64,000 bases of DNA from contig NZ_BLPF01000001.1 in NCBI RefSeq assembly GCF_011764425.1, positions 5,075,001 through 5,139,000 on the forward strand, read 5' to 3'. The position numbers were made by a program, and so were the translations under genes. Below are positions 1 to 64,000 of this stretch, one piece after another. The first letter of the stretch is position 1. The number at the start of each line of letters is the position of its first letter. Source of the stretch: Phytohabitans houttuyneae (GTDB lineage Bacteria > Actinomycetota > Actinomycetes > Mycobacteriales > Micromonosporaceae). The notes under the pieces are model-generated. The model was not told where the DNA came from and made no database searches. It worked only from the letters and a program-made list of their open reading frames with translations.

Positions 1-1294
1 AGCCAGGTCTCCACGATGGACCGGTACGGTGCCTTCGCCTCCAACTGGCACAGCACGCCGATCGAGCCGAGTGTCACGCGGTGGATCAGCAAATAGGACG
101 GTGGCAGGTTGAGGTGGCGGCTCAGCTGGTACGCCGGGCTCTTCGGGCTGCCCAGCCGGGTGGCTTCGGCGCGCAGCCAGGCCCGGGTGAACTGGAACTC
201 GTCCTCCACCAGCGGGCCAGCATCGGCAGCAGGAAGTCGAGCACCGCCCGGGCGTCGATGTCGTCGTCGGGCTTGACGAAGCCCTCGTCGCGCAGGCCCT
301 CCAGCACCGCGTCGGCGTCGTCGGCGAGGGCCAGGCGGACCAGGCGGCCGATGGGCTCGGGGTGGCCATCCGGAAGGCGGGCGACCGCGCCGAAGTCGAT
401 CACGCCGAGGCGGCCGTCGGGCAGGATGCGGAAGTTGCCCGGGTGCGGGTCGGCGTGCAGCATGCCGGCGCGCTCGGGTGCGGAGAAGTGCAGCGTCGCC
501 ATGAGGCGCCCGGCGTTGTCGCGCTGCTCCTGCGTGCCCTCGCTGATGATCTTTGAGAGCGGCGTGCCCTCGACCCACTCGGTGACCAGCACGCGCGGCG
601 CGCGGGCGACCACCGGTGGCACGAAGATCTCCTCGTCGCCGGCGTACGCCTCGGCGAACGCCTGCTGTGCCGCGGCCTCCAGCTCATAGTCGAGCTCCTC
701 GGTGACCCGGGCGCGGAGCTCGACGAGCAGCGGCTTGACGTCGATGCCCGGCTGGATGATCCGGAACATGCCGGCCAGCCGTGACAGCTGCCTGAGGTCC
801 GCGATCAACGCCTCGCCGGCGCCCGGGTACTGGACCTTGACCGCTACCTCGCGCCCGCCGTCCTTCCACACCGCCCGGTGCACCTGGCCGATGCTCGCGG
901 CCGCCGCCGGCTTGTCGTCGAACTCGGTGAACAGCTCGCGCCAGTCTTCGCCGAGCTGGGCGGCCAGCACCTTGTGGACGCTCGCCGCCGGCAGCGGCGG
1001 GGCCGCCTCCTGGAGCTTGGTGAGGGCCTCACGGTACGGGCCGGCGAGGTCGGCCGGCAGCGCTGCCTCGAAGACCGACAGCGCCTGTCCGAGCTTCATG
1101 GCACCGCCCTTGAGCTGCCCCAACACGCTGAAGAGCTGCTCGGCGGTGCGCTGCTGGATCTCCGGGGAGATCACTTCTGAGGCCAGTCCGGTGACGCGTT
1201 TTCCGAAGCCGAGGACGGTGCGGCCGGCGAAGCCCAGGGGGAGCGCGGCGAGCCTGGCGGTGCGGGTGACGGCTCGGCGCGGAATATCGGTCAC
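1..1294 (-). CDS. ABC1/AarF-family atypical kinase, partial and frameshifted
   Basis: The ABC1 (UbiB/AarF/ADCK) family consists of protein-kinase-like proteins. Family hallmarks are visible: an N-terminal KxGQ-like stretch (LKGGAMKLGQAL), AASIGQVHRA, the VAVKVQYPG lysine strand, and the catalytic/metal motifs DPHPGNF and VIDFG. The GTG start at 1294 (VTDIPRRAV) follows the upstream gene by only 4 nt, so the two are probably co-transcribed. The reading frame breaks near 215-216: upstream codons end ...LLPML, and the expected continuation (PLVEDEFQFTRAWLRAE...) runs in another frame to the window edge, where the C-terminus is cut off. One lost base restores the family sequence. The substrate is unknown in actinobacteria. 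The family call is firm. Confidence 0.88.
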
Positions 1295-1298
1295 CGGA

Positions 1299-2390
1299 TC
1301 ATTGTGACCGACGCTGCGACGAAGTGACGGATGTGAATGCTCGCTGGCGGCCGCGGCGGGCGCAGCCGCACGACGGGTGGGGCGGCCAGGCGCGCCGGCG
1401 GGTCCGGCCGGGTGCGCTGATCTCGATCGCCGCGCCGACCGTTTCGGGCTGCTCGCCGTCGAGGTAGAGCAGGGCCTCCCCGGCCGCGTACGCCGCGGCG
1501 GCCAGCAGCGTGGGGGCGCTGCACGGCTCGGGGCGGGCCTCGCTGGCGAGCTGGGCGGCGAGGGCGGGCCAGGCCGGGTCGCGGTCGCGCCTGTGCAGCT
1601 CCAGGCAGTTGAGGCAGGGTGCCCCGCCAGGCAGGACGAGCGGGCCGACAACGGCCACGGCGTCGCGCACCCCCACCGACAGGTGGGCGAGGCGCCGCTG
1701 GCCGTAGCTGGCCGCCAGGAGGGCCGCCGGGCGGTCGGTGCCCGCCTGTACCACCAACGTGGCACGGCCGCGCTGGATCGGCCGGGTCTCGGTGCCCGGC
1801 GCGGCCCGGGTGATCGCCTCGGCCACGGCCTCGGTGCGCTCGCGTCGCACGTCGGCCGGGAGCAGCGGGCCGCCGACGGCGTCCAGCGGGTCCACCACGC
1901 CGGCCAGATCGGGGTGTACGTGCCCGACCCCGGACTGGGCGAGCGCGACCGCGAGCGGGGCCGCCAGGCGGCTCCTGCCGGTCACCACGACGCGGGCGGC
2001 GGCACGGCGGCGCAGGATCTGGGCCGGCGTGCCCGGCGCGTCGGTGCCGCGCAGCGCCAGCGCGGCCGCTTCGGCGGCGAGGCGGCGGCGCACCGGCTCG
2101 GGGAGGCTGCTCGGCAGCAGGCTCTGCCCGCCGACGACGAGGCCCGCCGCGCGCAGGGTGTCGAGCAGCAGGCGGGCGTCGTCCCGGCTCACCCCGATCC
2201 GGTCGGCGTGCTCCAGAATCGCCCTTTCCGGGCGAGTGCCGTCGATCAGGTCCAGCAGGCGCGCGGCGCTCGGGTTGGCGACCTCCAGGACGACCGCGCG
2301 AGCCGGGTCGAGGCCGAGCTGCAGGGTGTGCCTGTCTCGCCACAAGCGGTGAAGACCGGGCAGGAGCGTCGGGCGCGGCAGGGAGGTCAT
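1299..2390 (-). CDS. TOMM leader-binding / cyclodehydratase-like ThiF-family protein
   Basis: A 363-residue protein resembling the E1/ThiF-like partner of azoline-forming cyclodehydratases, which bind a RiPP leader peptide. It has an N-terminal winged-helix-like part (about residues 1-90, LLDLIDG...ILEHADRIGVSRDDARLLLDTLRAAG), a Rossmann-like strand (ARVVVTGRSRLAAPLAVALAQSGVGHV), and two Cys pairs (PCLNC and SCGC) that probably bind zinc. The start is the ATG giving MTSLPRPTLL; the longer reading frame upstream runs through the DnaA-box region and is not believable as protein. No YcaO partner or precursor peptide lies nearby. The adjacent ABC1 kinase gene follows 4 nt downstream. Its role in actinobacteria is unknown; an orphan regulator or leader-binding function is possible. 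Confidence 0.75.
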   Translation of the reverse strand: MTSLPRPTLLPGLHRLWRDRHTLQLGLDPARAVVLEVANPSAARLLDLIDGTRPERAILEHADRIGVSRDDARLLLDTLRAAGLVVGGQSLLPSSLPEPVRRRLAAEAAALALRGTDAPGTPAQILRRRAAARVVVTGRSRLAAPLAVALAQSGVGHVHPDLAGVVDPLDAVGGPLLPADVRRERTEAVAEAITRAAPGTETRPIQRGRATLVVQAGTDRPAALLAASYGQRRLAHLSVGVRDAVAVVGPLVLPGGAPCLNCLELHRRDRDPAWPALAAQLASEARPEPCSAPTLLAAAAYAAGEALLYLDGEQPETVGAAIEISAPGRTRRRAWPPHPSCGCARRGRQRAFTSVTSSQRRSQ

Positions 2391-2432
2391 GGCATGACAG
2401 CGTGTCACCGTATCTTCGCCGGCCGTCGTTCG

Positions 2433-2494
2433 TTGTCCACAGGCCGAAATCGCCATGCACTGGGTTATCCACAGGCCCGAGCGAGTTATCCACA
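2433..2494 (+). promoter_or_regulatory. Cluster of three DnaA boxes
   Basis: Three 9-mers of the DnaA-box type occur in the same orientation: TTGTCCACA at 2433-2441, TTATCCACA at 2465-2473 and TTATCCACA at 2486-2494. They lie 43-104 nt upstream of the start of the divergent-side TOMM-like gene. The first matches the actinobacterial form and the other two match the general consensus exactly. No dnaA, dnaN or parAB genes are near, so this is not oriC; a DnaA-titrating or DnaA-regulated site is the likely meaning. Confidence 0.6.
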
Positions 2495-2578
2495 GTTTCT
2501 GGCCGGCTGATGTCAGTCCGCCGACATGACTTTTCGTGTTCGTGTCACGACGGCGTGGCATAGCTGGTGGTCACCAGA

Positions 2579-2616
2579 TGCGGAGCGGGGCGGCCGTCAG
2601 GCCGCCCCGCTCCGCA
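2579..2616 (-). terminator. Strong GC hairpin terminator
   Basis: A perfect 17-bp stem (2579-2595 with 2600-2616) and a 4-nt loop (gtca) lie 20 nt beyond the stop codon of the zinc-ribbon gene. There is no T-run, as is common for actinobacterial terminators. Confidence 0.8.
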
Positions 2617-2636
2617 GTGTCGCGTTGGTTTGATCT

Positions 2637-2801
2637 TTACTTGGCCTTGCCCAGGATCCGGTTGACGGTCGTGCCACAGACGGGGCACTTGCCCTTCGCC
2701 ATGTTCATACCGGTCTTGGACACCTCGACGGTGCCTTCGAAGTCGCGCTTCTCCTTGCACTTCACGCAATAGCCGTTGTAGGTCTGTGTCTTAGTGGCCA
2801 C
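2637..2801 (-). CDS. DUF5679 small zinc-ribbon protein
   Basis: A 54-residue protein, highly basic, with two Cys pairs (YCVKC and CPVC) spaced as in a zinc ribbon: this is the DUF5679 family, often annotated beside ribosomal or housekeeping genes. The GTG start at 2801 (VATKTQTYNGY) is chosen because GAGGAGGGG lies just upstream, and because the longer frame has non-family sequence before it. It is monocistronic and followed by a strong hairpin. The function is unknown; the fold suggests nucleic-acid or protein binding. Confidence 0.85.
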   Translation of the reverse strand: MATKTQTYNGYCVKCKEKRDFEGTVEVSKTGMNMAKGKCPVCGTTVNRILGKAK

Positions 2802-3259
2802 AGTGCCCCTCCTCGTACTCTTCTGCCGGGTTCGAGCTCCGGCACGCCCCCCAAGCCTGCGCCGAAGACGCCGGCTCTGGACCCAACTCCCGCGACCACG
2901 ATGTAGTCGCTGGTCCCGCCGGACCCTACCCAGGTCTGGGCGGTTCCATGTCAACGACGCGTCGACATTGTGAGGAAGCCGACGACGTGAGTGTGCATGC
3001 CGGAATCTACCGGATAAGTCAGTTTCGCCGGGACACGCCGGAGGAACCGGTGCAGAGTGACTCAGCGCCTCCCTCGAAAAAGATCACCTACGGTAATGAC
3101 CTTGCCGGCGGGGTGCCGTACTCTGAAGAAATTTTCCGGACAAATGAGCTGTACGGGGAATCTTTCCGGCGCCTACCTCATGCTTGGCTCTTGCGGCAAC
3201 CTGGCTGGTACGGATTAGCGTGCCATCGTGAACGTTCCGCGGGGCTGCGCGGTCGGCTA
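2802..3259. other. Divergent intergenic region, lower GC
   Basis: 458 nt between divergent genes. The + frame is open from 2948 and continuous with the metallopeptidase frame, but its codons have little third-position GC, unlike every gene around it, so I regard it as non-coding leader or promoter DNA. A near-palindrome with core CGACGCGTCG lies at about 2947-2967. No tRNA or riboswitch fold is recognised. Confidence 0.45.
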
Positions 3260-3790
3260 ATGGCTGGGGCGCGCAAGCCGGTCGTCGAAGTACGGCGCAG
3301 CCAGCGCCGGCGTCGCACGGTGTCCGCGTACCGCGACGGAGAGCGCGTGGTCGTGCTCATCCCGGACCAGTTCTCGCGGGCCGAGGAGACCGAGTGGGTC
3401 GACAAGATGCTCGCCCGCCTGGCCGCCCGCGAGGAGCGCCTGAGCCGCTCCGACGACGAGCTCCTGATGCGGGCCCAGCGGCTGATCGGGCGCTACCTGG
3501 GTGAGTACACGCGGGTCGCGGTCCCGGCGAGTGTGCGCTGGGTGACCAACCAGAGCGGCCGGTGGGGCTCCTGCACGCCGGCCGACCGCACGATCCGTAT
3601 CTCCCACCGCATCCAGGAGATGCCCGACTGGGTGATCGACTACGTGGTGCTGCACGAGCTGGCCCACCTGGTCGTTCCCAGCCACAATGCCCGGTTCTGG
3701 GAGCTTGTGGGGCGGTATCCGAAGGCCGAGCGTGCCCGGGGATACCTGGAGGGCATCGCGGCGGCCACGGGAGTGGTGCTGGCCGACTGA
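3260..3790 (+). CDS. SprT/YgjP-like zinc metallopeptidase (DUF45)
   Basis: A 176-residue cytosolic protein of the YgjP/SprT-like DUF45 family. The zinc site is present: VVLHELAHLVVPSHNARFW, where HELAH supplies two His and the Glu, and the later HNxxFW the third His. The upstream WGSC motif (NQSGRWGSCTP) is also typical. The ATG at 3260 (MAGARKPVVEV) is preferred because the family homology starts there; no good ribosome site is visible. metB follows 46 nt downstream with its own -10 box. The substrate is unknown. Confidence 0.85.
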   Translation: MAGARKPVVEVRRSQRRRRTVSAYRDGERVVVLIPDQFSRAEETEWVDKMLARLAAREERLSRSDDELLMRAQRLIGRYLGEYTRVAVPASVRWVTNQSGRWGSCTPADRTIRISHRIQEMPDWVIDYVVLHELAHLVVPSHNARFWELVGRYPKAERARGYLEGIAAATGVVLAD

Positions 3791-3823
3791 GCGCGTCCCG
3801 GGCGGGGAGAGTCGCTCAGGGAC

Positions 3824-3829
3824 TAGCCT
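3824..3829 (+). promoter_or_regulatory. Leaderless -10 box for metB
   Basis: TAGCCT (TANNNT) ends 7 nt before the metB ATG, the spacing typical of leaderless actinobacterial transcripts; there is no Shine-Dalgarno sequence in between. Confidence 0.5.
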
Positions 3830-3836
3830 CGGCACA

Positions 3837-4976
3837 ATGACGTACGGGTTTGAGACGCTCGCCATCCACGCCGGCCAAGAACCGGACGAGCGGACGGGCG
3901 CGGTGATTCCGCCGATCTTCCAGACCAGCACCTACGCGCAGGACGCGGTCGGGTCACCTCGCCAGGGGTACGAGTACGCCCGCTCGGGCAACCCCACCCG
4001 CGACGCCCTACAGGAGTGCCTGGCGGCTCTGGAGGGCGGCCGGCGGGGCCTGGCGTTCGCGTCCGGCCTGGCGGCTGAGGACACGCTCCTGCGCACCGTG
4101 TGCCGGCCCGGCGACCACGTGGTCATTCCCGACGACGCGTACGGCGGCACGTACCGCCTCTTCGCCAAGGTCGCCGAGCAGTGGGGCCTGCGCTGGACGG
4201 CGGCCCGGATCTCCGACGTCGACGCGGTGCGCGCGGCGGTCACCGACCGCACCAAGGTCATCTGGGTGGAGACGCCCACCAACCCGCTGCTCAACATCGC
4301 CGACATCGCCGCCCTGGCCGGCCTGGCCCGCGAGCACGGCGCGCGGCTGGTCGTCGACAACACGTTCGCCTCGCCGTACCTGCAGCAGCCGATCGGGCTC
4401 GGCGCCGACGTGGTGGTCCACTCGACGACCAAGTACGTCGGGGGTCACTCGGACGTGGTCGGTGGCGCGCTGATCGTCGCCGACCCGGGGCTCGGTGACG
4501 AGCTCGCGTACAACCAGAACGCCATGGGCGCGGTCAACGGGCCGTTCGACGCGTGGCTGACCCTGCGCGGGGTGCGCACGCTGGGCGTACGCATGGACCG
4601 GCACTGCGACAACGCCGAGCGGATCGCCGCGTACCTGCACGGACACCCCAAGGTCAAGCGGGTGTACTACCCCGGCCTGCCCGAGCACGCCGGCCACGAG
4701 GTCGCGGCGAAGCAGATGCGCCGGTTCGGCGGGATGGTGTCGTTCTCCGCCGCCGGCGGTGAGGGGCACGCCGTGGAGATCTGCAACCGCGCCCGCCTCT
4801 TCGTGCTCGCCGAGTCGCTCGGCGGGGTCGAGTCGCTGATCGAGCACCCCGGCCGGATGACACACCTGAGCGCTGCCGGCTCGCCGCTTGAAGTACCCGC
4901 CGATCTCGTGCGACTGTCTGTCGGCATCGAGACGGCCGACGATCTGCTCGCCGATCTGGAGCAGGCGCTCGGCTGA
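3837..4976 (+). CDS. metB: Cystathionine gamma-synthase (Cys/Met PLP enzyme)
   Basis: A 379-residue fold-type I PLP enzyme. It would condense O-succinyl- or O-acetyl-homoserine with cysteine to give cystathionine in methionine synthesis. Visible motifs include the N-terminal TLAIHAGQEPD, the YxRSGNPT phosphate-binding segment, VVDNTFASP with the cofactor Asp, and the PLP lysine in HSTTKYVGGHSD. The C-terminal RLSVGIETADDLLADL is standard. The ATG at 3837 starts at the conserved MTYGFETLAIH. Cystathionine gamma-lyase is the main alternative, since the two subfamilies are hard to separate by eye. Confidence 0.88.
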   Translation: MTYGFETLAIHAGQEPDERTGAVIPPIFQTSTYAQDAVGSPRQGYEYARSGNPTRDALQECLAALEGGRRGLAFASGLAAEDTLLRTVCRPGDHVVIPDDAYGGTYRLFAKVAEQWGLRWTAARISDVDAVRAAVTDRTKVIWVETPTNPLLNIADIAALAGLAREHGARLVVDNTFASPYLQQPIGLGADVVVHSTTKYVGGHSDVVGGALIVADPGLGDELAYNQNAMGAVNGPFDAWLTLRGVRTLGVRMDRHCDNAERIAAYLHGHPKVKRVYYPGLPEHAGHEVAAKQMRRFGGMVSFSAAGGEGHAVEICNRARLFVLAESLGGVESLIEHPGRMTHLSAAGSPLEVPADLVRLSVGIETADDLLADLEQALG

Positions 4977-5008
4977 GTTCACCGTTCTGCGCACCCAGGG
5001 GAGGGGCT

Positions 5009-6406
5009 GTGCAACAGACGTGGGTCGGTGCGACGGCCAAGCAGATCGCACGGGCCGTGCGCCGCGGTGACGCCACAGCGACACAGGTCGTCGCCGACCA
5101 TCTCGACCAGATCGCGACCGGCGATCCGGTCCTCACCGCGTTCCGGGTGGTGCGCGGCGGCGAGGCGATCGTCGAGGCGGAGAAGGTCGACGAGCAGGAA
5201 GACCTGGCCAACCTGCCGCTGGCCGGCGTGCCGGTCGCGGTGAAGGAAAACACCGCCGTGGCCGGCCTGCCCACCTGGAACGGGTCGGCGGCTGCCCGTG
5301 GCCCGGTCGCCGAGGAGGACCACGAGGTCGTGCGCCGGCTGCGCGGCGCCGGCGCGGTGGTGATCGGGGTTACCCGCATGCCGGAGCTGGGGCTGTGGGG
5401 GACCACCGACGACGAGACGGGCACCACCCGCAACCCGTGGCGCACCGACCGTACCCCCGGAGGCTCTTCGGGTGGCGCGGCGGCCGCGGTGTCCGCGGGC
5501 CTGGTGCCCTTCGCGCACGCCAACGACGGTCTCGGCTCCATCCGCATCCCCGCGGCCTGCTGCGGCCTGGTCGGGATCAAGCCGGGGCGGGGCGTGGTGC
5601 CGTCGGGCATCGGCGCCGACGACTGGTACGGCATGGCCGAGCACGGCATCCTCGCCACCACGGTCGCCGACGCGGCCGTCGGGCTGGCGGTGCTCGCCGG
5701 GCGGCGGCCGGACAAGCTCGTCGAGCCGCAGCGGCTCAAGGTCGCGGTCTCGCTCCGTTCGCCGGTCATGGGGGTGCGCCTCGACGCGCCCAACCGGGAC
5801 GCGGTCGCGACGGCCTCCAGGCTGCTGGTCGCCGCCGGGCACGACGCGGTCGCCGCCGAGCCGGTGTACCCGCCGTCGCTGGGCATGCGCGGCCTCGCGA
5901 CCTGGTTTGCCGCGGCGTGCCGGGACGTCGAGGCCGCCGGGCTCGACCGGTCCGCGCTGCAGCCGCGCACCCGCCGGCACGCCGGCCTGGGCGCCTGGGC
6001 ATTGAGACGGGGGTACGTGCGGGAGGCGGACCGCACGGCGTGGCGCGAGCGCTCGATCGACTTCTTCACGGACCACGGTGTCGATCTCATGCTCACGCCC
6101 GCGCTGGCGGCCGCGCCGCTGAAGGCCGAGGGCTGGTCGCGCCGCTCCTGGCGGGCGAACATCACGGCCAATATCCGGTACGCGCCATATGCCGCACCGT
6201 GGAACCTCGCCGGCCTGCCCGCCGTCGTCGTGCCCGTCGGCCTGCGCCCGGACGGGTTGCCGGTCGCCGTGCAGCTCGTCGGTCCGCCGGGCTCGGAGCT
6301 GTTGCTGCTGGCGGTCGCGGGGCAGTTCGAGCTCGCGGCGCCGTGGCAGCGGCACGCCCCCACCTGGCCCAGGGACCGGAGCGACGCGGCACTGGACGTG
6401 ATCTAG
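5009..6406 (+). CDS. Amidase (amidase signature family)
   Basis: A 465-residue amidase-signature enzyme hydrolysing a carboxamide. The Ser-cisSer-Lys triad can be placed: Lys in VAVKENTAV, the cis-Ser in GGSSGGAAAAV, and the nucleophilic Ser in DGLGSIRIPAACCG. The GTG at 5009 has an excellent AGGGGAGGGG ribosome site. The substrate cannot be read from the sequence. This is not the GatA subunit, because gatB and gatC are absent. It lies between metB and ilvA on the same strand. Confidence 0.86.
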   Translation: MQQTWVGATAKQIARAVRRGDATATQVVADHLDQIATGDPVLTAFRVVRGGEAIVEAEKVDEQEDLANLPLAGVPVAVKENTAVAGLPTWNGSAAARGPVAEEDHEVVRRLRGAGAVVIGVTRMPELGLWGTTDDETGTTRNPWRTDRTPGGSSGGAAAAVSAGLVPFAHANDGLGSIRIPAACCGLVGIKPGRGVVPSGIGADDWYGMAEHGILATTVADAAVGLAVLAGRRPDKLVEPQRLKVAVSLRSPVMGVRLDAPNRDAVATASRLLVAAGHDAVAAEPVYPPSLGMRGLATWFAAACRDVEAAGLDRSALQPRTRRHAGLGAWALRRGYVREADRTAWRERSIDFFTDHGVDLMLTPALAAAPLKAEGWSRRSWRANITANIRYAPYAAPWNLAGLPAVVVPVGLRPDGLPVAVQLVGPPGSELLLLAVAGQFELAAPWQRHAPTWPRDRSDAALDVI

Positions 6407-6454
6407 GCGTGGACCCGGCGCGGACCGGCCGGCGGGTGGTGCGACGATCGAGGC

Positions 6455-7672
6455 GTGACAGAGCTTCTGACGCTGGATGACGTGCAGGCGGCCCGTGAGC
6501 TGCTCGGCGACGTCGTACGGGTCACGCCGCTGGAGCCCTCCCGCCCACTGTCCGCCGCGCTCGACGGGCCGGTGTGGCTCAAGTGCGAAAACCTCCAGCG
6601 CGCCGGGTCGTACAAGGTGCGCGGTGCCTACGTGCGGATCGCCCGCCTCTCCGAGGAGGAGCGGGCGCGCGGGGTGGTCGCGGCGAGCGCGGGCAACCAC
6701 GCGCAGGGCGTGGCGCTCGCCGCCGGGCTGCTCGGCGCCAAGTCGACCGTCTTCATGCCGGTGGGCGCGCCGATCCCGAAGGTCGCGGCGACCAAGGGGT
6801 ACGGGGCGCACATCGAGTTCGCCGGCAGCACAGTGGACGACGCGCTGGTCGCGGCGCGGGAGTTTGCCGAGCGGACCGGCGCGGTGCTGATCCACCCGTT
6901 CGACCACGTGGACGTCATCGCCGGCCAGGGCACGGTGGCCCTGGAGATCCTGGAGCAGTGCCCGGACGTCGGGACGATCGTGACCGGGCTGGGCGGCGGC
7001 GGGCTGCTGTCCGGCATCGCAGTGGCCGCCAAGGCGCTGCGGCCGGACCTGCGCGTCATCGGCGTGCAGGCGGCGGGCGCCGCCGCGTACCCACCCTCGC
7101 TGGAGGCCGGCGTACCGGTGCGGCTGCCGCACCTGTCGACGATCGCCGACGGCATCGCGGTGGGTTGTCCGGGCGACATCACGTTCGCGCACGTCAGCAA
7201 GCTCGTCGACGACGTGGTGACGGTGACCGAGGAGGACATCTCTCGCGCGCTGCTGATGCTGCTGGAGCGGGGCAAGCAGGTCGTGGAGCCGGCCGGCGCG
7301 GTGGGCGTGGCGGCGCTGATGTCAGGGGCGGTCAAGGCCGAGCCGCCGATCGTCGCGGTGCTCTCCGGCGGCAACATCGACCCGCTGCTGCTCCTGCGGC
7401 TGATCGAGCACGGACTCGCCGCGGCCGGCCGCTTCCTGCGCTTCACCGTGCGCTGCGGCGACCAGCCCGGCGAGCTCGCCACGCTGCTGACCCAGATCGC
7501 CGAGCAGCGGGCCAACGTGGTGGATGTCCTGCACACGCGCCACAACCCGCGGCTGCGGCTGGGCGAAGTGGAGATCGCGATGTCCGTGGAGACCCGCGGC
7601 CCGGAGCATTCCGACAAGCTGATCGGCGCGCTGCGGGCGCGGGGCTACACCGTGCGTTTTCCGGTGACGTGA
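6455..7672 (+). CDS. ilvA: Threonine ammonia-lyase with C-terminal ACT domain
   Basis: A 405-residue fold-type II PLP enzyme that deaminates threonine to 2-oxobutanoate. The PLP lysine is in GSYKVRGA, with ASAGNHAQGVA and the glycine loop TGLGGGGLLSG also present. Residues from about 325 form one ACT domain (FTVRCGDQPGELATLLTQIAEQRANVVDV), so this is the shorter single-ACT type rather than the two-domain E. coli IlvA. The GTG at 6455 begins VTELLTLDDV. Whether it serves isoleucine synthesis or threonine catabolism is not certain. It converges on greA with a 10-nt gap. Confidence 0.9.
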   Translation: MTELLTLDDVQAARELLGDVVRVTPLEPSRPLSAALDGPVWLKCENLQRAGSYKVRGAYVRIARLSEEERARGVVAASAGNHAQGVALAAGLLGAKSTVFMPVGAPIPKVAATKGYGAHIEFAGSTVDDALVAAREFAERTGAVLIHPFDHVDVIAGQGTVALEILEQCPDVGTIVTGLGGGGLLSGIAVAAKALRPDLRVIGVQAAGAAAYPPSLEAGVPVRLPHLSTIADGIAVGCPGDITFAHVSKLVDDVVTVTEEDISRALLMLLERGKQVVEPAGAVGVAALMSGAVKAEPPIVAVLSGGNIDPLLLLRLIEHGLAAAGRFLRFTVRCGDQPGELATLLTQIAEQRANVVDVLHTRHNPRLRLGEVEIAMSVETRGPEHSDKLIGALRARGYTVRFPVT

Positions 7673-7682
7673 CTACGGGGGA

Positions 7683-8183
7683 CTAGCCGCCGTACGGCTC
7701 GAACTTGACCACCGTGACCTTGATGTCCGCCCCGCTGGGCGCCGTGTACGTGACCGTCTGGCCGGTGCCGGCGCCCAGGATCGCCTGGCCGAGCGCGGAC
7801 TCGGGACTGTAAACGGTCAGGTCGGTGGTCGCGGAGATCTCGCGCGAACCGAGAAGGAACGTCTCGGTGTCATCGGTGTCGTCGTCGAAGTGGATCGTGA
7901 CAACGGTGCCTGGCGCAACCTTGTCGGCCTTGGGCGCATCACCGACCTGTGCGGTGCGCAGCAGCTCTTTGAGCTGGCGGATACGCATCTCGGCTTTGCC
8001 CTGCTCTTCACGGGCGGCGTGATAGCCCCCGTTTTCGCGCAGGTCGCCCTCTTCCCGCCGAGCATTGATCTCGGCAGCCATCGCCGGACGGGCCGCGATC
8101 AGCTCGTTGAGCTCGGCCTGCAGGCGGTCGTACGCGTCCTGAGACAGCCAGGTGGCAGGCGCCTCGCGGTCGGTGCTGGACAC
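7683..8183 (-). CDS. greA: Transcription elongation factor GreA
   Basis: A 166-residue protein with the GreA layout: an N-terminal coiled coil (residues ~15-85, LSQDAYDRLQAELNELIAARP...REEGDLRENGGYHAAREEQG, with the acidic DLREN tip) followed by the FKBP-like C-terminal domain. It stimulates transcript cleavage by backtracked RNA polymerase. The GTG at 8183 is preceded by GAAGGAGAT, a good ribosome site. Confidence 0.95.
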   Translation of the reverse strand: MSSTDREAPATWLSQDAYDRLQAELNELIAARPAMAAEINARREEGDLRENGGYHAAREEQGKAEMRIRQLKELLRTAQVGDAPKADKVAPGTVVTIHFDDDTDDTETFLLGSREISATTDLTVYSPESALGQAILGAGTGQTVTYTAPSGADIKVTVVKFEPYGG

Positions 8184-8327
8184 AGACGATCTCCTTCGTA
8201 GGGCTAATGGGCGAACAAGGTAGAACTACCAACTTACCAGCGTGGAGCACACTCAGAATTAACCAAGTTTTGCCCGATCGAACCGCGCGCCGTTGCGCTG
8301 TGTTCTGTTGTCACGCGAGCTCTATTG

Positions 8328-8759
8328 TTACGCCGCGCGGCAGCGGACCACTTCCCCATTTATCGGGCGAGCGCTCGTGGCCAGCAAATATCTGGTCACC
8401 GGATGGGTCACGCCGGGCGGGGCGTCCACCCGCACCTCGGCCTTGCCGACCTCCGCGCCGTCTCGGGAGCGGGCCCGGACGACGCAGATCGCCGCGCCGC
8501 CGTCGGGCACGGTCACCCGGAACTCCACGAGCACCTGCGAGTCGGTGACGTCGGTGTAGCGGAGCACCTGCGCGTCGTACGCGGGGTCTCCGTACTGCCG
8601 GTAAAGGCGCACGGAGAGCGCGGCGCCGACGGCGACCACCACCACGAGCAGCAGCGCGACGAGCCAGGGACGGCGGCGCCGCGGCTCCCGGCGGCGGCCG
8701 TACCGCCCGGGCGGGAAAACCGGCGCGCCGGTGCCCGCTGTGGCGTGCGTCTCGGTCAC
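8328..8759 (-). CDS. DUF4307 single-pass membrane protein
   Basis: A 143-residue DUF4307 protein with a cytosolic Arg-rich N-terminus (RYGRRREPRRRRPW), one transmembrane helix (about residues 30-48, LVALLLVVVVAVGAAL), and an extracytoplasmic beta-rich domain with a Cys pair. The GTG at 8759 (VTETHATAG) is chosen because the remaining upstream frame is not family-like. In actinobacteria this family commonly lies between greA and mca, as here. The function is unknown. Confidence 0.85.
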   Translation of the reverse strand: MTETHATAGTGAPVFPPGRYGRRREPRRRRPWLVALLLVVVVAVGAALSVRLYRQYGDPAYDAQVLRYTDVTDSQVLVEFRVTVPDGGAAICVVRARSRDGAEVGKAEVRVDAPPGVTHPVTRYLLATSARPINGEVVRCRAA

Positions 8760-8879
8760 CGGGTGTGGTCTCCTGCGGGTCGTGTCAGGGGCATCGGCCA
8801 GAATGGCTGAGTCCGTGTTTGACGACCATCTTCGCAGCCGGGGCTCCGCGGGGGTCCGGCAGGTACCCGGGGAGTCCCA

Positions 8880-9755
8880 GTGGCAGAGCAGCTGCGCCTG
8901 ATGGCGGTGCACGCCCATCCCGACGACGAGTCCAGCAAGGGCGCCGCCACGATGGCGAAGTATGCGTCAGAGGGCGTGCAGGTCCTGGTCGTGACCTGTA
9001 CCGGCGGCGAGCGCGGCAGCGTGCTCAACCCGAAGATGGACCGCCCCGACGTCTGGGAAAACATCGCGGAGATCCGGCGGGGCGAGATGGCCACTGCCCG
9101 GGCGATTCTCGGCGTCGACCAGGCGTGGCTCGGCTTCGTCGACTCCGGCCTGCCCGAGGGTGACCCGCTGCCGCCGCTGCCCGACGGATGCTTCGGGCTG
9201 GAAGACCCGCAGTCCGCGGCCGGCCCGCTCGTGCGGCTCATGCGCGAGTTCCGCCCGCACGTCGTCTTGACGTACGACGAGGAGGGCGGCTACCCGCACC
9301 CCGACCACATCATGTGCCACAAGATCAGCGTGGTGGCGTTCGAGGCGGCCGGCGACCCCGAGCAGTTTCCCGAGATGGGCGAGGCGTGGCAGCCGAGCAA
9401 GCTCTACTACCACCACACGTTCACCCGGGCGAAGTTCCAGGCGCTGCACGAGGGGATGGTCGCGGCCGGGCTCGACTCGCCGTACCAGGAGATGCTCGAC
9501 AACTGGTCGGACGACGGCACCGACAAGGGCCACCGGATCACGACGCGGGTCGAGTGCGCCGACTTCTTCCCGGTGCGTGACGACGCGCTGCGGGCACACG
9601 CCACGCAGGTCGACCCCGACGGGCCGTGGTTCCGGGCGCCGCTCGCGGTCCAGCAGCGGATCTGGCCGACCGAGGATTACGAGCTCGTTACGTCGCATGT
9701 GGAGACCTCGGTGCCGGAGACCGATCTCTTCGCGGGGGTGCGCGCCGCCGGATGA
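8880..9755 (+). CDS. mca: Mycothiol S-conjugate amidase
   Basis: A 291-residue LmbE/PIG-L zinc hydrolase. Mca cleaves mycothiol conjugates of toxic electrophiles so that the mercapturic acid can be exported. The zinc ligands are seen in [11 protein letters not shown] and in [12 protein letters not shown]. The length and the C-terminal IWPTEDYEL segment fit Mca rather than the deacetylase MshB. The GTG at 8880 precedes [16 protein letters not shown]. Mycothiol is restricted to actinobacteria, which supports the host assignment. Confidence 0.93.
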
Positions 9756-9778
9756 CCGGACAGGCGTACGGTGGGGTG

Positions 9779-10023
9779 ATGCTGACGGCTGCTCAGGTGC
9801 TCGCGGAGAACAACTTCGGCGACACCCGCTCCGGCGGCCTGGCCGGGCCGATGGGCTGTTCATCATCGTGCTGCTGGCGATTGCGACAGTGCTCCTGATC
9901 CGGAATATGAACGCGCGGCTGCGCCGCCTCCCGGGTCGCTTTCCGGGGCAGGAGGCGGAAACCCCGCCGGCCGATCCTGCCGAGACTGTCCAAGATCCGA
10001 CAGATCGCGCGGACCGCGCCTGA
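9779..10023 (+). CDS. Small single-pass membrane protein, frameshifted
   Basis: A small protein of about 80 residues with an N-terminal NNFGDTRSGGLAGPMG segment, one transmembrane helix (LFIIVLLAIATVLLIRNM) and an Arg-rich, then acidic tail. The two parts lie in different frames: the break is at 9853-9857, where GATGGGCTG would need one more base to join GPMG to LFII. TACGGT at 9767-9772 stands 6 nt before ATG 9779, suggesting a leaderless start; an alternative ATG at 9752 overlaps the mca stop. The function is unknown. Confidence 0.7.
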
Positions 10024-10268
10024 CCGTGTTTATGGGGGTAGAGCGCTCCCTCGCGCCGGATCGGTCGCCGTCATTCGGCGGGTCTTGCCACTAGATGGCG
10101 AAACCGACCCGGGGACCCCTGTTGCCGCAAACCGGTTTGGCTTAGCCTCGCCGGGGGGCCATTGTCCCCACGCCGCGGGCTGAAGGGGGCGCCGATGCAC
10201 AATCGTTGCGGTATCCCCCTTTTGGGGTACAAGCGGACAAACATGTTGCCGGCGAGCGGGGGCTACCC
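10024..10268. other. Leader region of the GGDEF-EAL gene
   Basis: 245 nt without a gene. It contains the 12-bp palindrome CAAACCGGTTTG (about 10129-10140) and an imperfect hairpin around GTATCCCC...GGGGTAC (10213-10232). A cyclic-di-GMP riboswitch was looked for, but its conserved core could not be aligned. Confidence 0.3.
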
Positions 10269-12779
10269 GTGACAGCCCCGCGCGCGACCGTCGCGGCGCC
10301 CCGGCGGATCCGTGCGCTCCACATCGTCGTCCTGGCCATCGCGCTGCTGGCTGCCATCGCTGGCCTGCTCATGCCCGTCGATGTGCCCGACGGTGGCGAC
10401 CTGTCGCCGCTGGCCCGCGCCGGAATCGCTGTGGGCGTCATGGGCCTCGGCCAGCTCGCCCGGCTCCGGTTCCGGGTCGGCGCCGGCGCGGTCAACGTCA
10501 CGTGGGGCGAGGCGGCGTTCATCGTCGGGCTCTACCTGGCACCCGCGCAGTGGCTCCCGGCCGCCACCCTGGTGGGCACGTTCCTGGCCTGGCTGCTGCT
10601 CACGTTCCTCTCCGACCGGCGTTCGCCGCTGGAGATCCTGCACGTCGCCGGCTCGTTGACCGTCGCCGTGGCGGCCGGTGCGCTGGCCACGCGGGCCGTT
10701 GCCGACCCGCTCGACGCGCGGCTCACGCCGGTCCTCGCCGGCGCGCTGGCGCTCGGCTCATTGGCGTACCTCCTGGTCACCGGATGGCTCGCGGCGCTGA
10801 CGCTGTCCGTGCGGCAGGCCCGGCCGGCCGGCGGGCTGTTCCTGCGCGCGCTCCGCGCGAAGCTGCTGATGTTCGTTGGCAACGTGCTGATCGGCCTCAC
10901 CGTGATCAGCATGGTCGAGCGCGACCTGCGGTGGCTGCTGCTGCTCCCGCCCGCGCTGTGGCTGCTCCAGCAGACGTATGGGCACCGCTTGCGCGCCGAC
11001 GAGGAGCGCCGGCTGTGGTCCGCCTTCGCTGCCGCGACGCGCGAGCTGAGCCGCCTCGACGAGCGGTCCGTGGCCACGGCCGGGGTGAGGGGCGCTCTCT
11101 CGATCTTCGGTGCCGAGGCGGTCGAGGTCGACGTGCTCCGGGCCGACGGCACCCGCCGGCGGTACATGGGCGACGCGTCGGGCACGCTCGCCGAGGCGGA
11201 CGTGCGGGAGCCGCTCCCGGAGATCCTTCCGGACGAGCCCGGCCTCGTGCGGCTGACCGTCGCCGGCGCGACGGTGGGGCTGCTGCGCGTGCGGTTCTCC
11301 CGCGCGCTGGAGCCGGGGCAGCGGGAGTACACGGCCCTGTCGGCGTACGCGGACGCGCTCGCGACAGCGCTGCACGACGCCGCCACCCACCAGGCGCTGG
11401 CGGTGCTCACCGACCGCTCGGCGTACGAGGCAGTGCACGACCCGCTGACCAACCTGGCCAACCGCGCCGCGTTCCTGCTCAAGGGCGACGCCGCGCTGCG
11501 CCAGGTCGTGCGCGAAGTGCCGGTGGCGTTGCTGCTGCTCGACCTCGACCGCTTCAAGGAGGTCAACGACACGCTCGGGCACGCCGCCGGCGACGAGCTG
11601 CTGCAGGGCATCGCCGCACGGCTGGGCGGGCTTTCCGAGCCGGGGGAGCTGCTCGCGCGGTTCGACGGTGACGAGTTCGCGCTGCTGGTGACCGACCTGG
11701 AGCTGCCCGAGGGCGACCGCTCCTCGCCGATGCCGCAGGCGCTGCGCCGGGCCCGCGCGCTGGTCGAGCACCTCGCCGCGCCGATCGAGGTGGCCGGCGT
11801 GGTCATGTCCGTCGAGGCGTCGGTCGGCGTGGTCGTCGCGCCGGCGGGCTCCGCCGACGTGGCCGAGCTGGTGCGCCGCGCGGAAAACGCGATGTACCAG
11901 GCCAAGGAGGGCGGCGGGAGCGTCGCCTGGTACGACAGCGCCAAGGACGAGGCGAGCACCGACCGGCTCGCCCTGCTCGCGGAGGTGCGCGAGGCGCTCA
12001 CGGTCGACGACCAGCTGGTGCTCGCCCTCCAGCCCGCGGTCGACCTCGGCACCGGCGCACCGACCGGTGTGGAAGCGCTGATCCGCTGGCGCCACCCCCG
12101 CCGCGGCTCGCTCAGCCCGGTCGACTTCGTGCGCGCGATCGAGGGCAGCGATCTGCTGGCGCCCTTCACGCGGTACGTGGTGGACAAGGCGCTGGCAGTG
12201 GCCGCCGAGTGGGCCAGCGAGGGCCTTGACGTGCCGATCTCGGTCAATCTTTCGGCCCGCAGTTTGCTTGATCCCCACTTGCCGGCCGACATCGCCGAGC
12301 TGCTCCGCCGCCACCGCGTGCCCGCCCGCCGCCTGGTCCTGGAGATTACCGAGACCGTCGTGCTCAGCGAGCTCGAGGTCATCGACGAGGTGCTCAGCGC
12401 CCTCCGCGACCTGGGCGTGCAACTCTCGGTGGACGACTTCGGCACGGGCTACTCGTCCTTCACGTTCCTGACCCGCATCCCGGTCAACGAAGTCAAGATC
12501 GACCGCTCCTTCGTCCGCACGATGGCCGACGCGCCCACCTCGGCCGCCATCGTCAACGCGACCGTCGACCTGGGCCACCGCCTGGGACTCCGCGTGGTCG
12601 CCGAGGGCGTGGAAACCGCCGACCAGCGCGCCGCACTGGCCGCGCTCGGCTGCAGCGCCGCCCAGGGCTACCACTTCTTCAAACCCATGCCCGCCGACAA
12701 GATCGTCGCGGTGCTGAGGTCTCTGCTGGACTCCGCGCAGGCCCAGGTCTTCCCGCTCCGCGCCGACGGCGCTTCCTGA
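10269..12779 (+). CDS. Membrane-bound GGDEF-EAL cyclic-di-GMP protein
   Basis: An 836-residue protein. About residues 10-240 form several transmembrane helices, followed by a GAF-like linker, a GGDEF domain (~400-545) and an EAL domain (~560-820). The diguanylate-cyclase signature reads RFDGDEF, so the first Gly of GGDEF is Asp, which may lower activity. The phosphodiesterase residues look complete: VEALIRWRHP, NLSARSL, DDFGTGYSS, KIDRSFV and EGVET. Net c-di-GMP breakdown is therefore the likelier activity. The GTG at 10269 follows a GGGGG run; a TTG at 10206 would add 21 residues. Confidence 0.85.
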   Translation: MTAPRATVAAPRRIRALHIVVLAIALLAAIAGLLMPVDVPDGGDLSPLARAGIAVGVMGLGQLARLRFRVGAGAVNVTWGEAAFIVGLYLAPAQWLPAATLVGTFLAWLLLTFLSDRRSPLEILHVAGSLTVAVAAGALATRAVADPLDARLTPVLAGALALGSLAYLLVTGWLAALTLSVRQARPAGGLFLRALRAKLLMFVGNVLIGLTVISMVERDLRWLLLLPPALWLLQQTYGHRLRADEERRLWSAFAAATRELSRLDERSVATAGVRGALSIFGAEAVEVDVLRADGTRRRYMGDASGTLAEADVREPLPEILPDEPGLVRLTVAGATVGLLRVRFSRALEPGQREYTALSAYADALATALHDAATHQALAVLTDRSAYEAVHDPLTNLANRAAFLLKGDAALRQVVREVPVALLLLDLDRFKEVNDTLGHAAGDELLQGIAARLGGLSEPGELLARFDGDEFALLVTDLELPEGDRSSPMPQALRRARALVEHLAAPIEVAGVVMSVEASVGVVVAPAGSADVAELVRRAENAMYQAKEGGGSVAWYDSAKDEASTDRLALLAEVREALTVDDQLVLALQPAVDLGTGAPTGVEALIRWRHPRRGSLSPVDFVRAIEGSDLLAPFTRYVVDKALAVAAEWASEGLDVPISVNLSARSLLDPHLPADIAELLRRHRVPARRLVLEITETVVLSELEVIDEVLSALRDLGVQLSVDDFGTGYSSFTFLTRIPVNEVKIDRSFVRTMADAPTSAAIVNATVDLGHRLGLRVVAEGVETADQRAALAALGCSAAQGYHFFKPMPADKIVAVLRSLLDSAQAQVFPLRADGAS

Positions 12780-13124
12780 TCCGCTTCACTGTCCGTCGTG
12801 GCTGAGACCGCTGTGTGGGGTCGTTGGAGGATGTGTGGGGTCCTTGGAGGAACTGCCTCGCCCTCCGCGGGTCAGGCCTGGCGACCCGGCCGCCGCTTGG
12901 AGCAGGATTTGTTTTCGCGGCGGCGCCTGCCGCGTGCACGGCCCTCCGAAGCTGGGCGCACGGATGCGCCCAGCCCGCTGCGCCCCGAGGCCTCCGGGGG
13001 CGACCGCGACCGGCGTCCCCAATGGCCCAGATCCTGGTCGTCGCGGGCGGGCGATGGCTGGCGGCGGTGCGCGCTGCCGGGCGCGGGCACGCGGCGGCGA
13101 TGGGATCCTCCGCGGCCTTCAGTG

Positions 13125-13219
13125 AATCCAACCCAACCCAGACGCGAGCTACCGCGACGCCCGCGGTGGTCCGGACCGTTGCTCCCGCGGCCTCACCCTC
13201 CGCGGTCGCCCAGCTCACC
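13125..13219 (+). repeat. R1 interspersed repeat, copy A
   Basis: An element of ~95 nt with landmarks CTACCGCGACG, GGTCCGGACCGTTGCTCCC, GCGGCCTCACCCTCCGCGG and CAGCTCACC. Closely similar copies lie at 22233 and 63345 in the same orientation, and at 22968, 48884 and 63966 inverted. All sit at the 3' ends of genes. Confidence 0.75.
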
Positions 13220-13432
13220 CCGCTCCCGCAGATCTTGGAGACTTACCGTTCTCGACTTCGGAGTTGGGATTACTTCCGTGCGACAGCTTCCGGTGTCCTC
13301 CCAGCTCACGGCCTCCGCGCCGCAGTAGCCGGCTTTACGGTCGTGCTTCTGCAGATCTTCCGAGGCGGGAGTGCGCCAGTTCGGCACCGTCGTCGCGGTC
13401 TGTGACTGTCGATCAGTGCAGGCGGTGTGAAC

Positions 13433-13578
13433 TTCGAGACCTTGGTGAGTAAGCGCGTTTTTCGACGCCCACTCACCAAGATCTGCCGGAGCGGGCTCCT
13501 TCGTTGAGCCGGGCGACCGCGGAGAGTGAGGCGGCAACTGTGGGCACAGCGGCAGCTCACCGTTACCTCGGGTCGGAC
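13433..13578 (+). repeat. R2 hairpin repeat, copy 1
   Basis: A ~146-nt element paralogous to 22597-22742. It opens with an inverted repeat (CCTTGGTGAGT ... ACTCACCAAG) around a TTTTTCGACG loop, then GCGGGCTCC, then an R1-like stretch in inverted sense (GGGCGACCGCGGAGAGTGAGGC) and GGGCACAGCGGCAGCTCAC. Confidence 0.7.
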
Positions 13579-13842
13579 GCTAAGAAGGCGCGAAAGGGCT
13601 CCAGAAAGCGGCGGTTCGAGGTGCGTGGCGGGCAGGAGCAGACACGCGGCGCCGGTTTCATGGCTGGCGGGCGGCGGGTGGGTGCGTGCCGGTCGGGCGC
13701 GGACATGCGGCGGCCTTGGCTGGAAGCGACGGCCGCGAATCGGCTGTGCGTCAGCCAGGCGCGGAACACGGCGGGCGATGGCTTGAGGACGGCGGACAGC
13801 GGGTGACGGGTGCGCGCCGGTCGGGGCGCGGACATCCAGCGG

Positions 13843-14814
13843 CTAAGGCTGGAGTGCGGCGGGTTCGGGTTCGAGGTCGGCGGCCAAGGCGCGTGCGGCG
13901 ACACGGCGGGGGATCAGCTGGCGGGCGGCGGACAGCGGGTTGGGGTGTGCGGCCATCAGGGCGGACACGCGGCGGGCCGCGAAGCTGCCGCCGCCGAAGA
14001 GGAGGGCGGGGATCCAGGGGACTACCGCCACCAGTGAGATTGCGCCCAGCGCCGCGGTCCACGGCACGCCCAGCGAGGCGAGGCCTACGGCGAGGGCGGC
14101 GTTGTGCGGGTCGGCGCCGCCGAAGCGGGGGATGATGCTGGCGAGCTGGCTGGCCGCGAACACCGTTACCAGGCCGAGCAGGCTCACGCCGCTGCCCACG
14201 GCGATGACCGAGCCGAGGATCAAGCCGGCCACGCCCACCTGGTACAGGACGGAGATTGTCAGGCCGAACGCCAGCACGCCGGGGCCGGGCAGCGGGCGGC
14301 GGGCCAGCAGGTCCGGGCGGCGGCGGTGCACCACCAGGGCGACTACGGCGGCGACCACGGCTACGGTGCCGAACGCGGCGAGCATCTCCCAGGGGAGGGT
14401 GATGCCGGCGAGTACCACGCCAAGCGCGATGCCGCCCATGCCGAGCACCCGGTCCATCGCGACCTCGGCGACCGCCACGGTGCGGCCGAGGCCGGCCTGG
14501 TGCAGGCGGTGTACGCGCCACACGTCGGCGCCGGCGTGCACCGGCGAGATGAGACCGATGAGCTCGCTCTCGGCGTACGCGCGGATGTGCCACCAGCGGC
14601 TCCGCCCGCTCATCGACAGCGCGTGCCAGCGCAGGGGGCAGAGCAGGTACTTGCCGGCCGCCCAGGGGAGCAGGCCGAGCAGCACCGGCAGCGGCGAGGC
14701 CTGCGGCACGCTCGCGATGCTCCACACGGATACGACCGCGCTGGCGGCCAGCACGGCGAAGCCGAGCCAGGCGTTGGTGACGACGGGGCGGACCCGCGTC
14801 CAGACCGTACGCAT
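13843..14814 (-). CDS. Flippase-like (LPG synthase TM / UPF0104) membrane protein
   Basis: A 323-residue integral membrane protein with about eight hydrophobic helices. It matches the lysylphosphatidylglycerol-synthetase TM region / UPF0104 family, whose members move or modify lipids. The ATG at 14814 (MRTVWTRVRPVV) is chosen over the longer frame, whose first 25 residues do not look like a signal or helix. The sequence near residue 100 (AESELIGLISPVHAGADVWRVHRLHQAGLG) matches the family's conserved loop. No soluble aminoacyl-transferase domain follows. The C-terminus overlaps a decayed duplication. Confidence 0.7.
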   Translation of the reverse strand: MRTVWTRVRPVVTNAWLGFAVLAASAVVSVWSIASVPQASPLPVLLGLLPWAAGKYLLCPLRWHALSMSGRSRWWHIRAYAESELIGLISPVHAGADVWRVHRLHQAGLGRTVAVAEVAMDRVLGMGGIALGVVLAGITLPWEMLAAFGTVAVVAAVVALVVHRRRPDLLARRPLPGPGVLAFGLTISVLYQVGVAGLILGSVIAVGSGVSLLGLVTVFAASQLASIIPRFGGADPHNAALAVGLASLGVPWTAALGAISLVAVVPWIPALLFGGGSFAARRVSALMAAHPNPLSAARQLIPRRVAARALAADLEPEPAALQP

Positions 14815-14866
14815 GGCCACAGGCTGGCAGCAGACGGTTATGGCCAGTTGGCCGCTAATCAACCAA

Positions 14867-15133
14867 TCAGCGACTCGAACGCGGCACAACCAGGCCGGAC
14901 TCGTACGCCGTGACCACCGCCTGGGTGCGGTCGCGCAGGCCGAGCTTGCTCAGGACGCGGCTGACGTGTGTCTTGACGGTCTCCTCACTGACGACCAGGC
15001 GGTCGGCGATCTCGGTGTTCGAAAGACCCTCGGCGATCAGGCGGAGCACGTCGGTCTCGCGCGGCGTCAGCGCGCGCAGCGGCGTGGCCTGGCGCGGCCG
15101 GGGGCGCATGCGGGCGAACTCGTCGATCAGGCG
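14867..15133 (-). pseudogene. LuxR-type response regulator, N-terminus lost
   Basis: Only the last ~88 residues remain: [13 protein letters not shown], then a complete LuxR/FixJ helix-turn-helix ([17 protein letters not shown] and [19 protein letters not shown]). This is the output domain of a NarL-type response regulator. The receiver domain and the usual APSVTRR- lead-in are missing; the homology stops at 15133, exactly where a truncated ABC-2 permease begins on the other strand. No histidine kinase remains nearby. Confidence 0.8.
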
Positions 15134-15703
15134 GTGCTCGGCGTGCTGTACGTGACCACCGAGTACAAGACCGGCATGATCCGCACGACGCTCACCGCCA
15201 GCCCGCGCCGCGGCCGGGTGCTCGTCGCGAAGGCGCTGGTCCTCGGTGCGGTCACGTTCGCCTGCGGCCTTGTCGCCAGCGTCGCCTCCCTGCTCGGCAC
15301 CCGACCGATCCAGCGCGACAGCGGGTACGTCGCTCCCTACTACCCGGATCCGTCGTTCACCGACGGGGCGGTGCTGCGCGCGGTGTTCGGCACGGCGGCG
15401 TTCCTGGCCCTCATGGCGCTGCTCGGCCTCGGCCTCGGCGCGATCATCCGCCGTACCGCCGGTGCGGTGATCGTGGTCCTCGCCCTCGCCGTGGTGCCCG
15501 GCGTCGCCAGCTTGCTCCTGCCCCTCGACGGTGAAAAGTGGGTGGAGCGGATCACGCCGCTCGCCGGCCTCGCGATGCAGCATACCCGCGACCGGTGGGA
15601 CAACTGGGTGAGTCCCTGGCCGGGCTTCGCGGTCGCCTGCGGGTACGTGGTCGTCGCGCTGGTCGCGGGTGTACTGCTGGTCCGGCGGCGGGACACCGCG
15701 TGA
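15134..15703 (+). pseudogene. ABC-2 type permease, N-terminus lost
   Basis: About 189 residues of an ABC-2 permease subunit: [20 protein letters not shown] (the conserved 'EYxTGMIR' loop after helix 2) followed by four hydrophobic helices and an RRRDTA end. Related proteins have 80-100 more residues with the first helices. Homology starts right at the junction with the truncated response regulator (15133/15134). The partner ATP-binding gene, which would be expected upstream, is absent. The stop overlaps the next permease gene (GTGA). Confidence 0.78.
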
Positions 15704-16491
15704 CCGCGGTACAGGCTCTGCGCGGGGAGTGGACGAAGCTGCGCACGCTGCAGAGCACCGGGTGGCTGCTGTTCGGTCTTGTCGCGAGCACGGTCGGCCT
15801 GAGCGCGGTGACGGCGTGGGGCATCCCGACCGACTGCCTCGATCCGGAGCTGGGCTGCCGCGAGGATCTGGCCCGGAGCAGCCTCACCGGCGTGTACCTG
15901 GCGCAGCTCGCGGTCGTGGTGCTGGCCACGCTCGCGGTGACCGCCGAGTACGGCACGCAGACCATCCGGGCCACCTCGGCCGCGGAGCCCCGGCGTGGCC
16001 TCGTCTTCGCGGCCAAGGCGACCGTCGTCACCGCCCTGGTCGGTGCGGCCGGCGCGGTGGGAGTGCTCGGTGCGCTGGCCGCCGGCCGCCCACTCCTGTC
16101 CGGCAACGGCTTCACCACGGCAGCCGGCTACCCGCCGCTCTCGCTGGGCGACGGGCCGACCCTGCGAGCGGCCGGCGGCACGGTGCTCTACCTGGTGCTC
16201 GTGGGCCTGCTCAGCCTCGGCCTCGGCATGGCGCTGCGGCACACGCCGGCCGCGCTCGCCACAGTGCTGAGCGCCCTGTTCGTGTGGCCGATCGCCGCAT
16301 CGCTGCTCTCGGGCAGGTGGGCCGAGCGGGTGACCAGGTACGCCCCGATGAAAGCCGGCCTCTCCATCCAGGCGACCGAGCGCCTGGACGACCTGCCGAT
16401 CGGCCCGTGGCACGGCTTGGGCCTGCTCGCGGCGTACGCGGCGGCCACGCTCGTGGCGGGCGCGATCCTCTTCAAAGTCCGCGACGCGTGA
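15700..16491 (+). CDS. ABC-2 type permease
   Basis: A 263-residue paralogue of the preceding truncated permease, complete: [19 protein letters not shown] at the N-terminus, the [19 protein letters not shown] loop, and six hydrophobic segments. Such subunits pair with an ATPase to export small molecules or regulate antibiotic tolerance. The GTG at 15700 overlaps the previous stop by 4 nt, implying translational coupling. The ATPase seems to have been lost with the deletion upstream, so function is doubtful unless one is supplied elsewhere. Confidence 0.78.
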
Positions 16492-16503
16492 GAGGGTGGA
16501 GGG

Positions 16504-18504
<2,001 letters not shown>

Positions 18505-18520
18505 TACGACGCATATGTCC

Positions 18521-18526
18521 TAAAAT
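18521..18526 (+). promoter_or_regulatory. Leaderless -10 box (TAAAAT)
   Basis: TAAAAT lies 6 nt upstream of ATG 18533, with no ribosome site between, so translation probably begins at the 5' end of the transcript. Confidence 0.55.
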
Positions 18527-18532
18527 CGGCGA

Positions 18533-20566
18533 ATGGCCGGAATCGCTGCCACCTTTGGCGCGCCCGAAAGCACTCTCAACGCCCTCTCCACCGCACTCGC
18601 CCGCCGCGGCGCCGAACCGGCCACCTGGCGCGCCGGCGCCGCCCGGCTCCTGGTGCGGGCGAGCATGCCGGCGGTACACGAGCACAGCGGCGTCGCTCTC
18701 GCGGTCGACGGGATCGCCGAGGTCAGCGCGCTCGCCGCGGAGTACGCGGCCCGCGGCGCGACAGGACTCGTGGCCGGCACCGAGCCGTACGCGCTGATCC
18801 TCGCCGACCCCGCCCGCGGCGCGCTCGTGCTCGCCCGCAGCGGGGACGGCCCGCCGCTCTACTACGCCGAGACCGCCGGTGGTGTCATGGCCGCCTCCGA
18901 GCCGGGCGCGCTGCTCGCCGCCGGTGTGCCGGCCGAGCCGGACGAGGGCGTGGTCGGCCGCTTCATCGCCACCGGCGCGTGCGACGACACGGCCGCCACG
19001 TTCTACGCGGGGATCCGCCGCGTGCTGCCCGGCGAGGTGGTGGAGATCGCCGGCGGTACCCGTACCCGGAAGCCCGCCACCGCCCGCGACGGAGCCGGCC
19101 GCTTCGCCCGGTCCGTGCTGGACGCGGCGATCGGGCGCGGCCGGATCGGCGTGCGCTTCGGACACGGGCTGGCCGGCGCGGCCACCGTCGGCGCGGCGCT
19201 CGCCGGTGCCGAGGGGCGGCGGGCGCTGACTGTGTACTCAGCCACCTTTCCGGGCCTCACCACCGCGGCGTCCGACTTCGCCGCGGCCGTGCTCGGCCCG
19301 CTGACCTCCACCGGCGCGCGGCACCGCGCGCAGCCGCACTTCGCGGACGAGTTCGACCTCGACGGCCTCCTCGCCGACCTCGGTGAGCCGGTGCCCGATG
19401 TGGACAGTTACCTCACGTGGGCCACCGCGCGGGCCACAGCCGGCGAAGTGGACACGCTGATTGACACGTCAGGCAGCGGCGCACACCTCGCGCGCGTCGC
19501 GGACCGGCTGGAGAGCCGTTACGGCGTCACCGTCCGGTTTCCGCTCCGCGCGCTGCCGTCGAGCGGCCCGGTGCTCCGCGCCGAGCTGGCGGCGATCGTC
19601 GAGGGCACGCTTCCGTTGCCGGCGGCCAAGTTTGCGACCGCGCACGCCACGCACAGCCTGCTGCCGCCACTGCGCGAGGTGCTGCTGCGGATGCGCGGTG
19701 AGCTGGCCGCCGCACTGCTCCACCCGCTGCTGCCCGGCGCCCGCCGCCCGTCGTGGGACGCGCTGGCCGCCCTCTTCGGTGGCCGGCAGCTGGACGCCGG
19801 CACCGTCTTCCGGCGGTACGTCGTGGAGCGCTGGCTCCGCACGCTCACGCCGCCGAAGGCCTCGCACCGTCCACAGCGGACGCTCCGGACGGAGGCGAAG
19901 GCCGGTGGTGCACAGTGGACCCGGATGCCACTGTCCACAGAGGTCTTCAGCGCCGGCGACAAGCTGCCGGAGAAGGTCGCCTGGTACGTGAGCGAGTGCC
20001 TCGCCGGCCTCGGCCGCAAGGTGTACCGGCGCGGTCGCTGGCATGTCCTGCTCGCCGCGCAGCCCGTCGCGGTGGTCCAGGGGTGCACCCGGCCGGTCTG
20101 GGAGATCCGGCCCGGCGCCGTCGCGCGGGCGCTGCACCGCTGGGCCCGCCCGACCGCCGGCCTGCACGACCCGTGGACGGCCCAGGTGGCGGTCGAGCGG
20201 GTGGGTCCGCTGCGGGCCGCGGTCGGTCCGGCGGCGGTCCACGGGGTACGCGGCCCGCGCCCCGGCGGCGTGGCCGTGGTACTCCCTCCGCAGGACCCTT
20301 CGCGCGTGGCCGCCGACGTGCTTGCCGCGCTGCGGACGGCGGTGCCCGAGGAGGCGTACGCCACGCTGGGCGGCTGTGCGATCGTCGGCGCGGGAGGCGT
20401 GGTCGGCGTGGCGGGCGAGCTGGACGCCGCGCTCGCCGCCGAGCTGTGCGCGGACGACCCGCTCGCCACCGACCCGATCGCGGTGGTACTCAGCGGCTCA
20501 CCGGCCCGCAAGGGCGAGCGCCGCTCCGGCCCGGCGCGGCCATCCCGTACGCCGGGCCGGAAATGA
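18533..20566 (+). CDS. Degenerate asparagine-synthetase / CofE-like fusion
   Basis: 677 residues. Residues 1-~185 follow the class II glutamine amidotransferase fold, but the protein starts MAGIAATFG where active enzymes have MCGI: the nucleophilic Cys2 is Ala. About residues 195-440 follow the asparagine-synthetase domain, but the ATP-pyrophosphatase SGGxDS loop is replaced by FGHGLAGAAT. Residues ~464-640 resemble F420-0:glutamate ligase (CofE-like) proteins: FSAGDKLPEKVAWYV, AAQPVAVVQG, WEIRPGAVARAL and DPWTAQVAVERVG. Glutaminase and synthetase activities are thus probably lost; a scaffold, regulatory or novel ligase role is possible. purK starts at or just after its stop. Confidence 0.75.
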   Translation: MAGIAATFGAPESTLNALSTALARRGAEPATWRAGAARLLVRASMPAVHEHSGVALAVDGIAEVSALAAEYAARGATGLVAGTEPYALILADPARGALVLARSGDGPPLYYAETAGGVMAASEPGALLAAGVPAEPDEGVVGRFIATGACDDTAATFYAGIRRVLPGEVVEIAGGTRTRKPATARDGAGRFARSVLDAAIGRGRIGVRFGHGLAGAATVGAALAGAEGRRALTVYSATFPGLTTAASDFAAAVLGPLTSTGARHRAQPHFADEFDLDGLLADLGEPVPDVDSYLTWATARATAGEVDTLIDTSGSGAHLARVADRLESRYGVTVRFPLRALPSSGPVLRAELAAIVEGTLPLPAAKFATAHATHSLLPPLREVLLRMRGELAAALLHPLLPGARRPSWDALAALFGGRQLDAGTVFRRYVVERWLRTLTPPKASHRPQRTLRTEAKAGGAQWTRMPLSTEVFSAGDKLPEKVAWYVSECLAGLGRKVYRRGRWHVLLAAQPVAVVQGCTRPVWEIRPGAVARALHRWARPTAGLHDPWTAQVAVERVGPLRAAVGPAAVHGVRGPRPGGVAVVLPPQDPSRVAADVLAALRTAVPEEAYATLGGCAIVGAGGVVGVAGELDAALAAELCADDPLATDPIAVVLSGSPARKGERRSGPARPSRTPGRK

Positions 20567-20589
20567 GCGCCGCTAGGCTGGCCAGCGAG

Positions 20590-21723
20590 ATGGATACCCG
20601 AACCGGTCTGCCCGTTGTCGGCATGGTGGGCGGCGGGCAGCTGGCCCGGATGACCCATCAGGCCGCGATCGCGCTCGGCCAGTCGCTGCGCGTGCTCGCC
20701 TCCTCCCCGGAGGACGGTGCCGCGTTGGTGGCCGCCGACGTGCAGTACGGCGATCACACCGACCTGGCGGCGCTGCGCACGTTCGCCAAGGGGTGCGACG
20801 TCGTCACGTTCGACCACGAGCACGTGCCCACCGAGGCGGTGCGCGAGCTGGCGGCGTCCGGCGTGGTGGTGCACCCGGGCGCGGACGCACTCGTGTACGC
20901 GCAGGACAAGCGCGCCATGCGCGAGCGGCTCTCCGCGCTCGGCGCGCCGGCGCCCCGCTGGCGCCCGATCTCATCGGCCGAGGACCTGCGCGCGTTCGGC
21001 GACGAGGTCGGCTGGCCGGTGGTGGCAAAGGCGGTCCGCGGCGGCTACGACGGGCGCGGCGTCTGGATGCTCTCCCCGGACGACCCGCTGCCGCCCGGCG
21101 TCGAGCTGATCGCCGAGGAGCGGGTGGCGCTGCGCCGCGAGCTCGCCGTGCAGGTGGCCCGCTCGCCGTTCGGGCAGGTCGCGGCCTACCCGGTGGTCGA
21201 GACCGTGCAGCGGGACGGCATCTGCGTCGAGGTGCTCGCGCCCGCGCCCGACCTCCTCCCGGCGCGCGCCGTGGCGGCCCAGCAGCTGGCGATCGACATC
21301 GCCACGGCACTGGGGGTCGTGGGCATGCTCGCCGTCGAGCTGTTCGAAGTGGACGGTGGCCTGATCGTCAACGAGCTGGCCATGCGCCCGCACAACTCGG
21401 GTCACTGGACGATCGAGGGCGCCCGCACGTCCCAGTTCGAGCAGCACCTGCGGGCGGTGCTCGACTACCCGATGGGCGGCACCGCGCTGACCGCACCCGC
21501 CGTGGTGATGGCCAACGTGCTCGGCGGGCAGCCCGGCGGCATCAGCATCGACGAGCGCCTGCACCACCTCTTCGCGACCGACCCGGGCGCCAAGGTCCAC
21601 CTGTACGGCAAGCAGGTCCGCCCCGGCCGCAAGATCGGGCACGTCACGGTGCTCGGCGACGACATGGACGAGGTACGGGCCCGTGCCGCCCGCGCCGCGC
21701 GCTGGCTCCAGGAGGGCGAATGA
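20590..21723 (+). CDS. purK: N5-carboxyaminoimidazole ribonucleotide synthase
   Basis: A 377-residue ATP-grasp enzyme making N5-CAIR from AIR, ATP and bicarbonate in purine synthesis. It shows the N-terminal [11 protein letters not shown], the ATP-grasp segment ([18 protein letters not shown]) and the C-terminal [30 protein letters not shown]. The start chosen is ATG 20590 ([11 protein letters not shown]); ATG 20563 overlaps the previous stop and would add nine residues. TAGGCT at 20574 could act as a local -10. It is coupled to purE by an ATGA overlap. Confidence 0.93.
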
Positions 21724-22211
21724 CCGCGACCGTCGGCGTGATCATGGGCAGCGACTCGGACTGGCCGACGATGAAGGCGGCCGCCGACGCGCTCGCCGAG
21801 TTCGACGTGCCGCACGAGGTCCGCGTGGTGAGCGCCCACCGCACGCCCATCGGCATGGTCGAGTACGCACAGACCGCCGCCTCCCGCGGCCTCCGCGTGA
21901 TCATCGCCGGCGCGGGCGGCGCCGCGCACCTGCCCGGCATGGTCGCCTCGGTCACCCCGCTGCCGGTGATCGGCGTGCCGGTGCCCCTCAAGCACCTGGA
22001 CGGCATGGACTCGCTGCTGTCGATCGTGCAGATGCCCGCCGGCATCCCGGTCGCCACGGTCTCCATCGGCGGCGCCCGCAACGCCGGCCTGCTCGCCGTC
22101 CGCATCCTGGCCGCCTCCGACGACGCCCTCCGCGACCGGGTAGTCGCCTTCCAGGAGGCACTCGTCGAGGTGGTCGCCCAAAAGGACGCCAACCTCCGCG
22201 CTTCCCTTTAG
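21720..22211 (+). CDS. purE: N5-CAIR mutase (class I PurE)
   Basis: A 163-residue PurE that converts N5-CAIR, the PurK product, into CAIR. The family landmarks are all visible: [10 protein letters not shown], the catalytic [18 protein letters not shown] and [22 protein letters not shown]. The ATG overlaps the purK stop (ATGA). The last codons and stop lie in a 13-nt tandem repeat. Confidence 0.96.
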
Positions 22212-22235
22212 CGCTTCCCTCTAGCGCTTCCCGAA
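22198..22235 (+). repeat. 13-nt tandem triplet over the purE stop
   Basis: Three consecutive copies of GCGCTTCCCTNTA (22198, 22211 and 22224, the last diverging at its end). The purE stop codon falls in the junction of the first two copies. It runs directly into R1 copy B. Confidence 0.7.
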
Positions 22236-22330
22236 GATCCAACCCAAACAGACGAGGGCTACCGCGACGTCCGCCGTGGTCCGGACCGTCGCTCCCGCGG
22301 CCTCACCCTCCGCGGTGGTCCACCTCACCC
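22233..22330 (+). repeat. R1 interspersed repeat, copy B
   Basis: Starts GATCCAACCCAAACAGACG, then CTACCGCGACG, GGTCCGGACCGTCGCTCCC, GCGGCCTCACCCTCCGCGG. It is followed by ~270 nt with nothing recognised, then R2 copy 2, ~225 nt more, and the inverted R1 copy F. The whole 22212-23181 gap between convergent genes contains only these repeats. Confidence 0.75.
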
Positions 22331-22596
22331 CAACAGCTCGGCTCCCGCACCAACGCCCCGTGGACGACCTGTTCCAGGATCTGCAAGCAAGGGGTGTCGC
22401 GCCACACGTCCGTGACCCGAGCGACGGCCGGCCGTCCACCGTCACAGACCTACCAAACCCAGCAGCCCACGCCCGCGCTGCGGCCCCGGCATCGACAGTC
22501 ACGCACCGCGACGCCGAGTCCGCCCATGATGCGCTGCCGTCGTGGAGGGCTCTACTACCGTCAGTGACCATCCGTTGAACGCAAGCGGCGCCGCAG

Positions 22597-22742
22597 TCGA
22601 GATCTTGGTGAGTTAGCGCGTTATTTCGACGCTAACTTGCCAAGATCTGCCCGAGCGGGCTCCCGGGTTGAGCTGGACGACCACGGAAGGTGAGGCGACA
22701 CCGCGGGCACAGCGGCAGCTCACATCCAACTCGGGGTCGGAC
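22597..22742 (+). repeat. R2 hairpin repeat, copy 2
   Basis: Same length and order as the copy at 13433. The stem GATCTTGGTGAGTTAGCG pairs imperfectly with CGCTAACTTGCCAAGATC around an AT-rich loop, followed by GCGGGCTCC, an R1-like inverted segment and GGGCACAGCGGCAGCTCAC. Confidence 0.7.
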
Positions 22743-22967
22743 TTGGGAAGGCTCGCCCTGACCGCGAAAGGATTCTTGAGAGCTTTGGGGTGGAGGTGGG
22801 CGATTCCGTCCACGCCAGAGCGGCGCCGCGGGGAAGGTCTACAGATCCGCCAGAGCCGGCTGCCCGGGGGTGATCTGGGTGACCGCAGGGGGGTGTACGA
22901 CGGCTTGGACCGCATTGGCCCTAGACCGGCGTCGACAAAGGATCTCAACGCCAACCACCCTGGGTGG

Positions 22968-23117
22968 GGTGAGCTGGGCGGCCGCGGAGGGTGAGGCCGC
23001 GGGAACGCACCCCACGAAAACGCTCCGCTGCGCTCCACGTTTCCCCGGGGGCCCCGCGCAACGGTCCGGACCACGACGGACGTCGCGGTAGCCCGGATCT
23101 GCTTCGGGTTGGATCTT
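22968..23117 (-). repeat. R1 repeat copy F, inverted, with 53-nt insert
   Basis: The reverse of copies A and B (GGTGAGCTGGGCG, GGAGGGTGAGGCCGCGGGA ... GCAACGGTCCGGACCACG, GGTAGCCCGGATCTG). A 53-nt segment (23005-23057), rich in short inverted repeats, interrupts the element between GCGGGA and GCAACGG. Confidence 0.65.
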
Positions 23118-23181
23118 CTGAACGGCTACCAGGGTCGCACCCCACGCGCGCCACCTCGACGCCGAAGGTCTGGATCTTCCG

Positions 23182-26100
23182 TCAGCGCATGCGTGTGACG
23201 GCGCGCCACCTTTCCTGGGTGCGGCGGCGGCTTTCGTTCGTGGCGCCGAAGAAGATGAGCAGCGCGCCGATCGGGATCAGGATCAGCCACGACAGGCCGA
23301 CCAAGGTCAGTGCGTGCAGGGCCGCGATCACGGTGACCACCGTGCCGATCACCAGCGGGGCCTGCTGGCGGGTGCGGGCGCCGAAGATGACCGTGGCGAC
23401 CGCGCCCAGGAGCAGCAGCACCTCGCGGGTGGCGCTGGCCTCGGTGCGGAGGGCGATGACAAGCGTGGGCACGAAGGCGGCGATGAGCGCCGGCCCGTAC
23501 GCCGTCCAGCTGCTCAGGTCGGGGCGCTGGCGGAGCTCGATCAGGCCGACCAGCAGGGCGAGCGCGGCGAACGGCAGCGTGTACGCCTCCGGCACCGACA
23601 CGTTGGCCAGCGCCATGAGGAGCCACCAGGCCACGATCTCGCACACGATGCTGGCCCAGAAGAGCGTGCGGCGCTCCACGGCGCGGCGGCCGGGGCGGGC
23701 GGAGGCGACGCCCAGCACGGCGCCCCACGCCGCGAGCAGGCCGGCCACGTGTGCCGGCGAGTCGAAGGCGAGGGCGAGGGCGACCAGCGCGGCGCCGTAC
23801 CCGCTCCACTCGACCGTGGCGGCCTCGCGGTAGGCCTCGGGCGGCGCAGCCTCGGGTGCACGGCGGCGACCACGAGGAGGGCGGCGCCGACGGCGAGTAC
23901 TCCGTACGCGGACCAGGCCGCGGGCAGGCCCAGCACCAGCGTGGTGGTGAGCACCAGGCCCATGGCGGAAGCCGCGGCGAAGAGCCAGCCGAGGATGCGG
24001 GCGCGCTGGCTCTGCCCGAACATCGCCGCCGTCGCGCCCACCACGACCGCGCCACCGAGCGTGAAGAGCGTGAGCGAGCGGGTCGCGAGGCTGCCGGCCA
24101 TCCCGGCGCCGCCCGCGGCGAGGCCCAGCGCGAACACCACGAGGCGGGTGACGCGCAGCGCGCGGGCGCGTTCGGCGGGCGGTGGGGGTGGGGTGAGGGC
24201 GAGTCCCAGCATCGCGAGCGTGAAAACGGCGAGCGCGGCCATCGTGGAGGCCGGCCACGCGGCGTCCAGCGCGATCGGCGTGATCAGCAGGGTGATGGCC
24301 ACCCCGGGCAGGATCACGGGTATCGCCTGGCGGATACCGTCTCCGCGACGATCGGGCGAGGTGGACAGCCGCCCGCCGAAGCCGACCGCGGCCAGCGCCG
24401 CGGCGATGGTCAGCAGCAGCGTGCCGAGGACGTCGGTGGGGTCGACCGAGCGGTCCGGGTTTGTCAGCGCGGCCGGCGGGCCCTCCCAGATGTGGTTGAC
24501 CGTCTGGTGCGGGTCGACGAGCGCGGCCACGAGCGCGGGGGCGATCGAGGCGAGGGCGATCAGCGTCGGTATGGCGGCCACGAGCGCCGCGCCCATCTCC
24601 GGGCTCACCGACCACCGGCCGCGCGGCGCCGGGCTGGAGGGCATGCGCCGCCACACGCCGCCGAGCATCACGGACCAGCGCTGGGTGGGCTCGCCGACGT
24701 ACTGCGGTGGTGCCGTCGCGCCGCGCAGCAGCTCGGCCACCACGCCCAGGAGTGCGGCGGCGGCCGCGTACACGCCGATGGGCAGGTCGGTCGGGAGTGC
24801 GGCGAGCGCGGTGATCGTGGCACCGCCGGCGATGCCCACCGTCGCGTACGGCAGGTAGCGGGCCACCTTGCGGCGTACCAGGGCGATCACCACCAGGCCC
24901 GCGGTGGAGCCGGCCAGCGCCCAGGCGAGCACCGCTGGCGCGCTCTGGCCGGCGGCGGCCGCCATCGAGGCGAGCGCGCCGGGCAGCGCGAGCAGGGCAC
25001 CACCGGCCGCCGCGCCACCGATCTGGCCGAGGTGCAGCGGCATCTCCGCCTCGGGTGGTGGCGCACTGCCCGGTATGTCCTCCAGCGAGGCGTCGTCCAG
25101 CGCCGGCAGCGCCCGCGCGAGCGTCGCCACGAGCGCGCCGACCAGCACGACCATCGTGAGCGCGGCGGCGGTCGTCCACGGGCGCACCAGGCTGGCACCG
25201 ACCGCGTGCAGCGCGACACCGGCGGCCACGGCGGCCCGGGCCACGCCGGCGCGTGGGTCGACCGCGGTCACGGACATCACGCCGTACACCGTGGCGACCG
25301 CGCCGCCGACCAGCATCGGCGACCACCACGGCAGGCCGAGCGCGACCGGCGCGCCGATGGTGGCGAGCCCGACGCAGACGGCGGCCACGTCGTACGCCCA
25401 CGGGCGCGGCAAGACGATCGCGGCGGCCCCGGCCAGCAGCGCGAGCGCGACCGGCGCCTGCCAGCCGACGCCGATCCCGCTGGACGGCCAGGCGCTGAGG
25501 TCCGCCTCCCACAGCGCGCCGGGCGTGGCGAGCACGCGGAGGCCGCCGCTGAGCGCCGTGTACCCGGCGATCGCCGCGAGCACCGCCCCGCTGGCGGCGA
25601 CGCCGAGGGTCGGGCCGCGCCGCCAGTCCGGTGGCATCGCGCGCACGCCCACGGCGACGAGAAGCACGAGTAGCGCGGCGACGGCCAGTACCGCGCTGGG
25701 GAAGAGGATGCCGGCGATCCGCGCGAAGGTGCCGATGATGCCCGCGATTGCCGCCGCGGCCGCGAAGTCGGGTCCGTCGAGCAGCCGGTCGGGCCGGCGT
25801 CCGGCGTCGATCGAGGGGGCGAGGAAGAGCAGAACCGCGGCGACCAGCAGCAGCGCGCCCACCCACGCGTCGGCCACCTCCGCGCCCGGCGCCCCGAACG
25901 CGGCGGCCGTCACCGCGAGCGCGCCAAGCCCGGTGCCGAGTGACAGCGGGAACGCGATGCGCCGCCAGGCGACCTGGGCCAGCGCCGCGTACCCCAAGGT
26001 GGCGCACACCGCCACGAACGCCGCCGCGAGGATCGGCACGGCCGCCTCGTCGCGGACCGGCGCGGTGGCCGCCACCGCGGCCGCCGCGGCCCCGGGCATC

Positions 26101-28250
26101 GCGAACGCCGCACCGCCGGCCGCCCAGTCACCCACCATCTCTGCGGCGGGGCCCGAGCGGAGCAGCTGTGCCGGCGCCGGCTCGTCGCGCAGCGCCTCGG
26201 CCTGCTCGGGCAGCCACGAGCCGGCGATCGCGATGAGCACGCCGGCGAGCGTCAGGACGGCGAGCACCGACGCGGTCGACGCCGGCCGCACGAGCGACGC
26301 GCCGGCGCCGACGAGGCCCACGACCGCCGCGCCCGCCACGTGTGCCTGTGCGGCGCGCTCGCTCCTCGCGTAGAGCCCGGTGGCGCCGATCCCGATCGCG
26401 GCCAGCACCGGCAGCCAGGGCGCGACCGTCCAGGGCAGGCCGAACGACGCGGGGGCGGCCAGCGCGGTCAGCGTCACGCCCGCGACCGCGGACTCCCGCC
26501 GCGCCTCCGGCGGCAGCGAGAGGACGGCGGCGATGGTCAGCAGCAGGGCGCTCGCGGCGAGCTGCCAGCCCGCCGGACCGGCGGCCTCCGCGAGGCGACC
26601 GTGGTACGCGGAGAGGTCGGCTTCCCACACGGGCAGCGCTGCGCGTACGGGGGCGATGGCGGCGCGCAGCACCGTGCCGGCGACCACGACGCCCATGACG
26701 ATGAGCGCCGCGGCCGAGGCGAGCTGCGGTCCGCGCCGGAACACCTCCGGCACGGCGCGCACACCGAGGCCGGTCAGCGCGATCACGCCGGCGATGAGCA
26801 GCAAGGCCCGGCCTGGCACGGCGACCGCCACGATCTGGGCGGCGGCACCGATCACGGCGAGCGTGAGTATCCCGGCGGCCACGTCGACGACGACCCGCCG
26901 TCCCGTGGCCATCGCACCGACGACACCCACGGCCGCGGCGAGCACCAGCGTGAGGCCGGCAGCCAGCGCGACCGGAGGCGTGGTGGCCCGGAGCGTCGCG
27001 ACCGAGGCGAACACCACCGCCGCGGCGACGGCGAGGGCGCTCAGCCCCCAGGTCAGCTGCCGCAGCCACGCCGCGGCCGGCACGGGTGCGGGCTTGCGCC
27101 CCGCGTCCGCCGCGTCGGCGACCACCGCGTCGGACTCCTCCGGCGCGCTTTCCGGCCGCTCCGCCACCGGCGTGTCCTGCGGCTCGCCGCCTTCGGCGTC
27201 GCTCTCGGGCGCGGTGGGGCGCGGCGGCGCCTCAGGAGCGGCGGGCTGGCCCAGCCACGGTGGAGTGGCCAGCCGCCCCCGCTGGTCGAACTGCCGTGCG
27301 AGCAGAAGGTCCTGCGCGGCCACCACGGTCAGCACGAGCGCCCAGCCGGTGGGCCCAGTGATCCACTCGTACGCGAGCAGGGGCACGATCGGCTGCAGCG
27401 CCAGCACCGTGGCGTACCGGGGCATGCTGAGCCCGGTGAGCACCGCGTACCACCCGGCGACCAGCGCGGTCAGCGCGAAGACGATGCCCGCGACGACCGC
27501 ACCGGGCACTGTGTCACTGCGGATCTGGTCGACCGTCCACAGTGCGTACCCGTCGAGGGGCACGAGGCCGAGCCCCACGGCCGCGATCGTCTCCGCGGTG
27601 GAGATCAGCCCCCGGCGGGCAATCATCGGCGGCGCGACGAGCATGACCGCCGTCGCTCCAATGAGGATCGCGGCGCGGCTTATGTCGTCGAACGAGGTGA
27701 ACGCCACCGCGGCGAACACGACAGCGGCGATGCCGAGCAGGAGACCGCCCAGGCCGAGGTAGATGTTTTGCACCTCGCGCGTGGAAGCCTCGGGCCGGTG
27801 CTCGGGCTCGACGTCCACCGGCGCCGACCTCGGGGGAGGCGGCGGCGGTGGCGCGGCGGCGCCAGCCGGGCGGGTGCTCTCCTGCCGGGGCACCCGTCGC
27901 GGCGGTGGCTGGGAGTCGGGCGATAGGGGAGGCGGCGGACCGGCCGGGCCGGGCGGGGCACCGGCGGGGCGGCGGACGAAGGTGCGGCGCCGGGTACGGG
28001 TCCGCACCTTCTCCTGCGCCTGAGCGTTGGCGTGCGAGAGGATGTCGCGCTGGAACTGGGCCGCCTGGAGCTTCTGTGCGTTCAGCTTCGCTTCTTTGGC
28101 GATCCGGATGTCGTCGGCCTTGATCTCAGCGATCGACCGCTCGATCCGGGCCAGCTCATCAGCCCACTGACCCTGGTGGGCGCCGCAGTAAGGGCACTGC
28201 GGCGCCGGCTGGATCTGCCGGCCACACGACGAGCACTTGAACGTCGCCAT
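23182..28250 (-). CDS. Giant zinc-ribbon polytopic membrane protein, frameshifted
   Basis: About 1690 residues. The N-terminus is a zinc ribbon (CSSCGRQ...CPYCG), followed by a short coiled coil (residues ~25-75), a Pro-rich linker (~90-160), and then dozens of Ala/Val/Leu-rich transmembrane helices with internal repetition. The frame breaks once, at 23854-23857: ...LLVVAAVHP must shift to reach EAAPPEAYREAATVEWSGYG. One missing base in a GGG run restores a continuous protein ending RWRAVTRMR. The start is ATG 28250 (MATFKCSSCGRQ). The function is unknown; similar very long membrane proteins occur in actinobacteria. Confidence 0.75.
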
Positions 28251-28334
28251 GGCACCCTCTCTCCCGGGGAGCCGCACACAGTGGACTCCCCGAAAGCATG
28301 CCTAAGACGGGCGCTCCAAGTCTATGGGCTCGCC

Positions 28335-29762
28335 CTAAGGGCGGCCCATGCCCCGGTACTCCCAACCCGCGTGCGTCCACAGTGCCGAGTCGAGGCAGTT
28401 GCGACCGTCGATCACACGGCGGCCGGCGGCCAGCTCACCGAGCGCGATCGGGTCGGCGTTGCGGAAGTCGGCCCACTCGGTCAGCACGCACACGAGGTCG
28501 GCGCCGCGGACGGCGTCGTTCATCGAGGCCTCGTACGCCAGGTCGGGCTGCGCCGCGCGGGCGTTTTCCATGCCCTCCGGGTCGTACACCCGGACGTCGG
28601 CGCCGGCCTTCGCGAGGAGCGCGGCGACGGCGAGCGACGGCGCGTCGCGCACGTCGTCGGAGTTGGGCTTGAAGGTGGCGCCCAGCACGGCGATCCGGGT
28701 GCCCGAAAGGTCCGGTCCGGCCGGGCCTGAGCGGCGGCCGAGCAGCTCGGCGGCGAGCTGGAGCACGCGGGTGCGGCGGCGCAGGTTGATCAGGTCGACC
28801 TCGTGCAGGAAGCGCAGCGCCTCGCCGGCACCCAGCTCCTGGGCACGCGCCTGGAACGCGCGGATGTCCTTGGGCAGGCACCCGCCGCCGAAGCCGACGC
28901 CGGCCTGGAGGAAGCGGTTGCCGATGCGCGGGTCGTACCCGATCGAGCGGGCCAGCATGGTGACGTCGCCGCCCGCGACCTCGCACACCTCGGCCATCGC
29001 GTTGATGAACGAGATCTTGGTGGCCAGGAACGCGTTGGCCGCGACCTTGACCAGCTCGGCCGTGGCGAAGTCGGTCACCACCAGCGGCACCTCGCGGTCC
29101 TCGGTGGCGGCGAGGTCGAACACGCCCTTGTGCGACGCGTACAGCATCGCGTTGGCCCAGTCGCTCTTGACGCCGATGACGATCCGGTTGGGCCGGAGCA
29201 CGTCCTCGACCGCGAAGCCCTCCTGCAGGAACTCGGGGCTCCACGCCACCTCGATGCCGAGGTCGGCCGGCGCGTGCTTGCCGACAAGCTGCTCGATCCA
29301 CTCGGCCGTGCCCACCGGCACCGTCGACTTGCCGACGATCAGCGCCTTGCGGGTCAGGTGCTGGGAGAGACCGGTGACGGCCGCCTCCACGTACGACAGG
29401 TCGGCGCCCATGCCGTCGGCCCGCTGCGGCGTGCCCACGCAGATGAAGTGGACGTCCGCGAAGTCGGCCGTCTCCTTGTAGTCCGTGGTGAAGCGGAGCC
29501 GGCCGGCCGCGAGGTTGCGGCGGAGCAGCTCGTCGAGGCCGGGCTCGTGGAACGGCACCGCGCCGCCCGCCAGCTTTGCGATCTTGGCTTCGTCGACGTC
29601 GAAGCCGAGGACCTCGTAGCCCAGCTCGGCAAAGCAGATCGCGTAGGTCGCACCGAGGTAGCCGGTGCCGAGGAACGCCAGCCGAGGTCGGGCCGCGCCG
29701 GACGGCGGGGTCACCGCGCCGATCGCGGGGACTGGCTGGGTGCTCGAGTACGGGATCGTCAC
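28335..29762 (-). CDS. UDP-glucose/GDP-mannose dehydrogenase family protein
   Basis: A 475-residue NAD-dependent sugar-nucleotide dehydrogenase, most like UDP-glucose 6-dehydrogenase. It has an N-terminal Rossmann motif (LAFLGTGYLGATYAICFAELGYEVLGFD), GKSTVPVGT, and the catalytic Cys in GVGFGGGCLPKDIRAF with its Lys partner. The C-terminal domain carries GATFKPNSDDVRDAP. It would supply UDP-glucuronate for surface polymers. The GTG at 29762 has GGAGAA in the right place; the longer frame upstream is not family-like. Confidence 0.88.
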   Translation of the reverse strand: MTIPYSSTQPVPAIGAVTPPSGAARPRLAFLGTGYLGATYAICFAELGYEVLGFDVDEAKIAKLAGGAVPFHEPGLDELLRRNLAAGRLRFTTDYKETADFADVHFICVGTPQRADGMGADLSYVEAAVTGLSQHLTRKALIVGKSTVPVGTAEWIEQLVGKHAPADLGIEVAWSPEFLQEGFAVEDVLRPNRIVIGVKSDWANAMLYASHKGVFDLAATEDREVPLVVTDFATAELVKVAANAFLATKISFINAMAEVCEVAGGDVTMLARSIGYDPRIGNRFLQAGVGFGGGCLPKDIRAFQARAQELGAGEALRFLHEVDLINLRRRTRVLQLAAELLGRRSGPAGPDLSGTRIAVLGATFKPNSDDVRDAPSLAVAALLAKAGADVRVYDPEGMENARAAQPDLAYEASMNDAVRGADLVCVLTEWADFRNADPIALGELAAGRRVIDGRNCLDSALWTHAGWEYRGMGRP

Positions 29763-29986
29763 GCCTGTGTTCTCCGCTCGCACTTGGCGGCGCTTCGCGT
29801 CGCGCGCTTCGGGTGGGGCGCCATGGACGGCGCCGATTATCGGACTATTTGGGTCTATGGGGCAAACGCTCGGCCTGCCTGGTGTGCAGCCGACGATAGT
29901 GCGTGAGCCTACGCGGTCGTGAAGGACACCTGAACGCTGGTCGGTATCCTCACATTCACGCAAGAAGATCGCCAAGTGGAGGCGCT

Positions 29987-31153
29987 ATGCCGACAGAATC
30001 CTTTGAAGCGTACCGGCTTCCGGAAGAGCACGATGCGGTGCGTGAGGCGGTTCGTGCGGTATGTGACGCCAAGGTGGCGCCCAACGCGGCGGAGGCGGAC
30101 GAGACCGGCGAGTTCCCCAAGGCGTCGTACGAGGCACTCCGCGCCGCCGACTTCCACGCGCCGCACATCCCCGAGGAGTACGGCGGCGCGGGAGCGGACG
30201 CCCTCGCCACGGCGATCGTGATCGAGGAGGTCGCCCGCGCGTGCGCCTCGTCGTCGCTCATCCCGGCGGTCAACAAGCTGGGCACGATGCCGCTGCTGCT
30301 GGCCGGCTCGGAGGAGCTCAAGCGCGAGTTCCTGCCACCGGTCGCGAGCGGCGAGGCGATGTTCTCGTACTGCCTGTCCGAGCCCGAGGCGGGCAGCGAC
30401 GCCGCTTCGATGACCACCCGCGCGGTGCGTGACGGTGACCACTGGGTGCTCGACGGCGTCAAGCGCTGGATCACCAACGCGGGTGTGTCCCGCTTCTACA
30501 CCGTCTTCGCGGTCACCGAGCCGGGCGTCGGCGCGCGGGGCATCTCGGCCTTCGTGGTGGACAAGTCCGACGCGGGGGTCAGCTTCGGCGCGCCGGAGAA
30601 GAAGCTCGGAATCAAGGGCTCGCCCACCCGCGAGGTGTACCTCGACGGCGTACGCATCCCGGCCACCCGCATGATCGGCGAGCCCGGCACCGGCTTCGCC
30701 ACCGCGATGCGCACGCTCGACCACACGCGCGTCACGATCGCCGCCCAGGCGCTCGGCATCGCGCAGGGGGCGCTCGACTTCTCCGCGCGGTACGTGACGG
30801 AGCGCACCCAGTTCGGCAAGCCGGTGGCCGACTTCCAGGGCATCCAGTTCATGCTGGCCGACATGGCGATGAAGCTGGAGGCCGCACGCCAGCTCACCTA
30901 CGCCGCGGCCGCCCGCTCCGAACGCGGCGACGCCGACCTGACCTTCTTCGGCGCGGCCGCCAAGTGCTACGCCTCGGACGCCGCGATGGAAATCACGACG
31001 GACGCCGTCCAACTACTCGGCGGCTACGGCTACACCCGCGACTTCCCGGTGGAGCGCATGATGCGCGACGCCAAGATCACACAGATCTACGAGGGCACCA
31101 ACCAGGTCCAGCGCATAGTGATGGCCCGCCAGCTCCTCAAGTCTTTCCGCTAA
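29987..31153 (+). CDS. Acyl-CoA dehydrogenase
   Basis: A 388-residue flavoenzyme oxidising an acyl-CoA at the alpha-beta bond. Family features: the FAD-site YCLSEPEAGSDAA and WITNAG, the ERTQFGKPVADFQGIQFMLADM helix, LLGGYGYTRDFPVERMMRDAKITQIYEGTNQVQRIV with the catalytic Glu in YEGTNQ, and a typical length. The chain-length preference cannot be read. ATG 29987 follows AAGTGGAGG, a good ribosome site. It is divergent from the sugar dehydrogenase. Confidence 0.92.
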   Translation: MPTESFEAYRLPEEHDAVREAVRAVCDAKVAPNAAEADETGEFPKASYEALRAADFHAPHIPEEYGGAGADALATAIVIEEVARACASSSLIPAVNKLGTMPLLLAGSEELKREFLPPVASGEAMFSYCLSEPEAGSDAASMTTRAVRDGDHWVLDGVKRWITNAGVSRFYTVFAVTEPGVGARGISAFVVDKSDAGVSFGAPEKKLGIKGSPTREVYLDGVRIPATRMIGEPGTGFATAMRTLDHTRVTIAAQALGIAQGALDFSARYVTERTQFGKPVADFQGIQFMLADMAMKLEAARQLTYAAAARSERGDADLTFFGAAAKCYASDAAMEITTDAVQLLGGYGYTRDFPVERMMRDAKITQIYEGTNQVQRIVMARQLLKSFR

Positions 31154-31175
31154 CCAGCCCGCCGCGGTCCTCGTG

Positions 31176-31241
31176 CGGTTGATCAGGGAGTTGGCGGGCG
31201 TGCCGGCCGGCGTGTCCATGCACGAAGTCCCTGATCAACCG
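31176..31241 (+). repeat. Palindrome-ended element P1, intergenic copy
   Basis: Arms CGGTTGATCAGGGA (31176-31189) and TCCCTGATCAACCG (31228-31241) are perfect inverted repeats. The 62-nt core 31178-31239 matches a copy inside cofGH (33979-34040, opposite strand) at 53 of 62 positions by my count. It lies after the acyl-CoA dehydrogenase stop. Confidence 0.8.
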
Positions 31242-31300
31242 GGATCGCTGCGGAGGGTGAGGCCGCCCGGCTGGGGTGGGCCGGGGCGGCCGTGCGTGGG

Positions 31301-31666
31301 TCAGTGGCTGGGTGGGATCACCCGGAGGTGGCCGCGCCGGCCGGTCTGGTGGCCGTGCGACGGATCGGTGGGGTAGTCGTCCAGCCGGGGGGTGGGCCGG
31401 GCGGCTTCGCGGACGGCCTCGGCGAGCGCGACCAGGTCGTCCGTGGTGGGGGGCGGGGGCGCGAACTCGCCGTCGTGCCGCACCAGCTCCCAGCCGCGGG
31501 GGGCGGTCAGGCTGCGGGCGTGCGGCTCACACAGGTCGTACGTGTGCGGCTCGGCGAAGGCCGCGAGCGGTCCGACGACCGCGGTGGAGTCGTTGTAGAC
31601 ATAGGTCAACGTCGCGACGGCCTGACGCGGGCAGCCGTTTCGGGAGCAACGCCGTGGTGACCTCAC
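31301..31666 (-). CDS. DUF3499 family protein
   Basis: A 121-residue actinobacterial DUF3499 protein. The N-terminal RRCSRNGCPRQAVATLTYVYNDSTAVVGPLA with its Cys pair, the LCEPHARSLTAPRGWELVRHDGEF centre with a third Cys and His, and the short disordered tail are typical. A structural zinc site is likely. The function is unknown. It is divergent from the zincin-like gene, the usual arrangement near whiB in actinobacteria. Confidence 0.88.
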   Translation of the reverse strand: MRSPRRCSRNGCPRQAVATLTYVYNDSTAVVGPLAAFAEPHTYDLCEPHARSLTAPRGWELVRHDGEFAPPPPTTDDLVALAEAVREAARPTPRLDDYPTDPSHGHQTGRRGHLRVIPPSH

Positions 31667-31791
31667 GGCGGCACGTTATCTCCCCTACCCGCTCCACCGG
31701 TCCGGATGCGACCGCGACACGCCGACCACCGGTGATCACGATATGAAGACGCAGGTTGGACACGGGGTGAGTTACGTCGCCTCCGGGCAAC

Positions 31792-31797
31792 TACGCT
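31792..31797 (+). promoter_or_regulatory. Leaderless -10 box (TACGCT)
   Basis: TACGCT lies 6 nt upstream of GTG 31804 with no ribosome site between. Confidence 0.5.
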
Positions 31798-31803
31798 TCT
31801 GAC

Positions 31804-32252
31804 GTGAGCAGTCCAGAACCGCGGCGTCCGGGCCCCGGCCGCCGGTCCCACCGCGATCGCCACGGCCGCGGCCTACGCGGGCGCCTGGTGCCGGCGACGG
31901 TGCCGCTTGCCCGCACCAAGGCGGAGATCTTCGACGACCTCGTGCTCGACACGGTGGAGGCGCTGGAGCGGCGCTTTGCCAAGGAGTTGGCCGGCGTCGA
32001 GTTCGCCGTCGAGGATGTCCCCCGGACCTCAACGTCTACGACTCGGACGTGCTGGAAGACGGCGAGGTGCCCCTCGCCCGCCTGCTGCCCGGACGGCCGG
32101 GCCGGCAGGAAGTGCCGCCCAGGATCGTGCTCTACCGGCGCCCGCTCGAGTTTCGGGCCATGGACCGGGAAGACCTCGCCGACCTCGTGCACGACGTGAT
32201 CATCGAGCAGGTCGCCAACCTCCTCGGCGTCGACCCCGACGAGCTCGCCTGA
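31804..32252 (+). CDS. Zincin-like metallopeptidase-family protein, frameshifted
   Basis: About 149 residues of the DUF1025 metallopeptidase family. An Arg-rich N-terminus leads to ...FAKELAGVEFAVEDVP, then the frame must shift to continue DLNVYDSDVLEDGEVPLARLLPG...IVLYRRPLEFRAMDREDLADLV. The break is in the C-run at 32019-32023 and needs one more C. The position of the HExxH zinc motif reads IIEQVANLLG here, so this member has lost the catalytic His residues, which argues against peptidase activity. Confidence 0.75.
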
Positions 32253-32260
32253 CCCCTCAC

Positions 32261-32296
32261 CCGGGCCAGCACTCCCCCCATGGTGCGCTGGCCCGG
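32261..32296. terminator. Bidirectional terminator hairpin
   Basis: CCGGGCCAGC (32261-32270) pairs perfectly with GCTGGCCCGG (32287-32296) between the convergent zincin-like and whiB genes. Confidence 0.65.
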
Positions 32297-32312
32297 CCGG
32301 GCAGGGCGAAGC

Positions 32313-32570
32313 TCAGGCGACGCGGCGCTTCAGCTTGCGGCGCTCGCGCTCGGAGAGCCCGCCCCAGATGCCGAAACGCTCATCGTGACCCAGTGCGTAC
32401 TCCAAGCACTCGGACTTGACCTCGCAACGCGAGCAGATGCGCTTCGCCTCGCGGGTCGATCCGCCCTTTTCCGGAAAGAACGCCTCCGGGTCGGTCTGCG
32501 AGCACAGGGCCCGCTCCTGCCACTCCGGTGCGTCTCCGATGAGGTCGGCCACCTCCAGTGGGCCGTCCAT
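32313..32570 (-). CDS. whiB: WhiB-family iron-sulfur transcription regulator
   Basis: An 85-residue WhiB-like protein. The four cluster-binding Cys are present (ALCSQTD, then ICSRCEVKSEC), followed by the GIWGGLSERERRKLKRR turn and basic DNA-contact tail. The sequence (FFPEKGGSTREAK, ECLEYALGHDERFGIWGG) is closest to the WhiB/WhmD (WhiB2) subgroup, which controls septation and sporulation with WhiA. ATG 32570. The 314-nt upstream gap carries a perfect palindrome that may be an operator. Confidence 0.9.
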   Translation of the reverse strand: MDGPLEVADLIGDAPEWQERALCSQTDPEAFFPEKGGSTREAKRICSRCEVKSECLEYALGHDERFGIWGGLSERERRKLKRRVA

Positions 32571-32708
32571 AAGCCTGCCTCCTTCTTGCGCACCGGCCGC
32601 GTCGCCGGCGCAACCCCCACGCGGAAGGCGTGTCGTTATGTCCGAACGGTGTAGTTTCAGATGATCCTAGGGAACAACTGAAGATCCTATTCGAACAACC
32701 CCAGTGAA

Positions 32709-32724
32709 ATTACACGCGTGTAAT
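32709..32724. promoter_or_regulatory. 16-bp perfect palindrome upstream of whiB
   Basis: ATTACACGCGTGTAAT, a perfect and comparatively AT-rich palindrome 139 nt upstream of the whiB start. It stands in the 32571-32884 gap, which otherwise holds only promoter-like DNA (CCTATTC-type segments) and no gene. Confidence 0.45.
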
Positions 32725-32884
32725 GCGTGCGTCGTCAAGCCGAACCTGATAAAAGGCCTGCTTTATCGGCGTGCCGCGCGCGACTCGCGGGGAGAAGCAC
32801 ACGCCCGCACCATGGCCCCTATCGATTCAGCCCCTGCCGGGGTAACGCTCGGCGCCGGAAGTCACCCAGGTGGTAGCTGGGGCC

Positions 32885-35395
32885 CTACCGCGGCGCGTAC
32901 GCCGTGGTGCGCTCGCGCGCAGGCCGGCCGGCCAGCGCGGCTATCGAGCGGAGCTGTTCGACGGTGCGCGCCGAGCCGTTGGCCGATCCCGCCATTCGCG
33001 AAATCGTCTCTTCCATCAACGTGCCACCGAGATCATTGCAGCCGCCCTTGAGCATTGCCGCGGTGCCCTCGTCGCCGAGCTTCACCCACGAGCACTGGAT
33101 GTTGGAGATCCGTCCGTGCAGCAGGATCCGCGCCATCGCGTGTACGACGCGGTTTTCCCTCCACGTCGGGCCGGGGCGGGCGATGCCGGCGAGGTAGATC
33201 GGCGCGTTCGTGTGCACGAACGGCAGTGCCACGAACTCGGTGAAGCCGCCGGTGCGGTCCTGGATGTCGGCCAGCACGCGGAAGTGGCCGAGCCAGTGGC
33301 GGGGGTGGTCGACGTGGCCGTACATCATCGTGGAGCTGGACCGGATGCCGAGCTCGTGCGCCGTCGAGACCACCTCGACCCAGGTGGCGGCCGGCAGCTT
33401 GCCCTTGGTCAGCACCCAGCGCACGTCGTCGTCGAGGATCTCGGCCGCGGTGCCGGGGATCGTGTCCAGCCCGGCTTCGCGCAGTGAGGTCAGCCACTCG
33501 CGGATGGACATGCCCGCCTTGCTCGCGGCCGTGACGATCTCCATCGGGGAGAACGCGTGCACGTGCATCCGCGGCACCCGCTCCTTGACCGCGCGCACAA
33601 TGTCGGCGTACGCGGTGACGGGCAGCTTCGGGTCGATGCCACCCTGCATGCACACCTCGGTCGCGCCGGCCCGCCACGCCTCCTCGGCCCGGTCGGCGAC
33701 CTGGTCAACGGAGAGCCGGTACGCGTCGGCGTCCCGCTCGCGCTGGGCGAACGCGCAGAAGCGGCAGCCCACGTAGCAGACGTTGGAGAAGTTGATGTTG
33801 CGGTTGACCACGTACGTCACGTCGTCGCCGACCGCCTCCCGCCGCAGGTTATCGGCGATCCCGCAAAGCTCCTCCAGCGCCGCCCCGTCGGCCTCGAACA
33901 GCGCCATGGCCGCGCCCTCGTGCCGCGCCTCGAGCAGCGCGGCGGGGTCGCTCCCCGCCAGCCGCAGCCCCTCCCGCAGTTGATCAGGGAGTTCGTGGTG
34001 CGACACGCCGGCCGCCACGCCCACCGAGTCCCTGATCAACGCCCAGTCGCCGTAGACGGAGTCGAAGTCACCGCGGCGGTCGTCGGTGCGGCCTTCGGTG
34101 TCGATGTCGGCGTGGAGGTTGATGCGGCCGGTCGACACGGTGTCGTCGGGCTCCTGCCAGGGGAGGCCGGACAGCTTCGCGTCCGGGTTGGCCAGGCCGC
34201 TGTCCAGGGCAAGAGCGGTTACGTGGGGCAGCACGCGGGGGTCGAGCCAGGGGTCGCCGCGCGTCACGTACTCGGGGTAGACGGCCAGCCGCTCGCGCAT
34301 CGTGAAGCCGGCGGCGGCGGTGTGGCGGGCCAGCTCCTCGATCTGCGGCCAGGGGCGCTCCGGGCTGACGTGGTCGGGGGTCACCGGCGAGACGCCGCCC
34401 CAGTCGTCGATGCCGGCCCGCAGCAGCAGGTCGTACTCGCCGGCGATCAGATTGGGCGGGGCCTGGATGCGGGCGCGCGGGCCGAGCAGGATCCGGGCGA
34501 CCGCGACGGTGGCGGCCAGGTCGTGCAGCTCGGCGTCGGGCATGCCGCGCATCGCGGTGTCCGGCTTGGCGCGGAAGTTCTGCACGATGACTTCCTGGAT
34601 GTGCCCGTACTGCCGGGTCACCCGCCGGATGGCGAAAAGCGAGTCGGCCCGCTCGGCCAGCGTCTCGCCGATGCCGATCAGGATGCCGGTGGTGAACGGC
34701 ACGCCAACCCGGCCGGCGTCTTCCAGCACCCGGAGCCGGACCGCGGGCTCCTTGTCCGGCGAGCCGTAGTGCGGGCCGCCCGGCTCGCTCCACAGCCGCG
34801 TGGCCGTGGTCTCCAGCATCATGCCCATGCTCGCCGCGACCGGCTTGAGGCGCTGCAGGTCGGCCCAGGAGAGCACGCCGGGGTTGAGGTGCGGCAGCAG
34901 GCCGGTCTCCTCCAGCACCGCGATGGCACTGGCGCGTACATAGTCCAGAGTGGAGTCGTAGCCCCGCTCGTGCAGCCAGTCGCGCGCCGCCGGCCAGCGC
35001 TCCTCGGGCCGGTCACCCAGCGTGAAGAGCGCTTCCTTGCAGCCGTGCGCGGCCCCGTCGCGGGCGATCTGGAGCACCTCGTCCCGCTCCAGGAAGGCCG
35101 CCGGCAGCCGGTGCGGCACGGTGGCGAACGTGCAGTAGTGGCACCGGTCGCGGCACAGGCGGGTGAGCGGGATGAAGACGTTCTTGGAGAAGGTGACCAC
35201 GCCCGGCCGGCCCGCGTCACGCAGCCCGGCGTCGCGCACGCCCCCGGCGATGCGCAGGAGCTGGTCGAGGGGCTCGCCGCGGGCGGTCAGCAGCGTGGCG
35301 GCCTCGTCGACGTCGAGCGCCCGCCCTTCGGCGGCCCGGTGCAGCGCGCGCCGGAGGCTGGCCTCGGTGGGCCGAGCTTCGTAGTGATCAGCCAC
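32885..35395 (-). CDS. fbiC: 7,8-didemethyl-8-hydroxy-5-deazariboflavin (FO) synthase, CofG-CofH fusion
   Basis: An 836-residue two-domain radical-SAM enzyme that joins a tyrosine-derived unit to the flavin precursor, making FO, the F420 chromophore. Domain 1 (CofG) has its cluster motif CRDRCHYC near residue 80; domain 2 (CofH) has CYVGCRFC near residue 536. The GTG at 35395 ([14 protein letters not shown]) is preferred over the longer frame. The linker between domains contains an in-frame copy of palindromic element P1 (residues ~452-472). fbiA and fbiB lie ~1 kb away, so this is the F420 locus. Confidence 0.93.
33979..34040 (-). repeat. Palindrome-ended element P1 inside fbiC
   Basis: 62 nt with perfect 12-bp ends (GTTGATCAGGGA, 33979-33990; TCCCTGATCAAC, 34029-34040). 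It matches the intergenic copy at 31178 in reverse. It is in frame and encodes [20 protein letters not shown] in the linker between the two catalytic domains, where an insertion should be tolerated. Confidence 0.8.
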
Positions 35396-35420
35396 CCGAC
35401 GAAGCCTACGGCGACACGGC

Positions 35421-35446
35421 GTGGGGAGGGCAGTTGCCCTCCCCAC
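35421..35446 (-). terminator. Terminator hairpin
   Basis: A perfect 12-bp stem GTGGGGAGGGCA/TGCCCTCCCCAC with a 2-nt loop, 49 nt after the stop of the membrane protein gene. Confidence 0.7.
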
Positions 35447-35494
35447 ACGCGTATCGGGAATCTTTTCGGCGGCGCCGCGAGTCGCGCGCCGTCG

Positions 35495-36385
35495 TTACCG
35501 CTGGACGGGCCGGGTCGGGTCGTCGCCGAGACCGGCCGACGGCGGCGGCGGGAAGCCGGCCGACGGCTGCTGGCTGGCCGGGTTGATCAGCTGGGTCTGC
35601 TGACCGGGCTCGCCCTGCGGCGGCTGGTCGTGGCTCGGCGGGGTGCTGGTCGGGGCGTGCGGCGGTGCGCTGGTCGGCATCGGCGGCACCGGTGCGGTGG
35701 GCGCTCCGGCCGGACCGGCACCGTAGGGCTGCTGCCCCGGCTGGCCGTACGTCTGCGGGTACGCCGCGGTGGGCTGCCCGTACGCCGGCGGGTACCCCGG
35801 CTGCTGCTGCGGGTAACCCGGCTGCTGGCCGTAGCCCGGCGGGTAACCGGGCTGCTGCCCGTAGGCCGGCTGCCCGTACATGCCCGGGGCGGGCTTGGGC
35901 TTCGGCACCCAGTAGAGGCCGCGGGCGATCCGGACCAGCGCGTACGCCGCGATGGCGAGCACCGCCAGCACGGCGATCCGGCCCAGGAAGGCCTTCAGCG
36001 CGTTGAAGACGCTGTCGTCGGCGATCTTCACGACGCCGATGAAGAGGCCGAAGACGACGCCGAAGAAGCCGGCGACCGCGTACTCGATCAGGGCCACCAG
36101 CGTGATGACCTTGGCCCGCCCCAGCACCGGCTGGACGTGGTTGGCCAGGAGCACCGCGAGGAAGGGAAGGCCGATCGTGGCGAGGTTGACGAAGCCGTCG
36201 AAGCTACCGGCGGCGTTGCCGGTGAACGTCTCGAAGTCACCGGTCGGAATCAGGTTGAGGATGGCTACGAAGAGCAGCACCCCGGTGGCGCCGAGAAGCA
36301 CCAGGGCGGCGAGCTCGCGCAGCGGCTTGGTGAACTGGCTGGCCGACGTCCCGTCGCTCGGCGTGGCCTCAGGTTGGGTGGTCAA
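35495..36385 (-). CDS. Membrane protein with Pro/Gln/Tyr-rich tail
   Basis: A 296-residue hypothetical protein. Residues ~20-165 hold four hydrophobic helices (LAALVLLGATGVLLFVAIL, GLPFLAVLLANHV, LVALIEYAVAGFFGVVFGLFIGVV, IAVLAVLAIAAYALVRIA). The rest is a low-complexity cytosolic tail built from QPGYP(P)xYGQ units, then Pro/Thr-rich sequence. The start is TTG 36385 (LTTQPEATPSDG), preceded by AGGGGAGCC; no ATG or GTG gives a better fit. It divides the F420 genes fbiC and fbiA; no functional link is evident. Confidence 0.65.
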   Translation of the reverse strand: MTTQPEATPSDGTSASQFTKPLRELAALVLLGATGVLLFVAILNLIPTGDFETFTGNAAGSFDGFVNLATIGLPFLAVLLANHVQPVLGRAKVITLVALIEYAVAGFFGVVFGLFIGVVKIADDSVFNALKAFLGRIAVLAVLAIAAYALVRIARGLYWVPKPKPAPGMYGQPAYGQQPGYPPGYGQQPGYPQQQPGYPPAYGQPTAAYPQTYGQPGQQPYGAGPAGAPTAPVPPMPTSAPPHAPTSTPPSHDQPPQGEPGQQTQLINPASQQPSAGFPPPPSAGLGDDPTRPVQR

Positions 36386-36484
36386 GGCTCCCCTGGGGTG
36401 GCGGACAAAGCGGTCTGCGCCCGTGAGCCTAGCGGTCCAGGGGTAGCCCCGCTGCGCTCGCATGGGCTGCGGGAGGATGGGGAC

Positions 36485-37414
36485 ATGCGGATCGTGGTAC
36501 TGGCCGGAGGCATCGGCGGGGCTCGCTTCCTGGTCGGCGTGCGTGCGTACGCCCGCGAGGTGGGCGCCGAGGTGACCGCCGTGTTGAACGTCGGAGACGA
36601 CGCGTCGATGCACGGACTCCGGATTTGTCCCGATCTGGACAGCGTGATGTACACGCTGGGTGGCGGCGCCGACCCCGAGCGTGGCTGGGGGCGCGTGGGT
36701 GAGACGTGGACCGTGAAGGGTGAGCTCGCCGCGTACGGCGCGGAGCCCACCTGGTTCGGCCTCGGTGACAAGGACATCGCCACGCACCTCGTGCGCAGCA
36801 CGATGCTGACCGCCGGCTACCCGCTCTCCGCGGTGACCGAGGCGCTCTGCGACAGGTGGCAGCCCGGCGTCCGGATGCTGCCGGCCAGCGACGACCGCCT
36901 CGAAACCCACGCTGTGGTGGAAATCGACGGCGAGCACAAGGCGATCCACTTCCAGGAGTGGTGGGTGCGGTACCGGGGCGACCTGCCGACCGAGCGCTTC
37001 GTCTTCGTGGGTGCGGAGTCGGCCAAGCCGGCGCCCGGCGTGCTCGACGCGCTCGCCGCGGCCGACGTCGTGCTGGTGGCGCCGAGCAACCCGGTGGTGA
37101 GCATCGCGCCGATCCTGGCCGTGCCGGGCCTTCGCGAGGCCGTCGCCGCCGCGCGGGTCGTGGGCGTCTCGCCCATCATCGGCGGCGCGCCGGTGCGCGG
37201 GATGGCCGACAAGTGCCTGGCGATCGTGGGTGCCGAGTGCACCGCGGCCGGTGTGGGCGCCCTCTACGGTGCCGACCTCCTCGACGGGTGGCTGGTCGAC
37301 ACGACCGACCAGGGCGCGGAGGTGCCCGGCGTGACGGTGCGGGCCGTTCCACTGTGGATGAGCGACGAGCAGGCGACCGCCGCGATGGTGCGCGCCGCGA
37401 TGGAGCTGGCGTGA
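36485..37414 (+). CDS. fbiA: 2-phospho-L-lactate / PEP transferase of F420 synthesis
   Basis: A 309-residue CofD/FbiA protein. It transfers the activated phospholactate or phosphoenolpyruvate moiety to FO, giving F420-0 or dehydro-F420-0. Motifs: MRIVVLAGGIGGARFLVGV, VLNVGDDASMHGLRICPDLDSVMYTL, and SPIIGGAPVRGMADKCL. ATG 36485 has GGAGG upstream. Its stop overlaps the GTG of fbiB, so both are co-translated. Confidence 0.95.
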   Translation: MRIVVLAGGIGGARFLVGVRAYAREVGAEVTAVLNVGDDASMHGLRICPDLDSVMYTLGGGADPERGWGRVGETWTVKGELAAYGAEPTWFGLGDKDIATHLVRSTMLTAGYPLSAVTEALCDRWQPGVRMLPASDDRLETHAVVEIDGEHKAIHFQEWWVRYRGDLPTERFVFVGAESAKPAPGVLDALAAADVVLVAPSNPVVSIAPILAVPGLREAVAAARVVGVSPIIGGAPVRGMADKCLAIVGAECTAAGVGALYGADLLDGWLVDTTDQGAEVPGVTVRAVPLWMSDEQATAAMVRAAMELA

Positions 37415-38421
37415 AGCTTGAAATCTTCCCAGTCACCGGTATCGGCGACGTCTCGCCCGGCGACGACCTGGCCGCGCTGATCGCCGCCGCGGCGCCGTGG
37501 CTGCGCGACGGCGACGTGCTCGTGGTCACCAGCAAGATAGTGTCCAAAGCGGAGGGTCAGCTTGTCGACGTGCCGGCGGAGGGCCCCGAGCGGGCGGCCG
37601 CGCGCGACGAGGTGCTGGCCGCCGAGAGCGCCCGCAAGGTGGCCACGCGTGGACAGACCCGGATCGTGCAGACCCACCACGGCTTCGTGATGGCCTCGGC
37701 CGGCATCGACGCATCCAATGTGGACCGCACGCGGCTCGTGCTGCTCCCCAAGGACCCCGACGCCTCGGCCCGCGCGCTGCGGGCGGCACTGCGCGAGCGG
37801 CACGGTCTCGACGTGGCCGTGGTCGTCTCCGACACGATGGGCCGGCCGTGGCGCAACGGGCTCACCGACGTCGCGCTCGGCGCCGCCGGGATCGCGCCGG
37901 TCCGCGACCACCGCGGCGAGACCGATCCGTACGGCAACGAGCTGCACATCACCCAGATGGCCGTGATCGACGAGCTGGCCGCCGCGAGCGAGCTGGTCAA
38001 GGGCAAGACCGACCAGGTTCCGGTCGCGGTCGTGCGCGGCTATCTGTCCCGGCCCGGTGACGACGGCCCGGGCGCGGTGACGCTTGTCCGCGAGGCCGCG
38101 TCCGACATGTTCTCGCTCGGCACGGCCGAGGCCCGCGCGGCGGGCCTCCACGAGGCCGCGCTCCTCCCGCTCCGCCCGCCGCCGGCCGGCGAGCCCGCGG
38201 ATCCGGCCGCGGTGGAACGGGCGATCGCCGCGGTGGCCGGCGCCATCGCCCCTGGCACGCTTTTCACCCACATTCCAGACGAAGGGGTACGGGCTACCCC
38301 GCCCCAGTCCTCGGACGCCGCAGCCCTGGTGCGCTTCGGCACCGACCTGCACCGCCTGCGCGCCGCTTTGGCGGCCGAGGGCGCGGGCACCGTGCCCGTG
38401 CTTCCGGACCTGCCGGCCTGA
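37411..38421 (+). CDS. fbiB: Coenzyme F420-0:L-glutamate ligase, short FbiB
   Basis: A 336-residue CofE-type ligase adding the glutamate tail to F420-0. It shows FPVTGIGDVSPGDDLAALI, DVLVVTSKIVSKAEGQ, VVVSDTMGRPWRNGLTDVALGAAGI and GETDPYGNELHITQMAVIDELA. Mycobacterial FbiB is ~448 residues with a C-terminal nitroreductase-like FMN domain; here only a ~90-residue Ala/Pro-rich tail follows, so the second domain is missing. GTG 37411 overlaps the fbiA stop. Confidence 0.9.
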   Translation: MKLEIFPVTGIGDVSPGDDLAALIAAAAPWLRDGDVLVVTSKIVSKAEGQLVDVPAEGPERAAARDEVLAAESARKVATRGQTRIVQTHHGFVMASAGIDASNVDRTRLVLLPKDPDASARALRAALRERHGLDVAVVVSDTMGRPWRNGLTDVALGAAGIAPVRDHRGETDPYGNELHITQMAVIDELAAASELVKGKTDQVPVAVVRGYLSRPGDDGPGAVTLVREAASDMFSLGTAEARAAGLHEAALLPLRPPPAGEPADPAAVERAIAAVAGAIAPGTLFTHIPDEGVRATPPQSSDAAALVRFGTDLHRLRAALAAEGAGTVPVLPDLPA

Positions 38422-38490
38422 TCTTCCCGGCTCTTCCCCGCGGGGGTCCCGCGAGTTTCGACGTCGTCTGCCACGTGTACCGGAACTGTA

Positions 38491-38519
38491 TTGACATGTT
38501 TCGGTCTGTCGGTCGAAAC
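38491..38519 (+). promoter_or_regulatory. Promoter with inverted-repeat operator for the CE15 gene
   Basis: A TTGACA -35 (38491-38496) is followed by an inverted repeat GTTTCG (38498-38503) / CGAAAC (38514-38519) that would overlap the -10. Such CGAAA/TTTCG repeats resemble operators described at streptomycete xylan-degradation genes. It lies 73 nt upstream of the GTG. Confidence 0.45.
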
Positions 38520-38592
38520 TTGTCGATGTCGGCATCGGTGATCTTCAATCGCGAAGCCGCGCCCACCACCCCACCCGGGAAGGAGAGCCCAA

Positions 38593-40269
38593 GTGTCCAT
38601 CAGCTCGGGCCGCTCTAAGTTCCGATCGACGGTCATCGTGTTGGCAGTAGCGGTGCTCGCGGTCACCGGAACCGTAGCCGTGTTAACCAGGACCACTCCA
38701 GCGTTCGCCGCGGTCGGCGTCGAAGACGACGGTGCCGACTGCCCGGTGGCCAACAACCCCTCGACGTCCAGTGCGAGGCTGCCCGACCCGTTCCGAAAGA
38801 TTGACGGTAGTCGCGTAACCACGAAGGCCGATTGGCGGTGCCGCCGGGCCGAGATCCGGGAGATGGCCGAGCGGACGGTTTATGGACAGAAGCCGCCAAA
38901 GCCGGCAACTGTCACCGGCTCCGTCTCGACCAGCAGCATCACCGTCAACGTCTCCGACCAAGGCCGCAGCGCGAGCTTCTCGGCGAGCGTCCAGCTGCCG
39001 ACGACCGGCTCCGCGCCGTACCCCGCGGTCTTCGTCGTCGGCGGGTTCGGCGCCGACACCGCGACCATCCGCAGCTCCGGCGCGGCGGTCATCAGCTACG
39101 ACCCGCTCGCGGTCGGCCGGGAGGGCACCCCGCGCAACAACAAGCAGGGTGCGTTCTACAGCATCTACGGCGCGTCGAGCAGCACCGGCATCCTGATGGC
39201 CTGGGCCTGGGGCGTGAGCCGTCTGATCGACGTCATCGAGTCCTCCGGCAGCAGCATCTTCCGGGCCGACGGGCTGGGCGTCACGGGCTGCTCCCGGTAC
39301 GGCAAGGGCGCCTTCACGATCGGCGTCTTCGACCAGCGGATCGCGCTGACAATGCCGATCGAGTCCGGCAGCGGCGGCGCGCCCATCTTCCGCGGCATTC
39401 CGGGCGAGTCCGGCTCGCAGCCGCTGAGCAGTGCGTACAGCGAGCAGCCGTGGCTCGGTGACGCGTTCAGCTCGTACACCGGCAACCCCAACTCGCTGCC
39501 GGTGGACACCCACGAGATGGTCGGCATGATCGCGCCACGCGGCCTGCTGCTCATGGAAAACCCGCACATCGACTGGCTGGCCGCCCGCTCCGGCAGCAAC
39601 GCGGCTCTCGCCGGCGCCGAGATCTACAAGGCGCTCGGCGTGGGAGGCAACATCACGTACTGGTCCGACGTGTCGGACGGTACGCACTGCGCCAGCCGCA
39701 CCGAGTGGCGTACCCCGATCCAGCAGTTCATCCAGAAGTTCCTGCTGAAGACGGGCAGCGCGACCGGCACGATCCGGATCTCCAGCCGCAAGCAGGGCAA
39801 CCTCGCCGAGTGGCGGGACTGGACGACGCCGACCCTGTCGGACGGCCCGACCACGCCTCCGCCGACCACCCCGCCTCCGCCCACCACGCCTCCGCCGACC
39901 ACCCCGCCGCCCACGACACCTCCGCCGACGACCCCACCGCCCACCACGCCTCCGCCGACGACCCCGCCGCCGACCGGTAACGGCTGCACGGCGACCGTCT
40001 CGCTGAACCAGTGGACGGGTGGCTTCGTCGCCACGGTACGGGTGACGGCCGGCTCCGCCGCGATCAACGGCTGGACGGTCTCGGCGACGCTTCCGTCGGG
40101 TGCGAGCGTCACCAACCACTGGAACTCGAACCGCACCGGCACCAGCGGCGCGGTGCAGTTCACGAACGTCAGCTACAACGGCTCGATCGGTGCCGGACAG
40201 TCGACCGAGTTCGGCTTCCAAGGCACCGGCACGGGCACGGGCATGACCCCGACCTGCACCGCCAGGTAG
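38593..40269 (+). CDS. Secreted glucuronoyl esterase (CE15) with CBM2
   Basis: A 558-residue exported protein. Residues 1-~39 are a Sec signal (positive N-region, hydrophobic VIVLAVAVLAVTG, cleavage after PAFA). Residues ~50-410 match carbohydrate esterase family 15: the nucleophile motif GVTGCSRYGKGA, the acid in PIESGSGG and the His in SDGTHCASRTEW. CE15 enzymes cut lignin-glucuronoxylan esters. A (TTPPP)n linker follows, then a family 2 cellulose-binding module (CTATVSLNQWTGGFVATVRVTAG...). GTG 38593 with GGAAGGAGAG. It implies plant-biomass degradation. Confidence 0.88.
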   Translation: MSISSGRSKFRSTVIVLAVAVLAVTGTVAVLTRTTPAFAAVGVEDDGADCPVANNPSTSSARLPDPFRKIDGSRVTTKADWRCRRAEIREMAERTVYGQKPPKPATVTGSVSTSSITVNVSDQGRSASFSASVQLPTTGSAPYPAVFVVGGFGADTATIRSSGAAVISYDPLAVGREGTPRNNKQGAFYSIYGASSSTGILMAWAWGVSRLIDVIESSGSSIFRADGLGVTGCSRYGKGAFTIGVFDQRIALTMPIESGSGGAPIFRGIPGESGSQPLSSAYSEQPWLGDAFSSYTGNPNSLPVDTHEMVGMIAPRGLLLMENPHIDWLAARSGSNAALAGAEIYKALGVGGNITYWSDVSDGTHCASRTEWRTPIQQFIQKFLLKTGSATGTIRISSRKQGNLAEWRDWTTPTLSDGPTTPPPTTPPPPTTPPPTTPPPTTPPPTTPPPTTPPPTTPPPTGNGCTATVSLNQWTGGFVATVRVTAGSAAINGWTVSATLPSGASVTNHWNSNRTGTSGAVQFTNVSYNGSIGAGQSTEFGFQGTGTGTGMTPTCTAR

Positions 40270-40281
40270 CACTTTTCACCG

Positions 40282-40314
40282 CCTGGGTCCCGCGTTCCGC
40301 GCGCGGGACCCAGG
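40282..40314. terminator. Bidirectional terminator hairpin
   Basis: CCTGGGTCCCGCG (40282-40294) and CGCGGGACCCAGG (40302-40314) form a perfect 13-bp stem with a 7-nt loop between convergent genes. Confidence 0.8.
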
Positions 40315-40320
40315 TTCATC

Positions 40321-41430
40321 TCAGCCCAGCCAGACCGCGACGCGGTGGTCCTCGTCGGTCACGTAGACCCGCTGGCCACCGTGGACCGCCAGTCCCTCGA
40401 CGTTGTGAAAAGGCGCCAGGTCTTCGAGCAGCTCGGCCGGCACCCGGGTCGCGCCGTCCGCGGTGGGCAGGCGGAAGCGGATGTGCCGGCTGGTCACTTC
40501 GCCGCCCTCGGGGTGGTCGTCGAGCAGCACCGAGCCCTTGCCCAGCGCGTCGATCGAGCCGACCACCGCCTCGTACGACCCGTCGCCCACCGCCGTCAGC
40601 GCCCGGAACCCGACCAGCGCGCCGGGCGGTGTCACGCCGGTCAGCGCGTACGCACCGACGACCTCGGGCCAGGTCTGCGCGTCAACTCCAACTGGTCCGG
40701 CTCCTCGCCTGGCGGGCCCGCCAGGCGAGGAGCCGGACCCGAAAACGCTGTCGAACATGCCCTCGACGCCGGCCACCTCGACCAGCACCGGCTCGCCCTT
40801 CTCGGTCACCGGGAAGCGCAGCCCGAGCAGCAGCGTCCCGGACGGCGTGAAGGCGGCCGCCTCGACATTGAGTGGCAGGTCACCCGGGGCGAGGCGGGTC
40901 GCCCAGCTCTTCTCCCGCGCGGTACCCCGGTTGATGGTCTCCACGATGAACCTCGCCTGCACCCGGTTGCCCGGCGGCAGCGGCGTGATGTCGGCGTCCC
41001 GCAGCGCGTCGTTGACCAGCCGGTGCAGCCGGAACTGGTTGCGCACGATCTGCAGGGACGCCGCGCCGGGGCGGCCCGCGTCCGCCTCCCGGAAGCGCGC
41101 GAAGAACGCACGCTTCGGGCGCAGCGGTCCGCCCTTCGAGCCGAAGTGCGAGCCGAGCACGTAGATCCACTCACCCCAGCGGGCGAGCGCCTCGCCGTCT
41201 TCCGTGCGGCCGGTCTCCATGCCGGCGTCGAACGCGGCGTGGTGGGCGGTCCAGACGCCGTCCGGGCGCTCCAGCAGCAACGCGAGGCACTGCTCGACGG
41301 TGCCCTCGTCGAGCACCGTCCAGAACGCCCGCCGCGCGCCGTGCGCCGCCAGCACCTCGGGCGCGAACACGGGCAGCAGGTCGCTCGCCTCGTTGCACCC
41401 GACGGCGAGCTCCACCGAGGTCAAGGTCAT
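40321..41430 (-). CDS. Hypothetical soluble protein with palindromic insert
   Basis: A 369-residue protein not firmly recognised. It has mixed beta-rich sequence with VEAAAFTPSGTLLLGLRFPV and VEGLAVHGGQRVYVTDEDHRVAVW, reminiscent of beta-propeller DUF3616-type proteins, but this is a weak resemblance. An in-frame perfect palindrome encodes GSGSSPGGPARRGAGP in the middle. ATG 41430 starts 3 nt after the stop of manC, so it belongs to that operon (glycosyltransferase, manC, this gene). Confidence 0.6.
   Translation of the reverse strand: MTLTSVELAVGCNEASDLLPVFAPEVLAAHGARRAFWTVLDEGTVEQCLALLLERPDGVWTAHHAAFDAGMETGRTEDGEALARWGEWIYVLGSHFGSKGGPLRPKRAFFARFREADAGRPGAASLQIVRNQFRLHRLVNDALRDADITPLPPGNRVQARFIVETINRGTAREKSWATRLAPGDLPLNVEAAAFTPSGTLLLGLRFPVTEKGEPVLVEVAGVEGMFDSVFGSGSSPGGPARRGAGPVGVDAQTWPEVVGAYALTGVTPPGALVGFRALTAVGDGSYEAVVGSIDALGKGSVLLDDHPEGGEVTSRHIRFRLPTADGATRVPAELLEDLAPFHNVEGLAVHGGQRVYVTDEDHRVAVWLG
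40694..40739. repeat. 46-bp perfect palindrome within a gene
   Basis: Left arm 40694-40716 (GGTCCGGCTCCTCGCCTGG + CGGG) is followed without a loop by its exact complement 40717-40739. It is in frame within the hypothetical gene and free of stops on both strands. Confidence 0.85.
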
Positions 41431-41433
41431 TTG

Positions 41434-42534
41434 TTAAACGTAGCTGTCATCGCCACGCCGCTTCAGGTCGTCCACCAGCTTCTTCACATCCTGGGCACGG
41501 TCCCGCGGGCAGACGAGCACGGCGTCGTCGGTGTCCACGACGATCAGGTCACGTACGCCGAGCGCGGCGACCAGCCGGCCCGACCCCGGCACGACCACTA
41601 GCCCGCTGGAGTCGCGCAGCAGTACCCCCGGCTTGTCGTCGGTCGTCCCGGCCCCCACCACGACGTTGCCGGCGGGATCGGCGGGGAGCACGTCGCCGAG
41701 CGTGTGGAAGTCGCCGATGTCGTTCCAACCGAAGTCGCCGGGCACGGTGCCGACAAGTCCGGCGGCCGCCGCCCCCTCCATCACCGCGTAGTCGACGGAG
41801 ATCTTCGGCAACGTCGGCCATACCTCGGCGAGCACCTCCTCGCGGGCGGGTGAGTCCCAGGCGTCCGCGATGCGCCGCAGCCCCTCGTGCATCTCCGGCT
41901 GCTGGCGGGCCAGCTCGGCGAGGAACCTGTCGACCCGCCACACGAACATGCTCGCGTTCCAGAAGTAGCGGCCGGACTCCACATAGGAGACGGCCACGTC
42001 GTACGCCGGCTTCTCCTTGAACTCCTCCACCACCCGGATCTCGCCGCCGCCGATGCCGCCGCCGCACTGCAGGTACCCGTAGCCGGTCTCCGGGCGGGTG
42101 GGCTTGATCCCGACGGTCATCAGCAGGCCCTGCTCGGCGCCCTCCACGGCGCGGCGGACCGTCGCCACGTACCCGTCCGGGTCGGCGATCAGGTGGTCGG
42201 CCGCGAACGAACCCATCACCGCGTCCGGGTCGCGCCGCGCGATGACGGCGGCGGCCAGGGCGATCGCCGCGCAGGAGTCCCGCGGAGAGGGCTCGACAAG
42301 GATGTTTTCCTCGGGCACCCGGGTGAGCTGCCGGGCGACCGCCGCCGCGTGGGACAGCCCGGTCACCACCAGCGTCCGCTCAGGGGTGGTCAGCGGCGCC
42401 AGCCGCTGCACGGTCGCCTGCAGGAGCGAGGCGTCGGTGCCGGTGAGCGGATGCAAAAACTTGGGATGACCGGCTCGGGACAGCGGCCACAAACGCGTGC
42501 CGCTACCACCCGCCGGAATAACGGCGAAGAGCAT
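41434..42534 (-). CDS. manC: Mannose-1-phosphate guanylyltransferase
   Basis: A 366-residue nucleotidyltransferase making GDP-mannose from GTP and mannose-1-phosphate. Motifs: PAGGSGTRLWPLSR at the N-terminus, SFAADHLI, the sugar-binding EEFKEKP, and RYFWNASMFVWRVD. The short C-terminal beta-helix part lacks the isomerase domain of bifunctional AlgA/ManC. It lies downstream of a glycosyltransferase by 36 nt, so GDP-mannose may feed that enzyme. Confidence 0.9.
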   Translation of the reverse strand: MLFAVIPAGGSGTRLWPLSRAGHPKFLHPLTGTDASLLQATVQRLAPLTTPERTLVVTGLSHAAAVARQLTRVPEENILVEPSPRDSCAAIALAAAVIARRDPDAVMGSFAADHLIADPDGYVATVRRAVEGAEQGLLMTVGIKPTRPETGYGYLQCGGGIGGGEIRVVEEFKEKPAYDVAVSYVESGRYFWNASMFVWRVDRFLAELARQQPEMHEGLRRIADAWDSPAREEVLAEVWPTLPKISVDYAVMEGAAAAGLVGTVPGDFGWNDIGDFHTLGDVLPADPAGNVVVGAGTTDDKPGVLLRDSSGLVVVPGSGRLVAALGVRDLIVVDTDDAVLVCPRDRAQDVKKLVDDLKRRGDDSYV

Positions 42535-42570
42535 CAGCCCATCATGCCCGCCGGGGAAAGCCCTGATCGG

Positions 42571-43715
42571 TCAGGCCGCCGCGCGGCTCCAGGCGGCGAC
42601 GTGCACCTCGGCGCTCGACTCCCAGGTGAACTCCTTGGCCCGGTCGAAACCGGCCTTGGCCAGCGCCAGCCGCCGGGCCTCGTCGTCGAGCAGCGCGGCG
42701 AGGTCGGCCGCGATCTGGGCCGGGTCCTCGCTCGTGTACGCCACGGCGTCGCCGCCCACCTCGGGCAGCGACAGGCGCGGCGTGGTCAGCACGGGCGTCG
42801 CGCAGGCCATCGCCTCCAGGATCGGCAGGCCGAACCCCTCGCCGTACGACGGGTAGGCCGCGACAAGCGCGCCGCCGAGGAAGCCGGGCAGGTCGGCGTA
42901 GCGCAGGTAACCGGGGCGGAGCAGGCGGAGGTGGGCCGGCACGTCGGCGACCGCGCGGTCGATGTCGTCGTCGTGCCCCTGCCCCCGGCGATCACCAGAG
43001 CGGGCGGATCGGTGCGGTCGCCCACCGCCTCCGCCCAGCCGCGGATCAGGTTCGGCACGTTTTTCCGGGGCTCCTTGGCGCCGAGGAACGCCACGTAGTC
43101 ACTGCCGCCGAGGCCGAGGCGGGCGCGGACCCGGGCCTTCTCCTCGTCGGTCGGCGGGTGGAACGCGGCGTGGTCGACACCGTGGTACGCCACGTCGATC
43201 CGGGTCGGGTCGGCGTCGAGCAGCCGGATCAGCTCGTCGCGGGTCGCCTTGCTCGGCACGATCACCCGCTCGGCCCTGCGGAGGGCAGTCTTGATCGCGC
43301 TGCGGAAGAACGTGCGGCGGGACTTGTCGTAGTGCTCGGGCTCGGTGAAGAACGTCGCGTCGTGGACCGTCACCGTCACCGGGCAGCCGGCGCGCAGCGG
43401 GCACGTGTAGAACGGCGAGTGCAGCACCTCGGCGCCGACCTGCTGGGCCAGCAGGGGCAGGCCGGTCTGCTCCCAGGCGAGGCGGGCCGGGCGGTGGGTG
43501 ACGGCCGCGGGCGCCGCGATCACCTCGGCGGCCGGCAGCATCCGCCCATACCGCTCCACGTCGGTGCGGAGGGCCACCACAGCCAGCTCCACTCCCGAAC
43601 CGATGACCTTGGTGAGGGCGCCGAGCAGCCCGTCGACGTATCTGCCGACGCCGCCCCGGTCGGCGGGAACACTCGTAGCGTCGACGAGCACGCGGGGCGG
43701 ACTACCGGGGGTCAC
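42571..43715 (-). CDS. Family 4-type glycosyltransferase, frameshifted
   Basis: About 381 residues of a retaining GT-B glycosyltransferase. The N-domain (VLVDATSVPADRGGVGRYVDGLLGAL) and the donor-site C-domain (PSYGEGFGLPILEAMACATPVLT, with the E-x7-E motif) lie in different frames. The join is near 42974: VIAGGRG must shift to HDDDIDRAVADVPAHLRLLRPGYL; one missing base in GGGG(C) explains it. Mannosyl transfer is suggested by manC directly downstream. ATG 43715. Confidence 0.82.
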
Positions 43716-43882
43716 TTGGCGTCTCCTTTTGGCTGCTCTCGGCTAACGGGCCGGTTGTGCGGGCTGTGTCCAACAACACTTACGTAAAGCCTACGCCGCG
43801 CGGATCGGCCGTCGTTGTCTGCGACGCGACGGTAAGACTTTTCCCAAGGTGAGTGAGTCAGGAGTGAGTACTGTCCGGCATT

Positions 43883-44574
43883 GTGATCGAACGCTTCGCC
43901 ACCGCGGCCGCTGAGGATCTGGCCCAGCCGCTGCTCACCTGGTACGACGACGCCACCGGCGACCGGACCGAGCTGTCCGGCGCCACGCTGGACAACTGGG
44001 TCTCCAAGACGGCAAACCTGCTGGTAGACGGCTTGGGACTCGCGCAGGGCGACCGCGCGGGTTTGCTCCTGCCGGCTCACTGGCAGACCGCAGCCGTGAT
44101 CTTGGGCTGCTGGGCGGCCGGCGTGGAGGTCGCCACGCCCGGTAACCAGATCACGAATGAGAAATTTTCCATCGATGTCATCTTCGCGTCGGCCGATCGG
44201 GTGACGGAGGCGGAGGGGTGGAGCGCCGGAGAGCGGTTCGTTCTCGGTCTCGCCCCATGGCCCTGCCGATGCGGACAGTGCCGTCTGGTTTCGTCGACTA
44301 CGTGACCGAGGTGCGCACGTTCGGCGACCACTTCACGCCGTACGCGAATCAGGCCGACCGCGGCCTTGTCGAGCGCGCGGCCGCACGCGCGGCGGACCTC
44401 GGCCTGAAGGCCGGCGACCGGGTGCTGGTCGACGCGGCCAAGCACCCCGACCCGCTCGACTGGCTGCTCGCACCGCTGGCCGGGGGCGCGACGCTCGTGC
44501 TCTGCGGGGCGCTCGACCCGGCCAAGCTGGATGGCCGGTCGGTCGCCGAAAAAGTCACAACTCAGCTGGTATGA
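43883..44574 (+). CDS. TIGR03089 family protein, frameshifted
   Basis: About 230 residues, actinobacterial TIGR03089 family, which resembles the N-terminal part of AMP-binding acyl-CoA synthetases but is much shorter and lacks the P-loop and C-terminal domain. The first half (LTWYDDATGDRTELSGATLDNWVSKTANLLVDGLGL) and the second (MALPMRTVPSGFVDYVTEVRTFGDHF) are in different frames; the break lies in the CCCC run at 44253-44256. GTG 43883 is near TACTGT (43869), a possible leaderless -10. The function is unknown. Confidence 0.8.
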
Positions 44575-44935
44575 CCTCGCGGAACGCGCCTTCCGGCGTC
44601 CAGACGTAGAAGCCGGCCCGGTCGCTCAGCCACGGCCGGGACCGCACCTCGCGCTCGGTGAGCACCTTCTCGTCCACGTCGAGGAGCACGTACCGCGAGC
44701 CGTCCGCGTTGCCCTCGCGCCAGCCCGGCCCGTAGAGCGCGTCGACAAGGCGGTCGCGCCGGCCGGGCGCGAGCGCGCCGTGGACGACCCAGTCGCTCGG
44801 CACCCGGTACCAGCAGGTGCGGGTGACCTTGGCGAGCGGGCTGAACGCGTGGTTACCGTCAACCCACACGCCCAGCGTGTCGGTAACGGTCAATCGCAGG
44901 TACGCGCTCACGGCAATGAGACGCGGCAGACTCAC
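44555..44935 (-). CDS. Hypothetical protein
   Basis: A 126-residue soluble protein of unknown function (VSLPRLIAVSAYLRLTVTDTLGVWVDGNHAFSP...LLDVDEKVLTEREVRSRPWLSDRAGFYVWTPEG). No known domain is recognised. GTG 44935 is chosen because the N-terminus before it is low-quality sequence. Its 3' end overlaps the TIGR03089 gene tail to tail by 20 nt, and it follows acetoacetyl-CoA synthetase by 22 nt, so it may be co-transcribed with that gene. Confidence 0.55.
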   Translation of the reverse strand: MSLPRLIAVSAYLRLTVTDTLGVWVDGNHAFSPLAKVTRTCWYRVPSDWVVHGALAPGRRDRLVDALYGPGWREGNADGSRYVLLDVDEKVLTEREVRSRPWLSDRAGFYVWTPEGAFREVIPAEL

Positions 44936-44957
44936 CGCATCGTTGTCGGACGAGTAG

Positions 44958-46916
44958 CTAGTGCTTTCGGGCGAAACGTCGAAACTCCTCCAGCGACTCG
45001 GGGTTGGCCAGCGCACCGGTCGCGGCGGCCTGCTGGATGGGGGTACCGGTGAGGATCCGCTTCACCGGCACTTCCAGCTTCTTGGCGCTCAGCGTGCGCG
45101 GCACCGCCCGGACCTGGTGGATCTCGTCGGGCACGTGCCGCGGCGACAGGGCGGTGCGCAGCTCGCGCGAGATCCGCGCGCGCAGCTCGTCGTCGAGCTC
45201 GCGGTCGCCCGCCAGCACCACGAAGAGCAGCAGGTCGCCCTGGTCTTCGCCGTCGATGTGGACAACCACCGAGTCGACCACCTCGTCGAAGCCTTCGACG
45301 ACCGAGTAGAACTCGGCGGTGCCCAGCCGCACCCCGCCGCGGTTGAGCGTGGCGTCCGAGCGGCCGGTGATCACGCAGGTGCCCCGCTCGCTGATCGTGA
45401 TCCAGTCACCGTGCCGCCACACGCCGGGGAAGACGTCGAAGTACGCCTCCCGGTAGCGGCTGCCGTCGCTGTCACCCCAGAAGCCGACCGGCATGCTCGG
45501 CATCGGTGCGGTGATCACAAGCTCGCCGAGCTGGTCCACCACCGGCTTGCCGCTCGGGTCGTACGCCTCCACCCGCGCGCCGAGGCAGCGGCAGGACAGC
45601 TCGCCCTCGTACACCGGGACGAGCGGGGAGCCGCCGATGAAGCCGGTGCACACGTCGGTGCCGCCGGACAGGGACTGGAGCTGGACGGTGGGGCTGACCG
45701 CCTCGTACACCCAGGCGAAGCCCTCGGGCGGCAGTGGCGCGCCGGTCGAGCCGACTCCGCGGAGCTGGCCGCCCGCGCGCGGTGTGATGCCGGCCTTGCG
45801 GCAGGCGAGGAGGAACGGCGCGCTCGTGCCGAAGTACGTCACGCGCGCCTCCTCAGCCATCCGCCACAGCGCGCCGAGGTCGGGCTGAGCTGGCTTGCCG
45901 GGTTCCGCCCGGACCCCGGGGTTGCCGTCGAAGAGGACGATGGCCGCGCCCACGGCCGGGCCGGAGACGAGGAAGTTCCACATCATCCAGCCGGTCGTGG
46001 TGAACCAGAAGAAGCGGTCGCCCGGGCCGAGGTCATGGTGCAGCGCGAGCATTTTGAGGTGCTCGACGAGGATGCCGCCGTGGCCGTGCACGATCGGCTT
46101 GGGCAGCCCCGTCGTACCGGAGGAGTAGAGCACGTAGAGCGGGTGGTCGAAGGGGACCGGCTCGAAGGTGAGCTCCTCGTCCGTCGGCGCGGCCAGCGTG
46201 TCCCAGTCACCCTCGGCGTGCAGGTACGGCAGCGTGACCGTGTGCCGCAGCGACGGCAGCGCCTCCTGGATCGCGGCCACCTCGGCGCGGCGGTCGACGG
46301 CCTTGTCCCCGTACCGGTAGCCGTCGACGGCCACGAGCACCGCCGGCTCGATCTGCCGCCACCGGTCGACCACGCTGCGGGTGCCGAACTCGGGCGCGCA
46401 GGAAGAGAAGGTCGCGCCGAGGCTGGCGGCGGCGAGCATCAGCACGTACGTCTCGGGGATGTTCGGCGCGTACGCGGCGACCCGGTCACCCCGCCCCACG
46501 CCGAGCCTGCGCAGCCCGGCCCGCACCCTGCGTACCTGCTCGCGCAGCTCGGCCTTGCTGAGGGTCACCGGCGCGCGGGTCTGCGAGTACGCGAGCACGA
46601 CCGGGTCGTCCGGCGCCAGGCCCGGCATCCGCAGCACGTGCTCGGCGTAGTTGAGCGTGGCGCCCGGAAACCAGCGCGCGCCCGGCATCTCGGGACGTTC
46701 CAGCACGGCGGTGGGCTGCTCGTGCGCCACTATCTCGAAATAGTCCCAGATGGACCGCCAGAAGCCGGGCAGGTCGTCCACCGACCACTGCCACAGGTCG
46801 GTGTACCCGGCGAAGTCCAACCCCCGATGCTCACGCAGCCAGCGCAGGTAGTCCCCGATCCGGGTCCGGTCCCGCACGTCGGCCGGCGGCGTCCACAACA
46901 CTGTGCCCGCACTCAT
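44958..46916 (-). CDS. Acetoacetate-CoA ligase
   Basis: A 652-residue ANL-superfamily enzyme activating acetoacetate (or a similar short acid) to its CoA thioester. Full length for acetoacetyl-CoA synthetase: an N-terminal ACAS segment (YTDLWQWSVDDLPGFWRSIWDYFEI), the phosphate loop YSSGTTGLPKPIVHGHGG, TTTGWMMWNFLVSG, GGTDVCTGFIGG and the C-terminal adenylation lysine in RTLSAKKLEVPVKRIL. ATG 46916 is divergent from the next gene. It may help use polyhydroxybutyrate or ketone bodies. Confidence 0.92.
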   Translation of the reverse strand: MSAGTVLWTPPADVRDRTRIGDYLRWLREHRGLDFAGYTDLWQWSVDDLPGFWRSIWDYFEIVAHEQPTAVLERPEMPGARWFPGATLNYAEHVLRMPGLAPDDPVVLAYSQTRAPVTLSKAELREQVRRVRAGLRRLGVGRGDRVAAYAPNIPETYVLMLAAASLGATFSSCAPEFGTRSVVDRWRQIEPAVLVAVDGYRYGDKAVDRRAEVAAIQEALPSLRHTVTLPYLHAEGDWDTLAAPTDEELTFEPVPFDHPLYVLYSSGTTGLPKPIVHGHGGILVEHLKMLALHHDLGPGDRFFWFTTTGWMMWNFLVSGPAVGAAIVLFDGNPGVRAEPGKPAQPDLGALWRMAEEARVTYFGTSAPFLLACRKAGITPRAGGQLRGVGSTGAPLPPEGFAWVYEAVSPTVQLQSLSGGTDVCTGFIGGSPLVPVYEGELSCRCLGARVEAYDPSGKPVVDQLGELVITAPMPSMPVGFWGDSDGSRYREAYFDVFPGVWRHGDWITISERGTCVITGRSDATLNRGGVRLGTAEFYSVVEGFDEVVDSVVVHIDGEDQGDLLLFVVLAGDRELDDELRARISRELRTALSPRHVPDEIHQVRAVPRTLSAKKLEVPVKRILTGTPIQQAAATGALANPESLEEFRRFARKH

Positions 46917-46958
46917 TTACACATCTTGCCCCGTCTGCCGGGAGGCGGATGAAACCGG

Positions 46959-46964
46959 TACGGT
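46959..46964 (+). promoter_or_regulatory. Leaderless -10 box (TACGGT)
   Basis: TACGGT stands 6 nt before ATG 46971. The same hexamer and spacing occur before the small membrane gene at 9779. Confidence 0.5.
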
Positions 46965-46970
46965 GCGCGC

Positions 46971-47615
46971 ATGCGACATCTATGGAGTTTGCTCGCCGGC
47001 GTGGCCGCCGCGCCGCTCACCTGGGTGCTCGTCGCCACGGGCCAGGCGGAGTCGTCGAGCACGGTGGCCGGCTGGGCGCAGGCCCGGCGATACGACACGG
47101 TCGATCTCATCGAGCCCGCGGCGTACCTCGTAGTGGCCGGCGTCCTGCTCGGCATCATCGGCACGCTGCGCTTCTCGCCGCTCGGCCCGCTGGTCGCCGG
47201 GCTGCTGCTGATCACGCCGTACGCGGGGCTCTTCGTGGACCCGCTGGCCGTGCGGGACACGGTGCCCGACGGGTGGAGCGTCCTCGACCGGGACATCCCG
47301 CTGCTGGTGCCGCTCGACAACGGCACGCTCGTGCTTCTCGGCGCGCTGCTCGTGGTCGCCGCCTTCAGCGTGCAGCGGTGGCGGCGGTGGCCGCTGGCCA
47401 GTGGGTACTCGCCGGAGCCGTTCGTCATCAAGGACGAGCCGGACACGCTGCCCGACCTGGCCACCTCGTCGACCTCGTTGTCGTCGTTCAACGCGTTCGG
47501 CACCCAGCCGCTGCTGGACCCGGACGAGACGCCGACCGTGCCCAGCCGCCCCGGCGGCAAGACACCGTGGTCGGCGCCGCCCGCGGGGGCGGGCAAGCGC
47601 ACAGACGGCGAGTAG
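46971..47615 (+). CDS. Membrane protein of unknown function
   Basis: A 214-residue protein with an N-terminal hydrophobic segment (LLAGVAAAPLTWVLVATG) and three more helices (about residues 45-65, 68-90, 110-130), then an acidic, Thr/Ser-rich cytosolic tail with the short motif TQPLLDPDETPTVP. It resembles the next gene in its N-terminal layout (MRHxxSLLxxxxxAPLxW), so the two are probably diverged tandem paralogues. No function is assigned. Confidence 0.7.
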   Translation: MRHLWSLLAGVAAAPLTWVLVATGQAESSSTVAGWAQARRYDTVDLIEPAAYLVVAGVLLGIIGTLRFSPLGPLVAGLLLITPYAGLFVDPLAVRDTVPDGWSVLDRDIPLLVPLDNGTLVLLGALLVVAAFSVQRWRRWPLASGYSPEPFVIKDEPDTLPDLATSSTSLSSFNAFGTQPLLDPDETPTVPSRPGGKTPWSAPPAGAGKRTDGE

Positions 47616-47679
47616 CAGCAGTTCAGGAGCTTGCCCCCACGGGGTACGGTGCCCCTGCGGATGATGATGGGGAGGGCAC

Positions 47680-48807
47680 ATGCGCCACGCGGGTTCGCTC
47701 CTGCTGTCGCTGTTTCTGGCGCCGCTGATCTGGATCGCCACCGGCTACGGCCTGAACGAGATCGGCCGCACCCGCGCGGAGTTTGCCGGGGGCTTCAAGG
47801 TCGAGATCGTGTTCGGCCTGGCCGCGCTAATCGCCGGCGGCGTCATGTACGCGCTGCTGGTCATGGCACGCCTGTCACCGATCGGGCCGGCGCTGATCGG
47901 GCTGGTCTTCCTCGGCCTGTCCTCGTGGGCCGCGTTCGACCCGGCGTCCTACTTCGACACCATGCCCACCGACCTGCGCAACAACGACTTCGCGCTGACC
48001 TACCCCGCGCTGGGCTACTCAGCACTGCTCGCCATCCCACTGCTCGCGACGCTGCTGAGCCCACGCCGGTGGCGCCGATCCGCCCACCCGCCCGCCGCCA
48101 CGCCCGCGGGCGCAACCCCGTACCCGATGCCGGCGGCCGGCATGCCCCCGGCGCCATCCCGCCCGGCGGCGCGTACGCCCCTCCGTACGGCGGCCCGCCC
48201 ACCTTCGCCGCGACGCCCGGCTACCTGGCCCCACCCCTCCGCCGGGCGTGCCCGCACCGTCCCCTTCACCGGCGGACCCGCCCCATCGCCCTTCACCGGC
48301 GGCCCCCCGCCCCAGCCCGTCGACGCGGCGCCGACCGCCCCCTTCCCCACGGCACCGCCCTCGCCCTTCTCGGCGCCACCGACCAGTGCCCCGCCCGCAC
48401 CGATCTCGGGCGCGCCGGCGGCAGGCGAGGCCCCGACGACGCGAATCCCGACGCAGACCCCGCCGCCCCCGGTCGAGCAGGAGACGACGACCCGCCTCAA
48501 CCAGCCGCCACCGCAGCCCTCCGCGGAGGTCGCGACCACCCGGATACCAAGCTCGCCGACGCCCGCGCCACCGGTAGAAGCGCCGACCACGCGCATCCCC
48601 ACCTCGACCCCCACCGGCGACCAGACCACGACGAGGATCGGCACGCCCGACTCCGAGGCCACCCAGCTGCTCAAGGGCCCGCCGCCCAAGGACGCCTACC
48701 CCCGGCCAGCCTGGTCCGCGCCCACGCCGCCGCCGATCACTCCGCCCGGCGCCCGCCAGCCCGACGACGACCTCGACGACCCGGAAGCCACCCAGCCTTC
48801 CCGCTAG
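47680..48807 (+). CDS. Membrane protein with Pro/Thr-rich tail, internal frame changes
   Basis: As written, 375 residues: four hydrophobic helices (LLLSLFLAPLIWIATGYG; VEIVFGLAALIAGGVMYALLVM; IGPALIGLVFLGLSSWAAF; YSALLAIPLLATLL), then a tail with repeated TTRIP units (PTTRIPT, TTRLNQ, ATTRIPS, PTTRIPT, TTTRIG). Between ~48147 and ~48260 the frame as read gives Arg-rich sequence (PSRPAARTPLRTAARPPSPRRP), while neighbouring frames read GAIPPGGAYAPPYGGPP. Three single-base losses in C-runs would explain this without changing the downstream frame. ATG 47680, with GGGGAGGG. The function is unknown. Confidence 0.65.
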   Translation: MRHAGSLLLSLFLAPLIWIATGYGLNEIGRTRAEFAGGFKVEIVFGLAALIAGGVMYALLVMARLSPIGPALIGLVFLGLSSWAAFDPASYFDTMPTDLRNNDFALTYPALGYSALLAIPLLATLLSPRRWRRSAHPPAATPAGATPYPMPAAGMPPAPSRPAARTPLRTAARPPSPRRPATWPHPSAGRARTVPFTGGPAPSPFTGGPPPQPVDAAPTAPFPTAPPSPFSAPPTSAPPAPISGAPAAGEAPTTRIPTQTPPPPVEQETTTRLNQPPPQPSAEVATTRIPSSPTPAPPVEAPTTRIPTSTPTGDQTTTRIGTPDSEATQLLKGPPPKDAYPRPAWSAPTPPPITPPGARQPDDDLDDPEATQPSR

Positions 48808-48811
48808 GGAG

Positions 48812-48968
48812 ATCACCCAACGCGGACGGCAGGCCGCGGGTGCAACGGTCCGGACCACCGCGACGGCGAGGCGGCGGGAGCGGGGTGAGGTTGCCCACCG
48901 CGGAGGGTGAGGCCGCGGGAGCAACGGTCCGGACCACCGCGGACATCGCGGTAGCTCTGAAGACCCAA
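48812..48968 (-). repeat. R1 repeats D1 and D2, tandem and inverted
   Basis: Two R1 copies in inverted sense follow one another: D1 ~48812-48870 (incomplete, GGCCGCGGGTGCAACGGTCCGGACC) and D2 48884-48968 (GGAGGGTGAGGCCGCGGGA, GCAACGGTCCGGACCACCG, GGTAGCTC). They occupy the 278-nt gap between convergent genes; nothing else is seen there. Confidence 0.7.
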
Positions 48969-49085
48969 GGTCCGAGTTCCCGCCCGTCGCTGCCGGGCCT
49001 CGCCGTCCGCGGTGGGGCGATTTCACCGCACGCCCCGGATCCGGCGCGATTTCGGCGCCCTGCGGAACGTCCCGAAGTCGGCTGC

Positions 49086-50066
49086 CTACGCGGCCGTGCG
49101 GCGCCAGCCCAGCAGCCAGATCAGGTACAGGCCGCCGAGTGCGGCTGTCACCACGCCGACCGGGAGTTGGGTCGGTGCGAGGGCGCGTTGGGCCACCAGG
49201 TCGCTGGCTAACAGCAGCGCGGCGCCCATCGCGGCCGAGGGCAGCGGGTTGGGCCCGGTGGCGCGGGTGAGGCGTCGGGCGAGTTGGGGTGCGGCCAGGG
49301 CGACGAACGCGATCGGGCCGGCGCAGGTGGTGCCGACAGCTGCCAGCGCTACCGCTGTGGCGATCAGCGCGAGTCGGACCCGCTCCACCGACACGCCGAG
49401 CGAGCGCGCGGTCTCGTCGCCCATCTCCAGCACCAGCGTGCGGCGGTGCAGCGCCAGCACGACCGGCAGGAGTGCCGCCAGCGTGGCGCTGGCCACGGCC
49501 GCGTGTGCCCAGCCGCGGGCGTTGAGGCTGCCCATGATCCAGAGGGCGGCGCGCTGGGAGTCGAAGATGTTCGCTCGGGCCAGTAGGTATGTGGTTACCG
49601 CGGTGAGTAGCGCTTGTACGGCGACCCCGATGATCACCAGCCGGTAGCCCTGCGAGCCGCGCCGGTAGGCGAGCAGGTAGACGGCCGCGGCCGCGGCGGC
49701 GCCACCCAGGACCGCGCCGGATGCGATCTCCAGCAGGCCGCCGCCGACCAGGATGATCATGATGAGTGCGCCTACGCTCGCGCCCGCCGTGAAGCCGATG
49801 ACGTCGGGGCTGCCCAGCGGGTTGCGGGTGAGGCTCTGGAAGATCGCCCCGCTCGCGCCGAACGCCGCACCCACCGCGAGGGCGGTCAGCACCCGGGGGA
49901 GCCGCAGGTCCAGCACGATGTACTCGGTCGCCGGGTTTCCCTGCCCCACCAGGCTGCGCACCACGCCGGTGGGTGAGATCGGGTAGTCGCCCGTCCCGAG
50001 GGCGACGACGGCGACGGTGACGCAGGTGGCGAGCAGGGCCAGGCCGACCGCGAACGAGCGTTTCAC
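49086..50066 (-). CDS. FecCD-family iron-siderophore ABC permease
   Basis: A 326-residue permease with nine or ten hydrophobic helices, matching FecCD/BtuC: LRLPRVLTALAVGAAFGASGAIFQSLTRNPLGSPDVIGFTAGAS (periplasmic gate region) and GPIAFVALAAPQLARRLTRATG, the ATPase-coupling loop. GTG 50066 overlaps the stop of the upstream permease by 4 nt, so the two would form a heterodimeric channel. Confidence 0.92.
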   Translation of the reverse strand: MKRSFAVGLALLATCVTVAVVALGTGDYPISPTGVVRSLVGQGNPATEYIVLDLRLPRVLTALAVGAAFGASGAIFQSLTRNPLGSPDVIGFTAGASVGALIMIILVGGGLLEIASGAVLGGAAAAAAVYLLAYRRGSQGYRLVIIGVAVQALLTAVTTYLLARANIFDSQRAALWIMGSLNARGWAHAAVASATLAALLPVVLALHRRTLVLEMGDETARSLGVSVERVRLALIATAVALAAVGTTCAGPIAFVALAAPQLARRLTRATGPNPLPSAAMGAALLLASDLVAQRALAPTQLPVGVVTAALGGLYLIWLLGWRRTAA

Positions 50067-51106
50067 AGCCGTGGCAGCCTTCCTCGCCGGCGCACCAGCA
50101 CGATCAGCAGCGGCGCACCGACCACGGCGGTCACCACGCCGACGCCCACCTCGCTCGGGCGGGTGACCACCCGGCCCACGACGTCCGAGACCAGCAGCAG
50201 GATCGGCGCGAGCACAAGGGAGTACGGCACGAGCCACCGGTAGTCCGGCCCGGTGATCATGCGGGCCGCGTACGGGACCATCAGCCCGACGAACGCGATC
50301 GGACCCGCGGCCGCCGTCGCCGCACCGCAGAGCAGGGTGACGGCCACCGCGCCCAGTGCCCGCGTCCGGCCACGGTGGACGCCCAGCGCCTGCCCCGCCT
50401 CCTCGCCGAGCGCGAGCGCGTTGAGCGAAGGAGTGAGGGCCAGCGCGATCGCGGTACCGACGGCGAGAAACGGCAACATCGCCACGATCACGCCCGGGTC
50501 GGCGCTGGCCAGCGAGCCGACGATCCAGTTGCGCCAGCGGTCGAAGGTGGCCGAGTCGGTGAGCAGGATCGCGCGCCCGATCGCGTGCAGCACGTAGGTG
50601 AACGCGATCCCGGCCAGTACGAGTCGCACCGGGCTGGCACCCTCGCGGCCGCGCGCGCCGATCGCGTACACGAGCACCGCGCTCGCGGCCGCGCCGGCGA
50701 AGGCGAACCACACGTACGCCCACGGGCTGCTCAGCCCCACGATGCCGATCGCCACGAGCACGCCGAGGCCGGCGCCCTCGTTGATGCCGAGGATGCCCGG
50801 GTCGGCCAGCGGGTTGCGGGTGAGCGCCTGGATGAGCGCACCGGCGAGTCCCAGCCCTGCCCCGACGGCGAGCCCCAGCAGCGTGCGCGGCACCCGCAGG
50901 TCGCGGACCACCACGTGGTCGTCGATCCGCGGGTCGTAGTGCAGGAGTGCGTCGAGCACCGTGCCGATGGGGATCGACTTGGAGCCGACCGCGATCGACA
51001 GCATCGCCGCGGCCACCAGGGCCGCCCCGGCCGCGGCCAGGCCCCAGGCGAGCGCGGGTCGGGACCGCACGCCCGCCGCGGGCACACGCGCTGCGGTCGC
51101 CGTCAC
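50063..51106 (-). CDS. FecCD-family iron-siderophore ABC permease
   Basis: A 347-residue partner permease: LRVPRTLLGLAVGAGLGLAGALIQALTRNPLADPGILGINEGAGLG and the coupling segment GPIAFVGLMVPYAARMITG. GTG 51106 (VTATAARVPAAG) is chosen because GAGGAGGGATCTT stands directly before it; starts at 51124 and 51127 lack one. It is divergent from the binding-protein gene across an iron-box-like operator. Confidence 0.92.
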   Translation of the reverse strand: MTATAARVPAAGVRSRPALAWGLAAAGAALVAAAMLSIAVGSKSIPIGTVLDALLHYDPRIDDHVVVRDLRVPRTLLGLAVGAGLGLAGALIQALTRNPLADPGILGINEGAGLGVLVAIGIVGLSSPWAYVWFAFAGAAASAVLVYAIGARGREGASPVRLVLAGIAFTYVLHAIGRAILLTDSATFDRWRNWIVGSLASADPGVIVAMLPFLAVGTAIALALTPSLNALALGEEAGQALGVHRGRTRALGAVAVTLLCGAATAAAGPIAFVGLMVPYAARMITGPDYRWLVPYSLVLAPILLLVSDVVGRVVTRPSEVGVGVVTAVVGAPLLIVLVRRRGRLPRL

Positions 51107-51135
51107 AAGATCCCTCCTCGACATCACGGTGCAGG

Positions 51136-51154
51136 TTAGCTTAGCCTCCCCTTA
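51136..51154. promoter_or_regulatory. IdeR/DmdR-type iron box
   Basis: TTAGCTTAGCCTCCCCTTA matches 14 of 19 positions of the actinobacterial iron box (TTAGGTTAGGCTAACCTAA). It sits in the 71-nt divergent promoter between permease and binding-protein genes, so both directions are probably repressed by iron. Confidence 0.6.
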
Positions 51155-51177
51155 TCTGGGCGAGGAGAGGTCGCGAC

Positions 51178-52173
51178 GTGAGTGGAGTGAGCCGGCGGCG
51201 GCTGTTGATCGGCGGTGGCGCGGCGCTGTTCGTGCTGGCCGGATGTGGTGGCGACGGCGGCGGCGAGGCGCCCGGGTCGGCCGCGAGCGGCGGCGGCCTG
51301 TGGGAGTTCACCGACGACCGCGGCAAGAAGGCGACCCGCGACAGCCGGCCCACCAAGATCGTGGCTCAGCTCAGCGCGGCGGCGACCCTCTGGGACTTCG
51401 GCATCCGGCCGGTCGGCGTCTTCGGCGAGGCGAAAGGCAACGACGTGCTCAAGGGCAACGTCGAGGTCAACGCCGTGCAGTGGGTGGGCCAGACGTGGGG
51501 CGAGTTCAATATCGAGAAGCTGGCGTCGCTCGCGCCCGACCTGCTCGTCGCGCCGATGCAGAGCAAAGACCAGCTCTGGTACGTGCCAGAGGACGCGGTC
51601 GGCAAGATCGAGCCGCTCTGCCCGAGCGTCGGCATCAACCAGTTCGAGGTGCCCGTCGACCAGGTGATCGGTCGCTTCGCCGCGCTCGCCGGCTCGTTGG
51701 GCGCCGACCTCAACGCCAGCGCGGTGACCAGCGCCAAGGCCGACTTCGACGCGGCCGGCAAGGCGCTCGCCGAGGCGGTCACCGCCAAGCCGGGCCTCCG
51801 GGTGGCCTTCGTCAGCGGTACCAAGGAGAACCTCTACCTCGGCAACGCGAAGATCTTCTCCGACCTGGCGTTCCTGCAGAACCTCGGCGTCAACTTCGTC
51901 CAGCCCGCCGCGCCGGCCGACGAGCCGCACTGGGAGGTGCTCTCCTGGGAGCAGGCCGGCAAGTATCCGGCCGACGTGCTGCTCTACGACTCGCGCAACG
52001 CGTCGTACTTCACCACCGACCTGGCCCGCTACCCGACCGTGGCCAACCTGCCGGCGGTCAAGGCCAACCAGGCGGTTGCCTGGAACCCGGAGACGCCGTC
52101 CACCTGGGCCGCGTTCAGTGCGGCGCTGCGTGACCTCACCGGCAAGCTGAGCGCCTTCAAGACGGTCGCCTGA
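51178..52173 (+). CDS. Iron-siderophore substrate-binding lipoprotein
   Basis: A 331-residue FecB/FepB-like lipoprotein. The N-terminus has an Arg-rich start and lipobox (SRRRLLIGGGAALFVLAGC), then the class III binding fold (WEFTDDRGKKATRDSRPTKIVAQ...PDLLVAPM). It would capture ferric siderophore for the divergent permeases. GTG 51178 with GAGGAGAGG. The substrate is not predictable. Confidence 0.9.
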   Translation: MSGVSRRRLLIGGGAALFVLAGCGGDGGGEAPGSAASGGGLWEFTDDRGKKATRDSRPTKIVAQLSAAATLWDFGIRPVGVFGEAKGNDVLKGNVEVNAVQWVGQTWGEFNIEKLASLAPDLLVAPMQSKDQLWYVPEDAVGKIEPLCPSVGINQFEVPVDQVIGRFAALAGSLGADLNASAVTSAKADFDAAGKALAEAVTAKPGLRVAFVSGTKENLYLGNAKIFSDLAFLQNLGVNFVQPAAPADEPHWEVLSWEQAGKYPADVLLYDSRNASYFTTDLARYPTVANLPAVKANQAVAWNPETPSTWAAFSAALRDLTGKLSAFKTVA

Positions 52174-52179
52174 TCCGCC

Positions 52180-52944
52180 ATGCCGCCGGCCGACAGCCTC
52201 CTCGCGCGCTACAACGCGGCTGACGGCTACCCGCCGGCCGGCTCGGACCGGGAAGGCGACGGCTGGCACAGCCTCGGCGATCTGCACGCGAACGGAGCCG
52301 TGCTGGCGGCACAGATGCGGGCCTTCGTCACCTCTTCGGGCTGTCCCTCGGAGACCGCTGCCACGCACATGGCCGGCTGGGTGACCGGGTCGTTCATCCG
52401 GCTGCTCGTCTTCGCGTACCGGGAGGAGCGGCGGCTGCCACTGCTCACAGTGGACGGCACCGCGCTGCGCGTGGATGCCGACGGCTGGTTCAACGGGCTG
52501 GCGGTCGGCGCGCCCGCGCTGGCCGTCCTGCCCGGCGATCCGCTCGCCGGCGAGCCCGGCGTCGAAGTCACCTCCACAATGGACAGGGACCTCGTCGACG
52601 TCATCCTCGACCTTTCCACGCCCGTCATCGACACGTTGCGCGGCGTCTCGCGGCTGGGCCGCCGCACGGCCTGGGCGCTTGTCGCCGACACGGTGGTGAG
52701 CGCGTTCGCCGGTGAGCTGCCACCGGAGCCGGCGTACACCGCCGCGACGGAGGCGGAGCGGCTGCTCGCCGGCGCCGGCCCGCTCGCGATGCGGCGGCGG
52801 TGGATCGGTCCGGTGCCGCTCGCGTCGGCGTGCTGCCTCGCGTACAAGCGACCGGGGCTGGAGCACTGCGAGCGGGTCTGCCCCAAGCTCGACGAGCAGA
52901 CCCGGCAGGAGCAGATCACAACCTGGCTGCGTCAGCCCACGTGA
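52180..52944 (+). CDS. FhuF-like siderophore-iron reductase
   Basis: A 254-residue protein with a C-terminal [2Fe-2S] motif of FhuF type: CCLAYKRPGLEHCERVC, i.e. Cys-Cys-x10-Cys-x2-Cys. Such proteins reduce ferric siderophores in the cytosol to release iron. It begins 6 nt after the binding-protein gene, consistent with one iron-regulated operon. Its 3' end overlaps the convergent oxidase gene by 29 nt. Confidence 0.85.
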   Translation: MPPADSLLARYNAADGYPPAGSDREGDGWHSLGDLHANGAVLAAQMRAFVTSSGCPSETAATHMAGWVTGSFIRLLVFAYREERRLPLLTVDGTALRVDADGWFNGLAVGAPALAVLPGDPLAGEPGVEVTSTMDRDLVDVILDLSTPVIDTLRGVSRLGRRTAWALVADTVVSAFAGELPPEPAYTAATEAERLLAGAGPLAMRRRWIGPVPLASACCLAYKRPGLEHCERVCPKLDEQTRQEQITTWLRQPT

Positions 52945-54240
52945 CGAGCTTGCGAACGGCGTTGATGCCCATCCACCGCAGCGGCTCGGGCGGCCACCGG
53001 GGAGACTCGTGCCCCACCCACGGCAGCGACGTCAGCTCGCTCTCCACGCCGAGGACAAGGTCGGCGAGGGTACGCCCGGCGAGGTTCGTCGTGCCGACAC
53101 CGTCGCCGACGTAGCCACCCGCCCACGCCAGCCCGGTCTCCCGGTCGAGCCCCACCGAGGCGGACCAGTCGCTGGCGACCCCGACAGCACCGCCCCAGCT
53201 GTGCGTGATCTTCACGCCGGCCAGCGCCGGGAAGAGCTCCACCAGCGCCTTGTAGAGCGCCGCGAAGACGCGCGGCTCGCTGTCGTACTCGGCGCTGGTC
53301 TTCGACCCGAAGTGGTACGGCGCGCCCCGCCCCCGAAGGCCAGCCGCCCGTCCGCCGTGCGCTGCCCGTAGATGATGAGCCGGCGGAAGTCGCTGAACGT
53401 CTCCCGCTCGGCCAGCCCCGCGACCGCCCAGAAGTCGTCCGGCAGCGGCGGCGTCGAGATCATCAGCGAGTACACGGGCGCAATCGCGCGGCGGGCGCCG
53501 GGCAGCTCGGGCGTGTACGCCTCCGTCGCCCGCACGATCACCGGTGCCCGAACGGTGCCGACCGGCGTCTCGGCCGCGCCCTTGCGCAGCTCGACCACCG
53601 GCGTCTGCTCGTAGATGGTGACGCCCCGCCGCTCCACCGCCCGGGCCAGCCCGCGCACCAGCCGAGCCGGGTGGATCGCGGCGCAGTGCGGCGTGTACAT
53701 GCCGCCGAGCACGTTCGTCGCGCCGCACCGCCTCGCCGCCTCCGCGGCGTCCAGCAGTGCCACGTCGTCCTCGCCGAACCCGAACTCCCGCGCCTCCGCC
53801 ACGGCCGCCTCGGCGCGGCGCAGCTGCCCCGGCGTCCGCGCCACCACGACAGTGCCGCCCTTGCTCCAGTGGCAGTCGATCTCCTCGGCCGCCGCGACCC
53901 GCCCCACCTCGTCCACTGTGGAGTTCATGGCGCGCTGCATCGCGACGACGCCCTCGCGGCCGTGGCGGTGCACCATCAGGCGCACCGGGGTGGGGAAGAG
54001 CGCCGAGCACCAGCCGCCGTTGCGCCCGGACGCGCCGTACCCGGCGAACTCCTTCTCCAGCACCACGACGCGCAGTGAGGGCGCGGCGGCGGCCAGGTAG
54101 TAGGCCGTCCACAGGCCGGTGTACCCGGCGCCGACGATCGCCACGTCGGCCACGAGAGAGCCACCCAGCGCCGGTCGCGGCGTCAGGTCATCGTCCACCG
54201 TGGACATCCAGAGGCTGTCCGCCTCTAGAGACGTTGCCAT
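52916..54240 (-). CDS. FAD-dependent amine oxidoreductase (PuuB/DadA-like), frameshifted
   Basis: About 441 residues of a glycine/D-amino-acid-oxidase-type flavoenzyme. The dinucleotide fold (DVAIVGAGYTGLWTAYYLA), GYGASGRNGGWCS and the C-terminal GGYVGDGVGTTNLAGRTLADL are typical; the order matches gamma-glutamylputrescine oxidase relatives. The frame breaks at the C-run 53330-53334: RLAFGG must shift to RGAPYHFGSKTSAEYDSEPRVF, needing one base. Its start overlaps the aminotransferase 3' end by 16 nt, so it belongs to the polyamine cluster. Confidence 0.82.
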
Positions 54241-55571
54241 GCCTCGGCCAGCACGGCGCGCAGGATCTGCTCCATCTCGTCGAACTGCTCCTGCCCGGCG
54301 ATCAGTGGCGGCGCCAGCTGCACGACCGGGTCGCCCCGGTCGTCGGCCCGGCAGTAGAGCCCGGCCTGGAAGAGCGCGGTGGAGAGGAAGCCGCGCAGCA
54401 GCCGCTCCGACTCGTCGTCGTCGAACGTGGCCCGGGTCTGCTTGTCCTTGACCAGCTCGATGCCATAGAAGTACCCGTCGCCCCGGACCTCACCGACGAT
54501 CGGCAGGTCGTTGAGCTTTTCCAGCGTCGCCCGGAACGCGGCTTCGTTGGCGCGCACATGCCCGGTGAGATCCTCGCGGGCGAAGATGTCGAGGTTGGCG
54601 AGCGCCACCGCGCAGGAGACCGGGTGGCCGCCGAAGGTGACGCCGTGCGCGAACATGCCGGTCTCGGCGAGGAACGGCTCCATCAGCCGGTCGGAGGCGA
54701 TCATCGCGCCGAGCGGCGAGTAGCCGGAGGTGAGGCCCTTGGCCGTGGTGATGATGTCGGGCTGGTAGCCGTAGCGAACCGCGCCGAAATACTCACCGAG
54801 GCGGCCCCAGGCGCAGATCACCTCGTCCGAGACGAGCAGCACGTCGTACTCGTCGCAGATCTCCCGGACCCGCTGGAAGTAGCCGGGTGGCGGCGGGAAG
54901 CAGCCCCCGGAGTTCTGCACCGGCTCGAGGAAGACCGCCGCGACCGTCTCCGGACCCTCGCGCTCGATCGCGCGGGCGATCTCGTCGGCCGCCCACCGCC
55001 CGAACGCCTCGATGTCGTCGCCGTGCTCCGGAGCCCGGTAGAAGTTTGTGTTCGGCACCTTGATGCCGCCGGGCACGAGCGGCTCGAAGTCGCTCTTGAT
55101 GCCGGGCAGCCCGGTGATCGAGAGGGCGCCCATCGACGTCCCGTGGTACGCGATGAAGCGGCTGACCACCTTGTGCTTGGTGGGCTTGCCGACCCGCTTG
55201 TAGTAGGCGCGGGCAAGCTTCCACGCCGCCTCGACCGCCTCCGCGCCGCCAGTGGTGAAGAAGACCCGGTTGAGGTCGCCCGGCGTGAGCGCGGCGATCC
55301 GCTCGGCCAGCTCGATCGCGGTCGGGTGCGCGTACGACCACAGCGGGAAGAACGCGAGCTCGGCCGCCTGCTTGGCGGAGGCCTCAGCCAGCTCGGTACG
55401 GCCGTGGCCGGCGTTGACCACGAAGAGGCCGGCGAGGCCGTCAAGGTAGCGGCGGCCCTGCGCGTCCCAGACGTAGGCACCCTCGCCGCGGACGATCGTG
55501 GGCACCTCGCCCTCGCGGTAGCTGGCCATGCGCGTGAAGTGCATCCAGAGGTGATCGGTCGCGTTGCCCAT
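54225..55571 (-). CDS. Class III aminotransferase, probable polyamine/diamine:pyruvate type
   Basis: A 448-residue PLP enzyme of the omega-aminotransferase group. It shows YLDGLAGLFVVNAGHGR, the cofactor-contact FFTTGGAEAVEAAWKLAR, VSDEVICAWGRLGEYFG, and the PLP lysine in ITTAKGLTSGYSPLGA. It resembles putrescine/spermidine or GABA aminotransferases (SpuC-like). The start ATG 55571 (MGNATDHLWMHFTRM) removes a 12-residue non-family extension. The position beside the PotDABC transporter and agmatinase supports a diamine substrate. Confidence 0.87.
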   Translation of the reverse strand: MGNATDHLWMHFTRMASYREGEVPTIVRGEGAYVWDAQGRRYLDGLAGLFVVNAGHGRTELAEASAKQAAELAFFPLWSYAHPTAIELAERIAALTPGDLNRVFFTTGGAEAVEAAWKLARAYYKRVGKPTKHKVVSRFIAYHGTSMGALSITGLPGIKSDFEPLVPGGIKVPNTNFYRAPEHGDDIEAFGRWAADEIARAIEREGPETVAAVFLEPVQNSGGCFPPPPGYFQRVREICDEYDVLLVSDEVICAWGRLGEYFGAVRYGYQPDIITTAKGLTSGYSPLGAMIASDRLMEPFLAETGMFAHGVTFGGHPVSCAVALANLDIFAREDLTGHVRANEAAFRATLEKLNDLPIVGEVRGDGYFYGIELVKDKQTRATFDDDESERLLRGFLSTALFQAGLYCRADDRGDPVVQLAPPLIAGQEQFDEMEQILRAVLAEAWQRL

Positions 55572-55634
55572 GCCACGATTACCGCATAGTCGAAGCGTGC
55601 CTGGCAAGCGAATCCGTCACGCGAGAAACCGGAC

Positions 55635-55650
55635 GCAACGGATTTCGTTG
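55635..55650. promoter_or_regulatory. Putative Lrp/AsnC operator, copy 1
   Basis: GCAACGGATTTCGTTG: inverted halves CAACG and CGTTG. The same half-sites (TTTCGTTGC and GCAACGGA) recur at 56895-56928 upstream of the regulator and potD. Here they are 64 nt upstream of the aminotransferase start. Confidence 0.45.
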
Positions 55651-55735
55651 ACTCACCGCCCATTTGGCCCTCTGTACTCCCTGCGCCGACCCGATCTCCT
55701 TCTACTGGCCACCCGTCTGGTCCACCGGGAGGAGG

Positions 55736-56371
55736 GTGATCGTCACCGCGCTCACAAAACTTGGCGGCGTGACCGACGACGCGATGCGGTTCTTCCGCGA
55801 GTTCGCCCGCGCACCCCTCTCCGTGGGTGCGATCGCACCAAGCTCTCCCGTCCTCGCCCGCCACATCTGTGCCACGGTCCCCGAGGGTGGCGATCCGGTG
55901 GTGGTCGAGCTCGGGCCGGGAACGGGCGCGTTCACCGGCGTCATCCAGCGCCGCCTGGCCGGCCGCGGCCACCACCTGGCGGTCGAGCTCAACCCGGTGT
56001 TCGCCGCCCGGCTCGCGGACCGGTACCCCGGCCTGGACGTCGCCGTCTCCGACGCGGCACACCTCAGCGACCTGCTCGACGCCCGCGGCCTCGGCCCGGC
56101 CGACGCGATCGTCAGCGGCCTGCCCTGGGCCGCCTTCTCCGCCCACCGGCAGGGAAGCGTGCTGGACGCCGTGCGGCGCGCGCTCGCGCCTGGCGGCGCC
56201 TTCACCACCTTCGCGTACGTACACGCGCTGTGGGCGCCGCCCGCCCGCCGCCTCCGCTCCGCCCTGCGCGCCGCCTTCGAGGAAGTGGTCGTCGGCCGCA
56301 CGGTGTGGCGCAACGTGCCGCCCGCGCTCGTCTACCACGCCCGCCGCCCGCGAGCCCTCGCTCCCGCATAG
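55736..56371 (+). CDS. Class I SAM methyltransferase (PmtA-like)
   Basis: A ~211-residue methyltransferase resembling phospholipid N-methyltransferases. Sequence: FFREFARAPLSVGAIAPSSPVLARHI, then the SAM-binding VVVELGPGTGAFTGVI and NPVFAARLADRYPG, GLPWAAF, and a C-terminal NVPPALVYHARRP. GTG 55736 is next to GGGAGGAGG (short spacing); GTG 55769 is an alternative start. The substrate is unproven; a soluble lipid or small-molecule target is possible. It lies between the polyamine genes but has no obvious role there. Confidence 0.78.
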   Translation: MIVTALTKLGGVTDDAMRFFREFARAPLSVGAIAPSSPVLARHICATVPEGGDPVVVELGPGTGAFTGVIQRRLAGRGHHLAVELNPVFAARLADRYPGLDVAVSDAAHLSDLLDARGLGPADAIVSGLPWAAFSAHRQGSVLDAVRRALAPGGAFTTFAYVHALWAPPARRLRSALRAAFEEVVVGRTVWRNVPPALVYHARRPRALAPA

Positions 56372-56376
56372 GGGCT

Positions 56377-56862
56377 TTAGGCGGTACCCCAGGTATATGT
56401 CTGTTTGCGGAGCTTGAGGTAGACGAACGCCTCCGTCGCGATCACGCCCTCGACCTGGCGCAGCCGGCTGATGATTTCGAGCAGGTGGTCGTCGTTGCGG
56501 CAGACCACCTCGGTCAGCAGGTCGAACGAGCCGGCGGTGATCACGACGTAGTCGAGCTCCTCCAGCTCGGCCAGCCGGTCGGCGATGGCCTCCAGGTCGC
56601 CCGTGGTGCGCAGGCCGATCATGGCCTGGCGCGGGAAGCCGAGCTGCAGCGGGTCGGTGACCGCCACGATCTGCATGACGCCGGCGTCCAGCAGTCGCTG
56701 CACCCGCTGCCGCACCGCGGCCTCGGAGAGGCCGACCGCCTTGCCGATGGTGGCGTACGGCCGCCGCCCATCCTCTTGCAGTTGCTCGATGATCTGCTTG
56801 CCGACGTCATCGAGCAGCACGTGGGCCACACCATCGCCCACGCCCTGCCGCGGCTTCGCCAT
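56377..56862 (-). CDS. Lrp/AsnC-family transcription regulator
   Basis: A 161-residue regulator: an N-terminal helix-turn-helix (QIIEQLQEDGRRPYATIGKAVGLSEAAVRQRVQRLLDAGVM, residues ~20-65) and a C-terminal RAM/ligand-binding domain (AMIGLRTTGDLEAIADRLAELEELDYVVITAGSFDLLTEVVC). It is divergent from potD, so it probably controls the polyamine transporter and the catabolic genes in response to an amino acid or polyamine-derived ligand. Confidence 0.9.
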   Translation of the reverse strand: MAKPRQGVGDGVAHVLLDDVGKQIIEQLQEDGRRPYATIGKAVGLSEAAVRQRVQRLLDAGVMQIVAVTDPLQLGFPRQAMIGLRTTGDLEAIADRLAELEELDYVVITAGSFDLLTEVVCRNDDHLLEIISRLRQVEGVIATEAFVYLKLRKQTYTWGTA

Positions 56863-56894
56863 CCGTCGCCTCCCGCGAGCACTGTTTCATTCGT

Positions 56895-56928
56895 ATTTCG
56901 TTGCGAATTGGCTCTTCTGCAACGGAAT
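56895..56928. promoter_or_regulatory. Putative Lrp/AsnC operator, copy 2
   Basis: Near-perfect inverted repeat ATTTCGTTGC (56895-56904) / GCAACGGAAT (56919-56928) with a 14-nt spacer, in the divergent region between the regulator (start 56862) and potD (start 57011). Confidence 0.5.
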
Positions 56929-57010
56929 CCTTGTGACTTGGCATTACATCATGCCAGGATCAGGCGTCGGATCGTACGAAGCATTCTCGCGAACCACTCT
57001 GGAGCCGCAC

Positions 57011-58234
57011 ATGCGCCTCACACATAGCCCCCTGTCACCCGAGGCCTCCGCCGTGCTGTCGGCCACCAGGTTCTCACGGCGCACGCTCGTGCGCGGCGCG
57101 GCAGCCTCTGGCGCGCTGCTCACCACGGGCGGCCTGCTCACCGCGTGTGGCACCGAGGGCACCAAACAGTCCGAGGACAGCTGCGTCAGCGAGGACACCT
57201 CCAGCACGGACAAGAAGCTGGCCTTCTCCAACTGGCCACAATATATGGACGTCGATGAAAAGGATGAGTCGAAGCATCCCACGCTCATCGCGTTCCAGGA
57301 GAGCAGCGGCATCCAGGTCACCTACACCGAGGACGTCAACGACAACGACGAGTTCTTCGGCAAGGTGCAAAACCAGCTCTCCGGGTGCCAGCCCACCGAC
57401 CGCGACATCTTCGTCCTCACGGACTGGATGGCCGCCCGCATGATCCGGCTCGGCTGGCTGCAGAAGCTCAACAAGGCCAACATCCCCAACGTTCAGGCCA
57501 ACCTGCTGCGTTCGCTGCGCGCCCGCCCGTTCGACAAGGGCGACGAGTACGCGGTGCCGTGGCAGTCCGGCCTCACCGGCATCGCCTACAACGGCGACGT
57601 GACCGGCGAGGTGCGCACGATCGACGAGCTGCTCACCAAGCCGGAGCTCAAGGGCAAGGTCACGTTCCTGACCGAGATGCGCGACACGATGGGCCTGATG
57701 CTCCTGTCGAACGGGCACGACCCGAGCAACTTCACCGAGGCACAGTTCGACGACGCGCTGGAGAAGCTCAAGCGGGGTGTCTCTTCTGGACAGATCCGCA
57801 AGTTCACCGGCAACGACTACGCGACGGACCTCGCCAAGGGCGACATCGCGGCGTGCGTGGCGTGGTCCGGCGACGTGATCCAGCTTTCCGGCGAAAACGA
57901 GAAGATCAAGTTCGTCGCGCCGGACTCGGGGCTCATGCTCTGGTCGGACAACATGCTCGTGCCGAACAAGGCGGCCCACAAGGCCAACGCCGAGAAGCTC
58001 ATCGACTACTACTACGACCCGAGCGTGGCGGCTGAGCTCGCGGCGTACGTCAACTACATCTGCCCGGTGCAGGGCGCCCAAGAGAAGATCACGGACATCG
58101 ACCCCGACCTGGCGAAGAACCCGCTGATCTTCCCCGACGACGCGACGCTCGCCAAGACGAAGGTCTTCATGGCGCTCGACGAGGCGCAGGAGCGGTCGTA
58201 CTCCACGAAGTTCCAGCAGGCTATCGGGGCGTGA
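57011..58234 (+). CDS. potD: Spermidine/putrescine ABC transporter, binding lipoprotein
   Basis: A 407-residue PotD-like binding protein. The N-terminus is a twin-arginine plus lipobox signal (TRFSRRTLVRGAAASGA ... TTGGLLTACG). Mature features: LAFSNWPQYMDV, PTLIAFQESSGIQVTYTEDVNDNDEFFGKV, and YAVPWQSGLTGIAYN, all typical of the family. ATG 57011 is chosen to give this signal. It heads a tightly packed operon with potABC; the next gene begins 1 nt after its stop. Confidence 0.92.
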   Translation: MRLTHSPLSPEASAVLSATRFSRRTLVRGAAASGALLTTGGLLTACGTEGTKQSEDSCVSEDTSSTDKKLAFSNWPQYMDVDEKDESKHPTLIAFQESSGIQVTYTEDVNDNDEFFGKVQNQLSGCQPTDRDIFVLTDWMAARMIRLGWLQKLNKANIPNVQANLLRSLRARPFDKGDEYAVPWQSGLTGIAYNGDVTGEVRTIDELLTKPELKGKVTFLTEMRDTMGLMLLSNGHDPSNFTEAQFDDALEKLKRGVSSGQIRKFTGNDYATDLAKGDIAACVAWSGDVIQLSGENEKIKFVAPDSGLMLWSDNMLVPNKAAHKANAEKLIDYYYDPSVAAELAAYVNYICPVQGAQEKITDIDPDLAKNPLIFPDDATLAKTKVFMALDEAQERSYSTKFQQAIGA

Positions 58235-58235
58235 T

Positions 58236-59366
58236 ATGGCTGAAAAAGGCGAGCTGCAGCTGGTCAACCTGACAAAGCGTTTCGGGATCTTCACAGCGGT
58301 CGACGACCTCAGCCTCACGATCCCGGAGGGTGGGTTCTTCGCACTGCTGGGCGCGTCCGGCTGCGGCAAGACCACGACGCTGCGCATGGTGGCCGGGCTG
58401 GAGGAGCCGACGAGCGGCAAGGTGCTGCTCGGCGGCAAGGACATCAGCCGGCTCCGGCCGTACAAGCGGCCGGTCAACACCGTGTTCCAGAGCTATGCGC
58501 TCTTCCCGCACCTGGACGTCTTCGAAAACATCGCGTTCGGCCTGCGCCGCCGCGGCGTCGGCGACATCCGGGCGCAGGTCGAGCGCATGCTCGCCCTGGT
58601 GCAGCTGGAGGGCTTCGGCAAGCGCCGCCCCGCCCAGCTCTCCGGCGGGCAGCAGCAGCGGGTCGCGCTCGCCCGGGCCCTCATCAACCACCCGCAGGTG
58701 CTGCTGCTCGACGAGCCGCTCGGCGCACTCGACCTCAAGCTGCGGCGGCAGATGCAGATCGAGCTCAAGCGCATCCAGACCGAGGTCGGGCTGACCTTCG
58801 TGCACGTCACCCACGACCAGGAGGAGGCCATGACGATGGCCGACACGGTCGCGGTGATGAACGCGGGGCGGATCGAGCAGCTCGGCGCGCCGGCGGAGAT
58901 CTACGAGTTCCCGTCCACGCCGTTCGTCGCCAACTTCCTCGGCCAGTCCAACCTGCTCGCCGGAGAGGTGGCCGGCCGTTCCGGCCAGGAAGTGCTGGTT
59001 TCGGCGTACGGCTCGCGCTTCTCGGTGCCCGCGGACCGCTGCCGGGCCGTCGATGGAGACGTCTATCTGGGGGTACGGCCGGAGAAGCTGCACCTCGCCC
59101 CGAACACCGACTCGGTGCCCGCCGGCCACCAGTGGGTCACCGGGGTCGTCTCCGACTCCTCCTACGTCGGCGTGAGCACGCAGTACCTCGTCCGCACGCC
59201 CTGGGGCACCGAGGTCTCGGCGTTCGCGTCGAACGCCGGCGTGCTCGCCCAGGTGCCGGTCGGCGCGCAGGTCGTGGCGTACTGGCGGCCCGAGCACGCG
59301 TTCCTGCTCAGCCGCCAGGCCGGCGCGGGCGACGCCACCCAGCCCCTTCTGGAGTCCGTGTCGTGA
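58236..59366 (+). CDS. potA: Spermidine/putrescine ABC transporter ATPase
   Basis: A 376-residue ATP-binding subunit. Walker A GASGCGKTT, the signature LSGGQQQRVALARAL, Walker B VLLLDEPLGALD and the switch His in HVTHDQEEAMTMAD are intact. The C-terminal TOBE region is present (GVRPEKLHLAPNTD). It energises PotBC import. Co-transcribed with potD and potB. Confidence 0.94.
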   Translation: MAEKGELQLVNLTKRFGIFTAVDDLSLTIPEGGFFALLGASGCGKTTTLRMVAGLEEPTSGKVLLGGKDISRLRPYKRPVNTVFQSYALFPHLDVFENIAFGLRRRGVGDIRAQVERMLALVQLEGFGKRRPAQLSGGQQQRVALARALINHPQVLLLDEPLGALDLKLRRQMQIELKRIQTEVGLTFVHVTHDQEEAMTMADTVAVMNAGRIEQLGAPAEIYEFPSTPFVANFLGQSNLLAGEVAGRSGQEVLVSAYGSRFSVPADRCRAVDGDVYLGVRPEKLHLAPNTDSVPAGHQWVTGVVSDSSYVGVSTQYLVRTPWGTEVSAFASNAGVLAQVPVGAQVVAYWRPEHAFLLSRQAGAGDATQPLLESVS

Positions 59367-59391
59367 GCGAGCGAACCAACCCGGAGGCACA

Positions 59392-60303
59392 GTGAGTGTC
59401 GTCGGGCACATCGGCACCGCGGTCGGTCCACATGAGACACCGCCGCCGCCCCCGAGGAAGGGGCGGCGGCTCCTGCCGTACCTGCTGCTGCTCCCCGGCG
59501 GGCTGTGGCTGACCATCTTCTTCGCGGTACCCGCGGTGCAGCTCGCCGCCACCAGCCTGTACGACCCGGCCGGGTCGCTGCAGGAGGGGTACGCGATGAC
59601 GTGGGAGTTTGGCAACTACGTCGACGCGCTCTCCGCGTACTGGCCGCATTTCGTGCGCTCGCTCGTTTACGCGGGCATCGCCACGGTGCTGTGCCTGCTG
59701 CTTGGCTACCCGCTGGCGTACGCGATCGCGCAGAAGGCCACCCGCTTCAAAAACCTCATGCTCGTCTGCGTCATCGCGCCGTTCTTCACCAGCTTCCTCG
59801 TGCGCACGCTGGCCTGGAAGACGATCCTCTCGGACAACGGCGTCGTCGTCGGCACGCTGCGCGACATCGGCATCCTCGGCTCCGACGGCCGCCTGCTGGC
59901 CACGTCGACGGCCGTGGTGCTCGGCCTGACGTACAACTTCCTGCCGTTCATGGTGCTGCCGCTCTACGCGAGCCTCGACCGCCTCGACGGTCGGCTGCTG
60001 GAGGCGGCCAACGACCTGTACGCGAGCCCGGTGCGCGCGTTCACCAAGGTGACGCTGCCGCTATCGATGCCCGGCGTGGTGGCCGGCACCCTGCTCACGT
60101 TCATCCCCGCGGCGGGCGACTACATCAACGCGGAGCTGCTCGGCACGCCCAACCAGTACATGATCGGCAACGTGATCGACTCCGCCTTCCTCGTGCGGCT
60201 CGACTACCCGCAGGCGGCGGCGCTGTCGTTCATCCTGATGGCCGTGATCCTGGCGATGGTGTTCGTGTACGTGCGCCGCGCCGGAACGGACGAGGTGCTC
60301 TAG
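59392..60303 (+). CDS. potB: Polyamine ABC transporter permease, PotB type
   Basis: A 303-residue permease with six hydrophobic helices, and the ATPase-contact EAA loop (LLEAANDLYASPVRAFTKVTLPLSMPGVVAG). The N-terminus is Pro-rich. GTG 59392 follows CCGGAGGCAC. It forms the channel with PotC, whose ATG comes 2 nt after its stop. Confidence 0.92.
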   Translation: MSVVGHIGTAVGPHETPPPPPRKGRRLLPYLLLLPGGLWLTIFFAVPAVQLAATSLYDPAGSLQEGYAMTWEFGNYVDALSAYWPHFVRSLVYAGIATVLCLLLGYPLAYAIAQKATRFKNLMLVCVIAPFFTSFLVRTLAWKTILSDNGVVVGTLRDIGILGSDGRLLATSTAVVLGLTYNFLPFMVLPLYASLDRLDGRLLEAANDLYASPVRAFTKVTLPLSMPGVVAGTLLTFIPAAGDYINAELLGTPNQYMIGNVIDSAFLVRLDYPQAAALSFILMAVILAMVFVYVRRAGTDEVL

Positions 60304-60305
60304 CC

Positions 60306-61094
60306 ATGAAACTGGGGCGCTGGCTGTCCGACCACTGGGTGATGGGCGTGGGCGTGCTCGTCCTCGCCTACCTCTTCCTGCCCATCGCGGTGGTGATGGG
60401 CTTGTCGTTCAACGAGCCGTCGAGCCGCCTGTCGTACGACTTCAACAAGTTCACATTGGACAACTGGACCAACCCATGCGGTCCGGGCGACATGTGCGAC
60501 GCGGTCGTACGCAGCGTGCAGATCGGCTTCATCGCGACCGTCGGGGCGACCGTGCTCGGCACGCTGATGGCGTTCGCGCTGGTCCGCCACCGCTTCCGCG
60601 GCCGCGGCGCGACCAACCTGCTCATCTTCCTGCCGATGGCCACACCCGAAGTGGTGATGGGCTCGTCGCTGCTCGCCCTCTTCGTGGCGGGCGGGGTGTC
60701 GCTCGGCTTCTGGACGGTCGTCATCGCGCACGTGATGTTCTGCGTCTCGTTCGTCGTCGTCACCGTCAAGGCTCGACTGTCCGGACTGGACAGCCGGCTC
60801 GAGGAGGCGGCTATGGACCTGTACGCGAGCGAGTTCCAGACGTTCCGCAAGGTGACGCTGCCGCTGGTCTTCCCGGGCATCGTCGCGGCGGCGCTGCTCG
60901 CGTTCTCGCTGTCGTTCGACGACTTCATCATCACGAACTTCAACTCCGGCACCACCGTCACCTTCCCGATGTACGTCTGGGGCGCCGCCCAGCGGGGCAT
61001 CCCGCCGCAGGTGAACGTCGTCGGCACCGCCATGTTCCTGATCGCGCTGCTACTGGTGCTCAGCACGTCCGTACGCCGGAGGAAAACAGCGTGA
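60306..61094 (+). CDS. potC: Polyamine ABC transporter permease, PotC type
   Basis: A 262-residue permease partner of PotB: six hydrophobic helices and the EAA loop (LEEAAMDLYASEFQTFRKVTLPLVFPGIVAAALL), plus the family's FDDFIITNF. Its stop overlaps the start of the saccharopine-dehydrogenase-like gene. Confidence 0.93.
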   Translation: MKLGRWLSDHWVMGVGVLVLAYLFLPIAVVMGLSFNEPSSRLSYDFNKFTLDNWTNPCGPGDMCDAVVRSVQIGFIATVGATVLGTLMAFALVRHRFRGRGATNLLIFLPMATPEVVMGSSLLALFVAGGVSLGFWTVVIAHVMFCVSFVVVTVKARLSGLDSRLEEAAMDLYASEFQTFRKVTLPLVFPGIVAAALLAFSLSFDDFIITNFNSGTTVTFPMYVWGAAQRGIPPQVNVVGTAMFLIALLLVLSTSVRRRKTA

Positions 61095-62296
61095 TGCGCA
61101 TCCTGCTCGTCGGCGCCGGTGGCGTTGGCTCCGCCGCGGTGCCCATCGCCGCCCGGCGGTCGTTCTTCGAGGCGATGGTCGTGGCCGACTACGACGAAGG
61201 CCGGGCCGCCCGCGCCGTGTCCACCGTGGACGGCCGCTTCACAGCCGCCCGGGTCGACGCATCCTCGGCCGAGGCGGTGGCCGCGCTCTGCCGCGAGCAC
61301 CGCATCACCCACGTGCTCAACGCGGTCGACCCGCGCTTCGTCATGCCCATCTTCGAGGGGGCGTACGCCGCCGGCGCCGACTACCTCGACATGGCGATGT
61401 CGCTGTCCAAGCCACACCCGGAGCGGCCGCACGCGGACACCGGCGTGAAGCTCGGCGACGACCAGTTCGCCCAGGCCGAGCGGTGGGCGGCGAGCGGGCG
61501 GCTGGCGCTGGTCGGCATGGGCGTCGAGCCGGGGCTGTCCGACGTCTTCGCGCGGTACGCGGCCGACGAGCTCTTCAGCGAGATCGACGAGATCGGCGTG
61601 CGCGACGGGGCCAACCTCGTCGTGGACGGGTACGACTTCGCGCCGTCGTTCTCCATCTGGACCACCATCGAGGAGTGCCTCAACCCGCCGGTGATCTGGG
61701 AGGCCGGCAAGGGTTGGCACACCACCGAGCCGTTCTCCGAGCCGGAGGTCTTCGACTTTCCGGAGGGCATCGGCCCGGTCGAGTGCGTCAACGTCGAGCA
61801 CGAAGAGGTGCTGCTGATCCCGCGCTGGGTCGACGCCAAGCGGGTCACGTTCAAGTACGGGCTGGGCAGCGAGTTCATCGACGTGCTCCGTACCCTCCAC
61901 AAGCTGGGCCTGGACGGCACCGCACCCGTGCGGGTCGGCGGGGTCTCGGTGGCGCCGCGCGACGTGGTGGCCGCCTGCCTGCCCGACCCGGCGACGCTCG
62001 GCGACAGGATGCGGGGCAAGACGTGCGCCGGCACCTGGGTGCGCGGCACCGGCAAGTCCGGCGAGCCGCGCGCCGTGTACCTCTACCACGTGGTCGACAA
62101 TGAGTGGTCGATGCGCGAGTACGGTCACCAGGCCGTCGTGTGGCAGACCGCGATCAACCCGGTGGTGGCGCTCGAGCTGCTCGCCGCCGGCACGTGGTCG
62201 GGCACCGGCGTGCTGGGCCCGGAGGCTTTCCCGGCCCGGCCGTTCCTGGACCTGCTGACCGCGTACGGCTCGCCATGGGGGATGGAGGAGCGATGA
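61094..62296 (+). CDS. Saccharopine-dehydrogenase-like enzyme (carboxynorspermidine dehydrogenase family)
   Basis: A 400-residue NAD(P)-dependent dehydrogenase. The Rossmann start is MRILLVGAGGVGSAA; the centre has GMGVEPGLSDVFARYAADELF, and the C-terminal half has LPDPATLGDRMRGKTCAGTWVRGTGKSGEPRAVYLYH. Length and these segments follow the COG1748 branch containing carboxy(nor)spermidine dehydrogenases, rather than classical saccharopine dehydrogenase. The polyamine context suggests that it reduces an imine made from a diamine. ATG 61094; GTG 61091 is an alternative. Confidence 0.82.
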   Translation: MRILLVGAGGVGSAAVPIAARRSFFEAMVVADYDEGRAARAVSTVDGRFTAARVDASSAEAVAALCREHRITHVLNAVDPRFVMPIFEGAYAAGADYLDMAMSLSKPHPERPHADTGVKLGDDQFAQAERWAASGRLALVGMGVEPGLSDVFARYAADELFSEIDEIGVRDGANLVVDGYDFAPSFSIWTTIEECLNPPVIWEAGKGWHTTEPFSEPEVFDFPEGIGPVECVNVEHEEVLLIPRWVDAKRVTFKYGLGSEFIDVLRTLHKLGLDGTAPVRVGGVSVAPRDVVAACLPDPATLGDRMRGKTCAGTWVRGTGKSGEPRAVYLYHVVDNEWSMREYGHQAVVWQTAINPVVALELLAAGTWSGTGVLGPEAFPARPFLDLLTAYGSPWGMEER

Positions 62297-63291
62297 GGTA
62301 CGGCCCGATGTTCGGTCCGGACGTGACGTTTCTGGGCGTGGACCGGTGTGACCTCGGCGAGCCGTCGTCGTTCGCTGACGCCGACGTGGTCATCCTGGGC
62401 GCGCCCTTCGACGGCGGCACGACCAACCGTCCCGGCACCCGCTTCGGGCCGTCCGCCATGCGCCAGGCGTGCTACCTCGAGCACGACGGCAGCCGCCCGT
62501 CGCTCGCACTGCGCACGGACGGCCTGCGCGACCTGAAGGTGTACGACGCGGGCGACGTCGAGATGTTCAGCGGCGACATCGAGCGGGCACTCGGCGCGCT
62601 GGAGGAGGCCGTCGCCACCGTTGCCGCGGCGGGCGCGATCCCGCTGGTGCTCGGCGGCGACCACTCCATCACGCTCCCGGACGCCAAGGGCGTGGCCCGC
62701 CACCACGGGTACGGCCGCGTGTCCATGGTGCACTTCGACGCGCACGCCGACACGGGCGAGATCGAGTTCGGCTCGCTCTACGGCCACGGCCTCCCGATGC
62801 GCCGCCTCATCGAGTCCGGCGCGATCCGCGGCGACCGGTTCCTCCAAATTGGACTGCGCGGCTACTGGCCCGGCCCTACGGTGCTGGACTGGATGGCCGA
62901 GCAGCGCATGCGCTCGTACGAGATGAGCGAGATCGTGGCCCGCGGCGTCGACGAATGCTTGAGCGAGGCGTTCACGACAGCGGTCGACGAGTGCGAGGGC
63001 GTGTTCCTGTCGGTCGACATCGACGTGGTCGACCCCGGCATGGCGCCCGGCACCGGCACTCCCGAGCCCGGCGGCCTCACGGCCCGGCAACTGCTGGACG
63101 CCGTACGCCGCTGCTGCCTTGAGCTACCCATCGTGGGCGTCGACGTCGTGGAGGTCTCGCCGCCGTACGACCACGCGGACATCACCGCCTACCTCGGCAA
63201 CCGCGTGGTGCTCGAAGCCCTGTCGGCGGTCGCCCGCCGCCGCTCCGGCGAGCCCTGGGACCCGAGCCAACCCCTGCTCGACGGCCGCTGA
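62293..63291 (+). CDS. speB: Agmatinase / ureohydrolase
   Basis: A 332-residue ureohydrolase hydrolysing agmatine to putrescine and urea. The Mn-binding residues are complete: GGDHS, FDAHADTG (His/Asp ligands) and SVDIDVVDPGMAPGTGTPEPGG. Arginase and formiminoglutamase relatives share this core; the polyamine setting favours agmatinase or another guanidino substrate. The ATG overlaps the upstream stop (GATGAGG). Confidence 0.88.
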   Translation: MRYGPMFGPDVTFLGVDRCDLGEPSSFADADVVILGAPFDGGTTNRPGTRFGPSAMRQACYLEHDGSRPSLALRTDGLRDLKVYDAGDVEMFSGDIERALGALEEAVATVAAAGAIPLVLGGDHSITLPDAKGVARHHGYGRVSMVHFDAHADTGEIEFGSLYGHGLPMRRLIESGAIRGDRFLQIGLRGYWPGPTVLDWMAEQRMRSYEMSEIVARGVDECLSEAFTTAVDECEGVFLSVDIDVVDPGMAPGTGTPEPGGLTARQLLDAVRRCCLELPIVGVDVVEVSPPYDHADITAYLGNRVVLEALSAVARRRSGEPWDPSQPLLDGR

Positions 63292-63344
63292 CCCTCGCAA
63301 TCTCTCGGCCTCAGGGCGGATGCGACCCAGGCGGCCTTCGAGAA

Positions 63345-63441
63345 AAGATCCAAACCCGAACAGATCCGGGCTACCGCGGCGCCCGCCGTGGTCCGGACCG
63401 TTGCTCCCGCGGCCTCACCGTCCGCGGTCGCCCAGCTCACC
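63345..63441 (+). repeat. R1 interspersed repeat, copy C
   Basis: AAGATCCAAACCCG, CTACCGCGGCG, GGTCCGGACCGTTGCTCCC, GCGGCCTCACCGTCCGCGG, CAGCTCACC. It lies just downstream of speB and opposite to the truncated copy G at the window end; between them is a transposase fragment. Confidence 0.75.
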
Positions 63442-63489
63442 TCAAAAGCTCGCTCCCGCGGAAGGCGCGGTGGCACCTCAGCGCTCCGG

Positions 63490-63935
63490 CTGGCGAGCGG
63501 GTTGTGATCGTGGCTTTGGTGATCGCGGCGTTGGCGGTTTCGGCTGGGCGGCGTGGCAGGCGACGTCGGTGAGGATGACCTCGGTGGCGTCGATCTGGTA
63601 GCAGTACCGCGGTCGGGCGTAGGTGAAACGCCGCCATGAGCTACGCGGTCGTTTGGCCGAGTTCCGGTCCGGCAAGTCGTATCGGGCCAGGACCCGGTTG
63701 ATGTCGACCGGGACGGTACCGCCCAGCCCGGAGTGCTGTGGGCGCTGATGCCGGCCAGCGCGTCGCGGATGTGGTCCGCGCCGTTGTCCGGGGCCAGGTC
63801 GACGCGGAGCTTGCAGATCCACGCGTCCAGCTCGGCGCAGGTCGTGGCGGCCCGCGATGCGGCCGCCGGGACCGTGGCCGCCACCGGCCCTCGGCCTCGA
63901 TCCGGTCCCGATGCCGCGCGTGGCCGCCGGTTGGA
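63490..63935 (-). pseudogene. IS481-type transposase remnant
   Basis: Decayed integrase-core sequence spread over three frames: DNGADHIRDALAGI and GWAVPSRST, then INRVLARYDLPDRNSAKRPRSSWRRF with TYARPRYCYQIDATEVILTD, then, after an internal deletion, ACHAA and AETANAAITKAT. The DDE residues and both ends are mostly gone. Frame changes lie near 63704 and 63545. It is flanked by inverted R1 copies C and G. Confidence 0.65.
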
Positions 63936-63965
63936 ACGGCGGAGCCGTTCCGGCAAAGCCGGCAA

Positions 63966-64000
63966 CCGCGGTGGGTGAGGCCGCAGCACCAACGGTCCGG
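63966..64000 (-). repeat. R1 repeat copy G, truncated by window end
   Basis: CGCGGTGGGTGAGGCCGCAG, then CACCAACGGTCCGG: the start of an R1 element in inverted orientation relative to copy C. Confidence 0.6.

Follow-up and report, generated by a model that had tools for sequence, protein, structure and literature searches.

A dispersed, inserting palindromic element family of Phytohabitans with copies at gene 3' ends and in frame in fbiC

The gene fbiC of the soil actinomycete Phytohabitans houttuyneae, which encodes an enzyme of coenzyme F420 synthesis, contains, in frame, one copy of a palindromic family that is real, dispersed, and inserting. The best reading of our results is that this is a new REP/MITE-like family, retained at gene 3' ends and rarely captured in frame by proteins. 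More specifically, it is moderately probable that the fbiC segment is a copy of a non-autonomous element of this type, served by a recombinase or transposase supplied in trans, and that copies enter mainly at gene 3' ends and survive in frame on rare occasions. To our knowledge, proteins that carry palindromic elements in frame have been described chiefly from Rickettsiales. A high-copy actinomycete family that lies in frame in two conserved enzymes, has precise empty sites, and occurs in named species makes the question of its movement directly testable.

The window analyzed here is the whole 64,000-nt stretch of contig NZ_BLPF01000001.1 (positions 5,075,001 to 5,139,000). A sequence-only reading of this DNA had described two 62-nt copies with perfect 12-bp inverted ends, lying on opposite strands and sharing 53 of 62 bases. 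Both copies were recovered (Table 1), two matches were not reached in any of 100 dinucleotide-shuffled versions of the window (mean, 0), and a recount of identical bases, with the intergenic copy read on the forward strand and the fbiC copy on the reverse strand, agreed. Translated in frame 2, the intergenic copy gives LIRELAGVPAGVSMHEVPDQ and the fbiC copy a 20-residue peptide. The intergenic copy lies 24 nt from the end of a forward-strand gene (31153) and 61 nt from that of a reverse-strand gene (31301), both ends being codon-score calls. Within the window, there was no match to Rfam at gathering thresholds. The G-rich stretch next to the fbiC copy resembles the right flanks of the element at site C1:3488680 (see below); that it extends the element outward can only be inferred, because an outgroup fbiC carries a similar stretch.

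Table 1. Positions in the window of fbiC and of the two element copies with their parts
Feature	Position	Strand	Basis or context
fbiC (encoding a CofG-CofH fusion), carrier of the in-frame copy	32885..35446	-	ORF and domain search
62-nt palindromic copy	33979..34040	-	frame 2, FbiC residues 469-490
Terminal arm GTTGATCAGGGA (+ strand) of the fbiC copy	33979..33990		palindrome search
Terminal arm TCCCTGATCAAC (+ strand) of the fbiC copy	34029..34040		palindrome search
Possible G-rich outer extension, TGCGGGAGGGG in the fbiC reading	33968..33978	-	inferred only
Second 62-nt copy	31178..31239	+	intergenic, convergent genes

These copies are not alone in the P. houttuyneae genome (11.34 Mb, 5 contigs). 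The exact-ended pattern gave 77 matches, which correspond to 76 sites after removal of one nested double count, and a covariance model trained on 49 copies found at least 105 distinct sites, 76 of them with perfect ends; this is a lower bound, because the model search scored the best 150 candidates only. The copies at these 105 sites measure 62 nt in 92 cases, 60 to 63 nt in 11 others, and 50 nt in 2. Among 174 copies of 62 nt, 152 have an open frame 2 in both directions. At L056, L113, L130, and L102, tandem or truncated element ends adjoin full copies.

In the 853-residue FbiC, which comprises two radical-SAM stretches and CofH_C, the element runs in frame and stop-free between the two halves of the enzyme, in the CofG/CofH linker as first described. 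It encodes a segment of 22 residues whose first and last codons are shared with the flanks. An alignment showed this segment to be far from universal among fbiC orthologues: it is present in P. suffuscus, where one base pair of the ends is changed on both arms with pairing kept, and absent from P. flavus, P. maris, two further congeners (G003 and G004), and the other genera aligned. The notion of an insertion into fbiC has to be amended in one respect. The linker measures 25 residues in the two species that carry the element and 21 to 23 in the four congeners that do not (20 to 49 in the other genera measured), so that the net gain is only 2 to 4 residues although the element encodes about 21. 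The element therefore replaced linker sequence, and this near-zero gain counts against simple insertion. In the AlphaFold model of FbiC (14-sequence alignment; mean pLDDT, 71), residues 431 to 485 score below 50, as would be expected of a flexible linker. The fbiC frame appears interrupted shortly after the element in P. suffuscus (L139/L034) and also appears interrupted in the P. flavus assembly (L135/L033).

A second in-frame copy is found in the AtuA protein, between the AtuA domain (residues 1 to 310) and a ferredoxin-like domain (residues 363 to 444). Copies with perfect ends occupy the same place in P. maris and in P. flavus, where the frame around the element is interrupted, and the P. 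suffuscus copy is decayed, judged from the protein sequence. AlphaFold gave AtuA a mean pLDDT of 54, and this poor model was set aside. The third in-gene copy is located C-terminal of the domain of a solute-binding protein.

The comparison of filled and empty sites shows that the family inserts. At C1:3488680, three congeners (G003, G004, and P. suffuscus) are precisely empty, the ends of the two convergent genes abutting there; P. houttuyneae, P. flavus, and P. maris have about 80 nt extra, namely the element plus short C-rich and G-rich flanks, and the forward-strand gene now stops in the element's TGA. According to an alignment read by hand, C1:1365369 is empty in P. maris and P. flavus, whereas P. 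houttuyneae has about 93 nt extra there, with the element in the middle of the insert. The empty alleles of both sites lack TGATCA, and thus the element ends arrived with the insert; for the same reason, the idea that TTGATCA is a target sequence that insertion duplicates can be dismissed. No target-site duplication is visible at either site, where the junctions have diverged. Insertion into pre-existing hairpins was rejected, since pairing the two flanks of a site with each other gave no more complementarity than pairing them with flanks from other sites.

At C1:901353, P. flavus, P. maris, and G003 have a copy, P. suffuscus has a decayed one, and G004 has an unrelated perfect hairpin in the orthologous gap. 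Eight of 22 further P. flavus copies had flanks matching fetched P. houttuyneae loci, of which five are filled in both genomes, two are filled in P. flavus only, and one holds other DNA in P. houttuyneae. L082 and L200 represent two different sites, each occupied in one species only. For 12 of 13 further P. suffuscus copies, no counterpart was present among the fetched loci, and the region of P. suffuscus copy L142 is 74% similar to C2:1980952, a weak match. The presence patterns conflict with each other: P. houttuyneae shares the fbiC copy with P. suffuscus and the C1:3488680 copy with P. flavus and P. maris.

To describe where the copies sit, gene context was taken from a home-made codon-score gene caller, without annotation. 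By these calls, 89 of the 105 sites lie between two genes (48 convergent, 36 tandem, and 5 divergent), 10 are at a gene edge and run into a predicted gene end, 3 are inside a gene, and 3 were unassigned. In 34 of 36 tandem gaps, the copy is separated by a shorter distance from the stop of the upstream gene than from the start of the next gene (medians, 15 versus 102.5 nt). Among 134 measured 3' ends of genes, 79 come within 25 nt of a copy, and for 22, distributed over 20 sites, the stop codon is the TGA of the terminal TTGATCA; nine further gene-edge products finish in an element-encoded VDQG...P tail. Element copies explain otherwise odd C-terminal tails and linkers of predicted proteins.

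The ends of the element are far more constant than its core. Over 17 orthologous pairs of equal length, 6 of 408 end positions differ versus 165 of 646 core positions (24 end and 38 core bases per element). These pairs are 19 rows minus two duplicate atuA rows, five rows of unequal length having been left out, and they are not all independent, several representing the same locus in three species. Compensating core indels in two pairs inflate the core count; without these pairs, 5 of 360 end and 122 of 570 core positions differ. The constraint on the ends is overstated by this comparison, because intact ends had served to retrieve most of the P. flavus and P. maris copies. At four loci where only the P. 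houttuyneae copy had been chosen by its ends (C1:901353, C1:3488680, fbiC, and atuA), the ends are perfect in 10 of 14 copies and show one or two changes in 2 more; the remaining 2, both from P. suffuscus, are decayed. Such conservation at shared sites points more to a selected host function than to mobile DNA left to decay. The core pairs of the hairpin show little covariation, and a raw tally of 21 end changes gave 8 wobble pairs and 13 mismatches. A transcribed hairpin as the sole object of selection was rejected on the basis of the weak core covariation and of wobble pairs without strand asymmetry.

How might the copies move? The element ends (core TTGATCA; GTTGATCAGGGA in Phytohabitans) could be recognition sites, read at the DNA level, for a DNA-binding recombinase or transposase that would act in trans to move the copies. 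These would enter mostly at gene 3' ends, sometimes taking over the stop codon—possible because TGA sits within TTGATCA—and would then be kept. A copy landing in frame in an interdomain linker that tolerates the extra peptide could survive as protein, because frame 2 is as a rule open in both directions. In fbiC, most of the former linker would have given way to the element, and atuA would represent a second in-frame survival. A Y1 transposase gene (Y1_Tnp, PF01797) was found in none of the six genus genomes, with a control search positive in 5 of 14 named genomes; RAYT/IS200 mobilization was rejected on this basis, so that the family is not a RAYT-driven REP. In the 1.6 Mb of fetched loci, we found no autonomous copy, cognate enzyme, or insertion sequence with matching ends, and unpaired element ends look like remnants or chance matches.

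The exact-ended pattern occurs in five of the six genus genomes (77, 49, 28, 22, 28, and 0 matches, the zero being G004), in 5 of 250 genomes of the family, each of them a Phytohabitans, and in 1 of 394 class genomes, P. houttuyneae itself. A scan of GTDB contigs matched 112 stretches; the 80 matches listed came from P. flavus, P. suffuscus, and P. maris and, in addition, from a single contig of Micromonospora deserti and a metagenome bin, neither of which has the Phytohabitans core. Viral contigs had no match to the exact-ended pattern. The loose pattern TTGATCA-N28-58-TGATCAA is present in 122 of 200 Micromonosporaceae genomes and 33 of 44 genera, many of these genomes having one to three matches only, which may be chance. 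The counts reach 132 in G446, 109 in G456, and 90 in G014, and the same pattern read backwards matched at most once in nearly every genome, a single genome giving 10 matches.

The inner arms of these TTGATCA-bounded palindromes differ among genera, and in some elements of another genus, they are not complementary, with the TTGATCA ends intact. Twenty copies from three other genera comprised 7 convergent, 11 tandem, 2 within a predicted gene, and 0 divergent. In most of seven G014 copies, the palindrome extends outward as AATTCGCG/CGCGAATT, in keeping with the roughly 80-nt insert observed in Phytohabitans. The TTGATCA-bounded palindromes across Micromonosporaceae may belong to one superfamily. 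It is tempting to speculate further, as a possibility short of probable, that this would be a superfamily of about 56- to 85-nt TTGATCA...TGATCAA elements with lineage-specific arms that have spread through the family, an undescribed non-Y1 enzyme recognizing their two ends and inserting them at gene 3' ends. If so, insertions would create new stops, space between abutting convergent genes, and sometimes rewritten interdomain linkers of the FbiC type. Contigs 1 to 3 of G446, from another genus, contain many GATCA-bounded palindromes of several arm types, six of them in the first 60 kb.

Literature searches brought up no description of the Phytohabitans family, and PMC3733652 had no match to the terms sought. 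REPs are short, high-copy, mostly extragenic palindromes of lineage-specific sequence (accessible part of PMC2817692, and general knowledge). The Phytohabitans element, with about 100 copies, shares these traits; it differs from REP/RAYT systems in its symmetric and highly conserved ends and in that no Y1_Tnp gene was found in the six genus genomes, its consensus and flanks contain no GTAG-type tag, and it is about twice as long as the REPs tabulated in the accessible part of PMC2817692. With MITEs such as RUP and Correia elements, it has in common 12-bp terminal inverted repeats, small size, lack of coding content, and empty sites in relatives; it differs from them in its ends, which stay conserved at shared sites, and no target-site duplication was seen at the two sites with diverged junctions, nor an insertion sequence with matching ends in the fetched loci. 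The likeness to the palindromic elements of Rickettsia (RPE) that the sequence-only reading had drawn holds in part. Hairpins with 12-bp inverted ends and in-frame copies in conserved proteins are shared with RPE and with the Wolbachia elements (WPE); the element has 62 nt where RPEs measure 105 to 146 nt in the accessible text of PMC2229807, and it is overwhelmingly extragenic and, with 3 of 105 sites within genes, not mainly a colonizer of protein genes.

Alternatively, the element could be a bidirectional terminator or mRNA 3'-end hairpin that selection keeps for the host, the translated fbiC and atuA copies being harmless. Like intrinsic bidirectional terminators, the hairpin soon follows the stops of convergent genes, the 3'-end and convergent bias recurs in the 20 copies from other genera, both window copies have folding z-scores of -3.8 to -5.2, G004 holds a different perfect hairpin at one orthologous gap, and the ends are conserved at shared sites. 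However, the same terminal sequence is kept at most sites, also within genes, and no U-tract follows the hairpin (T makes up 9 to 14% of the 20 nt beyond either end, both strands pooled). The fbiC and atuA copies of P. houttuyneae retain perfect ends where termination would be harmful, and single end transitions in tandem contexts form wobble pairs in the sense RNA in four of eight cases, as read from table rows. Together with the low core covariation, the non-complementary inner arms in another genus, and the gain of an element at C1:3488680, where the genes had no gap, this makes a terminator unlikely, if the most serious competitor to a mobile REP/MITE-like family. The Phytohabitans family is in any event a system for separating mobility from 3'-end function.

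Two other alternatives appear weaker still. By analogy with gyrase-binding BIMEs, the element might be bound by a chromosome-organizing or supercoiling protein at 3' ends where positive supercoils meet. Its symmetric, sequence-specific ends and convergent bias would suit this, as would the clustering of tolerated end changes at T3>C (8) and T6>C (7) among 39 changes in 193 copies, but within a single genus, the copy number varies between 0 (G004, exact ends) and 105 or more, which, with the lack of a candidate protein, renders it improbable. A strict RPE-type colonizer selected to spread within ORFs would account for the in-frame copies in fbiC and atuA, the open frame 2, and inverted ends of the same length as those in the accessible text of PMC2229807. 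Yet the location counts disfavor it, and the open frame may merely follow from stop-free arms and high G+C, so that we give this explanation very little credence.

Other repeats came to light as well. In the window, a dispersed repeat of about 100 to 120 nt occurs at 13131-13230, 22241-22340, and 63353-63452 and, inverted, at 23058-23150, 48874-48957, and 63939-64000; a repeat at L160:18370-18490, which matches dozens of places in the genus genomes, was taken for a member of the same group. Another repeat of about 60 nt (L155:12576-12636) is multicopy, and in P. flavus, its copies sometimes stand in tandem at intervals of about 81 nt. Finally, window positions 39814-39999 form a repetitive stretch of the CCGACCACGCCTCCG type with a spacing of 12 to 18 nt.
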